DNA of 64,000 nucleotides, from contig NZ_JAJJMM010000001.1 of assembly GCF_020905295.1 (NCBI RefSeq), positions 1,798,001-1,862,000 on the forward strand, in the 5' to 3' direction. This document shows positions 1 through 64,000 of the stretch, one piece after another (position 1 is the first letter of the stretch; each line of letters opens with the position of its first letter). The position numbers and the translations under genes were made by a program. The DNA is from Flavobacterium piscisymbiosum (GTDB lineage Bacteria; Bacteroidota; Bacteroidia; Flavobacteriales; Flavobacteriaceae). The notes beneath the pieces are model-generated. The model had not been told where the DNA came from, searched no databases, and saw only the letters and a list, made by a program, of their open reading frames with translations.

Positions 1-2
1 AT

Positions 3-578
3 GATTTTGAAGAAGTTCATTCCTCAAAACGTACGCTTATTTATGAGCAGGACCTTAAAAAAATTAGTGCCCTATCAACTCCAAATTCGTGTTTGGCAGT
101 TTTTAAAATTCCATCCGAAAATAAAATTATCAACTCAGGTTTGGTTTTAGCGCTTGACGATATTCGCGACCCCGGAAATCTGGGAACGATTTTGCGTCTT
201 TGTGACTGGTTTGGTATCAAACAAATTATTTGTTCTAAAGAAACTGTCGATATTTATAATCCAAAAGTAGTTCAGGCAACTATGGGGTCTATTGCCAGAG
301 TAAATGTGAATTATGTTGATTTGAAAAATTTTATTGCTGAAGCCAATGTTCCTGTTTTTGGAACTTTTATGGATGGCGAGAATATTTATCAATCTAATTT
401 GCCTCAAAGCGGAATCATTATCATGGGTAATGAAGCCAATGGAATATCATCAGAGATTGAAAAAATAGTTACAAGCCGACTCACAATTCCAAGATTTGGA
501 GAGCTGCAAAAAACCGAAAGTTTAAACGTAGCTACTGCGACAGCAATTATTCTTAGTGAGTTTAAACGAAATAGTTAG
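3..578 (+). CDS. TrmH/SpoU-family RNA methyltransferase (5' end outside window)
   Basis: The reading frame is open from the first bases of the window, so the start lies upstream and only the C-terminal about 190 residues are visible. The sequence has the SPOUT-fold motifs of TrmH/RlmB 2'-O-ribose methyltransferases: the LDDIRDPGNLGTILR motif 1 (key Asn and Arg), the IIMGNEANGIS motif 2, and the terminal IPRFGELQKTESLNVATA motif 3 that binds S-adenosylmethionine in a trefoil knot. The family methylates tRNA or 23S rRNA; the exact target cannot be told from this part. It converges on porT, with only 9 bp between the two stop codons. An internal ATG at 93 is not the true start because conserved-looking protein continues upstream of it. 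Confidence 0.9.
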   Translation, partial: DFEEVHSSKRTLIYEQDLKKISALSTPNSCLAVFKIPSENKIINSGLVLALDDIRDPGNLGTILRLCDWFGIKQIICSKETVDIYNPKVVQATMGSIARVNVNYVDLKNFIAEANVPVFGTFMDGENIYQSNLPQSGIIIMGNEANGISSEIEKIVTSRLTIPRFGELQKTESLNVATATAIILSEFKRNS

Positions 579-587
579 GTATTTGTT

Positions 588-1298
588 TTAATGAAAAGTA
601 AAATTAATTAAAATAGCCCTCGATTTCATAGAATCGATATTATCTGTCCATGGGCTTGGTCCTTTTGCAGGATTGTCGCGAATTAATTCATCTGTAATGC
701 CAAACATACCTCTTATAGAAGGTGAGAAGATAAAGTATTCAGAGAAAAAGTCAATTCCAAAACCTACTTCGTAAGCAGCGGTCCATTGTTTTACTCTGAA
801 TTTCCCTTCAAAATTATCATCTTTTGATTTTGCGTTGCTGGATAAATTCAATGTTGTAGACATTCCGCCAACAAGATATGGGCGAATGTTTCCTGTACGC
901 AGTGAAGAAAATTTTAATAATAATGGAAAGTGAATATAAGTACTGTTTACTTCTCGTAAATAATCTTTTTCTAAAGGTAAATTTGGATAATACAAATCAC
1001 GTTTGGTATAATACAAACCTGGCTCAAAACGCAAATTGATATATTCCTGTAGTCTTAAATCGGCTACAACACCTACATTAAAACCGGTAGTCTTTTTTAC
1101 CTGAATATCCGGACCGGGAGTTTTGTAGTCAAATTTAAAATCGAAACTATTAAAACCTAAATAATAACCAAAATACAGGCGTTGTTTTTGCCAGTTTTCA
1201 AGATTTATAATAGGATCCTTGCTAAACATACTTTTAGCAAATTGAGAATATCCGTTTGTCGTTAAGACTAATAAAAGTAAGACTACAGTTTTTTTCAT
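588..1298 (-). CDS. porT: PorT-like outer-membrane protein (type IX secretion)
   Basis: A 236-residue outer-membrane beta-barrel protein of the PorT/SprT type. In Bacteroidota PorT is a component of the type IX secretion system and spans the outer membrane. A signal peptide is clear (MKKTVVLLLLVLTTNGYSQ), followed by alternating aromatic/hydrophobic strands such as YFGYYLGFNSFDFKF and a C-terminal strand ending in F-H, typical of barrels. I chose the ATG at 1298 because the frame can be extended 21 residues upstream, but that extension would overlap ubiE and would lie before the signal peptide. The gene starts one base after the ubiE stop, so the two are likely co-transcribed. The identification rests on length, barrel pattern and the ubiE neighbour and was not tested by search. 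Confidence 0.75.
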   Translation of the reverse strand: MKKTVVLLLLVLTTNGYSQFAKSMFSKDPIINLENWQKQRLYFGYYLGFNSFDFKFDYKTPGPDIQVKKTTGFNVGVVADLRLQEYINLRFEPGLYYTKRDLYYPNLPLEKDYLREVNSTYIHFPLLLKFSSLRTGNIRPYLVGGMSTTLNLSSNAKSKDDNFEGKFRVKQWTAAYEVGFGIDFFSEYFIFSPSIRGMFGITDELIRDNPAKGPSPWTDNIDSMKSRAILINFTFH

Positions 1299-1299
1299 A

Positions 1300-2031
1300 C
1301 TATTTTTTAGATGCAGAATAAATGGTGGCAACCCCAAAAGTTTGAGGCATGGATACAACATCTATAAACCCAATTTTTCTTAAAATATTGTTTAAAGCTT
1401 CTCCATAAGGAAAAACTGCAGCAGATTCAGATAAATAACCATAAGCAGAATTGTCTTTAGAAAACAATTTACCAATGATAGGAAGTATATTTTTGCTGTA
1501 AAATTTATAACCTTGTTTATAAGGAGTTTTGTCAGGAACCGAAGTTTCCAGAATTACAAAAACACCATTAGGTTTTAGAACTCTTAAAATTTCAGCAAAA
1601 CCTTTTTCTAAATGTTCAAAATTTCTAACCCCAAAACCAACGGTTATAGCATCGAAATAATTGTCTTCAAAAGGAATTTTTTCAGAATCTCCCAAAACCA
1701 TATCAATTAAATTTGATAATCCTTTTTCTGCGATTTTCTTTTTCCCAACTTCCAGCATACCTGCAGAAATATCCAGACCAATTATTTTTTCGGCATTTGT
1801 TTGCGTCATCAAAATGGCAAGGTCTCCAGTTCCGGTTGCGATATCAAGAATAACTTTGGGTTTTTTATCCGAAACTATTTTTAATACTTTTTTTCTCCAT
1901 TTAATATCGATTCCAAATGAAATTACGCGATTCAAATTGTCGTAGTTCCCTGAGATGTTATCAAACATTTGGGCAACTTGCTCTTTTTTACCTAAAGAAG
2001 AGTCTTTATATGGGGTTATTTTTTCAGACAT
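1300..2031 (-). CDS. ubiE: Demethylmenaquinone methyltransferase
   Basis: A 243-residue class I SAM-dependent methyltransferase that carries out the final C-methylation in menaquinone synthesis (UbiE/MenG; COQ5 family). Visible motifs are the start [21 protein letters not shown], the SAM-binding [13 protein letters not shown] (motif I), GLDISAGML (acidic residue that binds the ribose), [24 protein letters not shown] (family signature) and LETSVP. The length matches the family. It is the first gene of the ubiE-porT pair; upstream there is no gene for nearly 600 bp. Flavobacteria use menaquinone as their respiratory quinone, so the MenG reaction is the likely one rather than ubiquinone synthesis. 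Confidence 0.95.
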
Positions 2032-2149
2032 TTTTTTTATTTACGCAAATATAATACAATCTGACTTAACTGTAATTGAGTTTTTGAATTTGTAAATTAA
2101 TTGTTTTAACTGTAGATGTTTAATTATTGTTTGATGTTGGATTCTGGCC

Positions 2150-2195
2150 ATCACCAAAAGTGGGTATTTTGCAAAAATCACCAAAAGTGGGTATT
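2150..2195. repeat. 19-bp direct repeat, two copies, 27-bp period
   Basis: The 19-mer ATCACCAAAAGTGGGTATT occurs at 2150-2168 and again at 2177-2195, separated by 8 bp. The copies are exact. They lie in the 587-bp gap between ubiE and folA. They could be paired protein-binding sites or the edge of a lost element; no function is assigned. Confidence 0.8.
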
Positions 2196-2262
2196 GTGGG
2201 ACGTGGATTTTATGACCAACTTTGCTACAGTTAAAAAGATAGAATTTTAATGATTGATTGAA

Positions 2263-2430
2263 TTAATGACTTGAATCAAATGAATATTTTTTTTGCACTG
2301 GTAATTTCATTTGTTCTTGTAAGTAGTTTTGAAAGTATTGTTCTTGGGGCCAATACTCTTTTAAAGTGCGAAATACGTTCTTAGGATTAAATTTGTTTTT
2401 GGAAATTTTAATTTTCTTGCCTTTAATATC
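2263..2430 (-). pseudogene. Possible C-terminal remnant of an unknown protein
   Basis: One minus-strand frame reads 55 codons without a stop, with protein-like composition including the phrases NPKNVFRTLKEYWPQEQYF and QNYLQEQMKLPVQ, and ends at a TAA at 2263. It lacks a start codon and is preceded directly by an in-frame stop at 2431, so it looks like the leftover tail of a decayed gene. I do not recognise the family. Apart from this, the direct repeat at 2150 and the terminator at 2581, nothing else is visible in the ubiE-folA gap. Confidence 0.3.
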
Positions 2431-2580
2431 TTAGTGGTATTTGTTATTAAAGGCTCTTTGAGATTCGTTCTCATTTAACATTAAATGTTATTCAGTTATT
2501 CAAATGTTTCTAACATTTGTGATTTTTTTTACCAAAACTATTACTCGAATGAGTCAGATTTAAAAATCAATCGTTTTTTA

Positions 2581-2611
2581 AAAAACATCCTTCACAAGAG
2601 GATGTTTTTTT
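2581..2611. terminator. Bidirectional rho-independent terminator
   Basis: An 11-bp stem AAAAACATCCT (2581-2591) pairs with AGGATGTTTTT (2599-2609) over a 7-nt loop, with T-runs on both strands. On the minus strand it lies just past the folA stop at 2619. Confidence 0.85.
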
Positions 2612-2618
2612 GTTTTTA

Positions 2619-3101
2619 TTACTTTCTAATGTATGTTTCGTACGTATAATCAAAAAGATGTTTATCATCTTTAAAGTTTTCTTCAGATTCTACCAGTTGC
2701 CACTCACTTTTGCTGATTTTTGGAAAAAAAGCATCTGCTTCAAAAGTATGATGCACTTTGGTGATCTCAATAATATCTGTATAAGGCAAGGCAAGATTAT
2801 AAATTTCGCCTCCGCCAATGATATACGAATCTTCGTTTTCGGGACAAGCGGCAATTGCTTTTTCGATACTGTCGACTACAATACAGCCTTCCGGATGATA
2901 ATCTTTTTGGCGTGTTATCACAATATGAACTCTGTTTGGGAGTGGTTTCGGGAAGCTTTCAAAAGTTTTTCTTCCCATAATAATATGATGATTCGTTGTA
3001 AGTGATTTGAATCTTTTAAAATCATTTGGTAAATGCCAAACTAATTCATTGTTTTTTCCAAGCTCGTTATTTTCGGCAACAGCCGCTATCATTATAATCA
3101 T
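2619..3101 (-). CDS. folA: Dihydrofolate reductase
   Basis: A 160-residue dihydrofolate reductase that makes tetrahydrofolate from dihydrofolate with NADPH. Motifs: IAAVAENNELGKNNELVWHL at the N-terminus (substrate loop and the conserved W), the acidic catalytic residue in LPNDFKRFK (about residue 27), IIMGRKTFESFP (NADPH-binding), PLPNRVHIVITR, and the glycine-rich SYIIGGGEIY. The length is normal. It lies in the same orientation and near thyA, whose reaction produces the dihydrofolate that this enzyme recycles. A terminator follows the gene at 2581-2611, and the next upstream gene (3115-3459) begins beyond only 13 bp, so the two may form one transcript. Confidence 0.96.
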   Translation of the reverse strand: MIIMIAAVAENNELGKNNELVWHLPNDFKRFKSLTTNHHIIMGRKTFESFPKPLPNRVHIVITRQKDYHPEGCIVVDSIEKAIAACPENEDSYIIGGGEIYNLALPYTDIIEITKVHHTFEADAFFPKISKSEWQLVESEENFKDDKHLFDYTYETYIRK

Positions 3102-3114
3102 AGCAATCTAGTAA

Positions 3115-3459
3115 CTAAATTTTATTTTCGGTATCCTCAATTATTCTGGATTCTAATTGACTAATTCTTTTTTGCTGTAAGCCAACAAGTCTGTCAATTT
3201 GTTCTCTTTCCCATTTTTTATTCATGAATCTGTCTGTAATGTACACCTTTATAAAGTGTAAAATAAAGATAAAGAACCATATCGTAATTCCCCAAACACA
3301 CCAGTTTTGATCTGTGTTAGCGCCAAAACCAAAAAATCTGTTGGCAATAAATAAAAATAAACTTCCTAGCAGAAAAAGTACAAAATGAAAGTATAAGATC
3401 TTTTTCTGTCTAAGTCTTCTTCGGGCATATTCGTATTGTTCGTGCGCTTCTTTTTCCAT
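3115..3459 (-). CDS. 2TM-domain membrane protein
   Basis: A 114-residue protein with the pattern of the small Bacteroidota 2TM domain: a charged N-terminus (EKEAHEQYEYARRRLRQKK), a first hydrophobic helix at about 21-40 (ILYFHFVLFLLGSLFLFIA), a short loop with Trp, a second helix at about 54-73 (WGITIWFFIFILHFIKVYI), and a charged, helical C-terminus rich in Arg, Lys and Glu that may form a coiled coil. Such domains are also found fused to regulators. No catalytic residue is seen. It is directly upstream of folA on the same strand (13-bp gap), suggesting one transcript, but no functional link is evident. Confidence 0.75.
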   Translation of the reverse strand: MEKEAHEQYEYARRRLRQKKILYFHFVLFLLGSLFLFIANRFFGFGANTDQNWCVWGITIWFFIFILHFIKVYITDRFMNKKWEREQIDRLVGLQQKRISQLESRIIEDTENKI

Positions 3460-3696
3460 AAGATATAAATGAGGTCATAAAGTTAAAATTTATTTTGTAA
3501 TCACCCTATTTAGATCTTGGAATATTTCTTTTAAAATGAGCTGAGAGTTTGAATTCCAAAATTTTATGCGGATTTAATTATTGATATGACTAAAAAAATA
3601 TTCGGTTTTTGATATTATCACAAATCGGCTGTGAAGGTATCGAAAGTTTATCTGAATTTATGTAATTTAGTCTATGAATCTAAAAACTAAATAGTT

Positions 3697-3993
3697 ATGT
3701 CTTTAAAGAAACAATTTATTAAAACGAAGCCGGTAGTTAAAGTTACATTTTCTATTGATGCTAAAGACGCAAGTTCGGCTGCGGTTGTTGGCGATTTTAA
3801 CAACTGGAATGTTGAGGAAGGAACTTTGAGTAAGTTAAAAAACGGTACTTTTAAAGCTACCTATGACTTGGTTAAAGATGCAATTTACGAGTTTAAGTAC
3901 GTAATTGACGGAAGTTATGTTAATGATCCTGAAGCAGATTCTTATAAATGGAATGATTTTGCAGGAAGTGAAAATAGTGTTTTAGTAGTATAA
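3697..3993 (+). CDS. Glycogen-binding (CBM48/isoamylase early-set) domain protein
   Basis: A 98-residue single-domain protein. The body matches the early-set carbohydrate-binding fold found in glycogen-branching enzymes and AMPK beta: KVTFSIDAKDASSAAVVGDFNNWN, LSKLKNGTFKATYDL, and YEFKYVIDGSYVNDPEAD followed by a terminal SVLVV strand. The conserved GDFNNWN and Y-F-KYVIDG residues contact sugar in known members. There is no catalytic domain and no signal peptide, so it is probably a cytoplasmic protein that binds alpha-glucan or regulates another enzyme. It stands alone on the plus strand between two minus-strand genes and is followed by the long hairpin at 4061-4110. Confidence 0.85.
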   Translation: MSLKKQFIKTKPVVKVTFSIDAKDASSAAVVGDFNNWNVEEGTLSKLKNGTFKATYDLVKDAIYEFKYVIDGSYVNDPEADSYKWNDFAGSENSVLVV

Positions 3994-4060
3994 AGTATAA
4001 AATCTTTAGAGAAAAAAAATACCACAGCGAACGCTAAGTCTACTCTTAGCTTAATGAAAA

Positions 4061-4110
4061 AAGAAAAGTTCGCAAAGCTTTGTATTGATCTAGCTTTGCG
4101 AACTTTTCTT
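4061..4110. terminator. Long perfect hairpin, probable bidirectional terminator
   Basis: A 19-bp perfect stem AAGAAAAGTTCGCAAAGCT (4061-4079) pairs with 4092-4110 over a 12-nt loop and is flanked by A- and T-rich tracts. It separates the convergent CBM48 gene and thyA. Its text (TTCGCAAAGC) resembles the AAAGACGC-type palindrome at 11824-11889, so it may be a repeat element acting as a terminator. Confidence 0.75.
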
Positions 4111-4187
4111 TTTGGATGATATTCTTAGGATAAAAATCTTTGCGTTCTTTGCGGTAAAAAAAAACATTAGGCTTTAAAACTAATAGT

Positions 4188-5039
4188 TTATACAGCAACA
4201 CTTCCTTTTATTCCCGCATGTGGTTCATAATCTAAAAGTGTAAAGTCATTATAATCAAAATCAAAAATGTTTTTAATCTCTGGATTTAAGATCATTTTTG
4301 GTAATGGTTTTGGCTCACGGGTCAATTGCAATTCTAATTGTTCGAAGTGATTGTTATAAATATGTGCGTCTCCAAAAGTGTGAATGAATTCTCCATATTC
4401 CAGATCACAAACCTGAGCAATCATCATCGTTAATAATGCGTAAGAAGCAATATTAAATGGAACTCCTAAAAATATATCAGCACTTCGCTGGTACAATTGG
4501 CAGGATAATTTTCCTTTTATCTCTCCTTTTTCAGGATCAGGACTGCTTACATAAAACTGAAAAAAAGCATGACATGGAGGTAAGGCTGCTTTATTGTTGG
4601 CAACATTTTCTTCAAATGACTTTTTTGTATCAGGTAAAACCGATGGATTCCATGCTGAAACCAACATTCTTCGGCTATTAGGGTTTGTTTTAAGTTCTGT
4701 AATCAATTCAGAGATCTGATCAATTTCTTCACTATTCCAATTACGCCATTGGTGTCCGTAAACAGGGCCTAAATCTCCATTAGAATCTGCCCAGGCATCC
4801 CAAATTTTCACCCCATTTTCCTGAAGATATTTTATATTGGTATCACCTTTTAAGAACCAAAGAAGTTCATAAATGATAGATTTTAAGTGTAATTTTTTGG
4901 TTGTTACCATTGGGAAACCTTCACTTAAATCAAAACGCATTTGGTAACCAAAAACACTTTTAGTTCCCGTTCCTGTTCTATCTCCTTTTTGACAACCGTT
5001 TTCTAAAACATGTTGTACTAAATCTAAGTATTGTTTCAT
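4188..5039 (-). CDS. thyA: Thymidylate synthase
   Basis: A 283-residue ThyA that methylates dUMP to dTMP with methylene-tetrahydrofolate. Motifs: [19 protein letters not shown] (phosphate-binding Arg and loop), [56 protein letters not shown], the catalytic Cys in [13 protein letters not shown], the [18 protein letters not shown] substrate site and GDAHIYNNH. The length exceeds that of the E. coli enzyme because of insertions before the catalytic Cys and after FYV ([12 protein letters not shown]). It ends in the typical VAV. With folA about 1 kb away it completes the dTMP-folate cycle. Confidence 0.97.
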
Positions 5040-5114
5040 TGTGGTTTATTCGGTTATTCGTTTAATTGTTTAATCGATTTAACGAATAAACAAATCAACG
5101 ATTAAACAATAATT

Positions 5115-5738
5115 TTATCTTTTAGAGATTTCGTCTCTAATTTTTGCTGCTTTTTCATAGTCTTCCTGAGAAACAGCCTGATCTAAAAGCTCATTTAGTT
5201 CCTGCAAACTATGTTTTGCGTAAACATCTCCGGATTGATTACTTTCTTCTTCACGACCAAAAGTTTCCGGATTAGAAAGCACATCATCAATTTCCTGAGA
5301 ACCCTGATCAGTTTCTGCAGTATTTGATTTTAAATAGATACCAGCTTTGTCTAAAATATTTTTATAAGTAAAAATCGGAGCATTGAAACGCAAGGCCAAT
5401 GCAATTGCATCAGAAGTTCTGGCGTCGATAATTTCTTCGATTTTATCTCTTTCACAAATTAAACTGGAGTAAAAAACACCATCGACAAGTTTATGAATAA
5501 TGACTTGTTTTACAACGATATCAAATCTTTCAGCGAAGTTTTTAAATAAATCGTGCGTTAGCGGGCGTGGAGGTTTAATTTCTTTTTCTAAGGCAATAGC
5601 AATCGATTGGGCTTCAAAAGCGCCAATAACTATTGGTAATTTTCGTTCGCCATCAACTTCATTCAAAATTAAGGCATAAGCGCCATTTTGAGTTTGACTG
5701 TATGAAATTCCTTTTATGGATAATTTTACTAGACTCAT
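5115..5738 (-). CDS. Bifunctional nuclease family protein (DUF151) with UVR domain
   Basis: A 207-residue protein. Residues 1-130 form a BFN/DUF151 domain: LSIKGISYSQTQNGAYALIL, a nearly invariant LPIVIGAFEAQSIAIALE, RPLTHDLFKN, and ARTSDAIALALRFNAPIFTYK. Members are reported to have DNase and RNase activity. After a low-complexity linker (EIDDVLSNPETFGREEE), the C-terminal about 32 residues form a UVR motif (LNELLDQAVSQEDYEKAAKI), a helical hairpin also found in UvrB/UvrC and McsA that mediates protein contacts. It is cytoplasmic, lies on the same strand as thyA, and is preceded on the minus strand by the etf terminator at 5834-5879. Confidence 0.9.
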   Translation of the reverse strand: MSLVKLSIKGISYSQTQNGAYALILNEVDGERKLPIVIGAFEAQSIAIALEKEIKPPRPLTHDLFKNFAERFDIVVKQVIIHKLVDGVFYSSLICERDKIEEIIDARTSDAIALALRFNAPIFTYKNILDKAGIYLKSNTAETDQGSQEIDDVLSNPETFGREEESNQSGDVYAKHSLQELNELLDQAVSQEDYEKAAKIRDEISKR

Positions 5739-5833
5739 ATATGTGGGTAAAAAAGGGCAATTATTGCCTCATTTTAGTACTTTTTTTGATTGAAAAATAA
5801 AGGTGCAATTTTAATCAAAAAATATGGAACAAA

Positions 5834-5879
5834 AAAGCCACCTAAAACAAAGATACGATTATCTTGTTTTTAGGCAGCT
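5834..5879 (-). terminator. Terminator of the etf genes
   Basis: On the minus strand GCTGCCTAAAAACAAGATA pairs with TATCTTTGTTTTAGGTGGC over a tetraloop (near-perfect), followed by a T-run at 5831-5836. It lies 25 bp past the etfA stop. Confidence 0.8.
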
Positions 5880-5903
5880 ATATTTTTATAGAGAATTTTT
5901 AAA

Positions 5904-6875
5904 TTAAGAATGTTGTGCTTTAAAAGCTTTTAATTTCTCAGTTAATTCCGGAACAATTGTAAAAGCGTCTCCAACGATACCATAATCGGCAACTTTAAAG
6001 AAAGGAGCTTCAGGATCGTTATTGATAACCAATTTTACTTTTGATGAGTTGATACCTGCAATATGCTGTATAGCACCAGAGATTCCTACTGCAATATATA
6101 AGTTAGTTGCAACTGGTTTTCCTGTTTGTCCAACGTGTTCGCTGTGAGGTCTCCATCCTAAATCAGAAACGGGTTTAGAACATGCTGTTGCAGCGCCTAA
6201 AACAGCTGCTAAATCTTCGATTAATCCCCAGTTTTCAGGACCTTTTAGTCCACGTCCTCCAGAAACTACGATATCAGCATCAGCAATAGATACTTTTCCG
6301 CTTACTTTTTCTACAGATTCTACTTTTACTCCAAAGTCATTGTCTCCAATTGAGGGATTAAAATCTTCTTCGGTCGCAGATCCTCCTGCACTTTCGAAAA
6401 TTCCGTAAGAGTTTTTAGCCAAGCCAAGAACTTTTACATCAGTATTGATTTCTGTAATGTTGAAAGCTTTGTTTGAGAAAGCATTTCTTTTTACCTGAAA
6501 AGGAGAAGTGCTAACTGGTAATCCGACAACATTTGATGCGAAACCGGCATTTAAAGCCACGGCAACTAATGATGAAAGATAAATACTGTCTGTAGTCGAA
6601 GAAAGTAAAACTACTTTTGTTCCTTCTTTTTCGGCAGCTTGTTTGATAACATCGGCGTAAGCCTTTGCTGTAAAACCATTTAATTTATCGTTGGTAACTT
6701 TTAATACTTTATCAACTCCGTATTTAGCTAATTCGCTAACGTCACTCGTGTTTACAGTTAAAGCTGTAACAGTTGTTCCTAGTGATTCTGCTACTTTTTT
6801 AGCGTAAGAAGCTAATTCAAAAGCAACTTTTTTAAATTTTCCTTCTGCAGATTCTGCATATATTAATATTGACAT
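5904..6875 (-). CDS. etfA: Electron transfer flavoprotein, alpha subunit
   Basis: A 323-residue EtfA/FixB. The N-terminal domain (MSILIYAESAEGKFKKVAFE) has the nucleotide-binding-like fold; the C-terminal FAD domain carries VSGGRGLKGPENW, the conserved AATACSKPVSDLGWRPHSEH with the FAD-contacting Arg, VGQTGKPVATNLYIAVGISG with GAIQH, and INNDPEAPFFKVADYGIVGDAF. With EtfB it carries electrons from acyl-CoA and other flavin dehydrogenases to the quinone pool. It lies downstream of etfB in the same direction; the 139-bp gap contains AT-rich tandem TTTTAGA repeats. A terminator follows at 5834-5879. Confidence 0.96.
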   Translation of the reverse strand: MSILIYAESAEGKFKKVAFELASYAKKVAESLGTTVTALTVNTSDVSELAKYGVDKVLKVTNDKLNGFTAKAYADVIKQAAEKEGTKVVLLSSTTDSIYLSSLVAVALNAGFASNVVGLPVSTSPFQVKRNAFSNKAFNITEINTDVKVLGLAKNSYGIFESAGGSATEEDFNPSIGDNDFGVKVESVEKVSGKVSIADADIVVSGGRGLKGPENWGLIEDLAAVLGAATACSKPVSDLGWRPHSEHVGQTGKPVATNLYIAVGISGAIQHIAGINSSKVKLVINNDPEAPFFKVADYGIVGDAFTIVPELTEKLKAFKAQHS

Positions 6876-7014
6876 GATAATTTTAGATTTTAGATTTTAG
6901 ATTTCAGATTTTTAAAATTGAATTCTAAAATGGTTGTTATTTTAAATTAACGATTTAAGTTGGTTTTAGATTTTGTATTGCCGTTCAGCAATCTAAAATC
7001 TAAACTCTACAATC
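6876..7014. repeat. AT-rich TTTTAGA-type repeats between etfB and etfA
   Basis: The gap holds repeated TTTTAGA/TTTAGAT words (about 6884-6912) and their inverted form AATCTAAAATCTAAA (about 6990-7005), so the ends can pair. Similar ATCTAAAATC words recur at 46320-46348. This looks like simple slippage-prone spacer DNA inside the etfB-etfA transcript. Confidence 0.55.
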
Positions 7015-7761
7015 TTAAATCACCTTTGCCTCGTTGTGTAATAAATTGATTAACTCATCTAAATTATCAGGAGAAATTAATTTTACTGCTGATTTTGGAG
7101 CTGGTTTTTCAAATTTTACCGCTTTTGTATTTACAGGAGCGTCAACCGGCTCAAGAATAGTAAGAGCTTTTGTTCTTGCTGTCATGATTCCTCTCATGTT
7201 CGGGATACGAAGATCTTTTTCTTCAACAAGACCTTTTTGACCACCAATGATTAGAGGTAAAGAAGTGCTTACTGTTTCTTTTCCTCCATCAATTTCACGA
7301 ACTGCTTTTACGTTGTTTCCGTCAACAGTGATAGCTGTACAAGAGTTTAAAAAGTTAGAACCTAAAATCCCTGCAATCATTCCAGGAACCATTCCTCCAT
7401 TATAATCAAGAGATTCTTTTCCTGCAATTACAAGATCATAACCTCCGTTTTTAATTACTTCAGCCAATTGTTTTGCAACAAAAAAACCATCAGTAGGGTT
7501 AGCATTTACACGAATAGCTTCATTTGCACCAATTGCTAAAGCTTTACGTAAAGTAGGCTCAGTATCTGGTCCTCCAACATTTACTACGGTTACAGTAGCG
7601 CCTTGTTGTTCCTGAAACCAAATGGCACGTGTCAAACCAAACTCGTCATTAGGATTAATTACATATTGAACACCGTTGGTATCGAATTCTGAGTCACCAT
7701 TGGAGAAGTTGATTTTTGAAGTAGTATCAGGCACGTGGCTGATGCAAACTAATATTTTCAT
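7015..7761 (-). CDS. etfB: Electron transfer flavoprotein, beta subunit
   Basis: A 248-residue EtfB. Motifs: MKILVCISHVPDT, YVINPNDEFGLTRAI (the N-DE-ALE region of the family), VTVVNVGGPDTEPTLRKALAIGANEAIRV, YDLVIAGKESLDYNGGMVPG (AMP-binding signature) and PLIIGGQKGLVEEKDLRIPNMRGIMTA, the recognition loop used to dock partner dehydrogenases. It binds AMP and stabilises the alpha subunit. It is the first gene of the etf pair, divergent from pdhB. A minus-strand TAnnTTTG box is present 34 bp upstream at 7795-7802. Confidence 0.96.
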   Translation of the reverse strand: MKILVCISHVPDTTSKINFSNGDSEFDTNGVQYVINPNDEFGLTRAIWFQEQQGATVTVVNVGGPDTEPTLRKALAIGANEAIRVNANPTDGFFVAKQLAEVIKNGGYDLVIAGKESLDYNGGMVPGMIAGILGSNFLNSCTAITVDGNNVKAVREIDGGKETVSTSLPLIIGGQKGLVEEKDLRIPNMRGIMTARTKALTILEPVDAPVNTKAVKFEKPAPKSAVKLISPDNLDELINLLHNEAKVI

Positions 7762-7794
7762 AAGTATATATTTTATATTTATAATATGCTTCTA

Positions 7795-7802
7795 CAAATT
7801 TA
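7795..7802 (-). promoter_or_regulatory. Putative etfBA promoter -7 box
   Basis: Minus-strand TAAATTTG (CAAATTTA on the plus strand) fits the flavobacterial TAnnTTTG consensus, 34 bp before the etfB start. No clear TTTG -33 box was seen. The rest of the 491-bp etfB-pdhB gap (7762-8252) shows no gene, RNA or repeat that I can support beyond this and the box at 8214. Confidence 0.5.
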
Positions 7803-8213
7803 GAAATTAAAATTGGAATAAAATACTATGCATGCATAATATTATTTAAAAACTATTACGATTTCGCAGATTCTGAAATTTAGAGGCCGTTTTGTTATAT
7901 CTAAAAATAAATAATGCAGTCATTTCGATTGATTCTTAGGAATTTTACAAATCCGGCAATCCGGGCAAGTGTTAAAATTAGACCAATATATACTACTTTT
8001 TTAGTTCTTACGTTTTAGTGAAAGAATTTTGTCAGATAAAAAATTAAACAAAAAGAGTTGAGTTTGTAGGATTAGCACTTTATTAAGGGAATAATGGCAA
8101 TTATATCGATTTCGTAAATGTCACAATAATTTTTAAAAAGTTAAAAGCGCAAGGTATAAGGAAGATCATGTGATTTTAAATCTAATTTATGCTTTTAAGT
8201 TATTTAAAATATT

Positions 8214-8221
8214 TATTTTTG
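8214..8221 (+). promoter_or_regulatory. Putative pdhB promoter -7 box
   Basis: TATTTTTG matches TAnnTTTG and lies 31 bp before the pdhB ATG, a suitable distance for a start site near 8228. No convincing -33 TTTG was found. Confidence 0.5.
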
Positions 8222-8252
8222 CTCTTCAGAAAATTCAACATACAATATAAAT

Positions 8253-9230
8253 ATGAGAACAATACAATTTAGAGAGGCCATTTGCGAAGCGATGAGCGAA
8301 GAAATGCGTCACGATGAATCCATATATTTAATGGGCGAAGAAGTTGCAGAATACAACGGAGCATACAAAGCTTCAAAAGGAATGCTTGCTGAGTTTGGCG
8401 AAAAAAGAGTAATCGATACTCCAATTGCTGAGCTTGGTTTTACAGGAATTGCAGTAGGATCAGCTATGAATGGTTGTCGTCCTATTGTGGAGTACATGAC
8501 TTTCAACTTCTGTTTAGTAGGTATTGATCAAATTATAAATAACGCTGCTAAAATGCGTCAAATGACAGGAGGACAATTTAATGTGCCTATCGTTTTTCGC
8601 GGACCAACTGCTTCTGCAGGTCAATTAGGAGCTACTCACTCACAAGCTTTAGAAAACTGGTTTGCAAATACTCCGGGTCTTAAAGTTGTTGTGCCTTCAA
8701 CTCCTTACGATGCAAAAGGACTTTTAAAATCTGCAATTCGCGATAACGATCCTGTAATTTTTATGGAGTCTGAGCAAATGTATGGTGACAAAGGTGAAGT
8801 GCCGGACGGAGAATACACAATTCCGTTAGGTGTTGCTGATATCAAACGTGAAGGAACAGATGTTACTATCGTTTCTTTTGGTAAAATCATCAAAGAAGCT
8901 TTTATTGCAGCTGATGAATTAGCTAAAGAAGGTATTTCTTGCGAAATTATTGATTTAAGAACAGTTCGTCCTATGGACAAAGACGCGATCTTAAAATCAG
9001 TTAAAAAAACAAACCGTTTAGTAATTTTAGAAGAAGCATGGCCATTTGCAAGTATTTCATCTGAAATCACTTATATCGTTCAGGAACAAGCTTTCGATTT
9101 TCTTGATGCGCCAATTCAACGTATTACAACTGCAGATACTCCTGCGCCTTATTCGCCAGTATTGTTAAAAGACTGGTTGCCAAATGCTGGTGATGTAGTA
9201 AAAGCAGTTAAAAAAGTGTTATACAAATAA
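8253..9230 (+). CDS. pdhB: Pyruvate dehydrogenase E1 component, beta subunit
   Basis: A 325-residue E1-beta of the pyruvate dehydrogenase complex. It opens with REAICEAMSEEMRHDESIYLMGEEVAEYNGAYK (the Glu that activates thiamine diphosphate is in the LMGEEV motif), followed by RVIDTPIAELGFTGIAVGSAM, GGQFNVPIVFRGPTASAGQLGATHSQ, VVPSTPYDAKGLLK, and a transketolase C-terminal domain with DLRTVRPMDKDAIL and EEAWPFASISSEI. It pairs with an alpha subunit encoded elsewhere to decarboxylate pyruvate. It is monocistronic here, with a strong terminator 20 bp downstream. Confidence 0.95.
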   Translation: MRTIQFREAICEAMSEEMRHDESIYLMGEEVAEYNGAYKASKGMLAEFGEKRVIDTPIAELGFTGIAVGSAMNGCRPIVEYMTFNFCLVGIDQIINNAAKMRQMTGGQFNVPIVFRGPTASAGQLGATHSQALENWFANTPGLKVVVPSTPYDAKGLLKSAIRDNDPVIFMESEQMYGDKGEVPDGEYTIPLGVADIKREGTDVTIVSFGKIIKEAFIAADELAKEGISCEIIDLRTVRPMDKDAILKSVKKTNRLVILEEAWPFASISSEITYIVQEQAFDFLDAPIQRITTADTPAPYSPVLLKDWLPNAGDVVKAVKKVLYK

Positions 9231-9250
9231 TACACATTTAAAATACTCAC

Positions 9251-9291
9251 AAAACTTCATCATTCATAGTTAATTGATGAAGTTTTTTTTT
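9251..9291 (+). terminator. Terminator of pdhB
   Basis: AAAACTTCATCA (9251-9262) pairs with TGATGAAGTTTT over a 12-nt loop and runs into nine T's. Confidence 0.9.
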
Positions 9292-9301
9292 GCTCAGATA
9301 A

Positions 9302-11803
9302 ATGAAAAAAATAATTTTACTCAGCCTATTTTTTGTATTCGCATTTGCGGCTATTGCTACTGCACAAACTAAAGTGAGTGGAATTGTTTTGGACAAATCG
9401 AATCAGCCTGTTCCTTTTGCCAATGTTGTTTTTAAAGGATCAAATACAGGAATAGTATCTAATGAAGACGGTCGTTTTTATTTGGAATCGCCAACAACTT
9501 ACACCGCTTTATTGGTAAGTTCTGCAGGATTTTCAGATAGAGAAGTTCCTTTAGAGAAAGCTGTAAATTATGATTTTAAAATAGTCTTAAGCGAAGCTGA
9601 GGCATTGAATGAAGTGGTGATTTTTACCGGAAAAACATCTAAAAAGAATAATCCGGCATTAGACATATTGAGAAAAATTTGGGAACGAAAACGTAAAAAC
9701 GGTTTGTACCAATTCAATCAATATCAAATGCAAAAGTACGAGAAGGTTGAGTTTGATATGAACACAATCGATAGTGCTTTTATGAAAAACAAACTCTTTA
9801 AAGGAATGGAGTTTGTGTTTAAGCATGTTGATACCTCTGATGTTACGGGTAAAACCTATCTTCCAATTTTTATCAACGAATCTGTTTATGATGTTTACGG
9901 TGATAATAAATTAAAGAAAGTAAAAGAGAACATTACCGGAAATAAAATGTCTGGTTTCAACGGAAATCAGCAGATTCTTTCCTTTGTAAAAGACCTTTAT
10001 TCAGATTATAATATTTACGATAATCACCTTAAGTTTTTCGATAAAAGTTTCACAAGTCCGCTTTCAAGAACCGGAATTGACGTTTACAATTATGTCTTAA
10101 AAGACAGTGCTTTTATTGATAAAAAATGGTGTTATAATATTGTTTTTTATCCAAGACGTAAAAACGAATTAACCTTCAAAGGAGATTTTTGGGTAAACGA
10201 TACCACTTTTGCAATCAAGAAAATTAATATGGGCGTTACTAAAAGTGCCAATATTAACTGGGTAAAAGATATTTACATCGAACAGGAATTTGAAGTAGAG
10301 AATGATTCAACTTTTTTGTTGACCAGGGATTATATGATGTCGGATTTTGCTTTAAATAAAAAAGAAAAATCAAAAGGAGTTTACGGAAAACGAACGACTC
10401 TTTATCGCAATCATAAATTTAATATTCCAAAGCCGGAGAAGTTTTATAAAGAAGAAGTCAATTTTATTGATAACGCTGTTTATGACCGACCGCCAGAATT
10501 TTGGGAGGAAAATCGTTTCGAGAAATTAAATAAAGACGAAGCCGGTATTTACAAAATGCTGGACACCCTGCAAACCGTTAAGCGATTTAAGCAATTATAT
10601 AGCCTTGTCTCGATTTTAGGAAGCGGTTACGTCGAATTTAAAAACTTCGATTTCGGGCCAATATTCTCGACATTTGGTTATAATGAGGTCGAAGGTTTAA
10701 GGATTAGAGCAGGAGGAAGAACCTATTTTGGACCAAATGATCCTTGGCGTATACAAGCCTATACGGCTTACGGATTTGATGATAATAAATTCAAATACGG
10801 AGTTTCGGGAAAATGGATGGTCGACAAGAAAAAGCGAGTTATTATTTCCGGAGGAAACAGGCGAGACATCGAACAAATTGGTGCCAGCTTAACCACAACA
10901 AATGATATTTTAGGTCGAAGTTTTGCTTCATCGGCCTTATTTACAACAGGAAGCAACGGAAAATTAACCAACATTAACCTAAGCAACGTTTCGGTCGAAA
11001 TGGAGCCTTTGAAAAACTTTGTTGTTCAGGCAGGTGTTTCATACAGGACATTAGAATCTGCTTCGCCAACATTTAGTCTGGATTATTATACAACGCTGCC
11101 AACGGCCGCAAATCCTGCAGGAGTCGTGCAAAGTGCGGTAAAACAGTTTGAAGCCAATGTTCAGTTTGAGTTTATGCCCAATCGTAAAACTATTGGTTTT
11201 GGTGTAGAGCGTAGCCTTGTAGACAGTCCGTTTAGTCATTTCTTTGTTAACTTTAGTTACGGACTAAAAGGAGTTATGCAAAGTGATTTTGCTTACGAAA
11301 AAATACAGTTATTTTACAAACAGCCTATTATAATTGGACCATTAGGAAGGTCAAACATTATCCTTGAAACCGGAAAAACTTTTGGTACAATTCCGTTAGG
11401 ATTAATGAGCGTAATTCCGGGTAACCAGACTTATTTTACCATCGAAAACACGTTTAGCAACTTAAATTTCTACGAATTTATTACAGATCAATATACAACT
11501 CTGCAATGGAATCATGATTTTGGAGGAAGATTATTTGCCAGAATTCCATTTATGAGAAAACTCAACTGGAGAGAATTTGTTGGAGTAAAAGGAGTTTACG
11601 GAACCATCTCAGATGCAAACAGAGCAATCAATGCATCGGCACAACCCTATAATGCACCAGAAAATGTGTATTGGGAGTACAACGCCGGAATCGGGAATAT
11701 CTTCAAAGTATTCCGTATCGATTTCTCCTGGAGAGGTAGTTACCTAAATACGCCGGATGCTAATAAATTTGCAGTAAAAGGATCGTTCGGATTCTATTTC
11801 TAA
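9302..11803 (+). CDS. DUF5686 / carboxypeptidase-regulatory-like outer-membrane protein
   Basis: An 833-residue secreted protein. A signal peptide (MKKIILLSLFFVFAFAAIATAQ) is followed at about 23-105 by a carboxypeptidase D regulatory-like beta-sandwich (VSGIVLDKSNQPVPFANVVF, GIVSNEDGRFYL), then the large DUF5686 region with a predicted outer-membrane beta-barrel in the second half (GGRTYFGPNDPWRIQAYTAY, GRLFARIPFMRKLNWREFVG) ending in an aromatic FYF strand, as barrels do. This architecture is common in Bacteroidota; the role is not established, and it may be a transport or assembly barrel. It starts 10 bp after the pdhB terminator, so it must have its own promoter within or before that terminator, but none was clear. 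Confidence 0.85.
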   Translation: MKKIILLSLFFVFAFAAIATAQTKVSGIVLDKSNQPVPFANVVFKGSNTGIVSNEDGRFYLESPTTYTALLVSSAGFSDREVPLEKAVNYDFKIVLSEAEALNEVVIFTGKTSKKNNPALDILRKIWERKRKNGLYQFNQYQMQKYEKVEFDMNTIDSAFMKNKLFKGMEFVFKHVDTSDVTGKTYLPIFINESVYDVYGDNKLKKVKENITGNKMSGFNGNQQILSFVKDLYSDYNIYDNHLKFFDKSFTSPLSRTGIDVYNYVLKDSAFIDKKWCYNIVFYPRRKNELTFKGDFWVNDTTFAIKKINMGVTKSANINWVKDIYIEQEFEVENDSTFLLTRDYMMSDFALNKKEKSKGVYGKRTTLYRNHKFNIPKPEKFYKEEVNFIDNAVYDRPPEFWEENRFEKLNKDEAGIYKMLDTLQTVKRFKQLYSLVSILGSGYVEFKNFDFGPIFSTFGYNEVEGLRIRAGGRTYFGPNDPWRIQAYTAYGFDDNKFKYGVSGKWMVDKKKRVIISGGNRRDIEQIGASLTTTNDILGRSFASSALFTTGSNGKLTNINLSNVSVEMEPLKNFVVQAGVSYRTLESASPTFSLDYYTTLPTAANPAGVVQSAVKQFEANVQFEFMPNRKTIGFGVERSLVDSPFSHFFVNFSYGLKGVMQSDFAYEKIQLFYKQPIIIGPLGRSNIILETGKTFGTIPLGLMSVIPGNQTYFTIENTFSNLNFYEFITDQYTTLQWNHDFGGRLFARIPFMRKLNWREFVGVKGVYGTISDANRAINASAQPYNAPENVYWEYNAGIGNIFKVFRIDFSWRGSYLNTPDANKFAVKGSFGFYF

Positions 11804-11823
11804 TAAAGCGAAAGCTATTTAAT

Positions 11824-11889
11824 AATCTCGCAAAGACGCAGAGACGCAAAGAATTTAAAAACTTAGCGACTTGGCGTCTTTGCGAGATT
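11824..11889. repeat. Palindromic CAAAGACGC repeat, possible terminator
   Basis: The 16-bp arm AATCTCGCAAAGACGC (11824-11839) pairs perfectly with 11874-11889, with an internal GACGCAAAG word between. A T-run follows. The element lies 20 bp after the DUF5686 gene and probably ends it; similar CTTTGCG words at 4071-4158 suggest a dispersed repeat family. Confidence 0.7.
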
Positions 11890-11905
11890 CTTTTTTATTT
11901 TTATT

Positions 11906-11913
11906 TAATTTTG
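11906..11913 (+). promoter_or_regulatory. Promoter of the DNA glycosylase gene
   Basis: TAATTTTG at 11906-11913 matches TAnnTTTG, with a TTTG at 11879-11882 as a possible -33 box (about 23 nt away, slightly long). It predicts a start site near 11920, which helps to decide the start codon of the next gene. Confidence 0.55.
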
Positions 11914-11934
11914 AATAGACTTAAAAATCAAGTC

Positions 11935-12534
11935 ATGCAGGAAGCTATCGATTTTCTATCAGCCAAAAATCCAATTTTTCTTGAAATTATAGAAAAATAT
12001 GGATTACCTCAAATCCCGAAACGCCCACAAGGTTTCGAAACTTTAGTATTATTGATTCTCGAGCAACAAGTTTCTATAGATTCGGCGAAAGCCACCTTCT
12101 TAAAAATAAAAGCCTATACCACTTGCAATCCCGAAAAAATGTCTGTTTTATCAGATGAAGAGTTTCGTACTTTAGGTGTAAGCCGTCAAAAAACAAAATA
12201 CATTAAGATATTAGCAGACGCCGTTTTAAACAAAGAATTAGATATCGAAAGTTTAGCAGCAAAAAACGCAAAAGAAGTTCGGGAAGAACTCATTAAGCTA
12301 AAAGGAATAGGAAATTGGACGATCGATATTTACTTAATGTTTTGTCTTCAGGAACCCGATTTGATTCCGTTAGGCGATATTGCAGTGGTTAATACAATCA
12401 AAGAATTACTTGATATTCATGACAAAAAAGAAATGGAAATTCATGCTCAACAATGGAGTCCGTACCGATCTTACGCAACATATTTGCTGTGGCATTATTA
12501 CTTAAACAAGAGAAACAGGAAAATTACATATTAA
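11935..12534 (+). CDS. DNA-3-methyladenine glycosylase II-like (HhH-GPD family)
   Basis: A roughly 199-residue base-excision DNA glycosylase of the AlkA/HhH-GPD superfamily, which removes alkylated bases. The body shows ETLVLLILEQQVSIDSAKATF (helix bundle), the helix-hairpin-helix LIKLKGIGNWTIDIYLMFCL, and the GPD motif with the catalytic Asp in IPLGDIAV. It lacks the N-terminal domain of E. coli AlkA, as the shorter bacterial forms do. A TTG at 11911 in the same frame could add eight residues, but it lies inside the promoter -7 box (11906-11913), so I prefer the ATG at 11935. It stands alone between the DUF5686 gene and ppa. Confidence 0.85.
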   Translation: MQEAIDFLSAKNPIFLEIIEKYGLPQIPKRPQGFETLVLLILEQQVSIDSAKATFLKIKAYTTCNPEKMSVLSDEEFRTLGVSRQKTKYIKILADAVLNKELDIESLAAKNAKEVREELIKLKGIGNWTIDIYLMFCLQEPDLIPLGDIAVVNTIKELLDIHDKKEMEIHAQQWSPYRSYATYLLWHYYLNKRNRKITY

Positions 12535-12581
12535 CTGTCTGTTATTTAAAAGAAAAGTAGGCATATTAATGAAGTTTTTTA

Positions 12582-12611
12582 TTGTAAAAAAGGATTGTTT
12601 AGTTACTTTTG
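12582..12611 (+). promoter_or_regulatory. ppa promoter
   Basis: TTG (12582-12584), 19 nt, then TACTTTTG (12604-12611): an excellent match to the flavobacterial -33/-7 consensus, 33 bp before the ppa ATG. Confidence 0.75.
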
Positions 12612-12644
12612 CAATCGAAATTATAGAAATAATAAAAAACGAAA

Positions 12645-13175
12645 ATGACCGCAGACAAATTAACAACTTTCGATGTATTAATCGAAATACCACGTGGAAG
12701 TAGAAATAAATACGAGTACGATTTTGAAATCAAAAGAATGCGTTTCGACAGAATGTTGTTCTCTTCGATGATGTACCCGGCAGATTACGGATTTATTCCT
12801 GAAACTTTAGCACTTGACGGAGATCCTCTTGATGTATTAGTTTTAATAAACGAGCCAACTTTTCCTGGATGTGTTATTGAAGTAAAACCAATTGGAGTTT
12901 TTCATATGGCAGATGATAAAGGACCAGACGAAAAAATCATTTGTGTACCGGTTTCAGATCCAATCTGGAATTCACTAAATGACCTTTCAGATATTAACGG
13001 TCACTTATTAAAAGAAATCGAGCACTTCTTCCAGGTTTACAAAGACCTTGAAAACAAACAAGTAGATGTTGAAGGTTGGGGAGATGTAAACGAAGCATTT
13101 GCAATTATTGCTGAGTGTACGAAGCGTTTTGATGACATTGAAAATAAACCAGAGGGATTATTTAGTATTAAATAA
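12645..13175 (+). CDS. ppa: Inorganic pyrophosphatase (family I)
   Basis: A 176-residue soluble family I pyrophosphatase that hydrolyses PPi to two phosphates and pulls biosynthetic reactions forward. Motifs: VLIEIPRGSRNKYEYD, MMYPADYGFIPET, and the metal-binding signature LDGDPLDVLVL with three Asp; the second Asp-rich site is HMADDKGPDEKIICVP. The length is normal. It has its own promoter (12582-12611) and terminator (13196-13233), and lies just before the membrane pyrophosphatase hppA, so two enzymes acting on the same substrate are neighbours but separately transcribed. Confidence 0.97.
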   Translation: MTADKLTTFDVLIEIPRGSRNKYEYDFEIKRMRFDRMLFSSMMYPADYGFIPETLALDGDPLDVLVLINEPTFPGCVIEVKPIGVFHMADDKGPDEKIICVPVSDPIWNSLNDLSDINGHLLKEIEHFFQVYKDLENKQVDVEGWGDVNEAFAIIAECTKRFDDIENKPEGLFSIK

Positions 13176-13195
13176 TTTTTACCCTATTCTATTAT

Positions 13196-13233
13196 AAAAA
13201 AAGCAATACTGCCGTCAGGAGTATTGCTTTTTT
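13196..13233 (+). terminator. Terminator of ppa
   Basis: AAAAAGCAATACT (13196-13210) pairs with AGTATTGCTTTTTT (13220-13233). Confidence 0.9.
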
Positions 13234-13289
13234 GTTTAAATTCGTTTTACATAGTGTATTGAATATTAACCAATAACCATTATAATATT

Positions 13290-15839
13290 ATGAACGAATT
13301 TATGATTTACTTGCCAATTGTTATGGCAATTATAGGATTACTCTTCATGGCAATAAAAAGGACTTGGGTCCTAAAACAAGATGCTGGCGATGGCAAGATG
13401 AAAGAGATCTCAGATTACATCTACGAAGGCGCATTGGCATTTTTAAAAGCTGAATACCGATTACTGACTTTTTTCGTAATTGGTGCCAGTATAGTTTTAG
13501 CTGGAATTTCTTTTATTGTTCCTACTACACATATATTAATAGTAGTGGCGTTTATTTTTGGAGCATTTTTCTCGGCCCTGGCTGGAAATATGGGAATGAA
13601 AATAGCCACTAAAACAAATGTTAGAACCACTCAGGCTGCCCGCACAAGTTTGCCGCAAGCCTTAAAAGTTTCTTTTGGCGGCGGTACCGTAATGGGACTT
13701 GGAGTTGCAGGTTTGGCTGTTTTAGGTCTAACAGGATTTTTTATTGTTTTCTTTCAAATATTCATGAATGGGGTTTGGACTTCATCTGAAGATATGACTA
13801 AGGTTTTAGAAACTTTAGCAGGATTTTCATTAGGTGCAGAATCAATTGCTTTGTTTGCCAGAGTTGGTGGCGGAATTTATACAAAAGCTGCCGATGTTGG
13901 AGCAGATTTAGTAGGTAAGGTAGAAGCCGGAATTCCGGAAGATGATCCTCGTAATCCAGCTACAATTGCAGATAACGTGGGAGATAACGTTGGAGACGTT
14001 GCAGGTATGGGAGCCGATTTATTTGGTTCGTATGTAGCAACTGTTTTGGCAGCAATGGTTTTAGGAAATTACGTGATCAAAGATATGGGTGGAAACATTC
14101 AGGATATTTTTGGCGGTATTGGTCCAATTTTATTGCCAATGGCAATTGCCGGTTTCGGAATCTTATTCTCTATTATAGGAACTACGTTAGTAAAAATATC
14201 CGATGATAATGCCAAAGAAGCACAAGTACAAAAAGCATTAAATATAGGAAACTGGGTTTCTATTGTTTTAACTGCCATTGCCTGTTTCTTTCTGGTAAAA
14301 TACATGTTGCCGGAAACTATGCAAATGAGCTTTTTTGGCGAAGGTTCTAAAGACATCTCATCAATGCGTGTTTTTTATGCCACTTTAGTCGGTTTAGTAG
14401 TGGGTGGAGCAATTTCATCTGTTACAGAATATTATACAGGATTAGGTACAAAACCCGTTATGGCGATTGTGCAAAAATCATCTACAGGGGCAGGAACAAA
14501 TGTTATTGCAGGTTTGGCAACGGGAATGATTTCTACTTTTCCAACTGTAATTTTGTTCGCAGCAGCAATCTGGATTTCTTATGCCTTAGCAGGTTTTTAC
14601 GGAGTAGCTTTAGCAGCTTCTGCCATGATGGCAACTACTGCTATGCAATTGGCAATTGATGCCTTTGGACCAATATCTGACAACGCGGGAGGAATCGCCG
14701 AAATGAGCGAATTACCAAAAGAAGTACGTACAAGAACTGATATTTTAGATTCAGTAGGAAATACAACTGCAGCAACCGGAAAAGGATTTGCAATTGCATC
14801 TGCAGCCTTAACATCATTGGCTTTATTTGCAGCGTATGTAACATTTACAGGAATTGACGGAATCAATATTTTTAAAGCGCCGGTTTTAGCTATGTTATTT
14901 GTGGGTGGAATGATTCCGGTAGTATTTTCAGCCTTGGCGATGAATTCTGTTGGAAAAGCCGCTATGGATATGGTATACGAAGTTCGCCGTCAGTTTAAGG
15001 AAATTCCTGGAATTATGGAAGGAACCGGAAAACCGGAATACGGAAAATGCGTTGAGATTTCTACAAAAGCCGCTTTACGCGAAATGATGTTACCTGGAAT
15101 TCTTACGATTGGTTTTCCAATTGCGATTGTATTATTAGGAAAATTAGTTTACGCAGACAACAATCAGTTAATTGCTGAAATGTTAGGAGGATATATGGCT
15201 GGAGTTACCGTTTCTGGTGTACTGTGGGCAGTTTTTCAAAACAATGCCGGAGGTGCCTGGGACAATGCTAAAAAATCTTTTGAAGCAGGAGTTTTAATCA
15301 ACGGTGAGATGACTTACAAAGGTTCTGATGCGCATAAAGCAGCTGTAACCGGAGATACAGTTGGAGATCCGTTTAAAGATACTTCAGGACCATCTATGAA
15401 TATCCTGATCAAATTAACTTGTTTGATAGGTTTGGTAATTGCGCCTATTTTAGGTGAAGGACATGCTGCAGCTGATTTGGCTGAAAAAGGTTCTTGTTGT
15501 GCTAAAACTGAAATGCATGCAGGAGGAGTTTCTAAATGTGGAGATTTATCTGGCATGACCAAAGAAGAATGTATTAAAATGTGCAAAGAAAAAGGCTGCA
15601 CGGCTGAAGAAACAGCAAAATGCCTGGCGCATTACGATGCAAACGGAAAATATGCATACCAAAAAACAGATTGTTTTGATACTACTAAATACAGTAAAAA
15701 TAGACTTGAGGTAAATTTGTCTACTGTTAATGGGGTTACAACCGGAACCGTAACAAAAACAGAAAATGGCAAAACAACTACCGAAGTTTATGAAGGAACA
15801 GAAGCTGAAGTAAAAGCAAAAATTGAAGCTGCGAAGTAA
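13290..15839 (+). CDS. hppA: Membrane ion-pumping pyrophosphatase, K+-dependent type, with Cys-rich tail
   Basis: An 849-residue, about 16-helix membrane pyrophosphatase that couples PPi hydrolysis to ion pumping. The PPi/Mg site is seen in GGGIYTKAADVGADLVGKVE, EDDPRNPATIADNVGDNVGD (from about 228) and later NAGGAWDNAKK. Ala at 494 in GNTTAATGKG marks the K+-dependent class (K+-independent enzymes have Lys there). The Glu usual in MGADLFESY is Gly here (G246), while a Glu appears at 184 in LGAESIALF where others have Ser; this relocated Glu is known from Flavobacterium-type H+-pumping enzymes, so proton transport is inferred. Residues about 724-849 form an unusual tail with eight Cys (736-795), then a Thr/Glu-rich segment. 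A promoter was not recognised. Confidence 0.95.
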   Translation: MNEFMIYLPIVMAIIGLLFMAIKRTWVLKQDAGDGKMKEISDYIYEGALAFLKAEYRLLTFFVIGASIVLAGISFIVPTTHILIVVAFIFGAFFSALAGNMGMKIATKTNVRTTQAARTSLPQALKVSFGGGTVMGLGVAGLAVLGLTGFFIVFFQIFMNGVWTSSEDMTKVLETLAGFSLGAESIALFARVGGGIYTKAADVGADLVGKVEAGIPEDDPRNPATIADNVGDNVGDVAGMGADLFGSYVATVLAAMVLGNYVIKDMGGNIQDIFGGIGPILLPMAIAGFGILFSIIGTTLVKISDDNAKEAQVQKALNIGNWVSIVLTAIACFFLVKYMLPETMQMSFFGEGSKDISSMRVFYATLVGLVVGGAISSVTEYYTGLGTKPVMAIVQKSSTGAGTNVIAGLATGMISTFPTVILFAAAIWISYALAGFYGVALAASAMMATTAMQLAIDAFGPISDNAGGIAEMSELPKEVRTRTDILDSVGNTTAATGKGFAIASAALTSLALFAAYVTFTGIDGINIFKAPVLAMLFVGGMIPVVFSALAMNSVGKAAMDMVYEVRRQFKEIPGIMEGTGKPEYGKCVEISTKAALREMMLPGILTIGFPIAIVLLGKLVYADNNQLIAEMLGGYMAGVTVSGVLWAVFQNNAGGAWDNAKKSFEAGVLINGEMTYKGSDAHKAAVTGDTVGDPFKDTSGPSMNILIKLTCLIGLVIAPILGEGHAAADLAEKGSCCAKTEMHAGGVSKCGDLSGMTKEECIKMCKEKGCTAEETAKCLAHYDANGKYAYQKTDCFDTTKYSKNRLEVNLSTVNGVTTGTVTKTENGKTTTEVYEGTEAEVKAKIEAAK

Positions 15840-15857
15840 AAGATAATATCCGTTTTT

Positions 15858-15954
15858 TTGTCATCCTGAAGGATCACACTAGTTAATCGACAAAGATTGG
15901 CGATTTTGAATGCGGAGTTTCTTGCGAAGATCCCTCGTTCCTCGGGATGACAAG
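15858..15954. repeat. GTCATCC-type inverted repeat
   Basis: TTGTCATCC at 15858-15866 pairs with GGATGACAA at 15946-15954; the span between holds CTTGCGAAGATCCCTCG-like text. Such imperfect palindromic intergenic repeats are common in flavobacterial genomes. It lies between the hppA stop and its terminator. Confidence 0.5.
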
Positions 15955-15974
15955 ATTGCGGTTATATTTATAAT

Positions 15975-16010
15975 AAAAAATGCCTCTAAAATTATTTAGA
16001 GGCATTTTTA
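15975..16010. terminator. Bidirectional terminator, copy A
   Basis: AAAAAATGCCTCTAAA pairs with TTTAGAGGCATTTTT. It separates hppA from the convergent small membrane gene. A near-identical hairpin lies at 16545-16578 on the other side of that gene. Confidence 0.9.
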
Positions 16011-16018
16011 TTTGATTT

Positions 16019-16399
16019 TTAGAATTTATAGGAATAAATGGATGAGCTCGTTAAATTAATTTTTTTGCAGTCTTTTTTTTGATATAATGTACTATGATTT
16101 TCAGGAGCTCTATTTTTAGGTATTCCCGAAAGTGCAATCAGTAGATACCAAACTGCTATAGTGAGTAAAGAAAGAATTATAGTTGAAACAAAATTTATTA
16201 ATGCAATCAGCCAGTTTGTTTTATTAAGAGACTTTGGTTTTTTGGAAAGAACATACCATTGAAAGCAAAAATTCATGAATAAAAGCAAAGGTAGAATGGG
16301 GTAAAAATTACTGAGTTTCTTGTGGATCATTAAATCTCCAATAAAGAAGATACTCACATTTATAAAGAGTCCTCTAAGTATGATTTTTATTTTAAGCAT
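16019..16399 (-). CDS. Small membrane protein of unknown function
   Basis: A 126-residue hydrophobic protein that I do not recognise. Three transmembrane segments can be seen: about 9-24 (GLFINVSIFFIGDLMI), 33-50 (YPILPLLLFMNFCFQWYV) and 63-91 (WLIALINFVSTIILSLLTIA). The C-terminal about 35 residues are polar with two Tyr and one Cys (CKKINLTSSS). There is no signal peptide or motif. The gene is bracketed by two nearly identical terminator hairpins (15975-16010 and 16545-16578), so it is likely an independent unit. No promoter was found. Confidence 0.6.
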   Translation of the reverse strand: MLKIKIILRGLFINVSIFFIGDLMIHKKLSNFYPILPLLLFMNFCFQWYVLSKKPKSLNKTNWLIALINFVSTIILSLLTIAVWYLLIALSGIPKNRAPENHSTLYQKKDCKKINLTSSSIYSYKF

Positions 16400-16544
16400 G
16401 ACTTTATAAAGATTAGAATTAACCTACAAAAGTAGTCTTTTATTTGTTAATTTTAAGAATATGACATTTTAACAAAAATAGATTAAGTACAAAACATCAT
16501 GACAAAGAGTAATTGATTGATACATTTTTTTAGCTTTAGAAAAC

Positions 16545-16578
16545 AAAAATGCCTCTAAAAATTTTAGAGGCATTTTTT
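16545..16578. terminator. Bidirectional terminator, copy B
   Basis: AAAAATGCCTCTAAAA pairs with TTTTAGAGGCATTTTTT. The stem is the same sequence as in copy A at 15975-16010. It ends the minus-strand deoxynucleoside kinase transcript. Confidence 0.9.
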
Positions 16579-16606
16579 ATATATTAATTTGTGTAAATCT
16601 GTGTTT

Positions 16607-17221
16607 CTAAAACAACCCATTCAATTCAGCATCAATTCTATTAATGATGTTTCCTAAGTCTTCCGGATTATCAACGAAATTAATATTATCAACATCAATA
16701 ATTAATAATTTTCCTTTAGTATACGTTTGTACCCAGGCTTCGTATCTTTCGTTTAATCGGCTTAAATAATCAATAGAAATAGAGTTTTCGTAATCACGTC
16801 CGCGTTTGTGAATTTGCCCTACTAAATTAGGGATAGAGCTTCTTAGGTAAATTAATAAATCAGGCGCTTTGACCAATCCTTCCATTAATTCAAAAAGCGA
16901 AGTATAGTTTTCGAAATCGCGGCTCGTCATTAATCCCATCGAATATAAGTTGGGAGCAAAGATATAGGCATCTTCATAAATCGTTCTGTCCTGAATGATT
17001 TTCTTTCCGCTTTCGCGAATTTGCAATACCTGACGGAAACGGCTGTTAAGGAAATAAATCTGCAAATTAAACGACCAGCGCTCCATTTGATGGTAAAAAT
17101 CATCTAAATACGGATTATCAACTACATCTTCATAATGAGGTTCCCATTTGAAATGTTTGGCCAATAATTTAGTTAAAGTTGTTTTTCCTGCTCCTATATT
17201 TCCTGCTATTGCTATGTGCAT
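16607..17221 (-). CDS. Deoxynucleoside kinase
   Basis: A 204-residue deoxynucleoside kinase of the dCK/dGK/dAK family that phosphorylates deoxynucleosides for salvage. Motifs: P-loop HIAIAGNIGAGKTTL, EPHYEDVVDNPYLDDFY (substrate Glu), the ERWSFNLQIYFLNSRF helix, QDRTIYEDAYIFA with the DR-S/T motif, and the lid RGRDYENSISIDYL. Substrate preference (dA/dG or dC) cannot be read from these. Its ATG overlaps by one base (TAATG) with the stop of the upstream secreted-protein gene, so the two are translationally coupled, which is odd given that one product is cytoplasmic and the other exported. Confidence 0.9.
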   Translation of the reverse strand: MHIAIAGNIGAGKTTLTKLLAKHFKWEPHYEDVVDNPYLDDFYHQMERWSFNLQIYFLNSRFRQVLQIRESGKKIIQDRTIYEDAYIFAPNLYSMGLMTSRDFENYTSLFELMEGLVKAPDLLIYLRSSIPNLVGQIHKRGRDYENSISIDYLSRLNERYEAWVQTYTKGKLLIIDVDNINFVDNPEDLGNIINRIDAELNGLF

Positions 17222-18036
17222 TACGGTGTTACGATTTTATAATTTATTATTTCTTTAGCTGTAAAAATAGATAAAATTTGGTCTTTGTAGCAGAATTTGT
17301 CAAACGATTTTTCTAAAATTTCAATTTCAGAAAATGCATTTGAATTTGTACTTGTAATGTCTTTAAAATACAACAAATTAGCTTTGCTAAAAAGATATTG
17401 ATGATTATTGATTATTTCGATGGCATCAAAATCAGATACTTTTCCTAACGAAGTTGTTTTTCCGAAAATATCACAGGAAAACCAATTGTTTTTTTTATCA
17501 ATCCAATAAAAGGTATTAAAGTCGGTTTGGTAATATTTTATGGTTTCTATTAATGGAGTAGAAACGGTTTTGTATTCATTTTTTAAATAATCAAAAAGAC
17601 TAATTTGCTGGTTTAAGGCATTGTAAATCCAAAGCTGATTTTGTGTAGACATTCCGATCGCCGAAACAACAATTGGTGTATTGTTGAGAGAAAAATTTAT
17701 TTCTGTAACCTTATTAAGCTGATTGTCTAATAATACAACGGTATTAAAATCTTCATAGAATAAAACAATTTTAAGCGGATTTTGTAAATCGACTTTGGTA
17801 ATTTTTCCTAATGAAACATTCTTGTATTCAAATATTTCTTTGCCTTTGGTTTTACTGAAAACATTATTTTTTATCTGATAAGAATATCCAAAAGAATCGT
17901 AACCTGAAAAATCATCAGCATCAGTTGAGAGACGAGAAACAGAGGTTGCTTTTATTTTTTGGTTTTGCGAAAAAACAGCCGAAAAAGAGCAGGCAATAAA
18001 AAGAAAATATAAAAAAATATGTGCCGTTTTGCTCAT
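17221..18036 (-). CDS. Secreted protein of unknown function, possible beta-propeller
   Basis: A 271-residue protein with a signal peptide (FLYFLFIACSFSAVFSQ). The mature part is rich in short beta strands with repeated aromatic/hydrophobic patterns such as LKIVLFYEDFNTVVLLDNQL, NQLWIYNALNQQISLFDYL and NNHQYLFSKANLLYFKDI, recalling WD40/PQQ-like propeller blades, but no diagnostic motif is present. There is no lipobox, so it is periplasmic or surface-associated. Its stop overlaps the start of the kinase gene by one base. I do not recognise the family. Confidence 0.65.
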   Translation of the reverse strand: MSKTAHIFLYFLFIACSFSAVFSQNQKIKATSVSRLSTDADDFSGYDSFGYSYQIKNNVFSKTKGKEIFEYKNVSLGKITKVDLQNPLKIVLFYEDFNTVVLLDNQLNKVTEINFSLNNTPIVVSAIGMSTQNQLWIYNALNQQISLFDYLKNEYKTVSTPLIETIKYYQTDFNTFYWIDKKNNWFSCDIFGKTTSLGKVSDFDAIEIINNHQYLFSKANLLYFKDITSTNSNAFSEIEILEKSFDKFCYKDQILSIFTAKEIINYKIVTP

Positions 18037-18184
18037 AATACTTGGTTTCTAAAGAGCCAAATTACAAAAAACTAAAGTAGAAATTACTTAAAGATAAAGA
18101 TTTAGTTCTTTAGTCCTGTTATATCGTAATAGTCTAAGCAATAGTCGATTTTGTCTATATCTTCTCGCTATTGATATATTTAAC

Positions 18185-18215
18185 TTTCGGAATTTTAAAA
18201 TAAACGATACATTTG
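18185..18215 (+). promoter_or_regulatory. Promoter of the GLPGLI/TonB-receptor genes
   Basis: TACATTTG (18208-18215) matches TAnnTTTG; TTTC at 18185-18188, 19 nt upstream, is a near-match to the -33 box. The ATG follows 43 bp later. Confidence 0.6.
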
Positions 18216-18258
18216 AGTGTAAGTTTTATCGGCTTTACTCAATCTTAAAGAAAACGAA

Positions 18259-19146
18259 ATGAAAAAAGTAATTTATTATATGTCTTTGCTGTTTGTATTT
18301 ACTCAAGTGCAGGCGCAAAAAGATTTTCAGGGAATGGCTGTTTATGAGTCAAAAACGCAAGTGCCAAAATTTGAAGGCATGCGCGGCAATCGTGATATCA
18401 CGCCGGAAATGCAAAAGAGCATGGAAGAAAGAATGAAAAAAATGCTGGAAAAAACTTTTATCCTGAATTTTGACAAGTCGGCCTCTATTTATAAAGAAGA
18501 AGAAAAACTGGAAGCTCCGGGACAACAAGGTGGTTTTCGGGTTATGGTGAGTTCTATGATGGGAGGCGGAGGCACTTTCTATAAAGATGTTAAAACAAAA
18601 TCATATACGGTTGATAAAGAATTTATGGGCAAGGAATTTCTGGTTGTAGATTCGCTGCCAAAATTAAATTGGAAATTAGAGCAGGAGACCAAACAAATTG
18701 GCGGTTACAATTGCTACAAAGCAACCGTGGTAAAAGAACCAAGTAAAACCGATTTTAGAAACTTTAGACCTAAAAAAACCGATGATAAAAAAGAGGAAGC
18801 TAAAAAAACTTCCGGAGAGACTAAAACCAATTTTGAAGATAATTTTGAGTTGCCAAAAGAAATTGTTGTAACCGCCTGGTATACGCCTGAAATTCCTGTA
18901 AGTCAAGGTCCTGAAAATTATTGGGGACTTCCTGGTTTAATTTTAGAAATAAATGATGGAACAACTACAATTTTATGTTCAAAAATTGTTTTGAATGCTA
19001 AAGATAAAGCAGATATCAAGCCTTCTAAAAAAGGAAAAGTAGTTTCACAGAAAGATTACGATGAAACGGTAGTTAAAAAAATGGAAGAATTTAGAGAAAT
19101 GAATCGTGGTCGTTCAAGCGGACCGGCACAAACAATTGGAAGGTAG
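18259..19146 (+). CDS. GLPGLI family protein
   Basis: A 295-residue secreted protein of the GLPGLI family, named for the motif seen here as WGLPGLILEIND. A signal peptide (MKKVIYYMSLLFVFTQVQAQ) precedes a body with YKDVKTKSYTVDKEF, LPKLNWKLEQETKQIGGYNCYKA and TAWYTPEIPVSQGPENYWGLPG, all typical of the family, plus a charged low-complexity insert (KKTDDKKEEAKKTSGE). The N-terminal half is unusually rich in Met and Lys (EMQKSMEERMKKMLEK). The function is unknown; members are usually encoded beside a TonB-dependent outer-membrane receptor, as here (48-bp gap), so the two probably act together at the cell surface. Confidence 0.9.
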   Translation: MKKVIYYMSLLFVFTQVQAQKDFQGMAVYESKTQVPKFEGMRGNRDITPEMQKSMEERMKKMLEKTFILNFDKSASIYKEEEKLEAPGQQGGFRVMVSSMMGGGGTFYKDVKTKSYTVDKEFMGKEFLVVDSLPKLNWKLEQETKQIGGYNCYKATVVKEPSKTDFRNFRPKKTDDKKEEAKKTSGETKTNFEDNFELPKEIVVTAWYTPEIPVSQGPENYWGLPGLILEINDGTTTILCSKIVLNAKDKADIKPSKKGKVVSQKDYDETVVKKMEEFREMNRGRSSGPAQTIGR

Positions 19147-19193
19147 ATCTTCTGCTTCAAAGTTTTATTTATTCTTATTTATTCATTCTATCA

Positions 19194-21881
19194 ATGAACA
19201 AAACACTTTTTATATTCGCCTTTTTATTTACTTCTATATGCTTTTCTCAAAGTGTTCGTTTTGACGGATTTATTCAGGATGAGCAAAAAAATCCGTTAGA
19301 AATGGCCAATATTATGGCTGTAAATACTGCTACAAAAGCAATGGATTCTTATGGAATAACCAACGACAAAGGAAAATTTCAGCTTACATTAAAGCCTAAC
19401 ACTTCTTATTCGATTAAGGTGAGTTATCTGGGAATGACATCGAAAGAAATTACTATTTCTACCCAAAGTGCCAACATCGTTCAGAACATTGTTATGGATG
19501 ATGCCGGAATCGAACTTCAGGGTGTTGAAATTGTACGCGAAATGCCGGTTTCTATAAAAGGGGATACTATTGTGTATAATGCTGATTCGTTTAAATCCGG
19601 AACCGAAAAAAAGTTGGAAGATGTACTGAAAAAATTGCCAGGAGTTGAGGTAAATGCCGATGGAGAAATTGAAGTGGAAGGTAAAAAAGTAAGTAAGTTA
19701 ATGGTTGAGGGAAAGGATTTTTTTGACGGAGACACTAAGCTTGGCGTTAAAAATATTCCTGCAGATGCGATTGATAAAATTCAGGTTTTAAGAAATTATA
19801 ATGAAGTTGGCGCTCTAAAAGGTCTTGGAAACGATCAGGATAATGTAGCGATGAATATTAAACTGAAAGAAGGTAAAAAGAACTTTTGGTTTGGAGATGT
19901 AACAGCCGGAACCGGAGTTGGCGAACTCGATAGCCGCTATATTATTAATCCGAAATTATTTTATTACAGCCCGAAATACAGTATTAATGTAATTACCAAT
20001 TTTAATAATATTGGCGAATTACCGCTTACAGCTCAGGATTATTTTAAGTTCACAGGAGGATTTAAAAATATGATGCAAAAGGGCGGAAGTAATTTTAATG
20101 TCTCATCAAACGACTTAGGAATTTCGATTTTGAGAAACAATCGCGCTAAAGAAATTGAAACGAAATTTGGAGCAACAAATTTTGCTTATTCCGTTACCAA
20201 AAAATGGAATATAAGCGGTTTTGGAATCTTATCAACTTCAAAAACAGATCTGGAAACGAAATCGCAAACGACGATTTTAGAATCCGGAGATGAGCAAAAG
20301 AGAGAAGAAGAAACACATCAAAAAAATAATCTGGGACTTTTTAAACTGAGTTCAACGTATAAACCCAATGATAAGTTTCAGTTTGATTATGATATTTTAA
20401 CGAAATTATCCAAACAAAATGAAGATACCGATTTGTTGCGTGAGTCTGTGGTGAATAAAGTTTCGACTTTGGAGACTATCCTTACGGGTAAAAAACAGGA
20501 TCCAACATCTATAAAGCAGGATTTGAGTTTGTACTATACACAAAGTGATAAAAATATTTTTGCTTTTGAAATGCAGCATTTGTATCAGGACGAAAATCCG
20601 TTTTATAATGCCAATTTACGTACACAACCTTTTGACTTAGCAGGTTATACTTCGGGGCAGGAAAGAAATGACCTGAATCAGAATCGATTTGTAAAAACAA
20701 ATAAGTTAGATGCTAAACTGGATTACTATTATATGGTAACACCAAAAAGCAACATCAATATTACACTTGGAAATACATTCTCGTATCAGGATTTTAATTC
20801 CCATATTTTTCAAATGTTGGATAACGGAGACAGAAATGATTTAAACGATCCCAACAACAATAATAAGGTAAACTATAATTTTAATAATGTATTTCTTGGA
20901 TTTCATTATAAAATTCTGGCAGGAAAATTTACTTTAACTCCGGGCGTTAGTGTGCATTCCTATAACATGAAAAACACGCAGCTGGGAACAGATTATTCTC
21001 AGAATTTCATAAAAGTGCTGCCTGATTTTTTTGCTTTATATCAAATCAAAAAAGCAGAAACGCTAACGTATAATTTCTCTCTGACCAATGATTTTACAGA
21101 TATTAATCAATTAGCTGCTGGTTATGTTTTGTCTGATTACAGTAGTTTGTTCCGCGGAAATCGTTTGTTAGAAAATGCCACTTCGCAAGTTCATACGCTT
21201 CGTTATTTCAAATACAATATGTTCAATTTCGAGAATATTTTTGCCAATGCAACTTATACTAAAAAAGTAGATGCAATTAAAACAGAAGCTGATTTTAATG
21301 GAATTAACCAATCGTCATCACCTTATAATTCAAATTTAGCCGATGAAACTTTTAGCGGAATGGGAAATTACGGACGTTCGTTTTTAAAGAACTACAAAGC
21401 ATCTGTAAATGCGAGTTTCAATTGGTCTAAATTCAATAATATCCAGAATAATGAATTGGCCACTACAGAAAGTTTTGTACAGAGCTACACCGTAAAAGCT
21501 TCAACAAATTATAAAAACATGCCTAATATCGAGTTTGGTTATAATGCTTTGATTAACAAATATAGCGGTTCAACTTATTATACCGATAAACCTTTTGCAA
21601 GATTGGATTATTACTTTCTGAATAGTTTTTCGTTTGTTTCAGAATATGAGTTTTACCATTATTACAATGGCAATAAAACGGTCGATAACGAATATGATTT
21701 TTTAAGCGCAAGTTTAATTTATCAAAAAAAGGATAGTAAATGGGAGTACAAAATATCTGCTACCAACTTACTAAACACTAAATATCTTAATGATGACAGC
21801 TTCTCGCAGTTTTCTACAAGAGTTTCGCAATATACTGTACAGCCCCGTTATATTATGTTTTCGATGAAATACAATTTATAG
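19194..21881 (+). CDS. TonB-dependent receptor-like outer-membrane protein
   Basis: An 895-residue outer-membrane protein. After a signal peptide (MNKTLFIFAFLFTSICFSQ) it has a carboxypeptidase-regulatory-like domain (about 24-105; GFIQDEQKNPLEMANIMAV, ITNDKGKFQLTLKPNTSYSI), a plug-like region with KKLPGVEVNADGEIEVEGKK and VLRNYNEVGALKGLG, then a long barrel with alternating strands ending IMFSMKYNL. It lacks a clear TonB box, as do many members of this OMP_b-brl family. It forms a pair with the GLPGLI gene 48 bp upstream and shares its promoter. The ligand is unknown. Confidence 0.88.
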   Translation: MNKTLFIFAFLFTSICFSQSVRFDGFIQDEQKNPLEMANIMAVNTATKAMDSYGITNDKGKFQLTLKPNTSYSIKVSYLGMTSKEITISTQSANIVQNIVMDDAGIELQGVEIVREMPVSIKGDTIVYNADSFKSGTEKKLEDVLKKLPGVEVNADGEIEVEGKKVSKLMVEGKDFFDGDTKLGVKNIPADAIDKIQVLRNYNEVGALKGLGNDQDNVAMNIKLKEGKKNFWFGDVTAGTGVGELDSRYIINPKLFYYSPKYSINVITNFNNIGELPLTAQDYFKFTGGFKNMMQKGGSNFNVSSNDLGISILRNNRAKEIETKFGATNFAYSVTKKWNISGFGILSTSKTDLETKSQTTILESGDEQKREEETHQKNNLGLFKLSSTYKPNDKFQFDYDILTKLSKQNEDTDLLRESVVNKVSTLETILTGKKQDPTSIKQDLSLYYTQSDKNIFAFEMQHLYQDENPFYNANLRTQPFDLAGYTSGQERNDLNQNRFVKTNKLDAKLDYYYMVTPKSNINITLGNTFSYQDFNSHIFQMLDNGDRNDLNDPNNNNKVNYNFNNVFLGFHYKILAGKFTLTPGVSVHSYNMKNTQLGTDYSQNFIKVLPDFFALYQIKKAETLTYNFSLTNDFTDINQLAAGYVLSDYSSLFRGNRLLENATSQVHTLRYFKYNMFNFENIFANATYTKKVDAIKTEADFNGINQSSSPYNSNLADETFSGMGNYGRSFLKNYKASVNASFNWSKFNNIQNNELATTESFVQSYTVKASTNYKNMPNIEFGYNALINKYSGSTYYTDKPFARLDYYFLNSFSFVSEYEFYHYYNGNKTVDNEYDFLSASLIYQKKDSKWEYKISATNLLNTKYLNDDSFSQFSTRVSQYTVQPRYIMFSMKYNL

Positions 21882-21935
21882 TATTTTAATTACAATGCAT
21901 TGTTTTTTTAATACTTTTTTTAAATAAGAAAGAAA

Positions 21936-21943
21936 TATCTTTG
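21936..21943 (+). promoter_or_regulatory. -7 box of the first thioredoxin-like paralogue
   Basis: TATCTTTG matches TAnnTTTG, 31 bp before the ATG at 21974. It includes a TTG that could be mistaken for a start codon. Confidence 0.55.
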
Positions 21944-21973
21944 TTTGAAATAGTAACAACTAAAATTGTAAGC

Positions 21974-24208
21974 ATGCGTAATTTTATATGGAGTTTCTTA
22001 GCTTTCTTTTGTTTAATATCTGTTTCTTTTTCTCAAACAAAAAATATTGAAAAAGGATCTTATTTATCAACCAATAAAGGACAAAAAATCAAACTGAATT
22101 TATTAGACGATAATAAATACGAGTTGGTTTTTTATTCGGGTAATTATGAAGTCAAAGGCGATTCATTAGTATTTACTCCAAGTGCAAAAGCAGATAGTGG
22201 TTTTGACCTTGCTTTTAAAAATGATAAAAAAGCAAAAAAAGTAAAAATAAAGTTTGTTGACGCTGTTTACTACTACTCTTTTTACATTGGTACACAAAAA
22301 GGTTCGGGCGATGTCGAATATCAAAGATTATCGGATATTAAAACCAGAGTGAATCCTGAAGAGGATAAAACTGACGTAGATTTTGAGATTGATAAAGCAG
22401 ATTATTTGTATTTGGTTTATGAAGAATATGGAGGAAATAGCAAGGTTTCTAAATTTGCTTTGCCAAAAGATGTTTCAGAAGTTACCATTAAATATCAAGT
22501 GGATGTTGTAGGCGATTTAAAAATTGCCGGTTTTTTTGACCAGAAAACAAATGAGTTAATGATTTCTGAGCAATCAGGAAATAATCCTTTGGTATTTCGT
22601 AATGCAAAAGATACTCAGCCGGAAACAATTTCAAAAATAATTCCGTTAGAAAGTAAAACAGTTGCAAATTGGACATATGCAGGGAAAGAACCTCTGGTAA
22701 GTGATGATTTTGGTGTGGCAGTTGATTCTACTGTTGTAGGAGTAGATTCATATCCTCCAACATTTGATTTTAAATTAAAAATCGAGAATAATCTTAAAAA
22801 TGCGCTTTCATCAATTAAAGACAGTAAAACTAAATTTTTAGTAGTTGGTGTTGACAGTAAGAATGCTTCGGCAAAAACTGATTTTGATGCCTTTATTAAA
22901 GATCAGGAAACGCAAATTGCTTATACTATGTATGATGCATACCATCCTGAATATGATTTGTACAATTATTATTTGGCTACAGCCGATGATAAAAAATGGC
23001 TTAAAACGAATAAAGTTACAGCTGATCCAAGTGTGATTATCCTGAATAATAATGGAGAGATTTTAGCCACTGCAAAATCTAATTTTAAGGACAAACAATA
23101 TCAGTTTAATTATTACGATGCTCTTTATAAAAAATTGAAAAGAACAGACGGATTGTTGACTTTTAGTAAAACATTAAAAAACAAAAAAGCAACAGACGCT
23201 GATTTGATTCAGGCTTTTAATAAGGTGGCAATTCTTGAAACATCATATGATTATGAAGCAGATTATACGGTAACAACTGATGATAATGCTTCAGAATTTA
23301 AGTTTGAAAATGCAGCCTTAGATAAAAAAGAAGTTGCTCAGGTTTGGAAAAAACTGATTGAAGCGCATCAAAAAGATACAAAACCGAATATGTATTTGGT
23401 TGAAACTATTTTGAAAGAAATTAAAAATCAGGGATTTTCGAAACAGTTTTTTAAAGATGATAAAGTTTTAAATGATATTGATTTTCTTGCAATAGATTAT
23501 GTGATAAAACATTACGATGCAATTGATGCTGAACGTGCTGCTTTTACTGCTAAAGAAGGAGAAACGCATGTAATAGGAAGCTTAAATACGGAGATTGCAA
23601 CAGCTTTACAGCAAAATAATTATGTTGTCGAAAATAATGCTTCGGGAGCAAAAGATGATAGCAAAACGATTGGGGTTTATAAAAAACTAATTGCCGCAGG
23701 AAAAGGCAATTTTGAATCTTATCAAAATTATTTTACATATTTGGCTGAAATACAAGATAAAGACGGCTCAAATACTAATTATCTAAAAGAGTTTAGTACT
23801 TATTTTAATGCTAATCTTGCTACAGATAAAGGAAGCGTTATCGAAAAACTAGATACAATGTTTACTTCGATCGATCCTAATTCTGAGTATTCATATAATG
23901 GATGGAATGCTTTTAAGGAATACCATTCGAACTTGTGTAATGAAGCGGCATGGACCGTAGTTTCAAAACCGGGCAATACTGGTTTTATAAAGTCAGCAAT
24001 TACATGGTCAGAATATAGTTTGGTGGTTAGTAAAAACAATCCTTACTATCTAGATACTCTGGCGCAGTTGTATTATAAAGACGGACAAAAAGAGAAAGCG
24101 ATTACAACACAAACTCTCGCTGTTAAATATTTAACCGATTATGTAGAGGAAGAAACTGCTACAGACATTCGTGAAACATTAGCCAAAATGCAAAACGGAA
24201 CTTATTAA
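21974..24208 (+). CDS. Large secreted protein with thioredoxin-like region (paralogue 1)
   Basis: A 744-residue exported protein that I do not recognise. I chose the ATG at 21974: the signal peptide begins there (FIWSFLAFFCLISVSFSQ), and an alternative TTG at 21941 falls in the promoter box. The N-terminal 230 residues look like beta sandwiches; residues about 270-390 resemble a thioredoxin fold used in thiol-disulfide proteins (KTKFLVVGVDSKNASAKTDF, then DPSVIILNNNGEILA) but without a CxxC; the C-terminal part is helical, ending in a TPR-like YYLDTLAQLYYKDGQKEKAI. It is followed by a terminator and then by a paralogue of the same layout. Confidence 0.75.
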   Translation: MRNFIWSFLAFFCLISVSFSQTKNIEKGSYLSTNKGQKIKLNLLDDNKYELVFYSGNYEVKGDSLVFTPSAKADSGFDLAFKNDKKAKKVKIKFVDAVYYYSFYIGTQKGSGDVEYQRLSDIKTRVNPEEDKTDVDFEIDKADYLYLVYEEYGGNSKVSKFALPKDVSEVTIKYQVDVVGDLKIAGFFDQKTNELMISEQSGNNPLVFRNAKDTQPETISKIIPLESKTVANWTYAGKEPLVSDDFGVAVDSTVVGVDSYPPTFDFKLKIENNLKNALSSIKDSKTKFLVVGVDSKNASAKTDFDAFIKDQETQIAYTMYDAYHPEYDLYNYYLATADDKKWLKTNKVTADPSVIILNNNGEILATAKSNFKDKQYQFNYYDALYKKLKRTDGLLTFSKTLKNKKATDADLIQAFNKVAILETSYDYEADYTVTTDDNASEFKFENAALDKKEVAQVWKKLIEAHQKDTKPNMYLVETILKEIKNQGFSKQFFKDDKVLNDIDFLAIDYVIKHYDAIDAERAAFTAKEGETHVIGSLNTEIATALQQNNYVVENNASGAKDDSKTIGVYKKLIAAGKGNFESYQNYFTYLAEIQDKDGSNTNYLKEFSTYFNANLATDKGSVIEKLDTMFTSIDPNSEYSYNGWNAFKEYHSNLCNEAAWTVVSKPGNTGFIKSAITWSEYSLVVSKNNPYYLDTLAQLYYKDGQKEKAITTQTLAVKYLTDYVEEETATDIRETLAKMQNGTY

Positions 24209-24230
24209 ATATTTAAAAAATACAAATAAT

Positions 24231-24267
24231 AAAAAAGCCTGACAGTTTATAATTGTCAGGCTTTTTT
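24231..24267 (+). terminator. Terminator of paralogue 1
   Basis: AAAAAAGCCTGACA pairs with TGTCAGGCTTTTTT over a 9-nt loop. Confidence 0.9.
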
Positions 24268-24293
24268 ATTTGTAATTATTTAGTTACAAATAC

Positions 24294-24324
24294 TTTGATA
24301 GCATATTTTAATCAAATACATTTG
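24294..24324 (+). promoter_or_regulatory. Promoter of paralogue 2
   Basis: TTTG (24294-24297), 19 nt, TACATTTG (24317-24324): a near-ideal flavobacterial promoter, 34 bp before the ATG. Confidence 0.75.
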
Positions 24325-24358
24325 TAAGAATTATACGTATTTTTTAAATAAGTTAGCT

Positions 24359-26563
24359 ATGCAGAATTATTGGTCGTTTTTGTTACTTTTTTTATTTTTA
24401 AGTGCTCCATCTTTTGCCCAGCAAGAGACTTTAAAAAGTAAATCATATTATTCGCTTGATGATTCAGGCCGAAGAATGAAATTAAATTTATTGGATAATA
24501 ATAAGTTCGAATTGGTACTTTCTTATGGAGATTATGAAGTAATAAACGATTCGTTATTGTTTAAAAACAAAGATGGAGATAAATCTGTTTTTGAAGTTCA
24601 ATATATAAAAAACGCCAAAATTAAGCGAGATAAAATTAAGGTTAGTTTCGAGGAAGATAGTTCATTATATGGTATTTATATTGGCACACAAAATGGGACA
24701 GATTCTATTCATTATCAAAAAGTATCAGATCTGACAGCTTATGATTCAAATGGTGATTTTAATGAAAGTTTTGAAATGAATCGTGCTCAATATTTTTATT
24801 TCGTAAATGAAGGATTTGATTATGAAACAAGAAAAATATTTAAATACGAAATACCAAATGCGATAACAGAACTAAAAGTAAAGGTAAACTATGTATTGCC
24901 TAATATACCGATCAAAGGTTATCTAGATAATAAAAAAAACGAACTGTCGATCGGTGAATATGATAATATAACTGTTTTTTATAGCGACGAGCCCATCGTT
25001 GACTCAGATAAATCAATAATTCCGCCTTTAGAAACAAAACAAGTTTTAAGTTGGACTTACCCCGGAAAAGAAGAAACAGATGGAGACCCTGTCGCTCCTG
25101 AAGAAAGTGCTGATTTGCCTGCAACAGATTTTAAAATTGAAATTGCAAAATCGCTTCCGGAAGCTTTACATCAAACAAAGACTGATGGTAATAAATTTTT
25201 AGCCGTATATAGTGATCCAAAAAATGCAGAAGCACAGGCTGAATTTGATAATTTAATAGAAAAACAACAACGCTACATAGGATATATTTCAAGTACTTAT
25301 GAGCCTCAATACGATCCTTTTAATTTTTATCTAACATCGAAAGATGATGAAAACTGGCTGAAAAAGAACAAAATGACAGATTCGCCAGTTTTAATGGTTT
25401 TAGATGAAAAGGGAACTATTTTAGCATGGGCAAAATCAAATTTATCTCCTGACAAAACAGATAAGTTTATGTATTATGATTCTTTTAATGGTAAACTCAA
25501 AAGAACTTATCTGAAAAATAATTTTGCTCAAACAGTAAATACTAAAAACTCAAAAGATGTCGAACTAGTACAAGCATTCTATGATGTTTCGGCACTGGGG
25601 CCATTGGGCGATTATGATTATGAATATAGTGAGGAAGATGGAAACAAAGACGATTTTAAGTTTGTTAAATTCGACTTAGACCAAAAGAAAGCCAGACAGG
25701 TTTGGAAAAAAGTGATAGAAACACATCAAAATGATATAAGTCCGGATATGGTGCTCGTTCAGGCAATTTTGCAGGAAATAAAAAGCGTCGGTTACACCAA
25801 ACAAGTTTATTTAAAAGATAAAGTTTTAGACGAAGTTGATTTTAAATCTATCGATTATCTACTAAAACATTACGATGCAATTGATGCAAAACGTAAAGCT
25901 TTTAATGAGCTGGAAAATGCTCAAATTCAAATAGGAAATTTAAGCACAGAGATATCAAATGCATTGCAAAATTCAACCTCTATATATAATGACGGCAGTT
26001 ATATAAAATCTGACCAAAGAAAGATTAAAGAAGCATATGAGAAAATACTATCGATTGATCAAGTAAATTTTGAGTTTTATAGAAATTACTTCCTTTATTT
26101 AGCTGATAATGCTGAGAAAACAAATGATAATACTGTTTACATACAAGAGTTTGAAAAATACTTCGGTAAATATTTAGTAAATAAAGACAGTATGGTTCAA
26201 AATCTGGATCAATTATTTGATAATGCCTTTGACTCTAATTCATTACATTATTATGATTGGAAAGAGTTCAAGGAATACCATTCTAATTTATGTAATGAAA
26301 TATCATGGTCGGTTGTATTGGATTCAAAGAATCAGTCTTATATAAAGAAAGCTATAAATTGGTCTGAGTGTAGTTTAGTTTTAAACAAAAACAATCCTTA
26401 CTATCTAGATACTCTGGCACAGTTGTATTATAAAGACGGACAAAAAGAGAAAGCGATTACAACACAAACTCTCGCTGTTAAATATGTAAACGAAGATGTT
26501 GAAGAACAAACTGCTACAGACATTCGCGAAACATTATCTAAAATGCAAAACGGAACTTATTAA
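24359..26563 (+). CDS. Large secreted protein with thioredoxin-like region (paralogue 2)
   Basis: A 734-residue exported protein, homologous over its full length to the gene upstream (21974-24208). It has a signal peptide (FLLLFLFLSAPSFAQQ), matching N-terminal motifs (KLNLLDNNKFELVLSYGDYEV against KLNLLDDNKYELVFYSGNYEV), a thioredoxin-like middle (NKFLAVYSDPKNAEAQAEF, VLMVLDEKGTILAWA) without CxxC, and the same helical end. The last about 150 bp are far more alike at DNA level than the rest, pointing to recent conversion between the two. It has its own promoter and a bidirectional terminator. Function unknown. Confidence 0.75.
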   Translation: MQNYWSFLLLFLFLSAPSFAQQETLKSKSYYSLDDSGRRMKLNLLDNNKFELVLSYGDYEVINDSLLFKNKDGDKSVFEVQYIKNAKIKRDKIKVSFEEDSSLYGIYIGTQNGTDSIHYQKVSDLTAYDSNGDFNESFEMNRAQYFYFVNEGFDYETRKIFKYEIPNAITELKVKVNYVLPNIPIKGYLDNKKNELSIGEYDNITVFYSDEPIVDSDKSIIPPLETKQVLSWTYPGKEETDGDPVAPEESADLPATDFKIEIAKSLPEALHQTKTDGNKFLAVYSDPKNAEAQAEFDNLIEKQQRYIGYISSTYEPQYDPFNFYLTSKDDENWLKKNKMTDSPVLMVLDEKGTILAWAKSNLSPDKTDKFMYYDSFNGKLKRTYLKNNFAQTVNTKNSKDVELVQAFYDVSALGPLGDYDYEYSEEDGNKDDFKFVKFDLDQKKARQVWKKVIETHQNDISPDMVLVQAILQEIKSVGYTKQVYLKDKVLDEVDFKSIDYLLKHYDAIDAKRKAFNELENAQIQIGNLSTEISNALQNSTSIYNDGSYIKSDQRKIKEAYEKILSIDQVNFEFYRNYFLYLADNAEKTNDNTVYIQEFEKYFGKYLVNKDSMVQNLDQLFDNAFDSNSLHYYDWKEFKEYHSNLCNEISWSVVLDSKNQSYIKKAINWSECSLVLNKNNPYYLDTLAQLYYKDGQKEKAITTQTLAVKYVNEDVEEQTATDIRETLSKMQNGTY

Positions 26564-26591
26564 GTTTCAATATTAATATGAAACAAAAAAT

Positions 26592-26630
26592 AAAACCCGA
26601 GAAGATTTTAATCTTGTCGGGTTCTTTTTT
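26592..26630. terminator. Bidirectional terminator
   Basis: AAACCCGA (26593-26600) pairs with TCGGGTT (26617-26623), extended by GAAGATT/AATCTT inside the stem, with A- and T-runs on the flanks. It lies between two convergent genes. Confidence 0.85.
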
Positions 26631-28401
26631 ACTTTTTAATAGCGACCATTACTTTAATCTCGTAATTTTCTAAGATTTTCTTTTTTTCTTCGATAGAACC
26701 ATTTGCACTAATATAATTCAAAGTGATAGCATATTTTTGATGGTCTATTTTTTGTACCACGCTTTTATTGGAGTGATTGTTTCTTCTAAAATTGGAGTTT
26801 TTATTGACAAAGTCATTTATTTTTAATGGAATAATGTCCTGATTGATTTGCAGATCCAGACCATAATCGGTTTTTACTGATTTTATACTATAGGTTTTTC
26901 CTTCTATCGAAGTACAGTTGTTACAATCAAAATTGTTATAGCTGGAGATTGAAAACAAAAAGTCGTTTCCATGAATATTTTCTACTTTATTATTGTCATT
27001 TCCATAATAATAAAAATAAAAAGTGTTGTCTGTATCATTTCTCAGATCATATTCTGACCGATATTCATATCCTAAGCTTTTCATTATTTCATAATAACCA
27101 GGAGATTTGTCTTTTTTAAGAAGCGCTTCAAGTTTTCCTTTAGCATAAGGAATCATAACTGCTGCACCATAATTATCATCTAAAAATGAAACGATGCTGC
27201 TTAAATCCTGTTCTTGTTCGAAAGTTAATTTTTGATTTGATTTTCCCATATAAAATTCAAATCGGGATAACTGACTGTGTTTTGAAATAGAATTAGCGCT
27301 TTGCGGACCAACAATAGAAAACAGTCCGGCCAGACACATACTTATAGGTATAAACTTAATTTTAGGATTTTTTTGAATTAAAAAATACCCCACAACAATA
27401 GACAGCCATATCGATAATAATATAACATAATAACGTTCGTGCGTAAAGCCGTAAAGATTAATTCTATACAAAATCGCCCAAAAAAGTAATCCTAATAAAG
27501 GAATCAAAAGAAAATAAAACCAACGACTAAAGGTTCTCATCCAGAGATTAGCAGTTTCAGTCGCGATGGGATGAATTAATAAAAAAGACAGAATTCCGAA
27601 AATGGCAAATACTAAAACCAGATACGAAACCCAGCCTACAGGCAATGAAAGTGTCACTAATATTTTTGCTTCGTAACAGATTAAAATCACCAGATAAAGA
27701 CTTATTAGCGGTAGCAAAACATATTGAGTAAAGTTTTTAAGCCCTTTAGGATATTTTAAAACCAACGGATTTTGACTGTCATTGGTTTCCGGAACACCAT
27801 TTAAAAAGAAAATGGTATTAAAGATTCCTGCAATAATAAAAAAGATATGAAGATAAATATTATTATAAAACTTAACCTTAAACAACTTATCGATAGCTAA
27901 AATAGCCAGTGCCAGACCGCAATAAAGTACAATACTATACAATCCGGAAGTTAAAATTCGAAGAAAAAGCTGCTTGTTGAATTCCCAAAATTCATCCTGA
28001 TTGTAGGTTCTTGGTAGAAAACCGGCAAATGAAACCAACAAATGCAAAGCAATGTTAAGTACTAAAAATTGCTGCATTTCTATTTCTGTAATCCGTTGAT
28101 GAAAACCAAAAACAAAGAGCACAATTAATGCACCCAGAGCAATACTAGTAGCGAAACGCAGAATAGTATTCTTTTTTGCAGCGATAAAAAATAAACTCAC
28201 AGAAAGAAATAAAACCAGACACAATGAACAGCTCATTAGGGCTTTTTGGTAAAGTTCTTTGTTAGGATCCTGATATTCTAGTTCATTAAGGATAATGGCA
28301 AAAATGGTTCCTGAAATCGCAGTTATGATTTCGAGTGGAAATCTAAGAATGGTATTTAATGTTGCGTTTAGAACGTTTTGTAACGATGGAAGTCGGCTCA
28401 T
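26629..28401 (-). CDS. DUF4153 multi-pass membrane protein
   Basis: A 590-residue protein with about 11-12 transmembrane helices in residues 15-365 (for example LYQKALMSCSLCLVLFLSVS, ILTSGLYSIVLYCGLALAIL, WVSYLVLVFAIFGILSFLLI), followed by a soluble C-terminal region of about 220 residues with mixed alpha/beta character and two Cys in NNFDCNNCTSIEGKTY. The length, helix distribution and N-terminus (LRFPLEIITAISGTIFAIIL) match the Bacteroidota DUF4153 family, whose function is not known. The assignment is from memory of the family. It is convergent with paralogue 2 and divergent from the M28 peptidase gene. Confidence 0.7.
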   Translation of the reverse strand: MSRLPSLQNVLNATLNTILRFPLEIITAISGTIFAIILNELEYQDPNKELYQKALMSCSLCLVLFLSVSLFFIAAKKNTILRFATSIALGALIVLFVFGFHQRITEIEMQQFLVLNIALHLLVSFAGFLPRTYNQDEFWEFNKQLFLRILTSGLYSIVLYCGLALAILAIDKLFKVKFYNNIYLHIFFIIAGIFNTIFFLNGVPETNDSQNPLVLKYPKGLKNFTQYVLLPLISLYLVILICYEAKILVTLSLPVGWVSYLVLVFAIFGILSFLLIHPIATETANLWMRTFSRWFYFLLIPLLGLLFWAILYRINLYGFTHERYYVILLSIWLSIVVGYFLIQKNPKIKFIPISMCLAGLFSIVGPQSANSISKHSQLSRFEFYMGKSNQKLTFEQEQDLSSIVSFLDDNYGAAVMIPYAKGKLEALLKKDKSPGYYEIMKSLGYEYRSEYDLRNDTDNTFYFYYYGNDNNKVENIHGNDFLFSISSYNNFDCNNCTSIEGKTYSIKSVKTDYGLDLQINQDIIPLKINDFVNKNSNFRRNNHSNKSVVQKIDHQKYAITLNYISANGSIEEKKKILENYEIKVMVAIKK

Positions 28402-28555
28402 TTTTTTAATCAGTTATTTTGTATAAAGTAAGCTAAATTGTAAGGGATAACCAAATAAAAATAATAATGCAAAAAAAATGTTCCTGTGATTTTATTGATT
28501 TAGCATTTCAGTACTATTTCAAATCCAAATAAGCTTTTTTTTCTCTATTAATTAC

Positions 28556-28563
28556 TAAGTTTG
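28556..28563 (+). promoter_or_regulatory. -7 box of the M28 peptidase gene
   Basis: TAAGTTTG matches TAnnTTTG, 20 bp before the ATG. No clear -33 box. Confidence 0.45.
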
Positions 28564-28582
28564 GGATACTAAATTAAAACGT

Positions 28583-30049
28583 ATGAAAAATAAAATGATA
28601 CTCGTTTTGATTGCTTACGGAGGAGTAGTTTTTTCGCAGGCAATTAAAAAACCGCTAGTTTCAGCAATTACAGACAAAGACCTTAAAACCGATATGTACC
28701 AGATGGCTGGTGATCATTTTAATGGTCGTGAAGCAGGAACTCTTGATGAGTTAAAGGTGTCGATGTGGCTGGCCAATAAAGCGAAAGAAGCAGGAATGGC
28801 TCCCGCTGGTGATGACGGAACTTATTTCCAGTTTTTTGATATGTACAGGCATCAGGTAACTCCTAATACAAAATTTAAAATTGGACAAAAAGAATATAAA
28901 TTGTGGAAAGAGGTTCTCGTAGCAGAAACTACCAATATAAAAGTAGATGCGCCATTAGTATATTTAGGAGCCGCAACAAAAGAAGAGATTGAGAAAGCCG
29001 ACGTAAAAGGTAAAGCGGTTGTTGTATTGGCTTCGAAAGAAGGAATTGCAGATGACATTTCACTTTTTGACAGACGTTATCCGGGTCTTGTTCGAAGTAA
29101 ATACTATGAGCTTGTATCAAAAAAAGGAGCGTCAGCACTTATTTTTGTAGCAGATGCCTTGGCAGAAGAAAGCTGGTCTCAGGTAGAACCACAAATGACA
29201 AGAGGTATTTACGGAATTGAAGGAGTTCGCGATAAAATTGGATCAACTATGCCGGTTTTCTGGGTACATAATGATCAGTTAGCCTATTTAAAAACAACTA
29301 AAGATCTTTTGTCTACAGAAGTAATTTCTGAAACTTATAAATATCCATCAGTAAATGTAGTAGGAATAGTAGAAGGAACAGATCCTAAATTAAAAAAGGA
29401 ATATGTTCTTTTTAGCGGACATCAGGATCATGATGGTGTAAGACAAAAATACGGTCAGGATTCTATTTATAATGGTGCTGACGATAATGCGAGTACTTGT
29501 GTGGCCATGCTGGCTATTGCAAGAGCTTACAAAAAACAACCAGGAAAAAGAACTTCCTTGTTTGTATTTCACGGTGCAGAAGAAAGAGGCTTGTTAGGAT
29601 CAAGATGGTACGCATCGCACCCAACAGTTCCGGAAGCAGCTATCATTGCAGTTTTAAACGGTGATATGATTGGTCGAAATAATGTAAACCAGGCAGCTCT
29701 TTTAGGTTCTAGCTCTCCTCACGAAAACTCATCAGATTTGGTAGCGATTGCTAAAAAAGCCAATGATGAAGGGCCTAAATTCGATTTGGATAAACTTTGG
29801 GACAGACCAGAACATCCGGAATATTTTTATTTCCGTTCAGATCATTTGCCTTATGCAAAAAGAGGAATTCCATCGGTTTTCTATACCAGTGTTTTGCACA
29901 GTCAATACCACACGCCAATGGATGAATCTGAAAATATTGATTTCGTAAAATTGCATAAAATGACAGAGTGGATGTACCGTACAGGATGGATTTTATCAAA
30001 TGATGCTTCTCGTCCTAAGACATTACCAAATGTACAATTAGAGCGATAA
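28583..30049 (+). CDS. M28 family zinc aminopeptidase with PA domain
   Basis: A 488-residue exported peptidase. After a short signal peptide (MILVLIAYGGVVFSQ) comes a PA-domain-like insertion (about 120-220; VKGKAVVVLASKEG, SALIFVADA) and then the M28 catalytic domain: LFSGHQDHDG (first zinc His and catalytic Asp), YNGADDNASTCVAMLAIARA (bridging Asp), VFHGAEERGLLGSRWYA (Glu pair), VLNGDMIGRN (Asp) and VLHSQYHTP (last zinc His). All five metal ligands are present, so it should be active, removing N-terminal residues from peptides in the periplasm or outside the cell. It is monocistronic, with a terminator at 30162-30197. Confidence 0.92.
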   Translation: MKNKMILVLIAYGGVVFSQAIKKPLVSAITDKDLKTDMYQMAGDHFNGREAGTLDELKVSMWLANKAKEAGMAPAGDDGTYFQFFDMYRHQVTPNTKFKIGQKEYKLWKEVLVAETTNIKVDAPLVYLGAATKEEIEKADVKGKAVVVLASKEGIADDISLFDRRYPGLVRSKYYELVSKKGASALIFVADALAEESWSQVEPQMTRGIYGIEGVRDKIGSTMPVFWVHNDQLAYLKTTKDLLSTEVISETYKYPSVNVVGIVEGTDPKLKKEYVLFSGHQDHDGVRQKYGQDSIYNGADDNASTCVAMLAIARAYKKQPGKRTSLFVFHGAEERGLLGSRWYASHPTVPEAAIIAVLNGDMIGRNNVNQAALLGSSSPHENSSDLVAIAKKANDEGPKFDLDKLWDRPEHPEYFYFRSDHLPYAKRGIPSVFYTSVLHSQYHTPMDESENIDFVKLHKMTEWMYRTGWILSNDASRPKTLPNVQLER

Positions 30050-30075
30050 ATTTTGTTTTATTTGTATTGAAATTT

Positions 30076-30322
30076 AGACGCAGATAAAACGGATTCGCTA
30101 CCGCGAAAACGCAGATAAAAACGGATTTTATATTTGAAAAACATCATCTAATTCCTAAAATAAAAAGGCTTTCTGAAACTTTCAGAAAGCCTTTTTTATG
30201 CACATTTAAATTGGATTATAATAATAAGTAATTTTTATATTTCCATCAAAGAAAATAAACCAGGAAAAAAAATCCGTTTTTATCCGCGACTTTACGAAGT
30301 AAATCCGTTTTATCCGCGTCGA
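30076..30322. repeat. Inverted pair of GATAAAAACGGATT repeats
   Basis: The 16-mer GATAAAAACGGATTTT (30114-30129) recurs in inverse at 30269-30284. Related ATAAAACGGATT words (30084-30093) and ATCCGTTTTATCCGC words (30302-30318) flank them. The pair encloses the M28 terminator in the 362-bp gap before metK. Such ACGGAT words are frequent in flavobacterial spacers. Confidence 0.65.
30162..30197 (+). terminator. Terminator of the M28 peptidase gene
   Basis: AAAAAGGCTTTCTGAAA pairs with TTTCAGAAAGCCTTTTTT, a 14-bp perfect stem with a minimal loop. Confidence 0.9.
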
Positions 30323-30352
30323 ATTTAGCTACAGATAAAACTAACCAAAAAT

Positions 30353-30390
30353 AAAAGAGGCTGCCTAAAATGAATAGACAGCCTCTTTTT
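30353..30390 (-). terminator. Terminator of metK
   Basis: AAAAGAGGCTG (30353-30363) pairs with CAGCCTCTTTTT (30379-30390); on the minus strand a T-run follows. It lies 22 bp past the metK stop. Confidence 0.9.
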
Positions 30391-30411
30391 ATATGTAAAT
30401 TTTAGATTGAA

Positions 30412-31662
30412 TTACAATCCAAATTCTGCTTTTACTTTGTCTACGAAATCAAGTTTCTCCCAGGTAAATAGCTCAACAGTAACTGTTTTTACATTTCCTC
30501 CCGGAGCAGAAAAAGTTTTAGTTACCACTTCTGGTTTACGTCCCATGTGTCCGTAAGCAGCAGTTTCGCTATAAATTGGGTTTCTTAATTTCAAACGTTG
30601 CTCGATAAAGTAAGGACGCATATCAAAGATAGCTTCTACTTTTTTAGCGATTTCACCGTTAGTTAAGTTTACTTTAGAAGTTCCGTAAGTATCAATAAAA
30701 ATACCCATTGGTTCAGCAACTCCAATTGCGTAAGAAACCTGAACTAAGATTTCGTCAGCAACACCTGCAGCCACTAAGTTTTTAGCGATATGACGAGTTG
30801 CATAAGCAGCACTTCTGTCTACTTTACTTGGATCTTTTCCAGAGAATGCACCACCACCGTGAGCACCTTTTCCACCGTAAGTATCAACAATGATTTTTCT
30901 TCCTGTTAAACCAGTATCTCCGTGAGGTCCTCCAATAACGAATTTTCCTGTTGGGTTAATATGGTAGTTGATTTTATCATTGAATAAATGCGCGTGTGTT
31001 GGATTTTTAGCAATGATTCTTGGAATCAAAATTTCGATGATATCTTTTTTGATTTTAGCCAACATTGTAGCCTCTTCATCAAAATCATCGTGTTGAGTCG
31101 AGATTACAATCGCATCAATACGAGTTGGTTTGTTATCATCACTATATTCTAAAGTTACCTGCGATTTTGCATCAGGACGTAAATAAGTGATTTCGTTATT
31201 CTCACGTCTTAAAATTGCTAACTCTTGTAATAATTTATGAGATAGATCAAGTGCCAATGGCATGTAGTTTTCAGTTTCGTTAGTTGCGTAACCAAACATC
31301 ATTCCCTGGTCTCCTGCACCTTGCTCTTCTGGCTTAGCTCTGTCAACCCCTTGATTAATATCTGCAGATTGCTCATGAATTGCTGAAAGAATTCCACAAG
31401 AATTTGCTTCAAACATATACTCGCTTTTTGTATATCCAATTTTACGGATTACATCACGGGCAATTTGCTGCACATCAAGATAAGTATTCGATTTTACTTC
31501 ACCAGCTAAAATTACCTGACCTGTAGTAACAAGAGTTTCGCAAGCTACTTTTGAGTCAGCATCAAATGCCAAAAAGTTATCAATTAATGCATCCGAAATT
31601 TGATCTGCAACTTTGTCTGGATGCCCTTCACTAACAGATTCTGACGTAAATAAATAAGCCAT
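30412..31662 (-). CDS. metK: S-adenosylmethionine synthetase
   Basis: A 416-residue MetK that makes S-adenosylmethionine from ATP and methionine. Motifs: [20 protein letters not shown] (ATP-binding His and Asp), the metal-binding and dimer signature [31 protein letters not shown], and the P-loop-like [20 protein letters not shown]. The length is slightly above E. coli MetK, as in other Bacteroidota. It is the first gene of the sulfur/methionine half of the window and is monocistronic: a strong promoter, a probable SAM-II riboswitch in the leader (31711-31826), and a terminator at 30353-30390. Control by its own product is therefore likely. Confidence 0.97.
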
Positions 31663-31710
31663 AATAATTTATTAAATTAAAATTAAGTGAGGAAAAAAAT
31701 TGCTTAAAAA

Positions 31711-31826
31711 GGGCTAAAGGAGATAGTCTGCTTTAGCATTTTTTAATGCCGAAATTTATCTTTCGGCATTCATAACGAACCATTTCATTATGAAGAGGTT
31801 GCAATCAGTTCAAATTTTTCCTCCGT
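31711..31826 (-). promoter_or_regulatory. Probable SAM-II riboswitch with inserted hairpins, metK leader
   Basis: Read on the minus strand, the leader holds the SAM-II hallmarks: a short P1 (GGAGG at 31824-31820 with CCTC at 31798-31795) enclosing ATTTGAACTGATTGCAA, which follows the conserved AUUUGA-C...UUGCA loop, and further on the conserved GCTAAAG (31737-31731) that would enter the loop as the pseudoknot strand. Two hairpins lie between them, TTCATAA...TTATGAA (31794-31769) and AATGCCGAAA...TTTCGGCATT (31770-31745). GCTAAAG can also pair with CTTTAGC (31719-31713), giving a competing stem followed by CCCTTTTT. The predicted transcript start (about 31830) is just before P1. Recognised by eye, so a covariance search is needed. 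Confidence 0.6.
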
Positions 31827-31835
31827 ATTCGGGTG

Positions 31836-31865
31836 CAAAAGTACAAAACCATTTTGATTTGCAAA
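31836..31865 (-). promoter_or_regulatory. metK promoter
   Basis: On the minus strand TTTG (31865-31862), 18 nt, TACTTTTG (31843-31836): an excellent consensus match, placing the transcript start at about 31830. Confidence 0.75.
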
Positions 31866-31923
31866 TTAAAGTTCAACTTTTTTTATTTTTTATGGCATAA
31901 ATTTAACAGTAATATACTAATTT

Positions 31924-31936
31924 GATAGGGTAATAG
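31924..31936 (+). promoter_or_regulatory. Candidate operator sharing a 13-mer with the sulfate operon
   Basis: GATAGGGTAATAG is identical to 47931-47943, where it overlaps an inverted repeat just downstream of the sulfate-operon promoter. Both copies follow a TACTAATTT(T)G context. It may be a site for the Rrf2 regulator encoded at 46357. Confidence 0.4.
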
Positions 31937-31954
31937 AAAATATTTCAGTTTTTG

Positions 31955-31986
31955 TTTGGCTGATAAAAAAATAGTTCGCAAATTTG
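31955..31986 (+). promoter_or_regulatory. Putative promoter of the leader/TonB receptor transcript
   Basis: TTTG (31955-31958), 20 nt, CAAATTTG (31979-31986; seven of eight positions of TAnnTTTG if N is free). The predicted start at about 31992 is 15 nt before the leader-peptide ATG. Confidence 0.45.
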
Positions 31987-32006
31987 CCTCACGAAAATTA
32001 AAAAAA

Positions 32007-32075
32007 ATGAAATTTACAGTTTGCAATATGATGTCTTGTAAGATGCCGGAGTTCTCCGCAGAGACGCTATTGTAA
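32007..32075 (+). CDS. Cys/Met-rich attenuation leader peptide (TonB receptor)
   Basis: A 22-codon frame begins with ATG and carries the run VCNMMSCKM, i.e. two Cys and three Met codons in nine, then PEFSAETLL and TAA. It lies between a plausible promoter and the terminator at 32099-32129. GCAGAG near its end (32058-32063) is complementary to CTCTGC, the 5' arm of that terminator (32103-32108). A ribosome stalled at the Cys/Met codons would leave GCAGAG free to form this antiterminator; one that reads to the stop would cover it. This is the standard design of amino-acid attenuators, and I infer that it senses Cys- or Met-tRNA charging. Confidence 0.7.
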   Translation: MKFTVCNMMSCKMPEFSAETLL

Positions 32076-32098
32076 TTTTTTTTCAAAAATATAAATAG

Positions 32099-32129
32099 AA
32101 ACCTCTGCAGATAGCAGAGGTTTTTTTTT
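32099..32129 (+). terminator. Attenuator terminator before the TonB receptor gene
   Basis: ACCTCTGC pairs with GCAGAGGT over a 5-nt loop, followed by nine T's. It lies between the leader peptide and the receptor gene (ATG at 32194), so it must be read through for expression. Confidence 0.85.
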
Positions 32130-32193
32130 GTCCCGATAAAAAATAACTGCAAATACTTTTTAAGCCAAAACCACTAAATTAATCTTAAAAGCA

Positions 32194-35040
32194 ATGAAGA
32201 AAAATGTACTAATCGCTTTAGGTCTGCTCACGTTTTCAGGTGTTTATGCTCAGGAAAATAAAAAAGAACAGGATAGCCTGAAAAATAATGAATTGTCTGA
32301 AGTAACAATAGTAGGATCCAGAAGTAAAAATCGTGTAAAAACCGATGTCCCTGTTCCTGTAGATGTTTTTAATATTTCAGACATTACAAAAGGTTCTCCA
32401 CAAACAAGCGTAACTCAGATCTTAAATTACGTTGCACCTTCATTTACCAGTAACGCGACCTCTACCGCAGATGCTACAGATCACGTCGATCCGGCACAAT
32501 TAAGAGGTTTAGGCCCTGATCAGGTTTTGATATTAGTAAACGGTAAACGCAGGCATTCGAGCGCATTGGTAAACATAAACGGATCTCCGGGAAGAGGATC
32601 TGTTGGAACAGATTTAAATGCAATTCCGTCATTTGCTATCGAAAGAATCGAAGTTTTACGTGACGGTGCAGCAGCTCAATACGGTTCAGATGCTATCGCT
32701 GGGGTTATTAATATTGTACTGAAAAAGAATGCTGATTTTATCTCAGGAGGTATTCAATATGGTACCAATTTATCTTCGGGATCTAATAATTTTAAAGGCG
32801 GAGCTGACGGACAAACCGTACAAGTAGATTTAAACTACGGAACCTCTTTAGGTAAAGAAGGAAGTTTCCTGAATGTTACCGGAACTGCTGTAACCAGACA
32901 GGCAACAAGCAGAGCAGGAATTAGAAATAATGGAATTTTTAACGCTTATAATGCTGTAGAAAACAGAGCAGCTCAAAATGGTGTGGCTATCAATTCATTG
33001 TTCAGTAATATTAACAATACTTCAAATTCAGCGCAAATTATTAGCTCATTACAGCAATATGCACCACAAGTAAGTTACTTTACACCGGCACAGCAAACTG
33101 CAATTTCTTCTGCAACAACATTGGCTCAAATGCAAACGGCTTTGAATTTTGATGTTACTAATAATGAACTTGCTTACAGAGGTCAGGAAAGAAGTGATTA
33201 TAATATGAGTGTTGGTCAGTCAGAACTGGCTTCAGGACAACTATATTACAATACCAAATATCCTCTGTCTGATATTACATCTTTGTATTCTTTTGGTGGA
33301 GTTTCGTATAGAAACGGTAAATCTTATGCTTTCAACAGATTACCAAACGGTTCCGGTACTTTCACGCAAGTGTATGAAAACGGATTTTTACCGGAAATAG
33401 AATCGTCTATATTAGATGCTTCGGCAGCACTTGGAGTCACTACCAATATATTGGGTTTTGATACTGATTTAAGTACCAACCTGGGCTCAAACTCTTTTCA
33501 ATACGATGTAAACAATACCATCAATGCGACTTTAGGAGTAAATTCTCCTTCTAGTTTTGATGCTGGTAAAGTTTCATTTTTGCAAAGCACAACCAATTTA
33601 GATTTCAGTAAAAAGCTTGATGTTTTAGAAGGATTGAATGTTGCTTTTGGTGGAGAGTTCAGATATGAAAACTATCAGATTAAAGCAGGAGAAGAAGCTT
33701 CTTATGGATTGTATGATATAAACGGAAACATAGTTCCTGGAATTTTGCCAAGTAATTCACCTTTAATAGTAACAGACTTTTTTGGTAACAAGCGTGGCGC
33801 AGGAGCACAGGGATTCTCTGGGTTTCAACCATCTGATGCTAAAGAAAAAGACAGAAAAAGTGGTGCTGCTTATCTTGATTTAGAATTGAATGCCACTAAA
33901 AACTGGCTTTTGAACGGAGCTGTTCGTTATGAAAATTACTCAGATTTTGGAAGCACGGTTATCTTTAAATTAGCTTCTCTTTTAAAAATAAATGATAATA
34001 TCAACTGGAGAATTTCAGGACAAACGGGTTTTAGAGCGCCATCATTACAACAAAAATATTTTGAATCAAGTTCTACTCAGTTTATAAATGGAGCACCTTA
34101 TCAGGTAGGTTATTTTACAAATGATTCTCAGGCCGCAAAAAGCATTGGGGTTGAAAGTCTAAAACCTGAAAAATCTAAAAGTATTAGTACAGGATTTACA
34201 TTTAAAATTCCTGATGCCAATATTACCATTGCAACCGATGCCTACTTTACAAGAATCGATGACAGAGTGGTGCTTACTGGACAATATTCAAGACCAACAG
34301 ATGCTCAGATAAATGCAGCTACATCTGCTACACAAAAAGATGCATTGACATTGTTTCAACAAGCATTTGATTTAAAAGGAGTGGAAAGAGCTTCGTTCTG
34401 GACCAACGGAATCGATTCTGAAACAAAAGGTATAGATGTGGTGATTTCTCAAAAATACGATGTAATCCAGGATTTTACCATCAGAAATGATTTTGCTTTA
34501 AGTTATAATACAACCAAAAGAGTAGGGAAATTAAATGTTCCTCAGTCTATTATCGATGCAGGTGGAGATCCTTATGTATATTCATTTTTCCCGGAATCAA
34601 GCAGAGTTTATTTAGAAGAAGCGATTCCTAAATTGAAAGCGAATTTAATGACAACATTCAGTATTAAAAAACTGGATATTTATTTAAGAAACAGTTATTT
34701 CGGAAAAGTGACTGATCCGGGTGCGACAGATGTAAATTTAGACGGATCATCTTCAGTTTATGAGCATCCGGAATACAGCGCAAAAATTGTTACCGATTTA
34801 TCTTTAGGATATCAAATCAATGAGAAATTCAGATTTACAATTGGTCTTAATAATATAGGAGATGTTTATCCGGATAGAAATAATCCGTCAACTCCGGCAT
34901 TTACCAATACAACGCCAACATTGTCTCCTGCGCCAAGTACAGATTTGACGAATGCAAATCAGTTTGCTTATTCAAGAGCAGTATCACAATTTGGATTGAA
35001 CGGAAGATTTGGTTTCGCCAGATTAAGTTTTAAATTTTAA
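32194..35040 (+). CDS. TonB-dependent outer-membrane receptor under Cys/Met attenuation
   Basis: A 948-residue TonB-dependent receptor. A signal peptide (MKKNVLIALGLLTFSGVYAQ) is followed by a TonB-box-like stretch (LSEVTIVGSRSKNR), the plug domain (LNYVAPSFTSNATS, QLRGLGPDQVLILVNGKRR, IPSFAIERIEVLRDGAAAQY, GSDAIAGVINIVLKK) and a 22-strand-type barrel ending FGFARLSFKF. There is no carboxypeptidase-like N-terminal domain, unlike SusC proteins. The ligand cannot be read from the sequence, but the gene is controlled by a leader peptide rich in Cys and Met codons and lies in a sulfur-metabolism region, so a sulfur compound or a cofactor of methionine synthesis (such as cobalamin) is a fair inference. 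No SusD-like partner is adjacent. Confidence 0.92.
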   Translation: MKKNVLIALGLLTFSGVYAQENKKEQDSLKNNELSEVTIVGSRSKNRVKTDVPVPVDVFNISDITKGSPQTSVTQILNYVAPSFTSNATSTADATDHVDPAQLRGLGPDQVLILVNGKRRHSSALVNINGSPGRGSVGTDLNAIPSFAIERIEVLRDGAAAQYGSDAIAGVINIVLKKNADFISGGIQYGTNLSSGSNNFKGGADGQTVQVDLNYGTSLGKEGSFLNVTGTAVTRQATSRAGIRNNGIFNAYNAVENRAAQNGVAINSLFSNINNTSNSAQIISSLQQYAPQVSYFTPAQQTAISSATTLAQMQTALNFDVTNNELAYRGQERSDYNMSVGQSELASGQLYYNTKYPLSDITSLYSFGGVSYRNGKSYAFNRLPNGSGTFTQVYENGFLPEIESSILDASAALGVTTNILGFDTDLSTNLGSNSFQYDVNNTINATLGVNSPSSFDAGKVSFLQSTTNLDFSKKLDVLEGLNVAFGGEFRYENYQIKAGEEASYGLYDINGNIVPGILPSNSPLIVTDFFGNKRGAGAQGFSGFQPSDAKEKDRKSGAAYLDLELNATKNWLLNGAVRYENYSDFGSTVIFKLASLLKINDNINWRISGQTGFRAPSLQQKYFESSSTQFINGAPYQVGYFTNDSQAAKSIGVESLKPEKSKSISTGFTFKIPDANITIATDAYFTRIDDRVVLTGQYSRPTDAQINAATSATQKDALTLFQQAFDLKGVERASFWTNGIDSETKGIDVVISQKYDVIQDFTIRNDFALSYNTTKRVGKLNVPQSIIDAGGDPYVYSFFPESSRVYLEEAIPKLKANLMTTFSIKKLDIYLRNSYFGKVTDPGATDVNLDGSSSVYEHPEYSAKIVTDLSLGYQINEKFRFTIGLNNIGDVYPDRNNPSTPAFTNTTPTLSPAPSTDLTNANQFAYSRAVSQFGLNGRFGFARLSFKF

Positions 35041-35054
35041 AAATATAAGATTGG

Positions 35055-35295
35055 CCCACGGGTTTTACGGATTTGAGCAGGTTTACACGGATTTTTTTAA
35101 TGCTTTAATTCTTTAATCAGTGACTTAACTTTTTATACAATCTGCTTCAGCTAAAATATGCCACAGATTAAAAATATTTACTCAGATTTTTTAATCATTT
35201 ATCCCGATAGCTATCGGGAGAGGCTAAATTTTTGAAACAATAGAAGAGGATAAAAAGAATCTGTGTAAACCCGTTTAATCCGTAAAACCCGTGGG
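35055..35295. repeat. Inverted repeat with 19-bp arms and central palindrome
   Basis: CCCACGGGTTTTACGGATT (35055-35073) recurs inverted at 35277-35295. Between them lies the 18-bp perfect palindrome TCCCGATAGCTATCGGGA (35202-35219). The arms continue with related ACACGGATT/AATCTGTGT words. The whole fills the gap after the TonB receptor gene and may act as its terminator or be a MITE-like repeat. Confidence 0.75.
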
Positions 35296-35365
35296 CTAAT
35301 CTATAAAGAGAAACACCACTATTTACAGGGCTTCGAAAAAAAATGTGTTAATTATCAATTTTTAA

Positions 35366-35398
35366 TTTGGTAGATCTAAAAATAGTTTATATATTTAC
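35366..35398 (+). promoter_or_regulatory. Putative promoter of the metY leader transcript
   Basis: TTTG, about 20 nt, TATATTTA (seven of eight positions of TAnnTTTG), followed at once by CTCTATCGAATTAGTCGAG (about 35399-35416), an imperfect inverted repeat that could be an operator at the transcript start. Confidence 0.4.
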
Positions 35399-35449
35399 TC
35401 TATCGAATTAGTCGAGTTTAAAAAAAGCAATTAATTTAAATAAAATAAA

Positions 35450-35530
35450 ATGAAAACAATAGCGAATAATATGATGATATGTTGTGAGATGATGCAAATG
35501 TGCATCCCAATTCGCTGTTGCCAAAAGTAA
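35450..35530 (+). CDS. Cys/Met-rich attenuation leader peptide (metY)
   Basis: A 26-codon frame from ATG to TAA contains five Cys (positions 11, 12, 18, 23, 24) and six Met (1, 8, 9, 14, 15, 17): NMMICCEMMQMC and IPIRCCQK. So extreme a content is not expected by chance. The last codons include CCAAAAG (35521-35527), complementary to CTTTTGG (35567-35573) in the 5' arm of the terminator that follows. A ribosome stalled at the inner Cys/Met codons would allow this antiterminator; full translation would block it. The small hairpin TTATAGTT/AACTATAA (35546-35563) lies between. I infer a Cys and/or Met attenuator for the following genes. Confidence 0.8.
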   Translation: MKTIANNMMICCEMMQMCIPIRCCQK

Positions 35531-35561
35531 AAGATGAAATCTTTGTTATAGTTAGAACTAT

Positions 35562-35598
35562 AAGCCCTTTTGGTAGCCATCCTAAAGGGCTTTTTTTT
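35562..35598 (+). terminator. Attenuator terminator before the metY genes
   Basis: AAGCCCTTT (35562-35570) pairs with AAAGGGCTT (35584-35592), then T's. The stem and its TTTTGGTA loop resemble the terminator of the sister module at 39043-39079. Confidence 0.85.
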
Positions 35599-35624
35599 AT
35601 TTCAACACTTTTAAATTTTATATT

Positions 35625-35819
35625 ATGAAAACATTAAACTCAATTGCAGTAGAATATTTATTGAGAAACGATTCTCAAAAAAACAATAATAAATCCGAAG
35701 ACATAACAAAAGAAGTTTCAAGACTAAATGCAGAACAAGCGGTAATAAGAAGTCAAAAATCATTGCTGCTCCTAATGTATAATCTTGAAGAAGAAGGAGA
35801 AGATTTTTTTATTCAATAA
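35625..35819 (+). CDS. Small protein of unknown function, attenuator-linked (copy 1)
   Basis: A 64-residue protein encoded between the Cys/Met attenuator and metY. No known motif, no Cys, no signal peptide; it is rich in Asn, Lys, Glu and Ser. Its C-terminus QKSLLLLMYNLEEEGEDFFI aligns with PNSLLFLMYSKENETLFI of the 66-residue protein at 39159, and both begin with M-x(1-2)-LN-I, so they seem to be distant paralogues in equivalent places. The DNA between it and metY (35820-35945) is AT-rich with repeated ATCAATTTCAATAACAAT-like words. It could be a small regulator or chaperone of the sulfur enzymes, or a decoy reading frame; function unknown. Confidence 0.6.
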   Translation: MKTLNSIAVEYLLRNDSQKNNNKSEDITKEVSRLNAEQAVIRSQKSLLLLMYNLEEEGEDFFIQ

Positions 35820-35945
35820 ATATAAATTCAATATCAATAACAATTTCAAAAATCAATTTTAATTGTGATTTCAAATAACGATTACAATCAGAAATCAATT
35901 TCAATAACAATATATAGTATTAACAATACCTAAAAAACTAAGATC

Positions 35946-37250
35946 ATGAGCACACAAAAATTCGCAACAAACGCACTACACGCAGGACACGATGTTACTA
36001 AAAATGCAGGAACCAGAGCAGTGCCTATTTATCAGACATCATCATATGTATTTAACGATTCAGATCACGCTGCCAATTTATTTGGTCTTGCCGAAGCCGG
36101 ATTTATTTACACAAGATTAAATAATCCAACAAACGATATTTTAGAACAACGACTGGCGGCACTCGAAGGCGGAATTGGAGCTGTAGTTACTGCATCCGGA
36201 GCATCGGCAATTTCTACAACATTATTGACCTTGCTAAAAGCGGGCGATCATATTGTGGCTTCGAATAGTTTATACGGAGGAACTTATAATTTGCTAAATG
36301 TAACTTTACCTCGTTTAGGCATTACAACCACTTTTGTAGCTCCTTCTAAACCTGAAAATTTTACAAAAGCAGCTAAAGAAAATACAAGAGCCTTTTTTGT
36401 AGAATCTTTAGGAAATCCAAAATTAGATGTATTAGACTTAAAAGGAATTTCGGCGGAAGCCAAAAACTTTAAAGTACCTTTTATTGTAGACAATACGGTT
36501 GCTACACCTTATTTATTGAATCCAATTGAGTACGGCGCAGATATCGTAATTCACTCTTTAACCAAATATATTTCAGGAAACGGAACTTCATTAGGAGGTG
36601 TTATTATAGATGCAGGAAAATTTGACTGGTCAAACGGAAAATTCCCTGAATTTACAGAACCTTCTGCAGGATATCACGGATTAGTGTATCATGAAGCTTT
36701 AGGAAATGCAGCTTTTATAGCAAAAGCAAGAATCGAAGGTTTACGTGATTTTGGCGCAGCTTTAAGTCCGTTTAATGCTTTTCAGATTATTCAGGGATTA
36801 GAAACTTTACCAATCCGAATCCAGAAACATAGCGAAAATGCTTTGGCTCTGGCCTCATGGTTAGAAAAACAAGATGAGGTAGTTTGGGTAAATTATCCAG
36901 GTCTTAAAAACAATAAATATTATGATTTAGCCCAACAATATTTACCAAAAGGACAAAGTGGCGTGATCACTTTTGGACTAAAAGGTGGTTTTGATGCCGC
37001 TAAAAAAGTGGTAGATCAGACTAAGTTGTTCTCGCTTTTGGCCAATATTGGTGATACAAAATCACTAATTATTCACCCGGCAAGTACAACGCACCAGCAA
37101 TTGTCTGATGCAGACCAACTGGAAACAGGAGTTTCAAAAGATTTAGTTCGACTTTCTGTCGGAATTGAAGATATCGAGGATTTAATAGCTGATTTGCAAG
37201 CCGCTTTCGCAAGCGTTACCCAATCGCAATACAGTATTAATAAAAATTAG
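35946..37250 (+). CDS. metY: O-acetylhomoserine sulfhydrylase
   Basis: A 434-residue PLP enzyme of the Cys/Met-metabolism family that makes homocysteine from O-acetylhomoserine and sulfide. Motifs: TNALHAGHDVTKNAGTRAVP, the substrate/PLP loop TRLNNPTNDILEQRLAALEGG, SGASAISTTLLTLLKAGDHI, VDNTVATPYLLNPIEYGADI, and the PLP Lys in HSLTKYISGNGTSLGG. The length and the GNGTSLGG loop fit MetY rather than the shorter cystathionine synthases. It uses the product of MetX (39729) and sulfide from the cys operon. Control through the Cys/Met attenuator at 35450-35598 would couple it to supply of its end products. Confidence 0.93.
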   Translation: MSTQKFATNALHAGHDVTKNAGTRAVPIYQTSSYVFNDSDHAANLFGLAEAGFIYTRLNNPTNDILEQRLAALEGGIGAVVTASGASAISTTLLTLLKAGDHIVASNSLYGGTYNLLNVTLPRLGITTTFVAPSKPENFTKAAKENTRAFFVESLGNPKLDVLDLKGISAEAKNFKVPFIVDNTVATPYLLNPIEYGADIVIHSLTKYISGNGTSLGGVIIDAGKFDWSNGKFPEFTEPSAGYHGLVYHEALGNAAFIAKARIEGLRDFGAALSPFNAFQIIQGLETLPIRIQKHSENALALASWLEKQDEVVWVNYPGLKNNKYYDLAQQYLPKGQSGVITFGLKGGFDAAKKVVDQTKLFSLLANIGDTKSLIIHPASTTHQQLSDADQLETGVSKDLVRLSVGIEDIEDLIADLQAAFASVTQSQYSINKN

Positions 37251-37344
37251 GTTTTTTTGTTTTTTGTTTGAAAAATTGCCTTTAGTAGCGTGAGTTCTGC
37301 TAGAGGTGATTTTTTATAAAAAACTATCAATATAAAAGTTTTTT

Positions 37345-37427
37345 ACCATATAAGTGATATAAGTTCCTATTAAGCGTTGCGCTAAGTTTCAGCTCTTTCT
37401 TAAAATTACTTATATCACTTATATGGT
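37345..37427. repeat. Inverted repeat with perfect 20-bp arms
   Basis: ACCATATAAGTGATATAAGT (37345-37364) is exactly inverted at 37408-37427. The 43-bp middle is AAGCGTTGCGC-like. A decayed relative is at 46780-46868. It looks like a MITE-like or REP-like element between metY and the homoserine-dehydrogenase-like gene and may form a transcript hairpin. Confidence 0.8.
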
Positions 37428-37454
37428 TTAATTAACCCCCAAAAAATTAAAATT

Positions 37455-38543
37455 ATGTCAAAGCTTAAAATAAATATCATCCTTTTTGGAATTGGAAATA
37501 TAGGAAGTACTTTGATCAATCAGATTATCGAAAGTCAGGAGTTTTTTCTCGAAAGTAAAAACATCGATTTTCATTTTCCTATTATAACCAATTCAACAGT
37601 TGCTTTTTTCGAGAAAGAAGGCGTAGGATATGCCTGGGAAACCAATTTCTTAGAATTGGCTGTTCCGTTTAAAGTGCAGGATATTATTGAATTTGCCAAA
37701 GAAAACGAATTTGAGAACTTAATAGCCGTTGATGCTACAGCAAGCGACGAGCTCATTCATCATTACAATACTTTGATCGAAAACGGATTTAATATTGTAG
37801 CGGTAAATAAAAAAGCCAATACACTGCCCATTGATTTGTATAAAGAAATCAGGGCAAATCTTAAAAAATACGACAAAGAATTTTTGTATGAAACATCTGT
37901 AGATACGGGTTTTCCGGTATTGCAAACCTTGAGAGATTTGTATTATTCGGGAGAAAAAATTACCAAGATACGAGGTGTTTTCTCTGATAATCTCAGTTAT
38001 GTCTTTAATCGTTTTGCGAATGAAGAAGCTACTTTTTCATCTCTTTTAAAAGATGCCAGTTTACTCGGATTAATGAGATCTACTTTTAAAGAAGATTTAT
38101 CGGGAAATGATACCGCAAGGAAACTATTGATTCTGACGAGGGAAATTGGGAAGGATTTTGATTTCTCTGATATAAAAATCAATTCGCTTATCACAGAAGA
38201 ACATCTGCAGAAAAACGGAATTCTTAATAAAGATGCCATCGACAAATCATTTAAAATTGCCAAAATAACCCAGGCAGACAATCATGTACTGAGATATGTA
38301 GGCGAATTTGATTTGCAGAAAAATACCCTGGAAGTCAAATTAGTTTCAGAACCAGTTTGGTCAGCCATAGGTCAGCTAAAAGGGTCAGATACCATTTTCG
38401 AAATCTACACACAATCGTATGCAGATGTTCCAATAGCAATTCAAAGCGCTTCGGCATGTAAGCAGGCCATTTCAAGAGGGATAATAACTGACATTTTAAA
38501 AGTAGCCGAGAAAATTAAAAATAAAGAAGCAGTTTGGCTGTAA
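37455..38543 (+). CDS. Diverged homoserine dehydrogenase-like protein
   Basis: A 362-residue stand-alone homoserine dehydrogenase homologue, similar to the C-terminal half of ThrA at 40720. The NAD(P)-binding N-terminus (NIILFGIGNIGSTLINQI) and the Lys motif (VAVNKKANTL) are kept, as are KEDLSGNDTARKLLIL with its Asp and Lys. Other hallmarks are lost: GAGLP is VDTGFP, GVFSGTLSY is GVFSDNLSY, and GYTEPDPREDL is GLMRSTFKEDL, so the substrate-binding Glu of TEPDP is gone. It may have another substrate, be a regulator, or be inactive. It lies 204 bp after metY beyond the inverted repeat at 37345 and may be read from the same transcript. Confidence 0.85.
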   Translation: MSKLKINIILFGIGNIGSTLINQIIESQEFFLESKNIDFHFPIITNSTVAFFEKEGVGYAWETNFLELAVPFKVQDIIEFAKENEFENLIAVDATASDELIHHYNTLIENGFNIVAVNKKANTLPIDLYKEIRANLKKYDKEFLYETSVDTGFPVLQTLRDLYYSGEKITKIRGVFSDNLSYVFNRFANEEATFSSLLKDASLLGLMRSTFKEDLSGNDTARKLLILTREIGKDFDFSDIKINSLITEEHLQKNGILNKDAIDKSFKIAKITQADNHVLRYVGEFDLQKNTLEVKLVSEPVWSAIGQLKGSDTIFEIYTQSYADVPIAIQSASACKQAISRGIITDILKVAEKIKNKEAVWL

Positions 38544-38652
38544 GTGGTTTCGAATAGTAGTTAGTTGTTCTTTGATATAATGAAACAGGAAAGTTCATTA
38601 CGTATTTTTTTGTAGGTTTTAACGCTTATATTTTTAAATCTTAAATTTGTAA

Positions 38653-38689
38653 GATGTTTTTTAACGTTAAAATGATGTTTTTTAACGTT
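38653..38689. repeat. Direct repeat GATGTTTTTTAACGTT, 21-bp period
   Basis: The 16-mer GATGTTTTTTAACGTT occurs at 38653-38668 and 38674-38689, exactly two helical turns apart, each with a TTAACGTTA/AACGTT palindrome core. It lies upstream of the possible promoter at 38717-38747, where an activator would bind. The rest of the gap 38544-38908 shows only that promoter. Confidence 0.6.
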
Positions 38690-38716
38690 TTTTAGGATTA
38701 ATTTGCTGATCCTCAC

Positions 38717-38747
38717 TTGCATAATTGAAAAAATATTCGCACATTTG
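38717..38747 (+). promoter_or_regulatory. Putative promoter of the second attenuator module
   Basis: TTG (38717-38719), 20 nt, CACATTTG (38740-38747), a near-match to TAnnTTTG with C at the first position, as in the putative promoter at 31955-31986. A GTCGATCGGGAC partial palindrome at 38800-38811 lies downstream and could be an operator. Confidence 0.4.
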
Positions 38748-38944
38748 TAATACCTCAAAATTACCAGAAAAATAAACTTAATATTCTGAAAATAGTTATG
38801 TCGATCGGGACAAAAGTTGAAACAACTTTATTTCTTAATTGATTTAAAAAAAGAAGATAAAAGTAAAATATTTCGGCAGTTTCCGGGAAGCTTATTAAAA
38901 TAAAACAAATGCAAGAATTTTTTAAAATAGCAAGTAAATCCAAG

Positions 38945-39010
38945 ATGAATAAATCCCTACAGATGAACAAGATGTTTAACGTCGCACGTATTTGTGTACG
39001 CGTCTGTTGA
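38945..39010 (+). CDS. Cys-codon attenuation leader peptide (metX region)
   Basis: A 21-codon frame from ATG to TGA ends in VARICVRVC, with Cys at 17 and 21, and holds three Met in its first ten residues; an in-frame ATG at 38909 could extend it to 33 codons. CTAAAAG (39013-39019), just past the stop, can pair with CTTTTGG (39048-39054; one G-U pair) in the 5' arm of the terminator at 39043-39079. A small hairpin TAAGTT/AACTTA (39026-39043) lies between, as in the metY module. The layout matches the modules at 32007 and 35450. Cys codons at the very end suggest Cys-tRNA sensing. Confidence 0.65.
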   Translation: MNKSLQMNKMFNVARICVRVC

Positions 39011-39042
39011 TACTAAAAGTATATATAAGTTGTATAAAACTT

Positions 39043-39079
39043 AAACCCTTTTGGTATTGTGATCCAAAAGGGTTTTTTT
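39043..39079 (+). terminator. Attenuator terminator of the metX region
   Basis: AAACCCTTTTGG (39043-39054) pairs with CCAAAAGGGTTT (39064-39075) and ends in seven T's. Nearly the same stem as the metY attenuator. Confidence 0.9.
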
Positions 39080-39158
39080 ATTCCATTTGGTTGCCATAAC
39101 AAAAAATTAAACAAATAATAAAGATTATAAAACGCAAACTAACATAAACTTAAATATC

Positions 39159-39359
39159 ATGAGCAAATTAAACTACATAACAAGAACATTTTCTACTTTG
39201 AAAAACTTAAGAGCTAAAAGAAACAATCCGCCGCCAGCAAATGAATTGGTACACCCAAGATTTGGAATCACGGAGGCTGATAAAATAGCAGAAAAAAAAG
39301 AACCAAATTCATTATTGTTTTTGATGTATTCAAAAGAAAATGAAACACTTTTTATCTAA
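39159..39359 (+). CDS. Small protein of unknown function, attenuator-linked (copy 2)
   Basis: A 66-residue basic protein between the second Cys attenuator and the SAM-I riboswitch of metX. Features: KLNYITRTFSTLKNLRAKRN, a Pro stretch (NPPPANELVHP), and a C-terminus PNSLLFLMYSKENETLFI that aligns with the small protein at 35625. No Cys, no membrane segment. Finding the same ending in the same position of two separately regulated sulfur modules argues that it is a real gene family. I do not recognise it. Confidence 0.6.
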   Translation: MSKLNYITRTFSTLKNLRAKRNNPPPANELVHPRFGITEADKIAEKKEPNSLLFLMYSKENETLFI

Positions 39360-39488
39360 ATCAAAAAGTATCATAAAATAGGGGAATACCTGCTTAATTT
39401 TACTGGGCAAATTGTTCGGTAATTTTTTGCGTACAATAGTTTTTGGTTGAATTATGTTTAAGAAATTAAGCAATCAGTTTCGATAAAA

Positions 39489-39520
39489 TTTGTTAGTTTA
39501 AGAAATAAGTAGTTAATTTG
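39489..39520 (+). promoter_or_regulatory. Putative promoter of the metX riboswitch transcript
   Basis: TTTG (39489-39492), 20 nt, TTAATTTG (39513-39520; one mismatch to TAnnTTTG), 30 nt before the riboswitch P1. Confidence 0.5.
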
Positions 39521-39550
39521 CACCTTTAAGTTCAAACACGTATTGAAAAT

Positions 39551-39655
39551 GTTATAAAGAAAGGACGAGGGATTAGACCCGATGAATCCTTAGCAACCCT
39601 TCGTTAAATCGAAGAAGGTGCTGCATTCTACCACGCCCAAACGTGGAAAGATAAC
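39551..39655 (+). promoter_or_regulatory. SAM-I riboswitch, metX leader
   Basis: The S-box core is clear: P1 GTTAT (39551) with ATAAC (39651), GAAAGGACGAGGGATTAGAC, then CCGATGAATCCTTAGCAACC, the P3 hairpin TTCG...CGAA, AAGGTGCTGCATTCTACC and the P4 hairpin CCACG..CGTGG followed by GAAAGATAAC. It lies 73 nt before metX. A pyrimidine run CTTTCTTT (39685-39692) is complementary to AAAGAAAG (39556-39563) at the aptamer start, a possible switch helix. High SAM should lower expression of metX and thrA. Confidence 0.93.
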
Positions 39656-39728
39656 AACAAGAATTTTCTAGTTTCACTCTAGTACTTTCTTTCTAATATT
39701 TCCACATACAAATCAATAATAAAAAGAT

Positions 39729-40718
39729 TTGAAATTGGAAAATATACTAAGTCCCATTATAATTCAAGATTTCATCACAGAAAGTGGTGCATCATATCCA
39801 TTATTGCCATTGAGCTTTACGCTTTCTGGTTTACCATTGCATAGCGCGCCTATAGTTTTGGTCAATCATGCTTTGACCGGAAATGCTCAGGTTACTGGCG
39901 AAAATGGCTGGTGGAATGACTTAATTGGCGACGAAAAAACAATTGATACCCTTAAATATACCGTATTAGCATTCGACGTTCCCGGAAACGGAAACGATTC
40001 GTTTGTAATAGAAAACTATCAGGATTTCACCACAAGAGATATTGCCAGAATTTTTATAAAAGGTCTGGAGGCATTAAATATCGCCCAATTGCACACCATT
40101 ATTGGAGGTTCTGTTGGCGGAGGAATTGCCTGGGAGATCCTTGCATTAGAACCTAATATAACTCAAAGCTTAATCCCGATTGCCACCGACTGGAAATCGA
40201 CCGACTGGATGATTGCTAATTGTTATTTACAAGAGCAAATACTGAACAATTCTTCGAGACCTATCGAAGATGCCAGAATACATGCTATGTTGTGTTACAG
40301 ATCTCCTGAATCATTTAAAGAAAAATTTCAACGTACGATCAACAACGAGCTTGCGATTTTTAATATCGAAAGCTGGTTGGCGCATCACGGCGAAAAATTA
40401 CAAAAGAGATACCAATTGTCAGCGTATAAACTGATGAACCAATTGCTCAAAACCATAGATATTACCAGAAACAGCGAAGATTTTGAAACTTTAATGTCCA
40501 GAACAAATGCAGCGATTCATATTATCGGAATCAACTCTGATTTGTTTTTTACACCAAAAGAAAATCGCGAAACTTTTCAGGAATTAAAGAAGTTCAAAGA
40601 CAATGTTTTTTACAGCGAAATAGATTCGGTTCACGGACATGACGCTTTTTTAATCGAGTACAAACAATTAGATCATTTACTTGCCGATATTTTTAAGGCA
40701 GAAACAATAGAAAAATAA
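39729..40718 (+). CDS. metX: Homoserine O-acetyltransferase
   Basis: A 329-residue alpha/beta-hydrolase-fold acyltransferase that activates homoserine for MetY and MetZ. Visible: the fold start APIVLVNHALTGNAQVTGENG, W-ND-IG, VLAFDVPGNGNDS, the nucleophile elbow IIGGSVGGGIAWEI with Ser at 128, acid in GINSDLFFTP, and the catalytic His 304 in SVHGHDAFLIEY. The only possible starts are TTG codons at 39729 or 39735: an in-frame stop lies at 39720 and the first ATG is deep in the domain. It is shorter than typical MetX (about 350-380), lacking part of the lid. It is controlled by the SAM-I riboswitch and followed after one base by thrA. Confidence 0.88.
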   Translation: MKLENILSPIIIQDFITESGASYPLLPLSFTLSGLPLHSAPIVLVNHALTGNAQVTGENGWWNDLIGDEKTIDTLKYTVLAFDVPGNGNDSFVIENYQDFTTRDIARIFIKGLEALNIAQLHTIIGGSVGGGIAWEILALEPNITQSLIPIATDWKSTDWMIANCYLQEQILNNSSRPIEDARIHAMLCYRSPESFKEKFQRTINNELAIFNIESWLAHHGEKLQKRYQLSAYKLMNQLLKTIDITRNSEDFETLMSRTNAAIHIIGINSDLFFTPKENRETFQELKKFKDNVFYSEIDSVHGHDAFLIEYKQLDHLLADIFKAETIEK

Positions 40719-40719
40719 A

Positions 40720-43134
40720 ATGAAAATATTAAAATTTGGAGGCAAATCGTTATCAAACGGAGAAGGACTTAACAAGGTAGTTTCAATCATTTCTGATAAA
40801 GTAAATCAAGGAGAACAAATTGCAGTTGTAGTTTCTGCCCGCGGAAATGCTACAGATGAATTAGAATATATTTTAAAACTTGCTTCCAAAAACGGCAATT
40901 ACAAACCATTATTTGAAAATTTTAAAACCTACCAGGTTTCAGATTATCCTCAGGTCGATTTGTCTGAAGAGTTTACTATTTTAGAAAAACTTTTTGAAGG
41001 CGTTAGCTTAATTGGTGATTACAGCAATAAAATAAAAGATCAGATTTTATCCAAAGGCGAATTGCTTTCGGCTAAATTGTTGACAGCGATTTTAAAAGAA
41101 AAAGGAATTCCGGCAAACTTTGTCGATTCGAGAGAATTGCTAAAAACTGATTCGAAATTTGGTGATGCACAACCATTGGAACAACTTTCTAAGAAAAATG
41201 TTGTCAATTATTTCAAAGAACACAATGGTTCAACGGTAAATATCGTAACGGGTTTCATTGGTTCAAACAACAACAACGATACAACAACTTTAGGCAGAAA
41301 CGGTAGTAATTATACAGCATCATTAATCGCAAATTATTTGAATGCCGAAGAATTACAAAACTTCACGCACGTTGACGGAATTTATACAGCAAATCCTGAT
41401 TTGGTTGCTGATGCTAAAAAAATCGAATTTCTTTCGTTTAACGAAGCGAACGAATTAGCGAATTTTGGCGCAACAATTTTGCATGCTAAAACAATAATTC
41501 CATTATTAGAAAAAAATATCCCGCTTCGTATTTTAAATACTTTCAATCACGAAAATCGAGGAACATTAATTACTTCAGATTCAGCTAAAGAAGGAATCAA
41601 AACACTTTCGGTTTTAGAGAATTTATCATTGGTAAATCTTGAAGGACGCGGATTATTAGGAAAATCTGGCGTTGATGCCAGAATTTTCAAAGTAATGGGC
41701 GATCACAATATTAGTGTAAGTATCATTTCTCAAGGTTCTTCAGAAAGAGGAATTGGCTTGGTTGTGGCTACAGATAAAGCAACAACGGCCATGATCGAAT
41801 TAGAAAAAGAGTTTGAAAATGATTTTTATTCTAAAGATGTAAACCAAATTACGGTAACAGATAATGTTTCGGTTATTTCGATTATTGGTCAGGATTTGAG
41901 CACTTTTCATAAGCCTTACACCGCTTTAATCAAAAATAAAATAGTTCCAATTTTGTTCAACAACACCGTTACGGGTAAAAACGTGAGTTTGGTGGTTAAA
42001 AAATCAGAACTTAATAAAGCGTTAAATGTAATTCACGGAGAGATTTTTGGAGTTTCAAAGAAAATCAACATTGCCATTTTCGGTCACGGATTAGTTGGCG
42101 GAACTTTAATCAATCAGATTTTAGAATCGGCTGCTGCAATCGAAAAACGTAAAGACATCAAGTTGAACGTTTTTGCAATTGCCAATTCGAAGAAATTACT
42201 TTTAAACAAAAATGGAGTAACTTCAAACTGGAAAAATGATATTGCAAAAGACGGTCTTGAATATACCATCAATGATGTAATTGCTTACGCGAACCAACAC
42301 CATTTAGAAAACTTAATTGCGATTGATAATACAGCAAGTGCTTCTTTTGTAGAAAATTATATTTCGTTGATTGAGAGTAGTTTCGACTTGATTTCATCTA
42401 ATAAAGTGGCCAATACATTAAGCTATGGTTTTTATAAAGAACTGAGAAAATCTTTGACAGAAAATCAAAAGAATTATTTGTATGAAACCAATGTTGGTGC
42501 CGGTTTACCATTAATTGATACGATAAAATTATTGCACCTTTCGGGTGAAAATATCACAAAAATAAAAGGTGTTTTCTCGGGAACATTAAGTTATTTATTC
42601 AATAATTTCTCTGCAAAAGACGCTCCGTTTAGTGAGATTCTGCAAGAAGCAATCGATAACGGATATACAGAACCAGACCCGCGTGAGGATTTATGCGGAA
42701 ATGATGTGGGAAGAAAATTATTGATCTTGGCAAGAGAATTAGATTTACAAAATGAGTTCGAAGAAATCTCGATTCAGAATTTGATTCCGGAACATTTACG
42801 TGACGGAAACGTATCAGATTTCTTAACAAAACTAAAAGAATTCGACCCGATTTATGAGAAAATAAAAGCCGATCAAAAGCCAAATCATGTATTAAGATAC
42901 ATTGGTGAATTGTCTGGAGATTTACAAAATGATAAAGGAATTTTGGAAGTAAAATTAGTTTCTGTTCCTTCAGACACTGCTTTAGGCGGATTAAAAGGAT
43001 CTGATTCTTTCTTCGAAATCTATACAGAATCTTACGGAGATCGCCCAATTGTAATTCAGGGAGCCGGTGCAGGTTCTGCGGTAACGGCAAGAGGAGTTTT
43101 TGGAGATATTTTGAGATTATCAGATAAAGGATAA
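40720..43134 (+). CDS. thrA: Bifunctional aspartokinase / homoserine dehydrogenase
   Basis: An 804-residue fusion that carries out the first and third steps from aspartate to homoserine. Aspartokinase (about 1-290): MKILKFGGKSLSN, VVVSARGNATDE, TTLGRNGSNYTASLIANYL, HVDGIYTANPDLV; two ACT domains follow (about 300-450; VNLEGRGLLGKSGVDARIFK) for allosteric control; homoserine dehydrogenase (about 455-804): IAIFGHGLVGGTLI, SSNKVANTL, NVGAGLPLIDT, GVFSGTLSYLF, NGYTEPDPREDLCGNDVGRK. All dehydrogenase residues missing from the gene at 37455 are present here. The gene begins one base after the metX stop, so it shares the SAM-I riboswitch. Confidence 0.95.
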   Translation: MKILKFGGKSLSNGEGLNKVVSIISDKVNQGEQIAVVVSARGNATDELEYILKLASKNGNYKPLFENFKTYQVSDYPQVDLSEEFTILEKLFEGVSLIGDYSNKIKDQILSKGELLSAKLLTAILKEKGIPANFVDSRELLKTDSKFGDAQPLEQLSKKNVVNYFKEHNGSTVNIVTGFIGSNNNNDTTTLGRNGSNYTASLIANYLNAEELQNFTHVDGIYTANPDLVADAKKIEFLSFNEANELANFGATILHAKTIIPLLEKNIPLRILNTFNHENRGTLITSDSAKEGIKTLSVLENLSLVNLEGRGLLGKSGVDARIFKVMGDHNISVSIISQGSSERGIGLVVATDKATTAMIELEKEFENDFYSKDVNQITVTDNVSVISIIGQDLSTFHKPYTALIKNKIVPILFNNTVTGKNVSLVVKKSELNKALNVIHGEIFGVSKKINIAIFGHGLVGGTLINQILESAAAIEKRKDIKLNVFAIANSKKLLLNKNGVTSNWKNDIAKDGLEYTINDVIAYANQHHLENLIAIDNTASASFVENYISLIESSFDLISSNKVANTLSYGFYKELRKSLTENQKNYLYETNVGAGLPLIDTIKLLHLSGENITKIKGVFSGTLSYLFNNFSAKDAPFSEILQEAIDNGYTEPDPREDLCGNDVGRKLLILARELDLQNEFEEISIQNLIPEHLRDGNVSDFLTKLKEFDPIYEKIKADQKPNHVLRYIGELSGDLQNDKGILEVKLVSVPSDTALGGLKGSDSFFEIYTESYGDRPIVIQGAGAGSAVTARGVFGDILRLSDKG

Positions 43135-43206
43135 TTAATTTTAGTCCCGCGAGGCTTCGGGATAGAGTGTAGATTTTTTAAAAGCCGATTAATAAACATT
43201 TAAAGA

Positions 43207-43764
43207 ATGAAAAAAGTTCTGATTTTATTATTGTTTTCGAACATTTTGACTGCTCAGATTTCAAATGTCATTAGAAATAAAGACAGTTATACACAGGAAG
43301 TTTTTCCGTATAAAGGAGTTAGGGCAATTCAGATAGATGAAGTGAGTGCTGTTGGAAATGAGGATAACGTATTTATTTTTTCGAAAATTGAAAAAAATGC
43401 CAATCCTGATAAAATGTATTTTCAGCGGTTTACAAAAGTCAATGATAAATGGATCGTAAAATCTATTTTTGAAGTAAACCATAGCGGAATTATTTCGGCC
43501 TGGGGAAGCAGAAAAGCTTTTGGAGATTACAATAAAGACAAGAGTGTTGATGCGCTTTTTATTTACGGACTTTATGACGCTGATTTTAAACAGCAATCAG
43601 TTCATTTAATTTTTTCGCAAAAAGATCAGTTTTACACGATCGAATCAAGTGTTTCTGATGATTTTAAAACAGATAAATTTTCTTCTAATTTTAAATCTTT
43701 AGATGCAGAATCTAAAAAGCAGGTTTTAGAATATTGGGGGAAATTAGACAAAAAAGACAAATAA
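43207..43764 (+). CDS. Exported protein of unknown function
   Basis: A 185-residue protein with a signal peptide (MKKVLILLLFSNILTAQ). The mature part is beta-rich with NEDNVFIFSKIEKN, DKMYFQRFTKVNDKWIVKSI and an acidic DYNKDKSVDALFIYG loop that resembles a calcium-binding FG-GAP/dockerin-like loop. It lacks Cys. It follows thrA after 72 bp, a gap with a CCCGCGAGGCTTCGGGA palindrome (43145-43161), and precedes osmC by 18 bp. It is not obviously a sulfur gene. I do not recognise the family. Confidence 0.65.
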   Translation: MKKVLILLLFSNILTAQISNVIRNKDSYTQEVFPYKGVRAIQIDEVSAVGNEDNVFIFSKIEKNANPDKMYFQRFTKVNDKWIVKSIFEVNHSGIISAWGSRKAFGDYNKDKSVDALFIYGLYDADFKQQSVHLIFSQKDQFYTIESSVSDDFKTDKFSSNFKSLDAESKKQVLEYWGKLDKKDK

Positions 43765-43782
43765 CTTAGGAAAACAAAAAAC

Positions 43783-44208
43783 ATGAAAGTAACCTTAAAC
43801 AGAGTAAACGACGCGTTTCATTTTAAACTTAAAAATGAGCGTGGTCATGTAGTTGATGTTGATAGCAGAGCCGAATTTGGCGGAAGCGATTTAGGTGCAA
43901 GTCCAATGGAATTGGTATTGATGGGTGTTGCAGGATGCAGCGCTATTGATATGATTTCGATATTAAAGAAACAACGTCAGGAAATAAAAGCATTTAATGC
44001 TGAGGTAGAAGGAGAACGCGTAAAAGTTGGAGAAGCAACACCATTTAAAGAAATCAATGTGGTTTTTTATTTAGAAGGAGATATCAATCCGGAAAAAGCA
44101 AAAAAAGCAGCACAGCTTTCTTTCGAGAAATATTGTTCAGTAGCCAAAACGGTTGAACCTACAGCTACAATAAACTATAAAGTTGTCCTAAACGACGAAG
44201 CATTATAA
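43783..44208 (+). CDS. OsmC family protein
   Basis: A 141-residue OsmC/YhfA-type protein. Motifs: GGSDLGASPMELVLMGVAGCSAIDMISILKK, whose Cys sits in the AGCS motif of OsmC-fold peroxidases, and KAAQLSFEKYCSVAKTVEPTATINYKV, with the second Cys. OsmC and Ohr use this Cys pair to reduce hydroperoxides; the YhfA branch, which this resembles in length and motifs, has an unclear role and is often next to sulfur or methionine genes. Cytoplasmic. Between the exported protein gene and metZ. Confidence 0.88.
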   Translation: MKVTLNRVNDAFHFKLKNERGHVVDVDSRAEFGGSDLGASPMELVLMGVAGCSAIDMISILKKQRQEIKAFNAEVEGERVKVGEATPFKEINVVFYLEGDINPEKAKKAAQLSFEKYCSVAKTVEPTATINYKVVLNDEAL

Positions 44209-44367
44209 ATTAGAAAATGAGTCAATTAGAAAATGAGATAATTCTTTTGGCTTGATAAGTAATAAATATTTGCATAAATACTTAGTGAATCTCTGAGTTT
44301 CTTTTGTGAGTCTTTGTGAAATTATAAAAACAGGCGAATTGGTGCAATTCGTGTTAAAACAAAAAAA

Positions 44368-45540
44368 ATGAACGAACAAGAATTTGGTTTTGAAACCCAA
44401 GCCATAAGAACACATCTGGAAAAAACACAATTTCAGGAACATTCAACTCCATTATATTTATCATCAAGTTTTGTATTTGAAGATGCCGAGGATATGAGAG
44501 CGTCTTTTACAGAAGAGAAAGTACGTAATATCTATTCACGTTTTAGCAATCCAAACACAACCGAGTTTGTAGATAAGGTTTGTGCTATGGAAGGGGCTGA
44601 GTCTGGTTATGCTTTTGCAACCGGAATGGCGGCGATATATTCGACTTTTGCAGCATTGCTGGAGTCAGGCGATCACATTGTTTCTGCGGGAAGTGTTTTT
44701 GGGTCTACACACGCGCTGTTTATGACTTATTTTCCTAAATGGAATATCGAAACAACTTATTTTGATATTAACAAACCGGAAACGATAGAGGGATTTATTA
44801 AACCTAATACTAAAATTTTATACGCAGAAACGCCAACAAATCCTGGTGTAGATGTAATTGATTTAGAATTATTAGGTCAAATTGCTAAAAAGCACAACTT
44901 AATTTTAATCATCGACAATTGTTTTGCTACGCCATATATTCAGCAGCCAATTAAATACGGTGCTGATATAGTGATTCATTCTGCAACAAAATTAATCGAC
45001 GGACAAGGTCGTGTTTTAGGAGGAGTTGCAGTTGGAAATGCAGAATTAATTCGTAAAATATATTTATTTTCAAGAAATACAGGACCGGCAATGTCGCCAT
45101 TTAACGCTTGGGTTTTATCGAAAAGTTTAGAGACTTTGGCCGTTCGTGTAGACAAACATTGCGAAAATGCCTTAAAAGTAGCGGAGTTTTTAGAAAATCA
45201 TCCTAATGTTGAGAGTATTAAATATCCATTCTTAAAATCACATCCAAAATATGAAATCGCCAAAAAACAAATGCTTTTAGGTGGTAACATTATTGCAATT
45301 GAAATAAAAGGCGGAATTGAAGCAGGAAGAAAATTTCTGGACAAAATTAAATTATGTTCGCTTTCGGCAAATATTGGAGACGTAAAAACGATCGTAACAC
45401 ATCCTGCATCAACAACACACAGCAAATTATCTGTTGAAGAAAAGTTGGCTGTTGGAATTACTGAAGGTTTAGTGCGTGTTTCTGTAGGTCTGGAAACCGT
45501 AAAAGATATTATTGCCGATTTAGATCAGGCTCTTTCTTAA
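44368..45540 (+). CDS. metZ: Trans-sulfuration enzyme, O-succinylhomoserine sulfhydrylase-like
   Basis: A 390-residue PLP enzyme of the Cys/Met-metabolism family. Motifs: FETQAIRTHLEKTQFQEHST, YSRFSNPNTTEFVDKVCAMEG, FATGMAAIYSTFAALLESGD, PTNPGVDVIDL, DNCFATPYIQQPI, and the PLP Lys in HSATKLIDGQGRVLGGV. The DGQGRVLGG loop is typical of MetZ. It would make homocysteine from an O-acyl-homoserine and sulfide; with an acetyltransferase (MetX) in the region it may use the acetyl ester. It is thus a second sulfhydrylase beside metY, without the attenuator of the latter. No separate promoter was recognised in the 159-bp gap upstream, which contains a short tandem repeat (CAATTAGAAAATGAG). Confidence 0.88.
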   Translation: MNEQEFGFETQAIRTHLEKTQFQEHSTPLYLSSSFVFEDAEDMRASFTEEKVRNIYSRFSNPNTTEFVDKVCAMEGAESGYAFATGMAAIYSTFAALLESGDHIVSAGSVFGSTHALFMTYFPKWNIETTYFDINKPETIEGFIKPNTKILYAETPTNPGVDVIDLELLGQIAKKHNLILIIDNCFATPYIQQPIKYGADIVIHSATKLIDGQGRVLGGVAVGNAELIRKIYLFSRNTGPAMSPFNAWVLSKSLETLAVRVDKHCENALKVAEFLENHPNVESIKYPFLKSHPKYEIAKKQMLLGGNIIAIEIKGGIEAGRKFLDKIKLCSLSANIGDVKTIVTHPASTTHSKLSVEEKLAVGITEGLVRVSVGLETVKDIIADLDQALS

Positions 45541-45559
45541 ATAATTTTAATGATATACA

Positions 45560-45617
45560 TGTCAGGCTGAGCGAAGTCGAAGCCAGGTTAGTGACTTCGA
45601 CTTCGCTCAGTCTGACA
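45560..45617. repeat. Inverted repeat GTCAGGCTGAGCGAAGTCGAAG
   Basis: A 23-bp arm at 45560-45582 pairs with 45595-45617 with one G-T wobble. The words CTGAGCGAAGTCGAAG recur widely in Bacteroidota spacers. It probably ends the metZ transcript. Confidence 0.85.
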
Positions 45618-45634
45618 ATCATTGTTCTTTCTGT

Positions 45635-46165
45635 ATGAAACCAAGATTACTCATTTTATCGGATCTATTTGGAGGGAAAGATCCGGAATGGGTAAAAATC
45701 TACATGAATTTATTGCAATCTAAATTCGAGATTCAATATTATGATGTGGTTGAACTGGCCAATATTGATTCTGATAATTTTATCGAAAGTGAGATTCATA
45801 ATCAGTTTCTTAACGGAGGAATTGATAAAGCAGTCCAAAATTTACTTCAATTAGAAACAGAAAAAGTAATTATTTTAGGATTTAGTATTGGAGGTACAAT
45901 TGCCTGGAATGCATCTTTAAAAGGGTTGAATGTTACACATTTATTTGCTGTTTCATCTACAAGATTACGATACGAAACTGAAATCCCCAATAGTATTATC
46001 AAATTGTATTTTGGAGAAAAAGATCCTAATAAACCTAACCCAAAATGGTTTTTGGATTTGAATATAGATAATGAAATTCTCGAAGCTAATAGTCATCAAC
46101 TCTATTTGATAGAAAATAATATACCTTTAATTTGCAATGATGTTTTAAAATCTTTGCAGCAATAA
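45635..46165 (+). CDS. Alpha/beta hydrolase
   Basis: A 176-residue small alpha/beta hydrolase. The N-terminus PRLLILSDLFGGKDPEWV gives the first strand, VIILGFSIGGTIAWNASLKG holds the nucleophile Ser in G-F-S-I-G, KLYFGEKDPNKP holds an acidic residue, and NSHQLYLI gives the His. So the triad is complete, but the lid is minimal. The substrate is unknown. It follows metZ after 94 bp and the inverted repeat at 45560-45617, so it may not belong to the sulfur operon. Confidence 0.75.
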   Translation: MKPRLLILSDLFGGKDPEWVKIYMNLLQSKFEIQYYDVVELANIDSDNFIESEIHNQFLNGGIDKAVQNLLQLETEKVIILGFSIGGTIAWNASLKGLNVTHLFAVSSTRLRYETEIPNSIIKLYFGEKDPNKPNPKWFLDLNIDNEILEANSHQLYLIENNIPLICNDVLKSLQQ

Positions 46166-46356
46166 CGATTTTTGATTGTAAATTAAATGCAGTCTAAAAT
46201 CGTTTTTTATTTAAACCATACTAATTTAGTAGAACTTACTTTTTCATTGTGTTATTTTTCTCATTCAAAAAGCTTATTTTTGTTGCAGAAAAATATTTAG
46301 CTGTTGTTTTAGCAAGAAATCTAAAATCAACAATCTAAAATCTAAAATATATATAA

Positions 46357-46767
46357 GTGCTTTCAAAGAAAACAAAATACGGCATTAAGGCTTTAACTTA
46401 TTTGGCTAGACGTGAAAATAATGAACCTGTACAAATTGCCGAAATTGCTAAAAGTGAACATATTTCGATTAAATTCTTAGAAAGTATATTATTACTGCTT
46501 AGAAATTCTGGTTTCCTGGGAGCAAAAAAAGGTAAAGGCGGAGGTTATTATCTGATAAAAGATCCCAAAGATATCAGTATGGCTAAAGTGTACCGTATTC
46601 TAGAAGGTCCAATTGCTTTGCTGCCTTGTGCAAGTCATAATTTTTATGAAAGATGCGATGATTGCGATGACGAAACTACTTGTGCAGCAAGACGTTTAAT
46701 GATGGAAGTTCGTGATAATACTTTAAAAATATTAGAAAGTAATTCTTTGGCAGATATTGCGTTTTAA
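46357..46767 (+). CDS. Rrf2-family transcriptional regulator
   Basis: A 136-residue Rrf2 protein. The winged helix is seen in LSKKTKYGIKALTYLARREN, QIAEIAKSEHISIKFLESIL and LRNSGFLGAKKGKGGGYYL. Near the C-terminus four Cys (91, 100, 103, 109) form C-x8-C-x2-C-x5-C, unlike the three of IscR but suitable for a metal or Fe-S site or redox sensing. The start is GTG at 46357. Its place between methionine and sulfate-reduction genes points to a CymR-like role as a repressor of sulfur genes; candidate sites are 31924-31936 and 47921-47943. The 191-bp gap upstream has only AT-rich ATCTAAAATC repeats. Confidence 0.88.
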   Translation: MLSKKTKYGIKALTYLARRENNEPVQIAEIAKSEHISIKFLESILLLLRNSGFLGAKKGKGGGYYLIKDPKDISMAKVYRILEGPIALLPCASHNFYERCDDCDDETTCAARRLMMEVRDNTLKILESNSLADIAF

Positions 46768-46779
46768 AGAAAATTTTAT

Positions 46780-46868
46780 ACCATATTACTCAGGTAAGGC
46801 AATATAATTTTGCTTTATGTAAGTAGTTTTATAAGCTTATATTAAATGAACTTATACAGCTTATATGG
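46780..46868. repeat. Decayed inverted repeat related to 37345-37427
   Basis: ACCATATTACT at 46780 and CTTATATGGT ending at 46868 form the ends; the inner text shares ACTTATA and TTATATGG words with the perfect element at 37345-37427. It lies between the convergent Rrf2 and tauE genes. Confidence 0.5.
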
Positions 46869-46876
46869 TGGAGAAA

Positions 46877-47659
46877 TTAAAAAATCAATTTATATCCGGC
46901 TAAGAAGAGCATTACTGCGATGGCGTTTCTTAAAAATAAATCAGGCACTTTTCCGCTTAACATACTTCCCATAAAAATTCCCGGAAGCGACCCTAATAAT
47001 AGTTGCCCTAACAAGGCTAAATCTAAATTTCCCATTGAGGCATGACCAATTCCGGCAACAAGAGTTAGCGGAACGGCGTGAGCAATTTCGGTTCCTACCA
47101 AACGTGGCGTTGGTAAAAGCGGATATAGAAAAAACAAGGTAACTGTTCCTAAAGCTCCGGCACCAATAGATGTTAAGGTTACGGTTGCGCCCAATAATAC
47201 CCCAATCCCGATAGTCAGCATGTTTTGAGTATGACTTTCGCTGTGAAATTTATCCCCCGCATGTTTTTGAGAATATACTAATAGTTTCTTTTTGAATAAA
47301 ATGGCAATTGATGTAAAAAGCAATGCCCAGCCTAAACTGTATTTTATAACTGCATTTATTGTCGAAATATCTGTTTTAATGCTGTTTAATATCCACAGCG
47401 TTAGTAAAGCTGCAGGAACACTTCCTAAAGTAAGCCAGCCCGTAATTTTCCAATTGATGTTGCCTTTTTTGTGGTGTACAAATACGCCTCCCATTTTGGT
47501 AAAAGCAGCGTATAATAAATCGGTTCCAACGGCTGTGGTTGGTGGAATACCAAAATACAATAAAATAGGAGTCATTAAAGAACCGCCTCCAACACCTGTC
47601 AACCCCACTACAAAACCTACTGCCAAACCTGCAATTACAAGACCTATTTGAAAATCCAT
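46877..47659 (-). CDS. Sulfite exporter TauE/SafE family permease (1)
   Basis: A 260-residue membrane protein with about eight helices. The family signature occurs twice: LAVGFVVGLTGVGGGSLMTPILL near the N-terminus and TIGIGVLLGATVTLTSIGAGALGT in the middle, each followed by a proline-rich loop (GIPPTTAVGTDLL; PLLPTPRLVGTEIAHAV). Members move sulfite, sulfonates or related anions across the inner membrane. It is divergent from a second tauE gene at 47972, and both are beside the sulfate-reduction genes, so a role in sulfur-anion transport is a reasonable inference. Direction of transport is unknown. Confidence 0.9.
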   Translation of the reverse strand: MDFQIGLVIAGLAVGFVVGLTGVGGGSLMTPILLYFGIPPTTAVGTDLLYAAFTKMGGVFVHHKKGNINWKITGWLTLGSVPAALLTLWILNSIKTDISTINAVIKYSLGWALLFTSIAILFKKKLLVYSQKHAGDKFHSESHTQNMLTIGIGVLLGATVTLTSIGAGALGTVTLFFLYPLLPTPRLVGTEIAHAVPLTLVAGIGHASMGNLDLALLGQLLLGSLPGIFMGSMLSGKVPDLFLRNAIAVMLFLAGYKLIF

Positions 47660-47881
47660 GAATAAAAATTTGCTGTAAAAATAAGAACAATTTTATAATA
47701 ATCCGATGGATTTGGTAGACTTTAAAATGCTATATTTGCAAATGAATATCTTTTACGTTTTATATCATTGAAATACAAGTCGATACGATTTTTAACTTAG
47801 AAAGCTAATTTGTTATATTTTTTAAAGTTCCCGCTTGCTTAACCAAAAGAGGATTAGAGTTGTAAAAAAATTAAATAATGT

Positions 47882-47911
47882 TTTGATATTTAGAAATAAG
47901 TACTAATTTTG
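47882..47911 (+). promoter_or_regulatory. Promoter of the sulfate-assimilation operon
   Basis: TTTG (47882-47885), 18 nt, TAATTTTG (47904-47911): an excellent consensus. The predicted start is about 47917. The 312-bp divergent gap (47660-47971) contains this and the operator at 47921, nothing else seen. Confidence 0.75.
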
Positions 47912-47920
47912 CATAGTAAT

Positions 47921-47943
47921 CTATTAAGCCGATAGGGTAATAG
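47921..47943 (+). promoter_or_regulatory. Candidate operator of the sulfate operon
   Basis: CTATTA (47921-47926) and TAATAG (47938-47943) form an inverted repeat around GCCGATAGG, placed right after the transcript start as a repressor site would be. Its right part, GATAGGGTAATAG, recurs exactly at 31924-31936. Confidence 0.5.
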
Positions 47944-47971
47944 ATTTACTAGCTTAAAACAAGCCAGTAAT

Positions 47972-48874
47972 ATGGAGGAAGAATTAAAAATTAATAGTTA
48001 TGATGTTAGATCTGATGCATCAATAAAAGAAAAGTTGTGGGTTGTAATTCCCGTGGTTCTGTTAGTAGGTTTGTTATCTACGTTGATATACAAGCATCAT
48101 GCTGAATTTTCGATAGAGGGATTAGTTTCCGGATTTGACACAGACTTTTTAATATTTTTTGCTATTGGAGCTTTTGCTCAGTTGGTAGACGGGACATTAG
48201 GAATGGGTTATGGAGCAACGTCCACTTCATTTTTATTGGCTTACGGAGTTCCGCCGGTAATTAGCAGCACAGGAGTTCACGTTGCAGAAATGTTTACAAC
48301 AGGCGCATCGGCGATTTCACATCATAAATTCGGAAATATTAATAAAAAGCTGGTAAAACATCTATTAATTCCGGGAGTTTTAGGTTCGATTACAGGGGCT
48401 TATTTATTGTCTGACGTTATTAGCGGAGATGTTATAAAGCCATTTATTGCGGTTTACATGATTGTCTTAGCTATTATTATAATTAGAAAAGCATTAGCCA
48501 AAACCATTGTTAAAAAGAAAACAAAAAAGCTAGGATATTTAGCGACTTTTGGAGGTTTTATGGATGCTGTTGGCGGTGGCGGATGGGGGCCAATTGTAAC
48601 GTCTACATTATTAGGACGTGGCAGGAACCCCAGATATACAATAGGTTCTGTAAATGCAGCAGAATTTGCTATTTCATTTGCAAGCGGAATAACATTTATG
48701 CTTTTTGGAGGAATCCATGGTTGGCAGGTTATTATAGGATTAATTTTAGGAGGAGTAATCGCGGCACCGGTTGGGGCTTATTTGGTTAATAAAATCAAAA
48801 GAAAACCAATGATGGTTGCGGTTGGAATTTTAATTATATTATTGAGTTTAAAAACATTATCTAAATTATTGTAA
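47972..48874 (+). CDS. Sulfite exporter TauE/SafE family permease (2)
   Basis: A 300-residue membrane protein, first gene of the sulfate-assimilation operon. An N-terminal helix (LWVVIPVVLLVGLLSTLIY) precedes two TauE repeats: IGAFAQLVDGTLGMGYGATSTSFLLAYG and FGGFMDAVGGGGWGPIVTSTLLGRG, the latter being the glycine-rich signature. It differs from the first TauE protein in length and in having the extra helix, so it belongs to another branch (CysZ/TauE-like). Being co-transcribed with cysH (31-bp gap), it may be the sulfate importer of this pathway or export excess sulfite. Confidence 0.9.
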   Translation: MEEELKINSYDVRSDASIKEKLWVVIPVVLLVGLLSTLIYKHHAEFSIEGLVSGFDTDFLIFFAIGAFAQLVDGTLGMGYGATSTSFLLAYGVPPVISSTGVHVAEMFTTGASAISHHKFGNINKKLVKHLLIPGVLGSITGAYLLSDVISGDVIKPFIAVYMIVLAIIIIRKALAKTIVKKKTKKLGYLATFGGFMDAVGGGGWGPIVTSTLLGRGRNPRYTIGSVNAAEFAISFASGITFMLFGGIHGWQVIIGLILGGVIAAPVGAYLVNKIKRKPMMVAVGILIILLSLKTLSKLL

Positions 48875-48905
48875 TAGGTTTTTTAGAAAGGGAAAGAAAG
48901 AGATT

Positions 48906-49616
48906 ATGAGTGCGACGATTATACAATCATTATTAGATAAAACAAAAGATTTTTCGCTGGATGAAACACTTGTTTATTTAGCAAATGAATATCCGGGAAA
49001 AGTAATTTTCTCGACTTCTTTTGGTCAGGAAGATCAGGTAATTACAGATTTTATTGCAAAAAGCAATACTGATATTACCATTTTTACCTTAGATACCGGA
49101 AGATTATTTCAGGAGACTTATGATGTTTTTCACAAGACATTAAAAAAATACAAAAAACAAATAGAAGTTTATTTTCCGGAAGCGGCATCAGTAGAAAATC
49201 TATTGCAACAAAAAGGACCAAACAGCTTTTATGATTCGGTTGAAAATAGAAAAGAATGCTGTTTTATCCGTAAAGTAGTTCCGTTAAGAAAAGCTTTATC
49301 CGGAAACTCAGTTTGGATTACGGGTTTAAGAGCTGAACAATCTGAGAATAGAAACGATTTACAATTGTTTGAATACGATGGAGGTTTCGAAATCATCAAA
49401 TTCAACCCTTTATTAAAATGGACTTTAGAAGAAGTTGAAACGTATTTATCAGAAAACAATGTTCCTCAAAATGCTTTACACAAGCAAGGCTTCGTAAGCA
49501 TAGGATGTGCGCCCTGCACAAGAGCAATTTTCCCTGGCGAAGATATAAGAGCCGGAAGATGGTGGTGGGAATCAAGCCATAAAGAGTGTGGTTTGCATAG
49601 TGCTAAGAAAGAGTAA
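48906..49616 (+). CDS. cysH: Assimilatory APS/PAPS reductase with iron-sulfur motif
   Basis: A 236-residue reductase that turns (phospho)adenylyl sulfate into sulfite. Motifs: FSTSFGQEDQVITDF (nucleotide site), TLDTGRLFQETYD, WITGLRAEQSENR, FNPLLKWTLEEVETYL, and the catalytic ECGLH near the C-terminus. It has the Cys pair in RKECCFIRK and C-x2-C in IGCAPCTRA, which bind the 4Fe-4S cluster of APS reductases and are absent from the PAPS-only E. coli type. As no APS kinase (cysC) is present in this operon, APS is the likely substrate. It overlaps at its end with the 14-bp tandem repeat that follows. Confidence 0.94.
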   Translation: MSATIIQSLLDKTKDFSLDETLVYLANEYPGKVIFSTSFGQEDQVITDFIAKSNTDITIFTLDTGRLFQETYDVFHKTLKKYKKQIEVYFPEAASVENLLQQKGPNSFYDSVENRKECCFIRKVVPLRKALSGNSVWITGLRAEQSENRNDLQLFEYDGGFEIIKFNPLLKWTLEEVETYLSENNVPQNALHKQGFVSIGCAPCTRAIFPGEDIRAGRWWWESSHKECGLHSAKKE

Positions 49617-49675
49617 AGAGAATAGAGTAAAGAGAATAGAGTAAAGAGAATAGAGTAAAGAGAATAGAGTAAAGA
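49611..49675. repeat. Tandem repeat of GAGTAAAGAGAATA, about four units
   Basis: The 14-bp unit GAGTAAAGAGAATA is repeated about four times from the last codon and stop of cysH (GAG TAA) onward, then decays. It likely arose by slippage from the cysH end and gives variable spacing before cysD. Confidence 0.85.
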
Positions 49676-49709
49676 ATAAAGAGCAAAGAGTCAAGAATAT
49701 AGATTTAAA

Positions 49710-49754
49710 GTTCCGGAGGAACGATTTATATTGTAGCGCCGGATTTTAATCCGG
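49710..49754. repeat. GTTCCGGAGGAAC dispersed repeat
   Basis: GTTCCGGAGGAAC palindrome (49710-49722), ATATTGTAGCGC, then the palindrome CCGGATTTTAATCCGG (49739-49754). The same two-palindrome layout recurs at 55967, 56147 and 61207. A second, decayed unit continues to about 49810. The rest of the cysH-cysD gap holds nothing else. Confidence 0.8.
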
Positions 49755-49973
49755 GGGGAATGAAGATTCGTATTGTAGCGTGGTTCTGAGGCTTTGGGAT
49801 TATTAATCCGATGGCATTGTCAGATTGCGATTATTTAGAATAAAGCAACGGATTAAAATTCGTTGAAAAAGACAAAAACAAAAAACACAGAATAACGATA
49901 GTTTATAGGTTTTAGATTAAACTCACAACGATCTGAAACTAAACAAACTGTCAAGCATTAAACAAAATATCAA

Positions 49974-50879
49974 ATGAGTTCAAGTTCAGTATTAAAAACA
50001 AACGCTTTAGAGAGTGAAGCGATATACATTTTCAGAGAAGTAATTTCACAATTTGACAAGCCTGTTTTACTTTTTTCTGGAGGAAAAGATTCTATAACAT
50101 TAGTGCGTTTGGCACAAAAGGCATTTTTTCCGGCAAAGATTCCGTTTCCTCTTTTGCATGTTGATACGGGACACAATTTCCCTGAAACTATTGCTTTTAG
50201 AGACAAATTGGTAGAAGAATTAGGTTTAGAATTAATCGTTCGTAATGTTCAGGATGCTATTGATGAAGGAAAAGTGGTTGAAGAAACTGGGAAATATTCT
50301 AGTAGAAACAGCTTGCAGACCACAACACTTTTAGATGCTATCGAAGAATTTAAGTTTGATGCTTGTATTGGTGGTGCGCGTCGTGATGAAGAAAAAGCAA
50401 GAGCTAAGGAACGTATTTTTTCAGTTCGTGATGATTTTGGTCAATGGGATGAAAAAAATCAACGTCCGGAGTTATTTGATATTTTGAACGGAAAAATAGA
50501 AAATGGTCAAAACGTTCGTGTTTTTCCAATTTCAAACTGGACAGAATTAGATGTTTGGAGTTATATCGAAAAAGAACATATTGAAATTCCGTCAATCTAT
50601 TTTTCACATAAAAGAAAAGTTTTTTTGAGAGACGGTTTAATCTGGTCGCATTCTCCTTATGTGTACCAGGAAGAAGACGAACAAATCGAAGAAAGAATTG
50701 TTCGTTTCAGAACCGTTGGAGATATGAGTTGTACCGCTGCTGTTGAATCTTATGCTGCAACAATTCAGGAAGTTGTTGGAGAAATCAGAGAATCAACTAT
50801 TTCTGAAAGAGGCGCCAGAATCGACGATAAACGTTCTGAAGCTGCAATGGAAAAGAGAAAACAACAAGGATACTTTTAA
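49974..50879 (+). CDS. cysD: Sulfate adenylyltransferase subunit 2
   Basis: A 301-residue CysD, the catalytic subunit of ATP sulfurylase, making APS from sulfate and ATP. Motifs: LLFSGGKDSITLVRLA (PP-loop), FPLLHVDTGHNFPETIAFRD, CIGGARRDEEKARAKERIFS, VRVFPISNWTELDVWSYI, and GDMSCTAAVES, followed by SERGARIDDKRSEAAMEKRK and QGYF, typical of the C-terminus. The length is as in E. coli (302). It works with CysN, next gene downstream; the 141-bp gap has AT-rich repeats (TTAAAAATT, AACTTGAAAC). Confidence 0.97.
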   Translation: MSSSSVLKTNALESEAIYIFREVISQFDKPVLLFSGGKDSITLVRLAQKAFFPAKIPFPLLHVDTGHNFPETIAFRDKLVEELGLELIVRNVQDAIDEGKVVEETGKYSSRNSLQTTTLLDAIEEFKFDACIGGARRDEEKARAKERIFSVRDDFGQWDEKNQRPELFDILNGKIENGQNVRVFPISNWTELDVWSYIEKEHIEIPSIYFSHKRKVFLRDGLIWSHSPYVYQEEDEQIEERIVRFRTVGDMSCTAAVESYAATIQEVVGEIRESTISERGARIDDKRSEAAMEKRKQQGYF

Positions 50880-51020
50880 TTCAATTAAAAATTTAGAATT
50901 AAAAATTAAAAATCTCTACAGTAAATTCAAAAACAAAAAAACATACAGGTTTAAATTTTAGACAAAGTTTTTCAAAACTTGAAACTTGAAACAAAATTAA
51001 ACTTGAAACAAAATATAGAA

Positions 51021-52265
51021 ATGGAAGTTTTAAAAATAGCAACAGCAGGAAGTGTAGATGACGGAAAAAGTACTTTGATCGGGAGATTATTGTACGATAC
51101 AAAATCGTTGACTACAGATAAGATTGAAGCAATCGAAAAAAGCAGTAAACAAAAAGGATACGATTATCTTGATTTTTCATTGGCAACTGACGGATTGGTG
51201 GCAGAAAGAGAACAAGGAATCACGATTGATGTTGCTCATATTTATTTTTCGACGGCAAAGAAAAGTTACATTATTGCCGATACTCCGGGTCACGTAGAAT
51301 ATACCAGAAATATGGTTACAGGAGCTTCGACTTCTCAGGTTTCTATTATTTTAATTGATGCCAGAAAAGGTGTAATTGAGCAAACGTACCGTCACTTTTT
51401 TATCAATAATTTATTGAGAGTAAAAGAGGTAATTGTAGCGATCAATAAAATGGATTTAGTAGATTATTCTGAAGAAGTATACAATAAAATCAAAGCTGAT
51501 TTTCAGGCATTAAATGCTAAAAGTACTTTCAAAGAACAAAACGTAAGTTACATTCCGTTAAGTGCTATCAATGGCGGAAACGTAGTTGATCAATCAGAGA
51601 ATATGCCTTGGTACACTGGTCAAACTGTTTTGCAACATTTAGAAGGATTAGATTCTTCGGATGTTTTTGAAGCAGGGAAAGCACGTTTCCCGGTTCAGAC
51701 TGTCATTCGTCCAAAGACAGAAGAATATCATGACTTTAGAGGTTACGCAGGAAAATTATACGGAAACTCCATTAAAGTGGGAGATGCCGTTACAGTTCTT
51801 CCTTCTTTAACAGAATCAAAAGTATCAAAAATTCACTTTTTCGATAAAACATTCGATGAAGCCGTTGCAGGTTCTTCTATCACAATCGAATTAGAAAATG
51901 ACATCAATGTTACAAGAGGCGATATGATTGTAAAATCATCAGAACTTCCAAAAATTGAAAAAGAAATCACAACAACAGTTTGCTGGATGGACAGCAAAAA
52001 GCTGGTTGCAGGTACAAAATATATTGTACAACACAACACAAACTCAGTTTTGGCAAAAGTAGAGAGTATCAAAAATACTATCTCAACAGATTATTCAGGT
52101 ACAAAAGAAGCATCGCAATTGGCGATCAACGAAATTGGAGAAGTAAGTATCAAATTAAGTAAACCTTTATATTTTGATGCCTATAACGACAATAAATCAA
52201 ACGGAGCTTTTATCTTAATTGATACTGCAACCAATACCACAGCAGGAGTAGGATTTATTCGATAA
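51021..52265 (+). CDS. cysN: Sulfate adenylyltransferase subunit 1
   Basis: A 414-residue CysN, the GTPase subunit that drives sulfate adenylation. GTPase motifs: IATAGSVDDGKSTLIGRLLYD (G1), EREQGITIDVAHIYF (G2), IIADTPGHVEYTRNM (G3), VAINKMDLVDY (G4) and PLSAINGGNV; the C-terminal half is the EF-Tu-like beta barrels (YHDFRGYAGKLYGNSIKVGD). It ends without a CysC (APS kinase) fusion. An upstream TTG at 50979 in frame would add 14 residues from repeated AACTTGAAAC spacer; the ATG at 51021 directly before EVLKIATAG is preferred. Confidence 0.96.
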   Translation: MEVLKIATAGSVDDGKSTLIGRLLYDTKSLTTDKIEAIEKSSKQKGYDYLDFSLATDGLVAEREQGITIDVAHIYFSTAKKSYIIADTPGHVEYTRNMVTGASTSQVSIILIDARKGVIEQTYRHFFINNLLRVKEVIVAINKMDLVDYSEEVYNKIKADFQALNAKSTFKEQNVSYIPLSAINGGNVVDQSENMPWYTGQTVLQHLEGLDSSDVFEAGKARFPVQTVIRPKTEEYHDFRGYAGKLYGNSIKVGDAVTVLPSLTESKVSKIHFFDKTFDEAVAGSSITIELENDINVTRGDMIVKSSELPKIEKEITTTVCWMDSKKLVAGTKYIVQHNTNSVLAKVESIKNTISTDYSGTKEASQLAINEIGEVSIKLSKPLYFDAYNDNKSNGAFILIDTATNTTAGVGFIR

Positions 52266-52285
52266 ATGCATTAGGCTTTAAGCAA

Positions 52286-52348
52286 TAAGCCTTAAGCAAA
52301 AAAGAAAATTAAAAGACAGCTTAAAGCCTAAAGCTTAAAGCCTAAAGC
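52286..52348. repeat. CTTAAAGCCTAAAG spacer repeats
   Basis: The gap between cysN and the sulfite reductase gene has tandem and inverted forms of GCTTTAAGC, AAGCCTTAAGC and CTTAAAGCCTAAAG (two direct copies at about 52319-52348). Simple spacer repeats. Confidence 0.6.
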
Positions 52349-52358
52349 CAGAAATAAA

Positions 52359-54449
52359 ATGGAAAGTTTTAGAACAGAAATAGAAAATCCGATAGTTCAG
52401 AAAGAGATTATCGATTTAGAAAAAAAGATTCATTTATTCCGTGGAGGAAAAATTGATGATGAGCGTTTTCGTAGTCTTCGTTTAGCACGTGGAATTTACG
52501 GACAACGTCAGGAAGGCGTTCAAATGATTCGTATTAAATTGCCTTATGGTAAAGTAACCAGCGAGCAATTAGTACGTATTACTAAAGTTTCTGATGAATA
52601 TTCTACCGGACGTTTGCATATTACAACACGTCAGGATATTCAGATTCACTATGTAAGTTTAGACAGAACTCCTGAGCTTTGGGCAAATTTAGCAAAAGAT
52701 GATGTTACCTTGCGTGAAGCTTGTGGTAACACCGTAAGAAATATAACAGGAAGTGAATTGGCAGGTGTAGATGTAAACGAACCATTTGATGTTTCGCCTT
52801 ATGCTCACGCTTTATTTCAATATTTATTAAGAAACCCTATTTGTCAGGAAATGGGACGTAAATTTAAAATTTCGTTCTCATCATCTGATGAAGATACCGC
52901 TTTGAGTTATTTACATGATTTAGGATTTATCCCGAAAATTGTTGATGGCGTTCGTGGATTCAAAATCATGTTTGGTGGAGGTTTAGGATCTCAGCCTGCG
53001 CATGCTGAATTATTTTCAGAATTTGTTCCGGCAAACGAAATCATCCCGACAGCAGAAGGAATCATCCGTATTTTTGACCGTTACGGTGAACGTGCAAAAA
53101 GAATGAAAGCACGTATGAAATTCTTAATCAAAGAAATGGGAAGAGATGTTTTCCTTGATTTAGTTGAAAAAGAGAAAAAAGCAATCGCTTTTGAAACATA
53201 CGAAATTGACACAACCGCTTTTGACGGACCAATTGCAGAGCCATTATTGCAAGCTCCAGAAGTTACAATTGAAGATGCTGCAGCTTATGAAGCCTGGAAA
53301 AAATCGAATGTAATTGCTCAAAAACAAGCAGGTTATTACGCTATTGGAATTAAAGTTTTATTGGGAGATTTTTATACTGATAAAGCAAGATTATTAGCCG
53401 ATTTAATTAAAAACTACGCAGCAAACGAACTACGTTTTTCATTGCGTCAAAATATTGTAATACGTCACGTAAAAGAAGAAAATCTTCCTTTCTTTTATCA
53501 GGAATTAGCCAAATTAAACTTTGTTGATTTAGGTTATAATTCTACAGCAGATATTACGGCATGTCCCGGTACAGATACTTGTAATTTGGGGATTGCAAGT
53601 AGTACCGGTATTGCAGAAGAATTAGAAAAAGTTTTAAATGCCGAATATCCACAATATTTAAACAATCAGGAAATCGAGATTAAAATTTCGGGTTGTATGA
53701 ATGCTTGCGGGCAACACAATATGTCTGCAATTGGTTTTCAGGGAATGTCTATCAATTCAGGAAAATTAGTAGCTCCGGCATTGCAGGTTTTGTTAGGAGG
53801 AGGAAGATTAGGCAACGGAGCAGGACGTTTTGCTGACAAAGTTATCAAAATCCCAAGCCGTAGAGGACCAGATGCATTACGTACAATTTTAAATGATTTT
53901 GACGCGAATGCCAACGGAGAAAAATTCCTTAATTATTATGATCTAAAAGGAGAGAAATATTTCTATGAAATTTTGAAACCTTTTGCAGATGTAACCAATT
54001 TAACCGAAGCTGATTTTATAGATTGGGGTAATGCTGATAACTACGTAAAAGCAGTTGGAGTTGGAGAATGTGCCGGAGTTGTGATCGATTTAGTAGCTAC
54101 TTTATTATTAGAAGCCAAAGACAAATTGACATTCGCACAAGAATCTTTCGACGAAGGAAAATGGTCAGATGCAATTTATCATGCTTATGCAGGATTTGTA
54201 AATGGTGCCAAAGCTTTATTGCTTTCAGAAAACGAAAAAACAAATAATCACGCCGGAATTGTAGATTTATTTGATACTGTTTTCATTGCAACTGATAAAA
54301 TTCAATTACCAACAACATTTAGAGAATTGGTATATCAAATCAATCAAAATGAACCTACAGAAGCATTTGCGAAAGCATACATTCAACAAGGAATTTCATT
54401 TTTTGATACCATAGAAAAATACAGAGCTCAAGAATTAGCAAATGCATAA
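52359..54449 (+). CDS. Siroheme sulfite reductase with C-terminal HEPN-like domain
   Basis: A 696-residue protein. Residues 1-540 form a ferredoxin-type sulfite/nitrite reductase with duplicated half-domains: FRSLRLARGIYGQRQEGVQM, GRLHITTRQDIQIHYV, TLREACGNTVRNITGSELAG, RFSLRQNIVIRHV, and the 4Fe-4S/siroheme Cys C402-x5-C408 (ACPGTDTCNLG) and C446-x3-C450 (SGCMNACGQH). It reduces sulfite to sulfide, given the operon. The C-terminal about 130 residues (LEAKDKLTFAQESFDEGKWS, AIYHAYAGFVNGAKALLLS) are helical and resemble a HEPN domain, an addition not found in the classical enzyme. The stop overlaps the start of cobA by 8 bp. The nearby FNR-like gene (56380) may supply electrons. Confidence 0.9.
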   Translation: MESFRTEIENPIVQKEIIDLEKKIHLFRGGKIDDERFRSLRLARGIYGQRQEGVQMIRIKLPYGKVTSEQLVRITKVSDEYSTGRLHITTRQDIQIHYVSLDRTPELWANLAKDDVTLREACGNTVRNITGSELAGVDVNEPFDVSPYAHALFQYLLRNPICQEMGRKFKISFSSSDEDTALSYLHDLGFIPKIVDGVRGFKIMFGGGLGSQPAHAELFSEFVPANEIIPTAEGIIRIFDRYGERAKRMKARMKFLIKEMGRDVFLDLVEKEKKAIAFETYEIDTTAFDGPIAEPLLQAPEVTIEDAAAYEAWKKSNVIAQKQAGYYAIGIKVLLGDFYTDKARLLADLIKNYAANELRFSLRQNIVIRHVKEENLPFFYQELAKLNFVDLGYNSTADITACPGTDTCNLGIASSTGIAEELEKVLNAEYPQYLNNQEIEIKISGCMNACGQHNMSAIGFQGMSINSGKLVAPALQVLLGGGRLGNGAGRFADKVIKIPSRRGPDALRTILNDFDANANGEKFLNYYDLKGEKYFYEILKPFADVTNLTEADFIDWGNADNYVKAVGVGECAGVVIDLVATLLLEAKDKLTFAQESFDEGKWSDAIYHAYAGFVNGAKALLLSENEKTNNHAGIVDLFDTVFIATDKIQLPTTFRELVYQINQNEPTEAFAKAYIQQGISFFDTIEKYRAQELANA

Positions 54450-55218
54450 TACCATAAAACCCAAAGTAACTTTAGTTGGTGCAGGTCCCGGAGATCCGGA
54501 TTTGCTTACGCTGAAAGCCGTAAAAGCCCTTGCTGAAGCGAAGGTGGTTTTGTACGATGCCTTGGCCAATGACGAAATATTAGCGCACGCTCCTAAAAAT
54601 GCCATCAAAATTTTTGTTGGAAAAAAAATAGGAAATCACGCCTACACGCAAGACCAAATCAATCAGTTAATTGTTGATAATGCTTTAACGTACGGAAATG
54701 TAGTGCGTTTAAAAGGTGGAGATCCGTTTATTTTTGGGCGCGGAAGCGAAGAAATAGAATTTGCAGAAAGCTTCGGAATCGAAACAATTGTAATTCCTGG
54801 TATATCATCTGTAGTAGCAGTTCCGGCAAGTCAGGGAATTTCGATTACTAAAAGAGGAGTTTCAGAAAGCTTTTGGGCAATTACCGGAACAACTTCTGAT
54901 CGAAAGTTATCTTCAGATGTAGCTTTAGCGGCGCAATCTTCTGCAACGGTTGTTATTTTGATGGGAATGCACAAATTGCCTCAAATTATCGATTTGTTTC
55001 AAAAAGAAGCTAAAGGAGATTTGCCCGTTGCGATCATTCAAAACGGAACAACTTGTGATGAAAAAGTAGGAGTTGGAACAGTAGATTCGATTTTAGAAAT
55101 TGTAAAACAAAGACAACTGAGTTCACCGGCAATTATTGTTCTTGGAAATGTTGTTCGCGAAAGCAATAAATTAAAAGGATTCTACGAAGAATTTCTATCA
55201 AAAGAGACAATTCGTTAG
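54442..55218 (+). CDS. cobA: Uroporphyrinogen-III C-methyltransferase
   Basis: A 258-residue SAM-dependent methyltransferase making precorrin-2 from uroporphyrinogen III, first step to siroheme. Motifs: VTLVGAGPGDPDLLTLKAVK, VVLYDALANDEILAHAP, VVRLKGGDPFIFGRGSEEIE, IPGISSVVAVPASQGISITKR and VVILMGMHKLPQI. The length is that of stand-alone CobA, not the fused CysG. It overlaps the sulfite reductase gene by 8 bp, so cofactor and enzyme synthesis are coupled. Siroheme is the cofactor of the preceding gene product. Confidence 0.96.
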   Translation: MHNTIKPKVTLVGAGPGDPDLLTLKAVKALAEAKVVLYDALANDEILAHAPKNAIKIFVGKKIGNHAYTQDQINQLIVDNALTYGNVVRLKGGDPFIFGRGSEEIEFAESFGIETIVIPGISSVVAVPASQGISITKRGVSESFWAITGTTSDRKLSSDVALAAQSSATVVILMGMHKLPQIIDLFQKEAKGDLPVAIIQNGTTCDEKVGVGTVDSILEIVKQRQLSSPAIIVLGNVVRESNKLKGFYEEFLSKETIR

Positions 55219-55260
55219 CGTTATATTCGGTCAGGAATAGCTAATCAATAGAAATAATCC

Positions 55261-55331
55261 ATGAATGTTCCGTTAGGAACAATTCATGGGTAGAAAAAAA
55301 ATGTTATCAATAAAAACGTTCCGTTAGGAAC
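55261..55331. repeat. Two GTTCCGTTAGGAAC palindromes
   Basis: GTTCCGTTAGGAAC occurs at 55267-55280, within a longer palindrome ATGAAT...ATTCAT (55261-55287), and at 55318-55331. They belong to the dispersed GTTCCG-AGGAAC family and fill the gap between cobA and the next siroheme gene. Confidence 0.8.
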
Positions 55332-55379
55332 ATGTGATTGGTAAATCATCTAATTTTGATTGGATGAAATTAAATTAAA

Positions 55380-55961
55380 ATGGAACAAAACGAATTATAT
55401 CCAATATTTCTAAAGCTTCACAATCTAAATGTTCTGATTGTGGGTGGAGGAAATGTGGGACTAGAAAAGCTCTCTTTTTTACTAAAGTCGAGCCCTAATG
55501 CAAATGTTGAGGTTGTGGCATCGGATTTTCATTTAGAAATTAAAGTATTAGCCGAAAGTCATCCTTCAATTAAATTGACAGAATCGAAGTTCAAAAAGAA
55601 AATGCTCAAAAAGCGTCATATGGTAATCGCTTGTACCGATGATTTAAAAGTCAACAAAAAGGTATACGATTTGTCCCGAAAGCGTTATTTGATTTGCAAT
55701 ATTGCCGATACACCAGATTTATGTGATTATTATCTGGGCGGAATCGTAACGAAAGGAAACGTAAAAATTGCCATTTCGACCAACGGAAAATCGCCAACAA
55801 CAGCCAAAAGACTGAGAGAGTTTTTCGAAGAAGTGATTCCGGAAGACATCAATAAAATGGTAGAAAACCTGAACGAATACAGAAGAACCTTAAAAGGTGA
55901 TTTTGAAGAAAAGGTTAAAAGGATGAACGAGATTACTGCTTCATTAAAAAACAAAGAATAA
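55380..55961 (+). CDS. Precorrin-2 dehydrogenase / siroheme synthase N-terminal domain protein
   Basis: A 193-residue protein like the N-terminal half of CysG/Met8. Motifs: YPIFLKLHNLNVLIVGGGNV (NAD-binding), KLSFLLKSSPNANVEVVASD, VIACTDDLKVNKKVYDLSRK with the conserved Asp, ICNIADTPDLCDYYLGGIVTKGNVKIAI, STNGKSPTTAKRLREFFEEV. It oxidises precorrin-2 to sirohydrochlorin and may insert iron, completing siroheme with CobA. The last 42 codons are duplicated immediately downstream (56012-56189). The gene is intact. Confidence 0.92.
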   Translation: MEQNELYPIFLKLHNLNVLIVGGGNVGLEKLSFLLKSSPNANVEVVASDFHLEIKVLAESHPSIKLTESKFKKKMLKKRHMVIACTDDLKVNKKVYDLSRKRYLICNIADTPDLCDYYLGGIVTKGNVKIAISTNGKSPTTAKRLREFFEEVIPEDINKMVENLNEYRRTLKGDFEEKVKRMNEITASLKNKE

Positions 55962-56189
55962 CAAGAGTTCCGTAGGAACGGTACATATTGTAGCGTCGGG
56001 TTTTAACCCGATGATTCCGGAAGACATCAATAAAATGGTAGAAAACCTAAATGAATACAGAAGAACCCTAAAAGGTGATTTTGAAGAAAAGGTTAAAAGG
56101 ATGAACGAGATTACCGCTTCATTAAAAAACAAAGAGTAATAAAAGAGTTCCGGAGGAACGTTTCATATTGTAGCGTCGGGTTTCAACCC
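55834..56189 (+). repeat. 178-bp tandem duplication of the siroheme gene 3' end
   Basis: Copy 1 (55834-56011) has the last 42 codons and stop of the siroheme gene plus a GTTCCG repeat unit; copy 2 (56012-56189) repeats this. In the coding part there are five base differences (CTG/CTA, AAC/AAT, TTA/CTA, ACT/ACC, GAA/GAG), all silent. Copy 2 has no start codon of its own. Two more units of GGAGGAACGAT...TTCGGGATTAA...CCGAT (56194-56234 and 56238-56278) follow, filling the gap to the oxidoreductase gene. Confidence 0.9.
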
Positions 56190-56379
56190 GATGGAGGAGG
56201 AACGATCCATATTGTAGCTTCGGGATTAAACCGATGGAGGAGGAACGATTCATATTATAGCTTCGGGATTAACCCGATGAAAAAAAATTCACAAAGAAAT
56301 CAATGATAAAAATCATTTGTCATTAGAATATATTATTCGTTTCTTTGTATTATTAAGAATGATTATAAACAACAACATA

Positions 56380-57432
56380 ATGATTAAAACAGATATACTT
56401 ATAATTGGAGCAGGACCAACAGGTTTATTTGCCGTTTTCGAGGCAGGATTATTAAAATTAAAATGTCATATTTTAGATGCTTTACCACAAGCAGGAGGAC
56501 AACTTTCAGAATTGTACCCTAAAAAACCTATCTATGATATTCCTGGTTTTCCTGAAGTTTTAGCAGGAGATTTAATTGATAACCTACAAGAGCAAATTAA
56601 ACAATTTGAGCCAGGTTACACATTAGGAGAAAGAGCCGAAACCATCGAAAAGCAAGAAGACGGAAGTTTTATCGTAACATCAAATAAAGGAACTAAATTT
56701 CACGCACCTGTTATTGCTATCGCTGGAGGTTTAGGAAGTTTTGAGCCTCGTAAACCACTTATCGAAGATATCGAGTTTTATGAAGATAAAGGAGTAAAAT
56801 ACTTCATCAAAAATCCGGAGAAATTCAGAGACAAAAGAGTTGTAATTGCCGGAGGAGGAGATTCAGCTTTAGACTGGAGTATCTTCTTAGCCAATGTAGC
56901 TTCAGAAGTAACTTTGATTCACCGTAGAAACGAATTTAGAGGAGCTCTAGATTCTGTAGAAAAAGTACAGGAACTTAAAACAGCAGGAAAAATTAAATTA
57001 ATTACACCTGCAGAAGTTATCGGAATTAATGGTGCTGAGCACGTTGAATCGTTAGATATCGAAGAAAACGGAGCACACCGCAAAATCGAAACAGATTTCT
57101 TTATTCCTCTTTTCGGATTGACTCCAAAATTAGGACCAATCGCAGACTGGGGATTAGATATCGAGAAAAATGCTATTAAAGTAAACAACGCATTAGATTA
57201 CCAAACTAACATTCCTGGAATCTTTGCCATTGGAGACGTTAACACTTATCCAGGAAAATTAAAGTTAATCCTTTGTGGTTTCCACGAAGCAACTTTAATG
57301 TGTCAGGCAGCGTACCAAATTATCAATCCAGGTAAAAAATACGTATTGAAATATACAACAGTTTCTGGAGTTGACGGTTTCGACGGAACTCGTAAAGAAG
57401 CGCCAAAAGCAGTTGTTAAGGCGATTGTATAA
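56380..57432 (+). CDS. Ferredoxin/flavodoxin-NADP reductase, thioredoxin-reductase-like
   Basis: A roughly 350-residue FAD and NADP flavoprotein of the YumC-type ferredoxin-NADP reductases. Motifs: TDILIIGAGPTGLFAVFEAG (FAD), ALPQAGGQLSELYPKKPIYD, VVIAGGGDSALDWSIFLA (NADP; no CxxC as found in thioredoxin reductase), LIHRRNEFRG, and GIFAIGDVNTYPGKLKLILC. The preferred start is ATG 56380 just before IKTDIL; the frame is open to a TTG at 56317, but those residues do not fit the family. As the last gene of the sulfate cluster it may pass electrons from NADPH to the sulfite reductase. Confidence 0.92.
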   Translation: MIKTDILIIGAGPTGLFAVFEAGLLKLKCHILDALPQAGGQLSELYPKKPIYDIPGFPEVLAGDLIDNLQEQIKQFEPGYTLGERAETIEKQEDGSFIVTSNKGTKFHAPVIAIAGGLGSFEPRKPLIEDIEFYEDKGVKYFIKNPEKFRDKRVVIAGGGDSALDWSIFLANVASEVTLIHRRNEFRGALDSVEKVQELKTAGKIKLITPAEVIGINGAEHVESLDIEENGAHRKIETDFFIPLFGLTPKLGPIADWGLDIEKNAIKVNNALDYQTNIPGIFAIGDVNTYPGKLKLILCGFHEATLMCQAAYQIINPGKKYVLKYTTVSGVDGFDGTRKEAPKAVVKAIV

Positions 57433-57476
57433 GAGTCTAAGTTGCTAAGGGAATAAGATTCTAAGATTTTATATAG

Positions 57477-57507
57477 AAGCTCAAACTTTTAAAGTTTGGG
57501 CTTTTTT
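57477..57507 (+). terminator. Terminator of the sulfate cluster
   Basis: AAGCTCAAACTTT pairs with AAAGTTTGGGCTT (one G-T pair), then T's. It is the first clear terminator on this strand downstream of 47972, so it may end the whole operon. Confidence 0.85.
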
Positions 57508-57591
57508 ATTACTAAATAAACTTCATAACGCAAAAATAAGAACTGTTATTTTATCTTTATTGAGTAAAAAAGAGGTTTTAAATATTTTTGA

Positions 57592-58404
57592 ATGAAAAAT
57601 AAGAGCATTGTTTTATTGATTTCTTTCAGTTTTTTACTTGGATGCAAGGAGCAAAAAGAGGAGACTATTTCTGAAAAGCCTGTTGAGACTTTGGTAAATG
57701 GATGTTTACCTCGTCTTACGGATGATCCAAAACTTGAAAAAGAGGAAATAATTATTTATGCAGACAACGACGAAGATTCATTAATTATTTCTAAGAATGA
57801 AATGAATAAAATTGAAGCACTTTTTCCAGTATTTAAAGCAGATTTCCCTTCAAATCCAAATGAGTCTTATGCGGGAAATTCATGGAAGAAATACATAAAT
57901 CAAGATGGAAAAGAAGATAGTTTTACATTTGGAAGCGAAGCTGGTCAAGATTATTTTTGTTTAGTTTATACGTATTACCTTAAACAAAAAAATGGAAACG
58001 AAAAATTTAAAAAAGAAAGAGAAACATTAATTGAGTTATATAGAGCGGTTAATGGACTTTATCAAGGTTTAAATTATGGAGGTACATATTTTGGACATCA
58101 ACATAAAAGATTAAATGCTGATGCTGAATACTCCATCTATCAATTAGTAATTGGCAAGGAATATTATGAGAAAAAATATGATTTTAAAAAACAGAAAAAA
58201 TTATATATCCAATCTTTAATACAATATGTTGCGGACGAAGAAAGTCAGAATTCTTATAACGAAGAAGATCGAATAGAGGGTAATGGGAAAAACACTAGAA
58301 GAGCAAAAGAGCTTCAAAAGAGAATAGATATTTTGCAAAAATTAATTACAAATTATTTCTACCTAAATCAAGTTCAAAATTTTGAAATAACATATTACAA
58401 ATAA
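57592..58404 (+). CDS. Lipoprotein of unknown function
   Basis: A 270-residue protein with a lipoprotein signal (IVLLISFSFLLGCKEQ; lipobox LLGC, Cys at 17). The rest is hydrophilic, Lys/Glu-rich and helical toward the C-terminus (TRRAKELQKRIDILQKLITN). A middle part has Tyr/Trp motifs (SYAGNSWKKYINQDGKEDSF, NYGGTYFGHQHKRL). I do not recognise the family. A TATTTTTG box lies only 2 bp before the ATG, too close for normal use, so the promoter is unclear; TATCTTTA at about 57552 is another possibility. Confidence 0.65.
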   Translation: MKNKSIVLLISFSFLLGCKEQKEETISEKPVETLVNGCLPRLTDDPKLEKEEIIIYADNDEDSLIISKNEMNKIEALFPVFKADFPSNPNESYAGNSWKKYINQDGKEDSFTFGSEAGQDYFCLVYTYYLKQKNGNEKFKKERETLIELYRAVNGLYQGLNYGGTYFGHQHKRLNADAEYSIYQLVIGKEYYEKKYDFKKQKKLYIQSLIQYVADEESQNSYNEEDRIEGNGKNTRRAKELQKRIDILQKLITNYFYLNQVQNFEITYYK

Positions 58405-58411
58405 AGCGTTT

Positions 58412-58462
58412 ATGAAAGATTGGTTTGAAAATTTATCGAAAGATGAAAAAGAAGAAATTTAA
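58412..58462 (+). pseudogene. Short remnant resembling an antitoxin C-terminus
   Basis: A 16-codon frame (MKDWFENLSKDEKEEI) ends at a TAA, after which the same frame continues as KRLRQAEPFSFTVFY. The style recalls the DWW-LS-E-K--I--GL ends of small Bacteroidota antitoxins. It is probably a decayed gene fragment; the evidence is weak. Confidence 0.25.
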
Positions 58463-58566
58463 AAGAGACTTAGACAAGCAGAACCTTTCTCGTTTACAGT
58501 CTTTTATGAAATATTAATTTTAAAACTTAGTATCTTAGCAACTCAGAATTTCAGAACCTTAAAAAA

Positions 58567-58926
58567 ATGGCTTTCGACGAAGATAACGCACAAAGAATCC
58601 GAACGTTTCTACAATATAAAGAAGCAGGCTTTTTCGAAAAGAAAATGTTTGGCGGACTTGTTTTTATGGTAGACAATAAAATGTGCTGCGGAACCCAACT
58701 TGACAAACAAACGGGAGAAAATCTTTTACTTTGCAGAATTGATGATAATGCCTATGCAGATGCAATAGAAAGAGACGATATAATACCAATGTCAAGCTCT
58801 GAAAGACCAATGAAAAACTATATTTTCGTTACCGAAAATGGCTGGCAAAGAAATAAGGATTTAGAGTTTTGGTTACAGCTTTGTTTAGATTTTAATCCTT
58901 TAGCGAAAGCGAGTAAGAAAAAATAA
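58567..58926 (+). CDS. TfoX/Sxy N-terminal domain protein
   Basis: A 119-residue single-domain protein of the TfoX N-terminal family. Motifs: RTFLQYKEAGFFEKKMFGGLVFMVDNKMCCG, matching the M-FGG--F(M/Y)-(D/N)-KM-CG signature of the family, then ENLLLCRIDDN, PMKNYIFV and a C-terminal helix (WLQLCLDFNPLAKASKKK). In Gammaproteobacteria the fused TfoX regulates competence; single N-terminal domains like this are widespread and of unknown role. It stands alone after the lipoprotein and a possible pseudogene. Confidence 0.88.
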   Translation: MAFDEDNAQRIRTFLQYKEAGFFEKKMFGGLVFMVDNKMCCGTQLDKQTGENLLLCRIDDNAYADAIERDDIIPMSSSERPMKNYIFVTENGWQRNKDLEFWLQLCLDFNPLAKASKKK

Positions 58927-58964
58927 CAACCAGAATCCCTGCAACTTAGAAACTTAAAAAAACA

Positions 58965-58996
58965 TTTGCAAGTAGCAAGGCTATTTCATACCTTTG
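58965..58996 (+). promoter_or_regulatory. Promoter of the metH riboswitch transcript
   Basis: TTTG (58965-58968), 20 nt, TACCTTTG (58989-58996): a very good consensus match, 23 nt before the riboswitch. Confidence 0.75.
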
Positions 58997-59019
58997 CCCT
59001 GTTCTTAAAATTATTGAAA

Positions 59020-59130
59020 GTTATCACGAAAGGCGGAGGGATAGACCCGATGAAACCTTAGCAACCCTTTATCTTAAAGAAGGTGCTAAATTCTACTTAA
59101 TACAAATTCATAGTATTTAAGATAGATAAC
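59020..59130 (+). promoter_or_regulatory. SAM-I riboswitch, metH leader
   Basis: P1 GTTATC (59020) with GATAAC (59125), GAAAGGCGGAGGGATAGACC, CGATGAAACCTTAGCAACCC, AAGAAGGTGCTAAATTCTAC, and P4 with CTTAATAC/GTATTTAAG. All are hallmarks of the S-box. It lies 330 nt before the metH N-terminal gene, farther than usual, because a repeat-like block lies between. Confidence 0.93.
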
Positions 59131-59227
59131 ACAAATACATAAAGTATTTCCCAAAACTCTTCCTGACAACCATACAATATTATTTTACTGAATTCAGTAT
59201 TATGAGCGAATCATTGACGCATTTTTT

Positions 59228-59300
59228 GCTGTCATCGTTCCCGCTTTCGCCTATATCTCTCCGTTGCACTACGAGGATACCGGCTTAATCGGGGCTAGTT
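59228..59300. repeat. Dispersed intergenic repeat in the metH leader
   Basis: A block that is richer in G+C than its surroundings, with CGTTCCCGCTTTCGCCT, TCTCCGTTGCACTACGAGGA and GGCTTAATCGGGGCTAG. Its style fits repeats common in flavobacterial spacers. The following TAACAG...CTGTTA pair (about 59350-59387) encloses a CCCGAGGCTTCGGGA palindrome. The last 60 bp before metH are short TTAG-C-A repeats. Confidence 0.5.
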
Positions 59301-59460
59301 AGCTTACAATAGTGATTTTTTGGAATTAATGTGAATCAAAACACGTATTCTAACAGGTTTTCATCCCGAGGCTTCGGGACTGTTAGGTATGTTTTAATAA
59401 TAGAATAAAAAACTTAGCATCTTAGTACCTCAGTACCTTAGCAGCTAAAAGCTAAAAGAC

Positions 59461-60465
59461 ATGGCAATAACAATTCAGGAAGCAATAAAAAAAAATATCC
59501 TAATCCTTGACGGAGCAATGGGAACAATGTTGCAGCGCTATAATTTCTCCGAAGAAGATTTTCGTGGAGAGCGTTTCAAGGATTTTCCGCATCCCTTAAA
59601 AGGAAACAACGATTTACTATCCATAACACAACCACAAGCAATTCGCGATGTTCACGCTGCTTATTACGAAGCCGGCGCAGACATCGTAGAAACCAATACT
59701 TTTTCAGGAACTACGATCGGTATGGCCGACTATTTCCTGGAAGATTTGGTTTACGAATTAAACTACGAATCGGCTAAAATTGCACGAGAAGTAGCCGATG
59801 AATTCACCGCTAAAAACCCAGACAAACCACGTTTTGTAGCTGGTTCAATCGGACCAACAAACCGTACGGCAAGTATGTCACCAGACGTAAATGATCCGGG
59901 TTATAGAGCCGTAACATTTGATGATTTGCGTATTGCCTACAAACAACAAGTAGAAGCTTTAATGGATGGTGGCTGCGATTTACTTTTGGTGGAAACCATT
60001 TTCGATACCTTAAATGCAAAAGCTGCACTTTTTGCAATCGAAGAAGTAAAAGACGAACGTAATCTTGATATTCCAATTATGGTTTCGGGAACGATTACCG
60101 ACGCATCAGGAAGAACACTTTCTGGACAGACGGTTGAAGCGTTTTTGATTTCGGTATCACATATTCCGTTATTGAGTGTTGGTTTCAATTGCGCTCTTGG
60201 AGCCGATTTATTGAAGCCATACTTGAAAACATTATCTCAGCATACACAATTCAACGTTTCGGCACACCCAAATGCAGGATTGCCAAACGCATTCGGGCAA
60301 TATGATGAAACGCCGGAACAAACTCAGGCTTTAATTAAGGAATATTTAGACGATAATTTAATCAACATAATTGGTGGTTGTTGCGGAACTACTCCGGATC
60401 ACATCAGATTAATTGCTGAAGTAGCGAAGGATTATAAGCCACGTGTGGCGCCAGTAATTGCATAA
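59461..60465 (+). CDS. metH: Methionine synthase, homocysteine-binding half (split MetH)
   Basis: A 334-residue protein equal to the N-terminal module of B12-dependent methionine synthase. Motifs: [83 protein letters not shown], and zinc ligands in [11 protein letters not shown] (Cys) and [14 protein letters not shown] (Cys-Cys). It binds homocysteine and zinc. The cobalamin, folate and activation modules are encoded by the gene at 61591, so MetH is split in two, as in other Flavobacteria. Expression is under the SAM-I riboswitch at 59020. Confidence 0.93.
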
Positions 60466-60569
60466 ACATTTCCGTTTCCTGCAAGGTTTTTAAAACCTTG
60501 TAGGTATGATTTTAAGAAAAAATAAAGTTCAATTTGAGAGATCACAAAATTTTATAAGATAAAGAAAGT

Positions 60570-61160
60570 ATGGAGAATAAGAGAGTTCATTATATTTTAA
60601 TACCAATTTTATTATTATTTGCTATATATTCTTATAAAAAGTTGAATAAAAATGAAGAAATTCAAGAAAAATCAGCAGTTGAAACATTAGAGCCAAAGGA
60701 TGTAAAAACTGAAATAAAAATAAAACTTGAAACTTCAGATTCCATAGTTCAAATAGGAAATTGTTATTCATATGAAGAAGATGGCAATTATTATGGTGTT
60801 GTTTTGATTAAATATGAAGATGATGATTTATATACAGTTGCGTTATTAGATAAACCGGAGAATCAGGAATTGAAAAAGAATAATTTTCTTGATGGATCAT
60901 TAATATGCACTAGTAATCACATGCTTCCTCTTGGAACTTACGGCCTGTCAACAGGTTTTTTTATGAAAGAAGATTTAAATGTATTTCAAAAAAACTTTAA
61001 ATATGTGTGTCATTTAGATTTAGATGATTCTAAAATAGAAATTAATGGAGGAGGTAGTTTAATTTTTAATCAAACCGTTTCAATAAAAGACTTACGTGTG
61101 AATAGACTTTTAAAAGAAATGAAGCGATACACAGAACCAACGAGTAAATATTTGAATTAG
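60570..61160 (+). CDS. Membrane-anchored protein of unknown function between metH halves
   Basis: A 196-residue protein with one N-terminal membrane helix (YILIPILLLFAIYSYKK) and a Lys/Glu-rich linker, then a beta-rich outer domain (SIVQIGNCYSYEEDGNYYGV, LYTVALLDKPENQELKK, GTYGLSTGFFMKE, YVCHLDLDDSKIEINGGGSL). Three Cys are present, including GNCY and LICTS. No match comes to mind. Its base composition is more AT-rich than the metH genes on either side, suggesting later insertion. Repeats follow it. Confidence 0.6.
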   Translation: MENKRVHYILIPILLLFAIYSYKKLNKNEEIQEKSAVETLEPKDVKTEIKIKLETSDSIVQIGNCYSYEEDGNYYGVVLIKYEDDDLYTVALLDKPENQELKKNNFLDGSLICTSNHMLPLGTYGLSTGFFMKEDLNVFQKNFKYVCHLDLDDSKIEINGGGSLIFNQTVSIKDLRVNRLLKEMKRYTEPTSKYLN

Positions 61161-61206
61161 GAATTTTAATTGAAAAAGATATTCTTTTTTTAAAATATAA
61201 ATTTAA

Positions 61207-61290
61207 GTTCCGGAGGAACGAAATGTTGGTAGCGACGGAATTTATTCCGTTGAAAATGATGAACGATTCAAAACAAAGTTCCGTAGGAAC
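61207..61290. repeat. GTTCCG-AGGAAC dispersed repeats
   Basis: GTTCCGGAGGAAC (61207-61219) with ACGGAATTTATTCCGT (61235-61250), then GTTCCGTAGGAAC (61278-61290). They are members of the family also seen at 49710, 55267, 55967 and 56147. Confidence 0.8.
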
Positions 61291-61384
61291 GAAATGTTTA
61301 TAGCAACGTAGGAACGACATATAATACGTTCAAAGATTTTAAAAAAGACAATTAAAATAGTGAAAAAATAAATCGTCTTTTGAA

Positions 61385-61497
61385 ACGGATACCGCGTGAG
61401 GGATAGAAGAGGATAGCCCACAGCCTGACGCAGGAAGTGCGAGGACTAGGAACGAATAGCCCGGTTCGCCTTTTTCGGCGAACACGCCCAAAAAAAA
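61385..61497. repeat. G+C-rich intergenic repeat ending in a hairpin
   Basis: A block with ACCGCGTGAGGGATAGAAG, CCCACAGCCTGACGCAGGAA and GTGCGAGGACTAGGAACGAA ends in the stem GTTCGCC-TTTTTC-GGCGAAC (61464-61483). It is clearly richer in G+C than its setting and fits a spacer repeat I believe to be common in Flavobacterium. A small RNA cannot be excluded. The rest of the gap to 61590 shows nothing. Confidence 0.5.
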
Positions 61498-61590
61498 TTA
61501 TAGAGATAAAAGGTCTTCGAACCTTATAAAAAATAGAATAAAAAAACTCAGAATCTAAGCTACTTAGAATCTTAGTAACTTAAAAAAGAA

Positions 61591-64000
61591 ATGGCAGAAA
61601 AAAGAAGAGACCTTGTATTAGCAGGATTAGAACCGTTGATTATTACGCCCGAAAGTGTTTTTGTAAACATTGGCGAGCGTACGAATGTAACAGGTTCGCG
61701 AAAATTCCTTCGCTTAATCAAGGAAGAGAAATATGACGAGGCGCTTGATATTGCAAGACAACAAGTAGAAGGTGGAGCACAGATCATCGATATTAATATG
61801 GATGAAGGAATGCTTGATGGTGTTCAGGCAATGACTAAATTCCTGAATTTGATTGCATCAGAACCGGATATTTCGAGAGTGCCGATTATGATCGACAGCT
61901 CGAAATGGGAAATCATCGAAGCAGGTCTGAAAGTAGTACAAGGAAAAAGTGTTGTAAACTCGATTTCATTGAAAGAAGGCGAAGAAGCCTTTATTCACCA
62001 CGCCAAATTAATCAAACGATACGGAGCGGCGGCCATTATCATGGCTTTTGACGAAGTGGGTCAGGCCGATAATTTTGACCGAAGAGTCGAAATCTGTCAG
62101 CGTTCGTATGATATTTTGGTTGATAAAGTTGGCTTTCCTCCACAGGATATTATTTTCGATTTGAATATTTTTCCCGTTGCAACCGGAATGGAAGAACATC
62201 GCTTAAATGCTTTGGACTTTTTTAGAGGTACAAAATGGGTTAGAGATAACTTGCCGCATGCACATATTAGTGGTGGAGTGAGTAACGTTTCATTCTCTTT
62301 TAGAGGAAATGATCACGTTCGTGAAGCGATGCACTCGGTATTTTTATACCATGCAATCAAGAACGGAATGACAATGGGAATCGTGAATCCGGAGATGCTT
62401 TCGATTTACGATGATATCCCGAAAGATTTATTAGAACACGTTGAAGACGTAATCTTAAACAGACGAGATGATGCCACAGAACGACTTTTAGATTTTGCTG
62501 AGAACGTAAAAGGCGAAGTAAAAAGTGATGAAAAAGCGATTCAGGAATGGCGTTTAGGAACGGTTCAGGAACGTATTACCCATTCATTGGTAAAAGGTGT
62601 TGACGCATTTATTGAAGAAGATGTTGAAGAAGCGCGTTTGGCAGCTGTAAAACCTATTGAAGTTATCGAAATCAATTTGATGACGGGAATGAATGTCGTA
62701 GGAGATTTATTCGGAAGCGGAAAAATGTTCTTGCCTCAGGTAGTAAAATCGGCACGTGTAATGAAAAAAGCCGTGGCGTATTTGTTACCGTACATTGAAG
62801 CCAGCAAACAGGCCGGAGACAAACAAGGGAATGGAAAAATTTTGATGGCAACCGTAAAAGGTGACGTTCACGATATTGGTAAAAACATCGTTTCGGTAGT
62901 ATTGGCTTGTAACAACTACGAGATTGTAGATCTTGGTGTTATGGTGCCTCCGGAAAAAATTATTGCTGCTGCGATTGAACATAATGTTGATATTATTGGT
63001 CTAAGCGGACTGATTACGCCTTCGCTTGACGAAATGGTGTATTTGGCAAAAGAATTAGACAAACAAGGAATTAAAATTCCGATTATGATTGGTGGAGCAA
63101 CCACTTCGCGCGCGCATACTGCCGTGAAAATCGCTCCTCAATATAGAGAAACTGTAATTCACGTAAACGATGCTTCGCGTGCCGTTACCGTTGCAGGAAA
63201 CTTATTAGATCATAACCGTAAAATATATGCGAGTGATATTCGCGCAGAATACGATGCGTTTAGAGAAACGTTTTTGAATCGTTCGAGAGATAAAAACTTC
63301 CTGACGATCGAGCAAGCGCGTAAAAACAAATTACAATTGGATTGGGACGAATATACTCCGACTAAACCAAAGTTTATTGGTAAAAAAATCATCGAAGTAG
63401 ATCTTGATGTTTTGGTTCCGTATATCGACTGGACTCCGTTTTTTAGAACTTGGGAATTGTTCGGGAAATATCCGGCGATCTTGACTGATGAGGTTGTTGG
63501 AGAACAGGCAACTTCGGTTTTTGCAGATGCTCAGGAAATGTTGAAAGTAATTTTAGCAGAGAAAAAATTAACCGCTAAAGGAATTTACGGAATTTTTCCT
63601 GCGAACCAAATCGACGACGACGATATCGAATTGCGTGATGAAAACGGAAAAGTTTTGGAGAAATTCTTAACGCTTCGTCAGCAATCACAAAAAACAAAAG
63701 GAGCGCCAAACATCGCTTTATCTGATTTTATCTTACCAAAAGACAGTGGAATTACAGATTATATGGGCGCATTTTGTGTAACAACTGGTTTTGGTGTAGA
63801 CGAATGGGCAGCTGAGTTCGAAAAAGATCTTGACGATTACAATTCGATTATGGTTAAAGCATTAGCAGATCGTTTTGCTGAGGCTTTCGCCGAATATCTG
63901 CACGAAAAAGTACGTCAGGATTTCTGGGGTTATGATGCTGAAGAATCGCTTTCGACAGAAGATTTGATCGAAGAAAATTACAAAGGAATTCGTCCTGCGC
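61591..64000 (+). CDS. metH: Methionine synthase, cobalamin/folate half (split MetH; 3' end outside window)
   Basis: At least 803 codons are visible and the frame runs off the window. Order: pterin (methyl-tetrahydrofolate) domain with [51 protein letters not shown] and [15 protein letters not shown]; the cobalamin cap; the B12-binding domain with the ligand His 427 in [31 protein letters not shown] and [15 protein letters not shown]; and the SAM activation domain ([22 protein letters not shown]). With the protein from 59461 it transfers methyl from folate through cobalamin to homocysteine. The ATG at 61591 is the natural start. Confidence 0.95.

What the first reader, a model, noticed from the sequence alone, without database searches (positions are those of the whole stretch)
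31955..39360. Three parallel Cys/Met leader-peptide attenuators controlling sulfur genes
Three places in 7 kb (32007-32129, 35450-35598, 38945-39079) have the same layout: short ORF full of Cys and/or Met codons, a segment at its end complementary to the 5' arm of a terminator, the terminator, then a sulfur-related gene. The pairings are GCAGAG/CTCTGC, CCAAAAG/CTTTTGG and CTAAAAG/CTTTTGG. Amino-acid attenuation is well known for his, trp and leu operons; a set tuned to Cys and Met in Bacteroidota is not something I know as described. It would link tRNA charging to sulfur uptake (TonB receptor), MetY and the MetX region.
Basis: partly seen in the sequence, partly recalled or inferred. Interest (0 to 1): 0.92.

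Follow-up and report, generated by a model that had tools for sequence, protein, structure and literature searches.

The report
Cys/Met leader-peptide switches before sulfur genes
Three short reading frames rich in cysteine and methionine codons, each followed by a conserved stretch predicted to fold in either of two ways, lie upstream of a receptor gene and two methionine-synthesis genes in a Flavobacterium, and likely turn those genes up when charged cysteine or methionine tRNA runs short; similar leaders stand before sulfur genes in other families of the class.

Summary
Homologues (45, 44 and 31 aligned sequences, window included) keep the Cys/Met residues, while peptide ends shift frame or stop early in some, and both mutually exclusive helices are kept. 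The last free Cys/Met codon lies mostly 13-19 nt before the antiterminator arm, and in every counted row the stop codon would place a finishing ribosome over that arm. Upstream of metY, leaders and SAM-I exclude each other (54 leader, 24 SAM-I, 0 both, 2 neither, of 80 loci). Outside the family a detector finds Cys/Met leaders before a sulfite-reductase-like gene in 31 of 51 genomes (17 of 23 families) and before metY in 9 of 48 (5 of 23), before recA in 0 of 30, and before hisG in 3 of 30 (18 of 30 His-rich). No Rfam family reached threshold on the leaders examined. Most likely these are classical ribosome-mediated attenuators reading Cys and Met tRNA charging. The kind is known, and Cys versions exist in other phyla; the Cys+Met form, its breadth here, the tandem layout and the exchange with SAM-I were not described in what I could search. 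No expression data.

The parts
32007..32075 (+). leader ORF L1 (22 codons, 2 Cys + 3 internal Met)
   Evidence: 45 aligned sequences
32058..32063 (+). L1 antiterminator 5' arm GCAGAG
32097..32125 (+). L1 intrinsic terminator; CTCTGC 32103-32108 in its 5' arm also forms the antiterminator
32194..35040 (+). TonB-dependent receptor gene, substrate unknown
   Evidence: Pfam PF00593/PF07715; lies between L1 and L2 in 25 of 50 related loci that have both
35450..35530 (+). leader ORF L2 (26 codons, 5 Cys + 5 internal Met)
   Evidence: 44 aligned sequences
35518..35527 (+). L2 antiterminator 5' arm TTGCCAAAAG
35562..35592 (+). L2 intrinsic terminator; its 5' side also pairs with 35518-35527
35625..35819 (+). 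small ORF of 64 codons, no Pfam or NCBIfam match
35946..37250 (+). metY, O-acetylhomoserine sulfhydrylase
   Evidence: TIGR01326 646.4 bits, cut-off 495.1
37455..38543 (+). stand-alone homoserine dehydrogenase-like gene
   Evidence: PF00742
38909..39010 (+). leader ORF L3 (33 codons; alternative start 38945), 2 Cys + 3 internal Met
   Evidence: 31 aligned sequences
39010..39019 (+). L3 antiterminator 5' arm ATACTAAAAG, overlapping the last base of the stop codon
39043..39075 (+). L3 intrinsic terminator; its 5' side also pairs with 39010-39019
39159..39359 (+). small ORF of 66 codons; homologues are hypothetical proteins, of Flavobacterium where a genus is named
   Evidence: 64 of 150 genus genomes (own included); 191 homologues (120 listed)
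39549..39657 (+). SAM-I riboswitch in series after L3, before metX
   Evidence: RF00162 76.4 bits
39729..40718 (+). metX-like acyltransferase gene
   Evidence: TIGR01392 175.6 bits (below its equivalog cut-off of 500)

Best explanation
The three elements are predicted ribosome-mediated transcription attenuators in which a ribosome that stalls at Cys or Met codons, for want of charged tRNA, would leave the antiterminator arm free and so let transcription run on into the genes behind. When both amino acids are plentiful the ribosome would reach the stop codon, its footprint would cover the arm, the terminator hairpin would form and transcription would end. L1 and L2 are, judging by the relatives, a tandem pair that stood directly before metY; in the window's branch a TonB-receptor gene lies between them. 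L3 stands in series with a SAM-I riboswitch before metX, so that gene would read both tRNA charging and SAM. Shown: ORFs, codons, both pairings, spacing, conservation, gene association. Inferred: translation, stalling, response to Cys/Met, order of evolutionary events.
For: (1) Cys/Met columns: identity 0.87, 0.80 and 0.95 for L1, L2, L3 against 0.55, 0.56 and 0.77 for other columns; both Cys codons are used (TGT/TGC 55/32, 117/92, 47/23), so the residue is kept rather than the nucleotides. (2) Antiterminator helices: 98.5%, 84.9% and 97.1% of cells paired; one, eleven and three pairs with changes on both sides (the L2 figures include two small inner hairpins). Terminators of L1 and L2 99.7% and 98.5%. 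In 9 sequences of the Gillisia/Christiangramia group an A-U to C-G change in the L1 antiterminator goes with a matching U-A to G-C change in the terminator. (3) Folding: before the terminator 3' arm is made the antiterminator is the minimum-energy fold in 45/45, 43/44 and 31/31; with the first 25 nt shuffled 2.3, 5.6 and 3.0 are expected. The last 95 nt of the full leaders fold into the terminator in 45/45, 42/44 and 29/31. (4) Spacing: nearest Cys/Met codon at least 10 nt before the arm lies at 14-15 nt (L1, 45 of 45), 17 nt (L2, 31 of 41; three rows without a usable arm or ORF dropped) and 19 or 13 nt (L3, 29 of 31); the stop codon puts a ribosome over the arm in 45/45, 41/41 and 31/31. (5) metY upstream: 54 leader, 24 SAM-I, 0 both, 2 neither. 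(6) Outside the family: 31 of 51 reductase genes and 9 of 48 metY; reverse strand 0 and 1; recA 0 of 30, hisG 18 of 30 His-rich and 3 of 30 Cys/Met.
Against: No transcript, ribosome-profiling or growth data. 39 of 48 metY genes and 20 of 51 reductase genes outside the family show no leader by this detector, and the reductase gene of four Flavobacterium genomes has none (L225-L228). Compensatory changes are few independent events: for the L1 antiterminator the number of pairs with changes on both sides is no more than in shuffles (456 of 500 as high), and the one such pair changes in one clade; further pair types also do not exceed shuffles for L1 or the L2 terminator. For the 28 leaders outside the family examined, antiterminators are clear only as a group (mean longest complement 6.5 vs 5.5, 0 of 200 shuffle sets as high); many single ones are no better than chance. 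Three of 30 hisG upstreams pass the Cys/Met rule, so its false-positive rate is not zero. The detector was written by me after seeing the window, and its stem, length and codon thresholds differ between onwards.
Confidence: 0.88

Rival explanations
1. The leaders encode arrest peptides: the nascent Cys/Met-rich chain itself stalls the ribosome on sensing a small molecule or metal, and tRNA charging is not the signal.
For: L3 is conserved beyond its Cys/Met codons (other columns 0.77 identity); Cys/Met-rich peptides could bind metals (general knowledge).
Against: Peptide ends are not fixed: L022 and L031 read the end of L2 in another frame, L034 stops before the L1 arm, L038-L040 stop early. 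The Cys:Met make-up drifts: L073 L1 has no Cys, and the L192/L193/L195 leaders are Met-only. His-rich leaders in the same position before hisG follow the product amino acid.
Confidence: 0.06
2. The conserved RNA is a metabolite-binding riboswitch and the ORFs are incidental.
For: It takes the place of a SAM-I riboswitch before metY.
Against: No Rfam family reaches its threshold on the window leaders or in 20 related loci; below threshold, L1 shows only weak matches (Phe_leader 27.6 bits against 55, OmrA-B, PsrR1). Conservation follows codons upstream of the arm and pairing downstream; I saw no aptamer-like core, by eye only.
Confidence: 0.03
3. Terminators only end upstream transcription units, and the ORFs are chance.
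For: Intrinsic terminators are common between genes (general knowledge).
Against: 143 hits against 3 on the other strand in 1.0 Mb; shuffled upstreams give 0.15 on average where 9 of 33 (metY) and 12 of 26 (reductase) were observed; recA 0 of 30.
Confidence: 0.02

Closest known systems
Classical amino-acid attenuators (his, trp, leu, thr, phe operons, from general knowledge; Bacteroid-trp RF01692 in Bacteroidetes)
   Same: Leader ORF rich in the product's codons, mutually exclusive antiterminator and terminator, before a pathway gene.
   Different: Here two amino acids, Cys and Met, are read together. RF01692 was seen only as a table row of PMC2864571; the words cysteine and methionine do not occur in that main text (passages). 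That RF01692 is a leader-peptide attenuator is recalled.
Cysteine leader peptides of mycobacteria and Rhodobacterales (cys operon, cbs, cysS uORFC-8-2)
   Same: Runs of Cys codons before cysteine genes.
   Different: The actinobacterial candidates lack clear terminators (PMC1262725 passages); the cysS case in Rhodobacterales has two Cys codons, and its passage names no Met codons (PMC8632094). Other phyla.
SAM-I (S-box) riboswitch
   Same: Its consensus occupies the same place before metY in 24 of 80 loci.
   Different: Senses SAM by an aptamer; the window leaders show no SAM-I match, and the two are not found together before metY in the 80 loci.
Leader-peptide attenuation noted in Flavobacterium psychrophilum
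   Same: PMC9723704 reports 'strong clues' for leader-peptide attenuation before amino-acid operons (passage).
   Different: The main text does not contain the word methionine and has cysteine once, in another context; its supplement could not be read here, so overlap is possible.

Membership tests
Ribosome-mediated transcription attenuator | Short ORF with codons for the regulating amino acid | tested here: met
Ribosome-mediated transcription attenuator | Intrinsic terminator between ORF and gene | tested here: met
   (by sequence and folding, not by transcript)
Ribosome-mediated transcription attenuator | Mutually exclusive antiterminator sharing the terminator 5' arm | tested here: met
Ribosome-mediated transcription attenuator | Control codons upstream of the arm, stop codon so placed that a finishing ribosome masks it | tested here: met
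Ribosome-mediated transcription attenuator | Gene behind belongs to the pathway of the amino acid | tested here: met
   metY, metX-like, sulfite-reductase-like; not shown for the TonB receptor
Ribosome-mediated transcription attenuator | Leader is translated and read-through answers to charged tRNA | not testable with these tools
   needs ribosome profiling and reporters
Ribosome-mediated transcription attenuator | 1:2 pause/protector hairpin | not tested
   not examined
SAM-I / SAM-II riboswitch | Covariance match to the aptamer | tested here: not met
   leaders have no match; matches lie elsewhere (39549-39657, 59018-59132, 31723-31829 minus)
T-box | Covariance match to the T-box family | tested here: not met
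   no match in the window or in 20 related loci at the gathering score
Arrest peptide | Conserved residues near the stall site at the C-terminus | tested here: not met
   frame-shifted or truncated ends in L022, L031, L034, L038-L040; L3 is more uniform and does not speak against it

The most novel reading that the evidence does not exclude
A class-wide sulfur regulon of Bacteroidia works through leader peptides that read Cys and Met tRNA charging together; pairs of such gates in tandem multiply the response, and at metY the system has traded places with SAM riboswitches, so that one gene senses either SAM or the charged tRNAs, and metX in Flavobacterium senses both in series.
Probability: 0.5. 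Interest if true: 0.78.

Novelty: new variant of a known kind. Interest (0 to 1): 0.68.

Why it matters
How Bacteroidota control cysteine and methionine synthesis seems little described (my impression from the searches). If true, this predicts a regulon from sequence, gives two-input reporters (Cys and Met in one leader; L3 plus SAM-I in series), and offers a natural case of one sensor type replacing another at the same gene, which lets one ask why evolution picks tRNA charging over SAM. It also marks short ORFs before sulfur genes as functional.

Tried and rejected
More copies in the own genome: model R1 finds only L1 above 36 bits; R2 finds L2 (169), L3 (54.7) and L1 (44.9), and the next hit (36.6 bits, L127) looks like the terminator behind another gene. 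In the family search with R1, 200 of 249 genomes passed E 0.01, but the hits at about 35-41 bits look like generic terminators; I count only the 19 genomes at 55 bits or more, own included (strict filters). Of the 18 loci besides the own one, 15 hold metY, 2 metX, and 1, cut short, only metK. Of the 12 genomes outside the family that R2 hit at class level, five loci were read: two before metY, two before the reductase, one Met-rich leader before an OsmC-like gene, named by eye; seven were not read.

A class-wide metX search at E 1e-60 reached only 6 of 198 genomes and was not used for counts. A search for promoter boxes of the Bacteroidetes type (consensus recalled) was inconclusive. The 66-codon protein has no known family and was left at that. 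The window's cys cluster (46-55 kb) shows no Cys/Met leader by the detector.

Dropped rows and choices: the L1/L2 sets were typed by hand, with a SAM-I regular expression, not Rfam; L191 (short upstream); own-family loci L187-L190 and L225-L228 left out of the outside-family counts; G608 and G501:C54 (partial matches) and G322 not fetched; three L2 rows dropped. One search counted two reductase ORFs twice (L266, L273), so its 43 leaders and 11 tandems are 41 and 10; the 31 genomes stand. One leader (L285) was read through N letters. Only 30 of 98 hisG and 30 of 215 recA matches were examined, with about 590 nt upstream instead of 550.
Full report
What is there. The window lies in a genome (handle G000) whose nearest named relatives are Flavobacterium species. 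Between a divergent metK (with a SAM-II match) and metX-like/thrA genes stand three short ORFs rich in Cys and Met codons, each overlapping or ending beside a segment that can pair with the 5' arm of the intrinsic terminator that follows. The pairings are longer than first noted: L2 and L3 can form 10-bp antiterminators, and L1 has six outer pairs plus an inner helix. Order: L1, TonB receptor; L2, 64-codon ORF, metY, homoserine dehydrogenase-like gene; L3, 66-codon ORF, SAM-I riboswitch, metX-like gene, thrA.

Is it chance? No. Binomial tails for Cys+Met content are 2.6e-6, 6e-14 and 2.3e-5 against nine window proteins, and 3.3e-4, 1.3e-9 and 2.5e-3 against an assumed 3%. In 80 related loci (1.0 Mb) a simple detector reports 143 hits on the coding strand and 3 on the other; all but 8 of the 143 match a loose L1-L3 peptide pattern.

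Conservation. 45 (L1), 44 (L2) and 31 (L3) sequences were aligned, window included; the L1 and L2 sets reach Gillisia, Salinimicrobium, Christiangramia and Salegentibacter. Cys/Met columns are better conserved than the others, and Cys positions use both codons. Past the control codons the peptide is freer: L022 and L031 shift frame, L034 stops before the arm, L038-L040 stop early, while the RNA segment stays. Paired cells: L1 antiterminator 98.5%, terminator 99.7%; L2 84.9% (with two small inner hairpins) and 98.5%; L3 antiterminator 97.1%, the L3 terminator not counted. All exceed their 500 shuffles and slid controls in percentage paired and covariation score. The counts of pairs changed on both sides are weaker: for L1 no more than shuffles, for L2 and L3 antiterminators above nearly all or all shuffles (2 of 500 and 0 of 500 as high). 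The L1 change of A-U to C-G in 9 sequences is probably one event in one clade.

Folding and spacing. Before the terminator's 3' arm exists the antiterminator is the minimum-energy fold in 45/45, 43/44 and 31/31 leaders, against 2.3, 5.6 and 3.0 expected when the first 25 nt are shuffled; the last 95 nt of the full leaders fold into the terminator in 45/45, 42/44 and 29/31. The last Cys/Met codon at least 10 nt before the arm lies at 14-15 nt (L1), mostly 17 nt (L2) and mostly 19 or 13 nt (L3), and the stop codon puts a ribosome over the arm in 45 of 45, 41 of 41 and 31 of 31 rows (a footprint of about -17 to +14 nt from the A site is general knowledge; three L2 rows dropped). This is what stalling-dependent antitermination needs.

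A sensor exchanged. Of 80 loci around metY, 50 carry L1 and L2, 2 only L1, 2 only L2, 24 a SAM-I consensus, none both; of the 2 with neither, L065 has only 182 nt upstream and L079 looks SAM-II-like by eye. In 25 of the 50 the TonB receptor lies between L1 and L2; in the rest no TonB match lies between them. The other genera with leaders have the adjacent form, so insertion in the Flavobacterium branch is the likelier direction (inference). The 36 loci with an L3 each carry a SAM-I consensus between L3 and metX. Several species have a further L1-like element before L3, and two Gillisia loci have a leader-like element before a gene that looks like homoserine dehydrogenase (by eye).

Breadth. 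A covariance model of L2 led to leaders in other families of the class; five of twelve such loci were read. Without the model, the upstreams of a sulfite/nitrite reductase gene and of metY were then examined: leaders in 31 of 51 genomes (17 of 23 families) and 9 of 48 (5 of 23), reverse strand 0 and 1. Tandem pairs occur in 10 and 4 of these. Shuffles of the first subset (26 and 33) gave 0.15 on average each against 12 and 9. Controls: recA 0 of 30; hisG 18 of 30 His-rich and 3 of 30 passing the Cys/Met rule (all three loci also have a His-rich ORF, in two of them the same ORF); reductase 1 of 51 His-rich, metY 0 of 48. Codons thus follow the pathway. The Cys share is somewhat higher before the reductase (164 Cys, 126 Met in 41 ORFs, none without Cys) than before metY (34, 50 in 13 ORFs, four without Cys), a trend only. 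The reductase is called sulfite reductase from Pfam NIR_SIR and from its place near cysH-, cysD- and cysN-like genes, named by eye; no NCBIfam equivalog cut-off is met.

Mechanism. Best reading: ribosome-mediated attenuation that reads charged Cys and Met tRNA. Shown: anatomy, conservation, pairing, spacing, gene association. Inferred: translation, stalling, direction of response, multiplication by tandem gates, and what the TonB receptor takes up.

What is known. Attenuation by leader peptide is classical; Bacteroid-trp is an Rfam family of Bacteroidetes (PMC2864571 passages; its mechanism recalled). Cys leaders are described in Actinobacteria and Rhodobacterales (PMC1262725, PMC8632094 passages; the mycobacterial experiments seen only as cited in PMC9094748 and PMC13236596 passages). 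A flavobacterial transcriptome paper reports clues for leader-peptide attenuation before amino-acid operons without the word methionine in the main text (PMC9723704 passages). Ten searches in an open-licence library listed no paper whose title, abstract start or passages I read describe Cys/Met leaders in Bacteroidota; several lists were capped (25 of 251, 25 of 42, 12 of 87), and subscription papers and supplements were not seen. No Rfam family reached its threshold on the window leaders or in 20 related loci.

Noticed in passing
window 35048-35302: A long inverted repeat (26-nt arms, 96% complementary, 203 nt apart) between the TonB receptor gene and L2; looks like a small repeat element.
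   Followed up: no
window 39159-39359 and 35625-35819: Two small ORFs (66 and 64 codons) directly behind the L3 and L2 terminators, with similar ends (SLLFLMYS.. and SLLLLMYN..). The first has 191 homologues, hypothetical proteins of Flavobacterium where a genus is named.
   Followed up: partly
window 59018-59132: Second SAM-I riboswitch, before a gene at 59461 that looks like methionine synthase (by eye).
   Followed up: no
window 31723-31829 (minus): SAM-II riboswitch before metK, so SAM-II, SAM-I and leader peptides stand within 8 kb.
   Followed up: no
L301-L330: His-rich leader peptides with terminators before hisG in 18 of 30 Bacteroidia loci: attenuation seems general in the class.
   Followed up: partly
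L017 8790-8975, L020, L022, L026, L032: A further L1-like element, poor in Cys/Met in L017-L026, just upstream of L3; I saw none in the window.
   Followed up: partly
window 46357-46767: Rrf2-family regulator gene beside the cys cluster (CymR model 78.5 bits, below its cut-off of 195).
   Followed up: no
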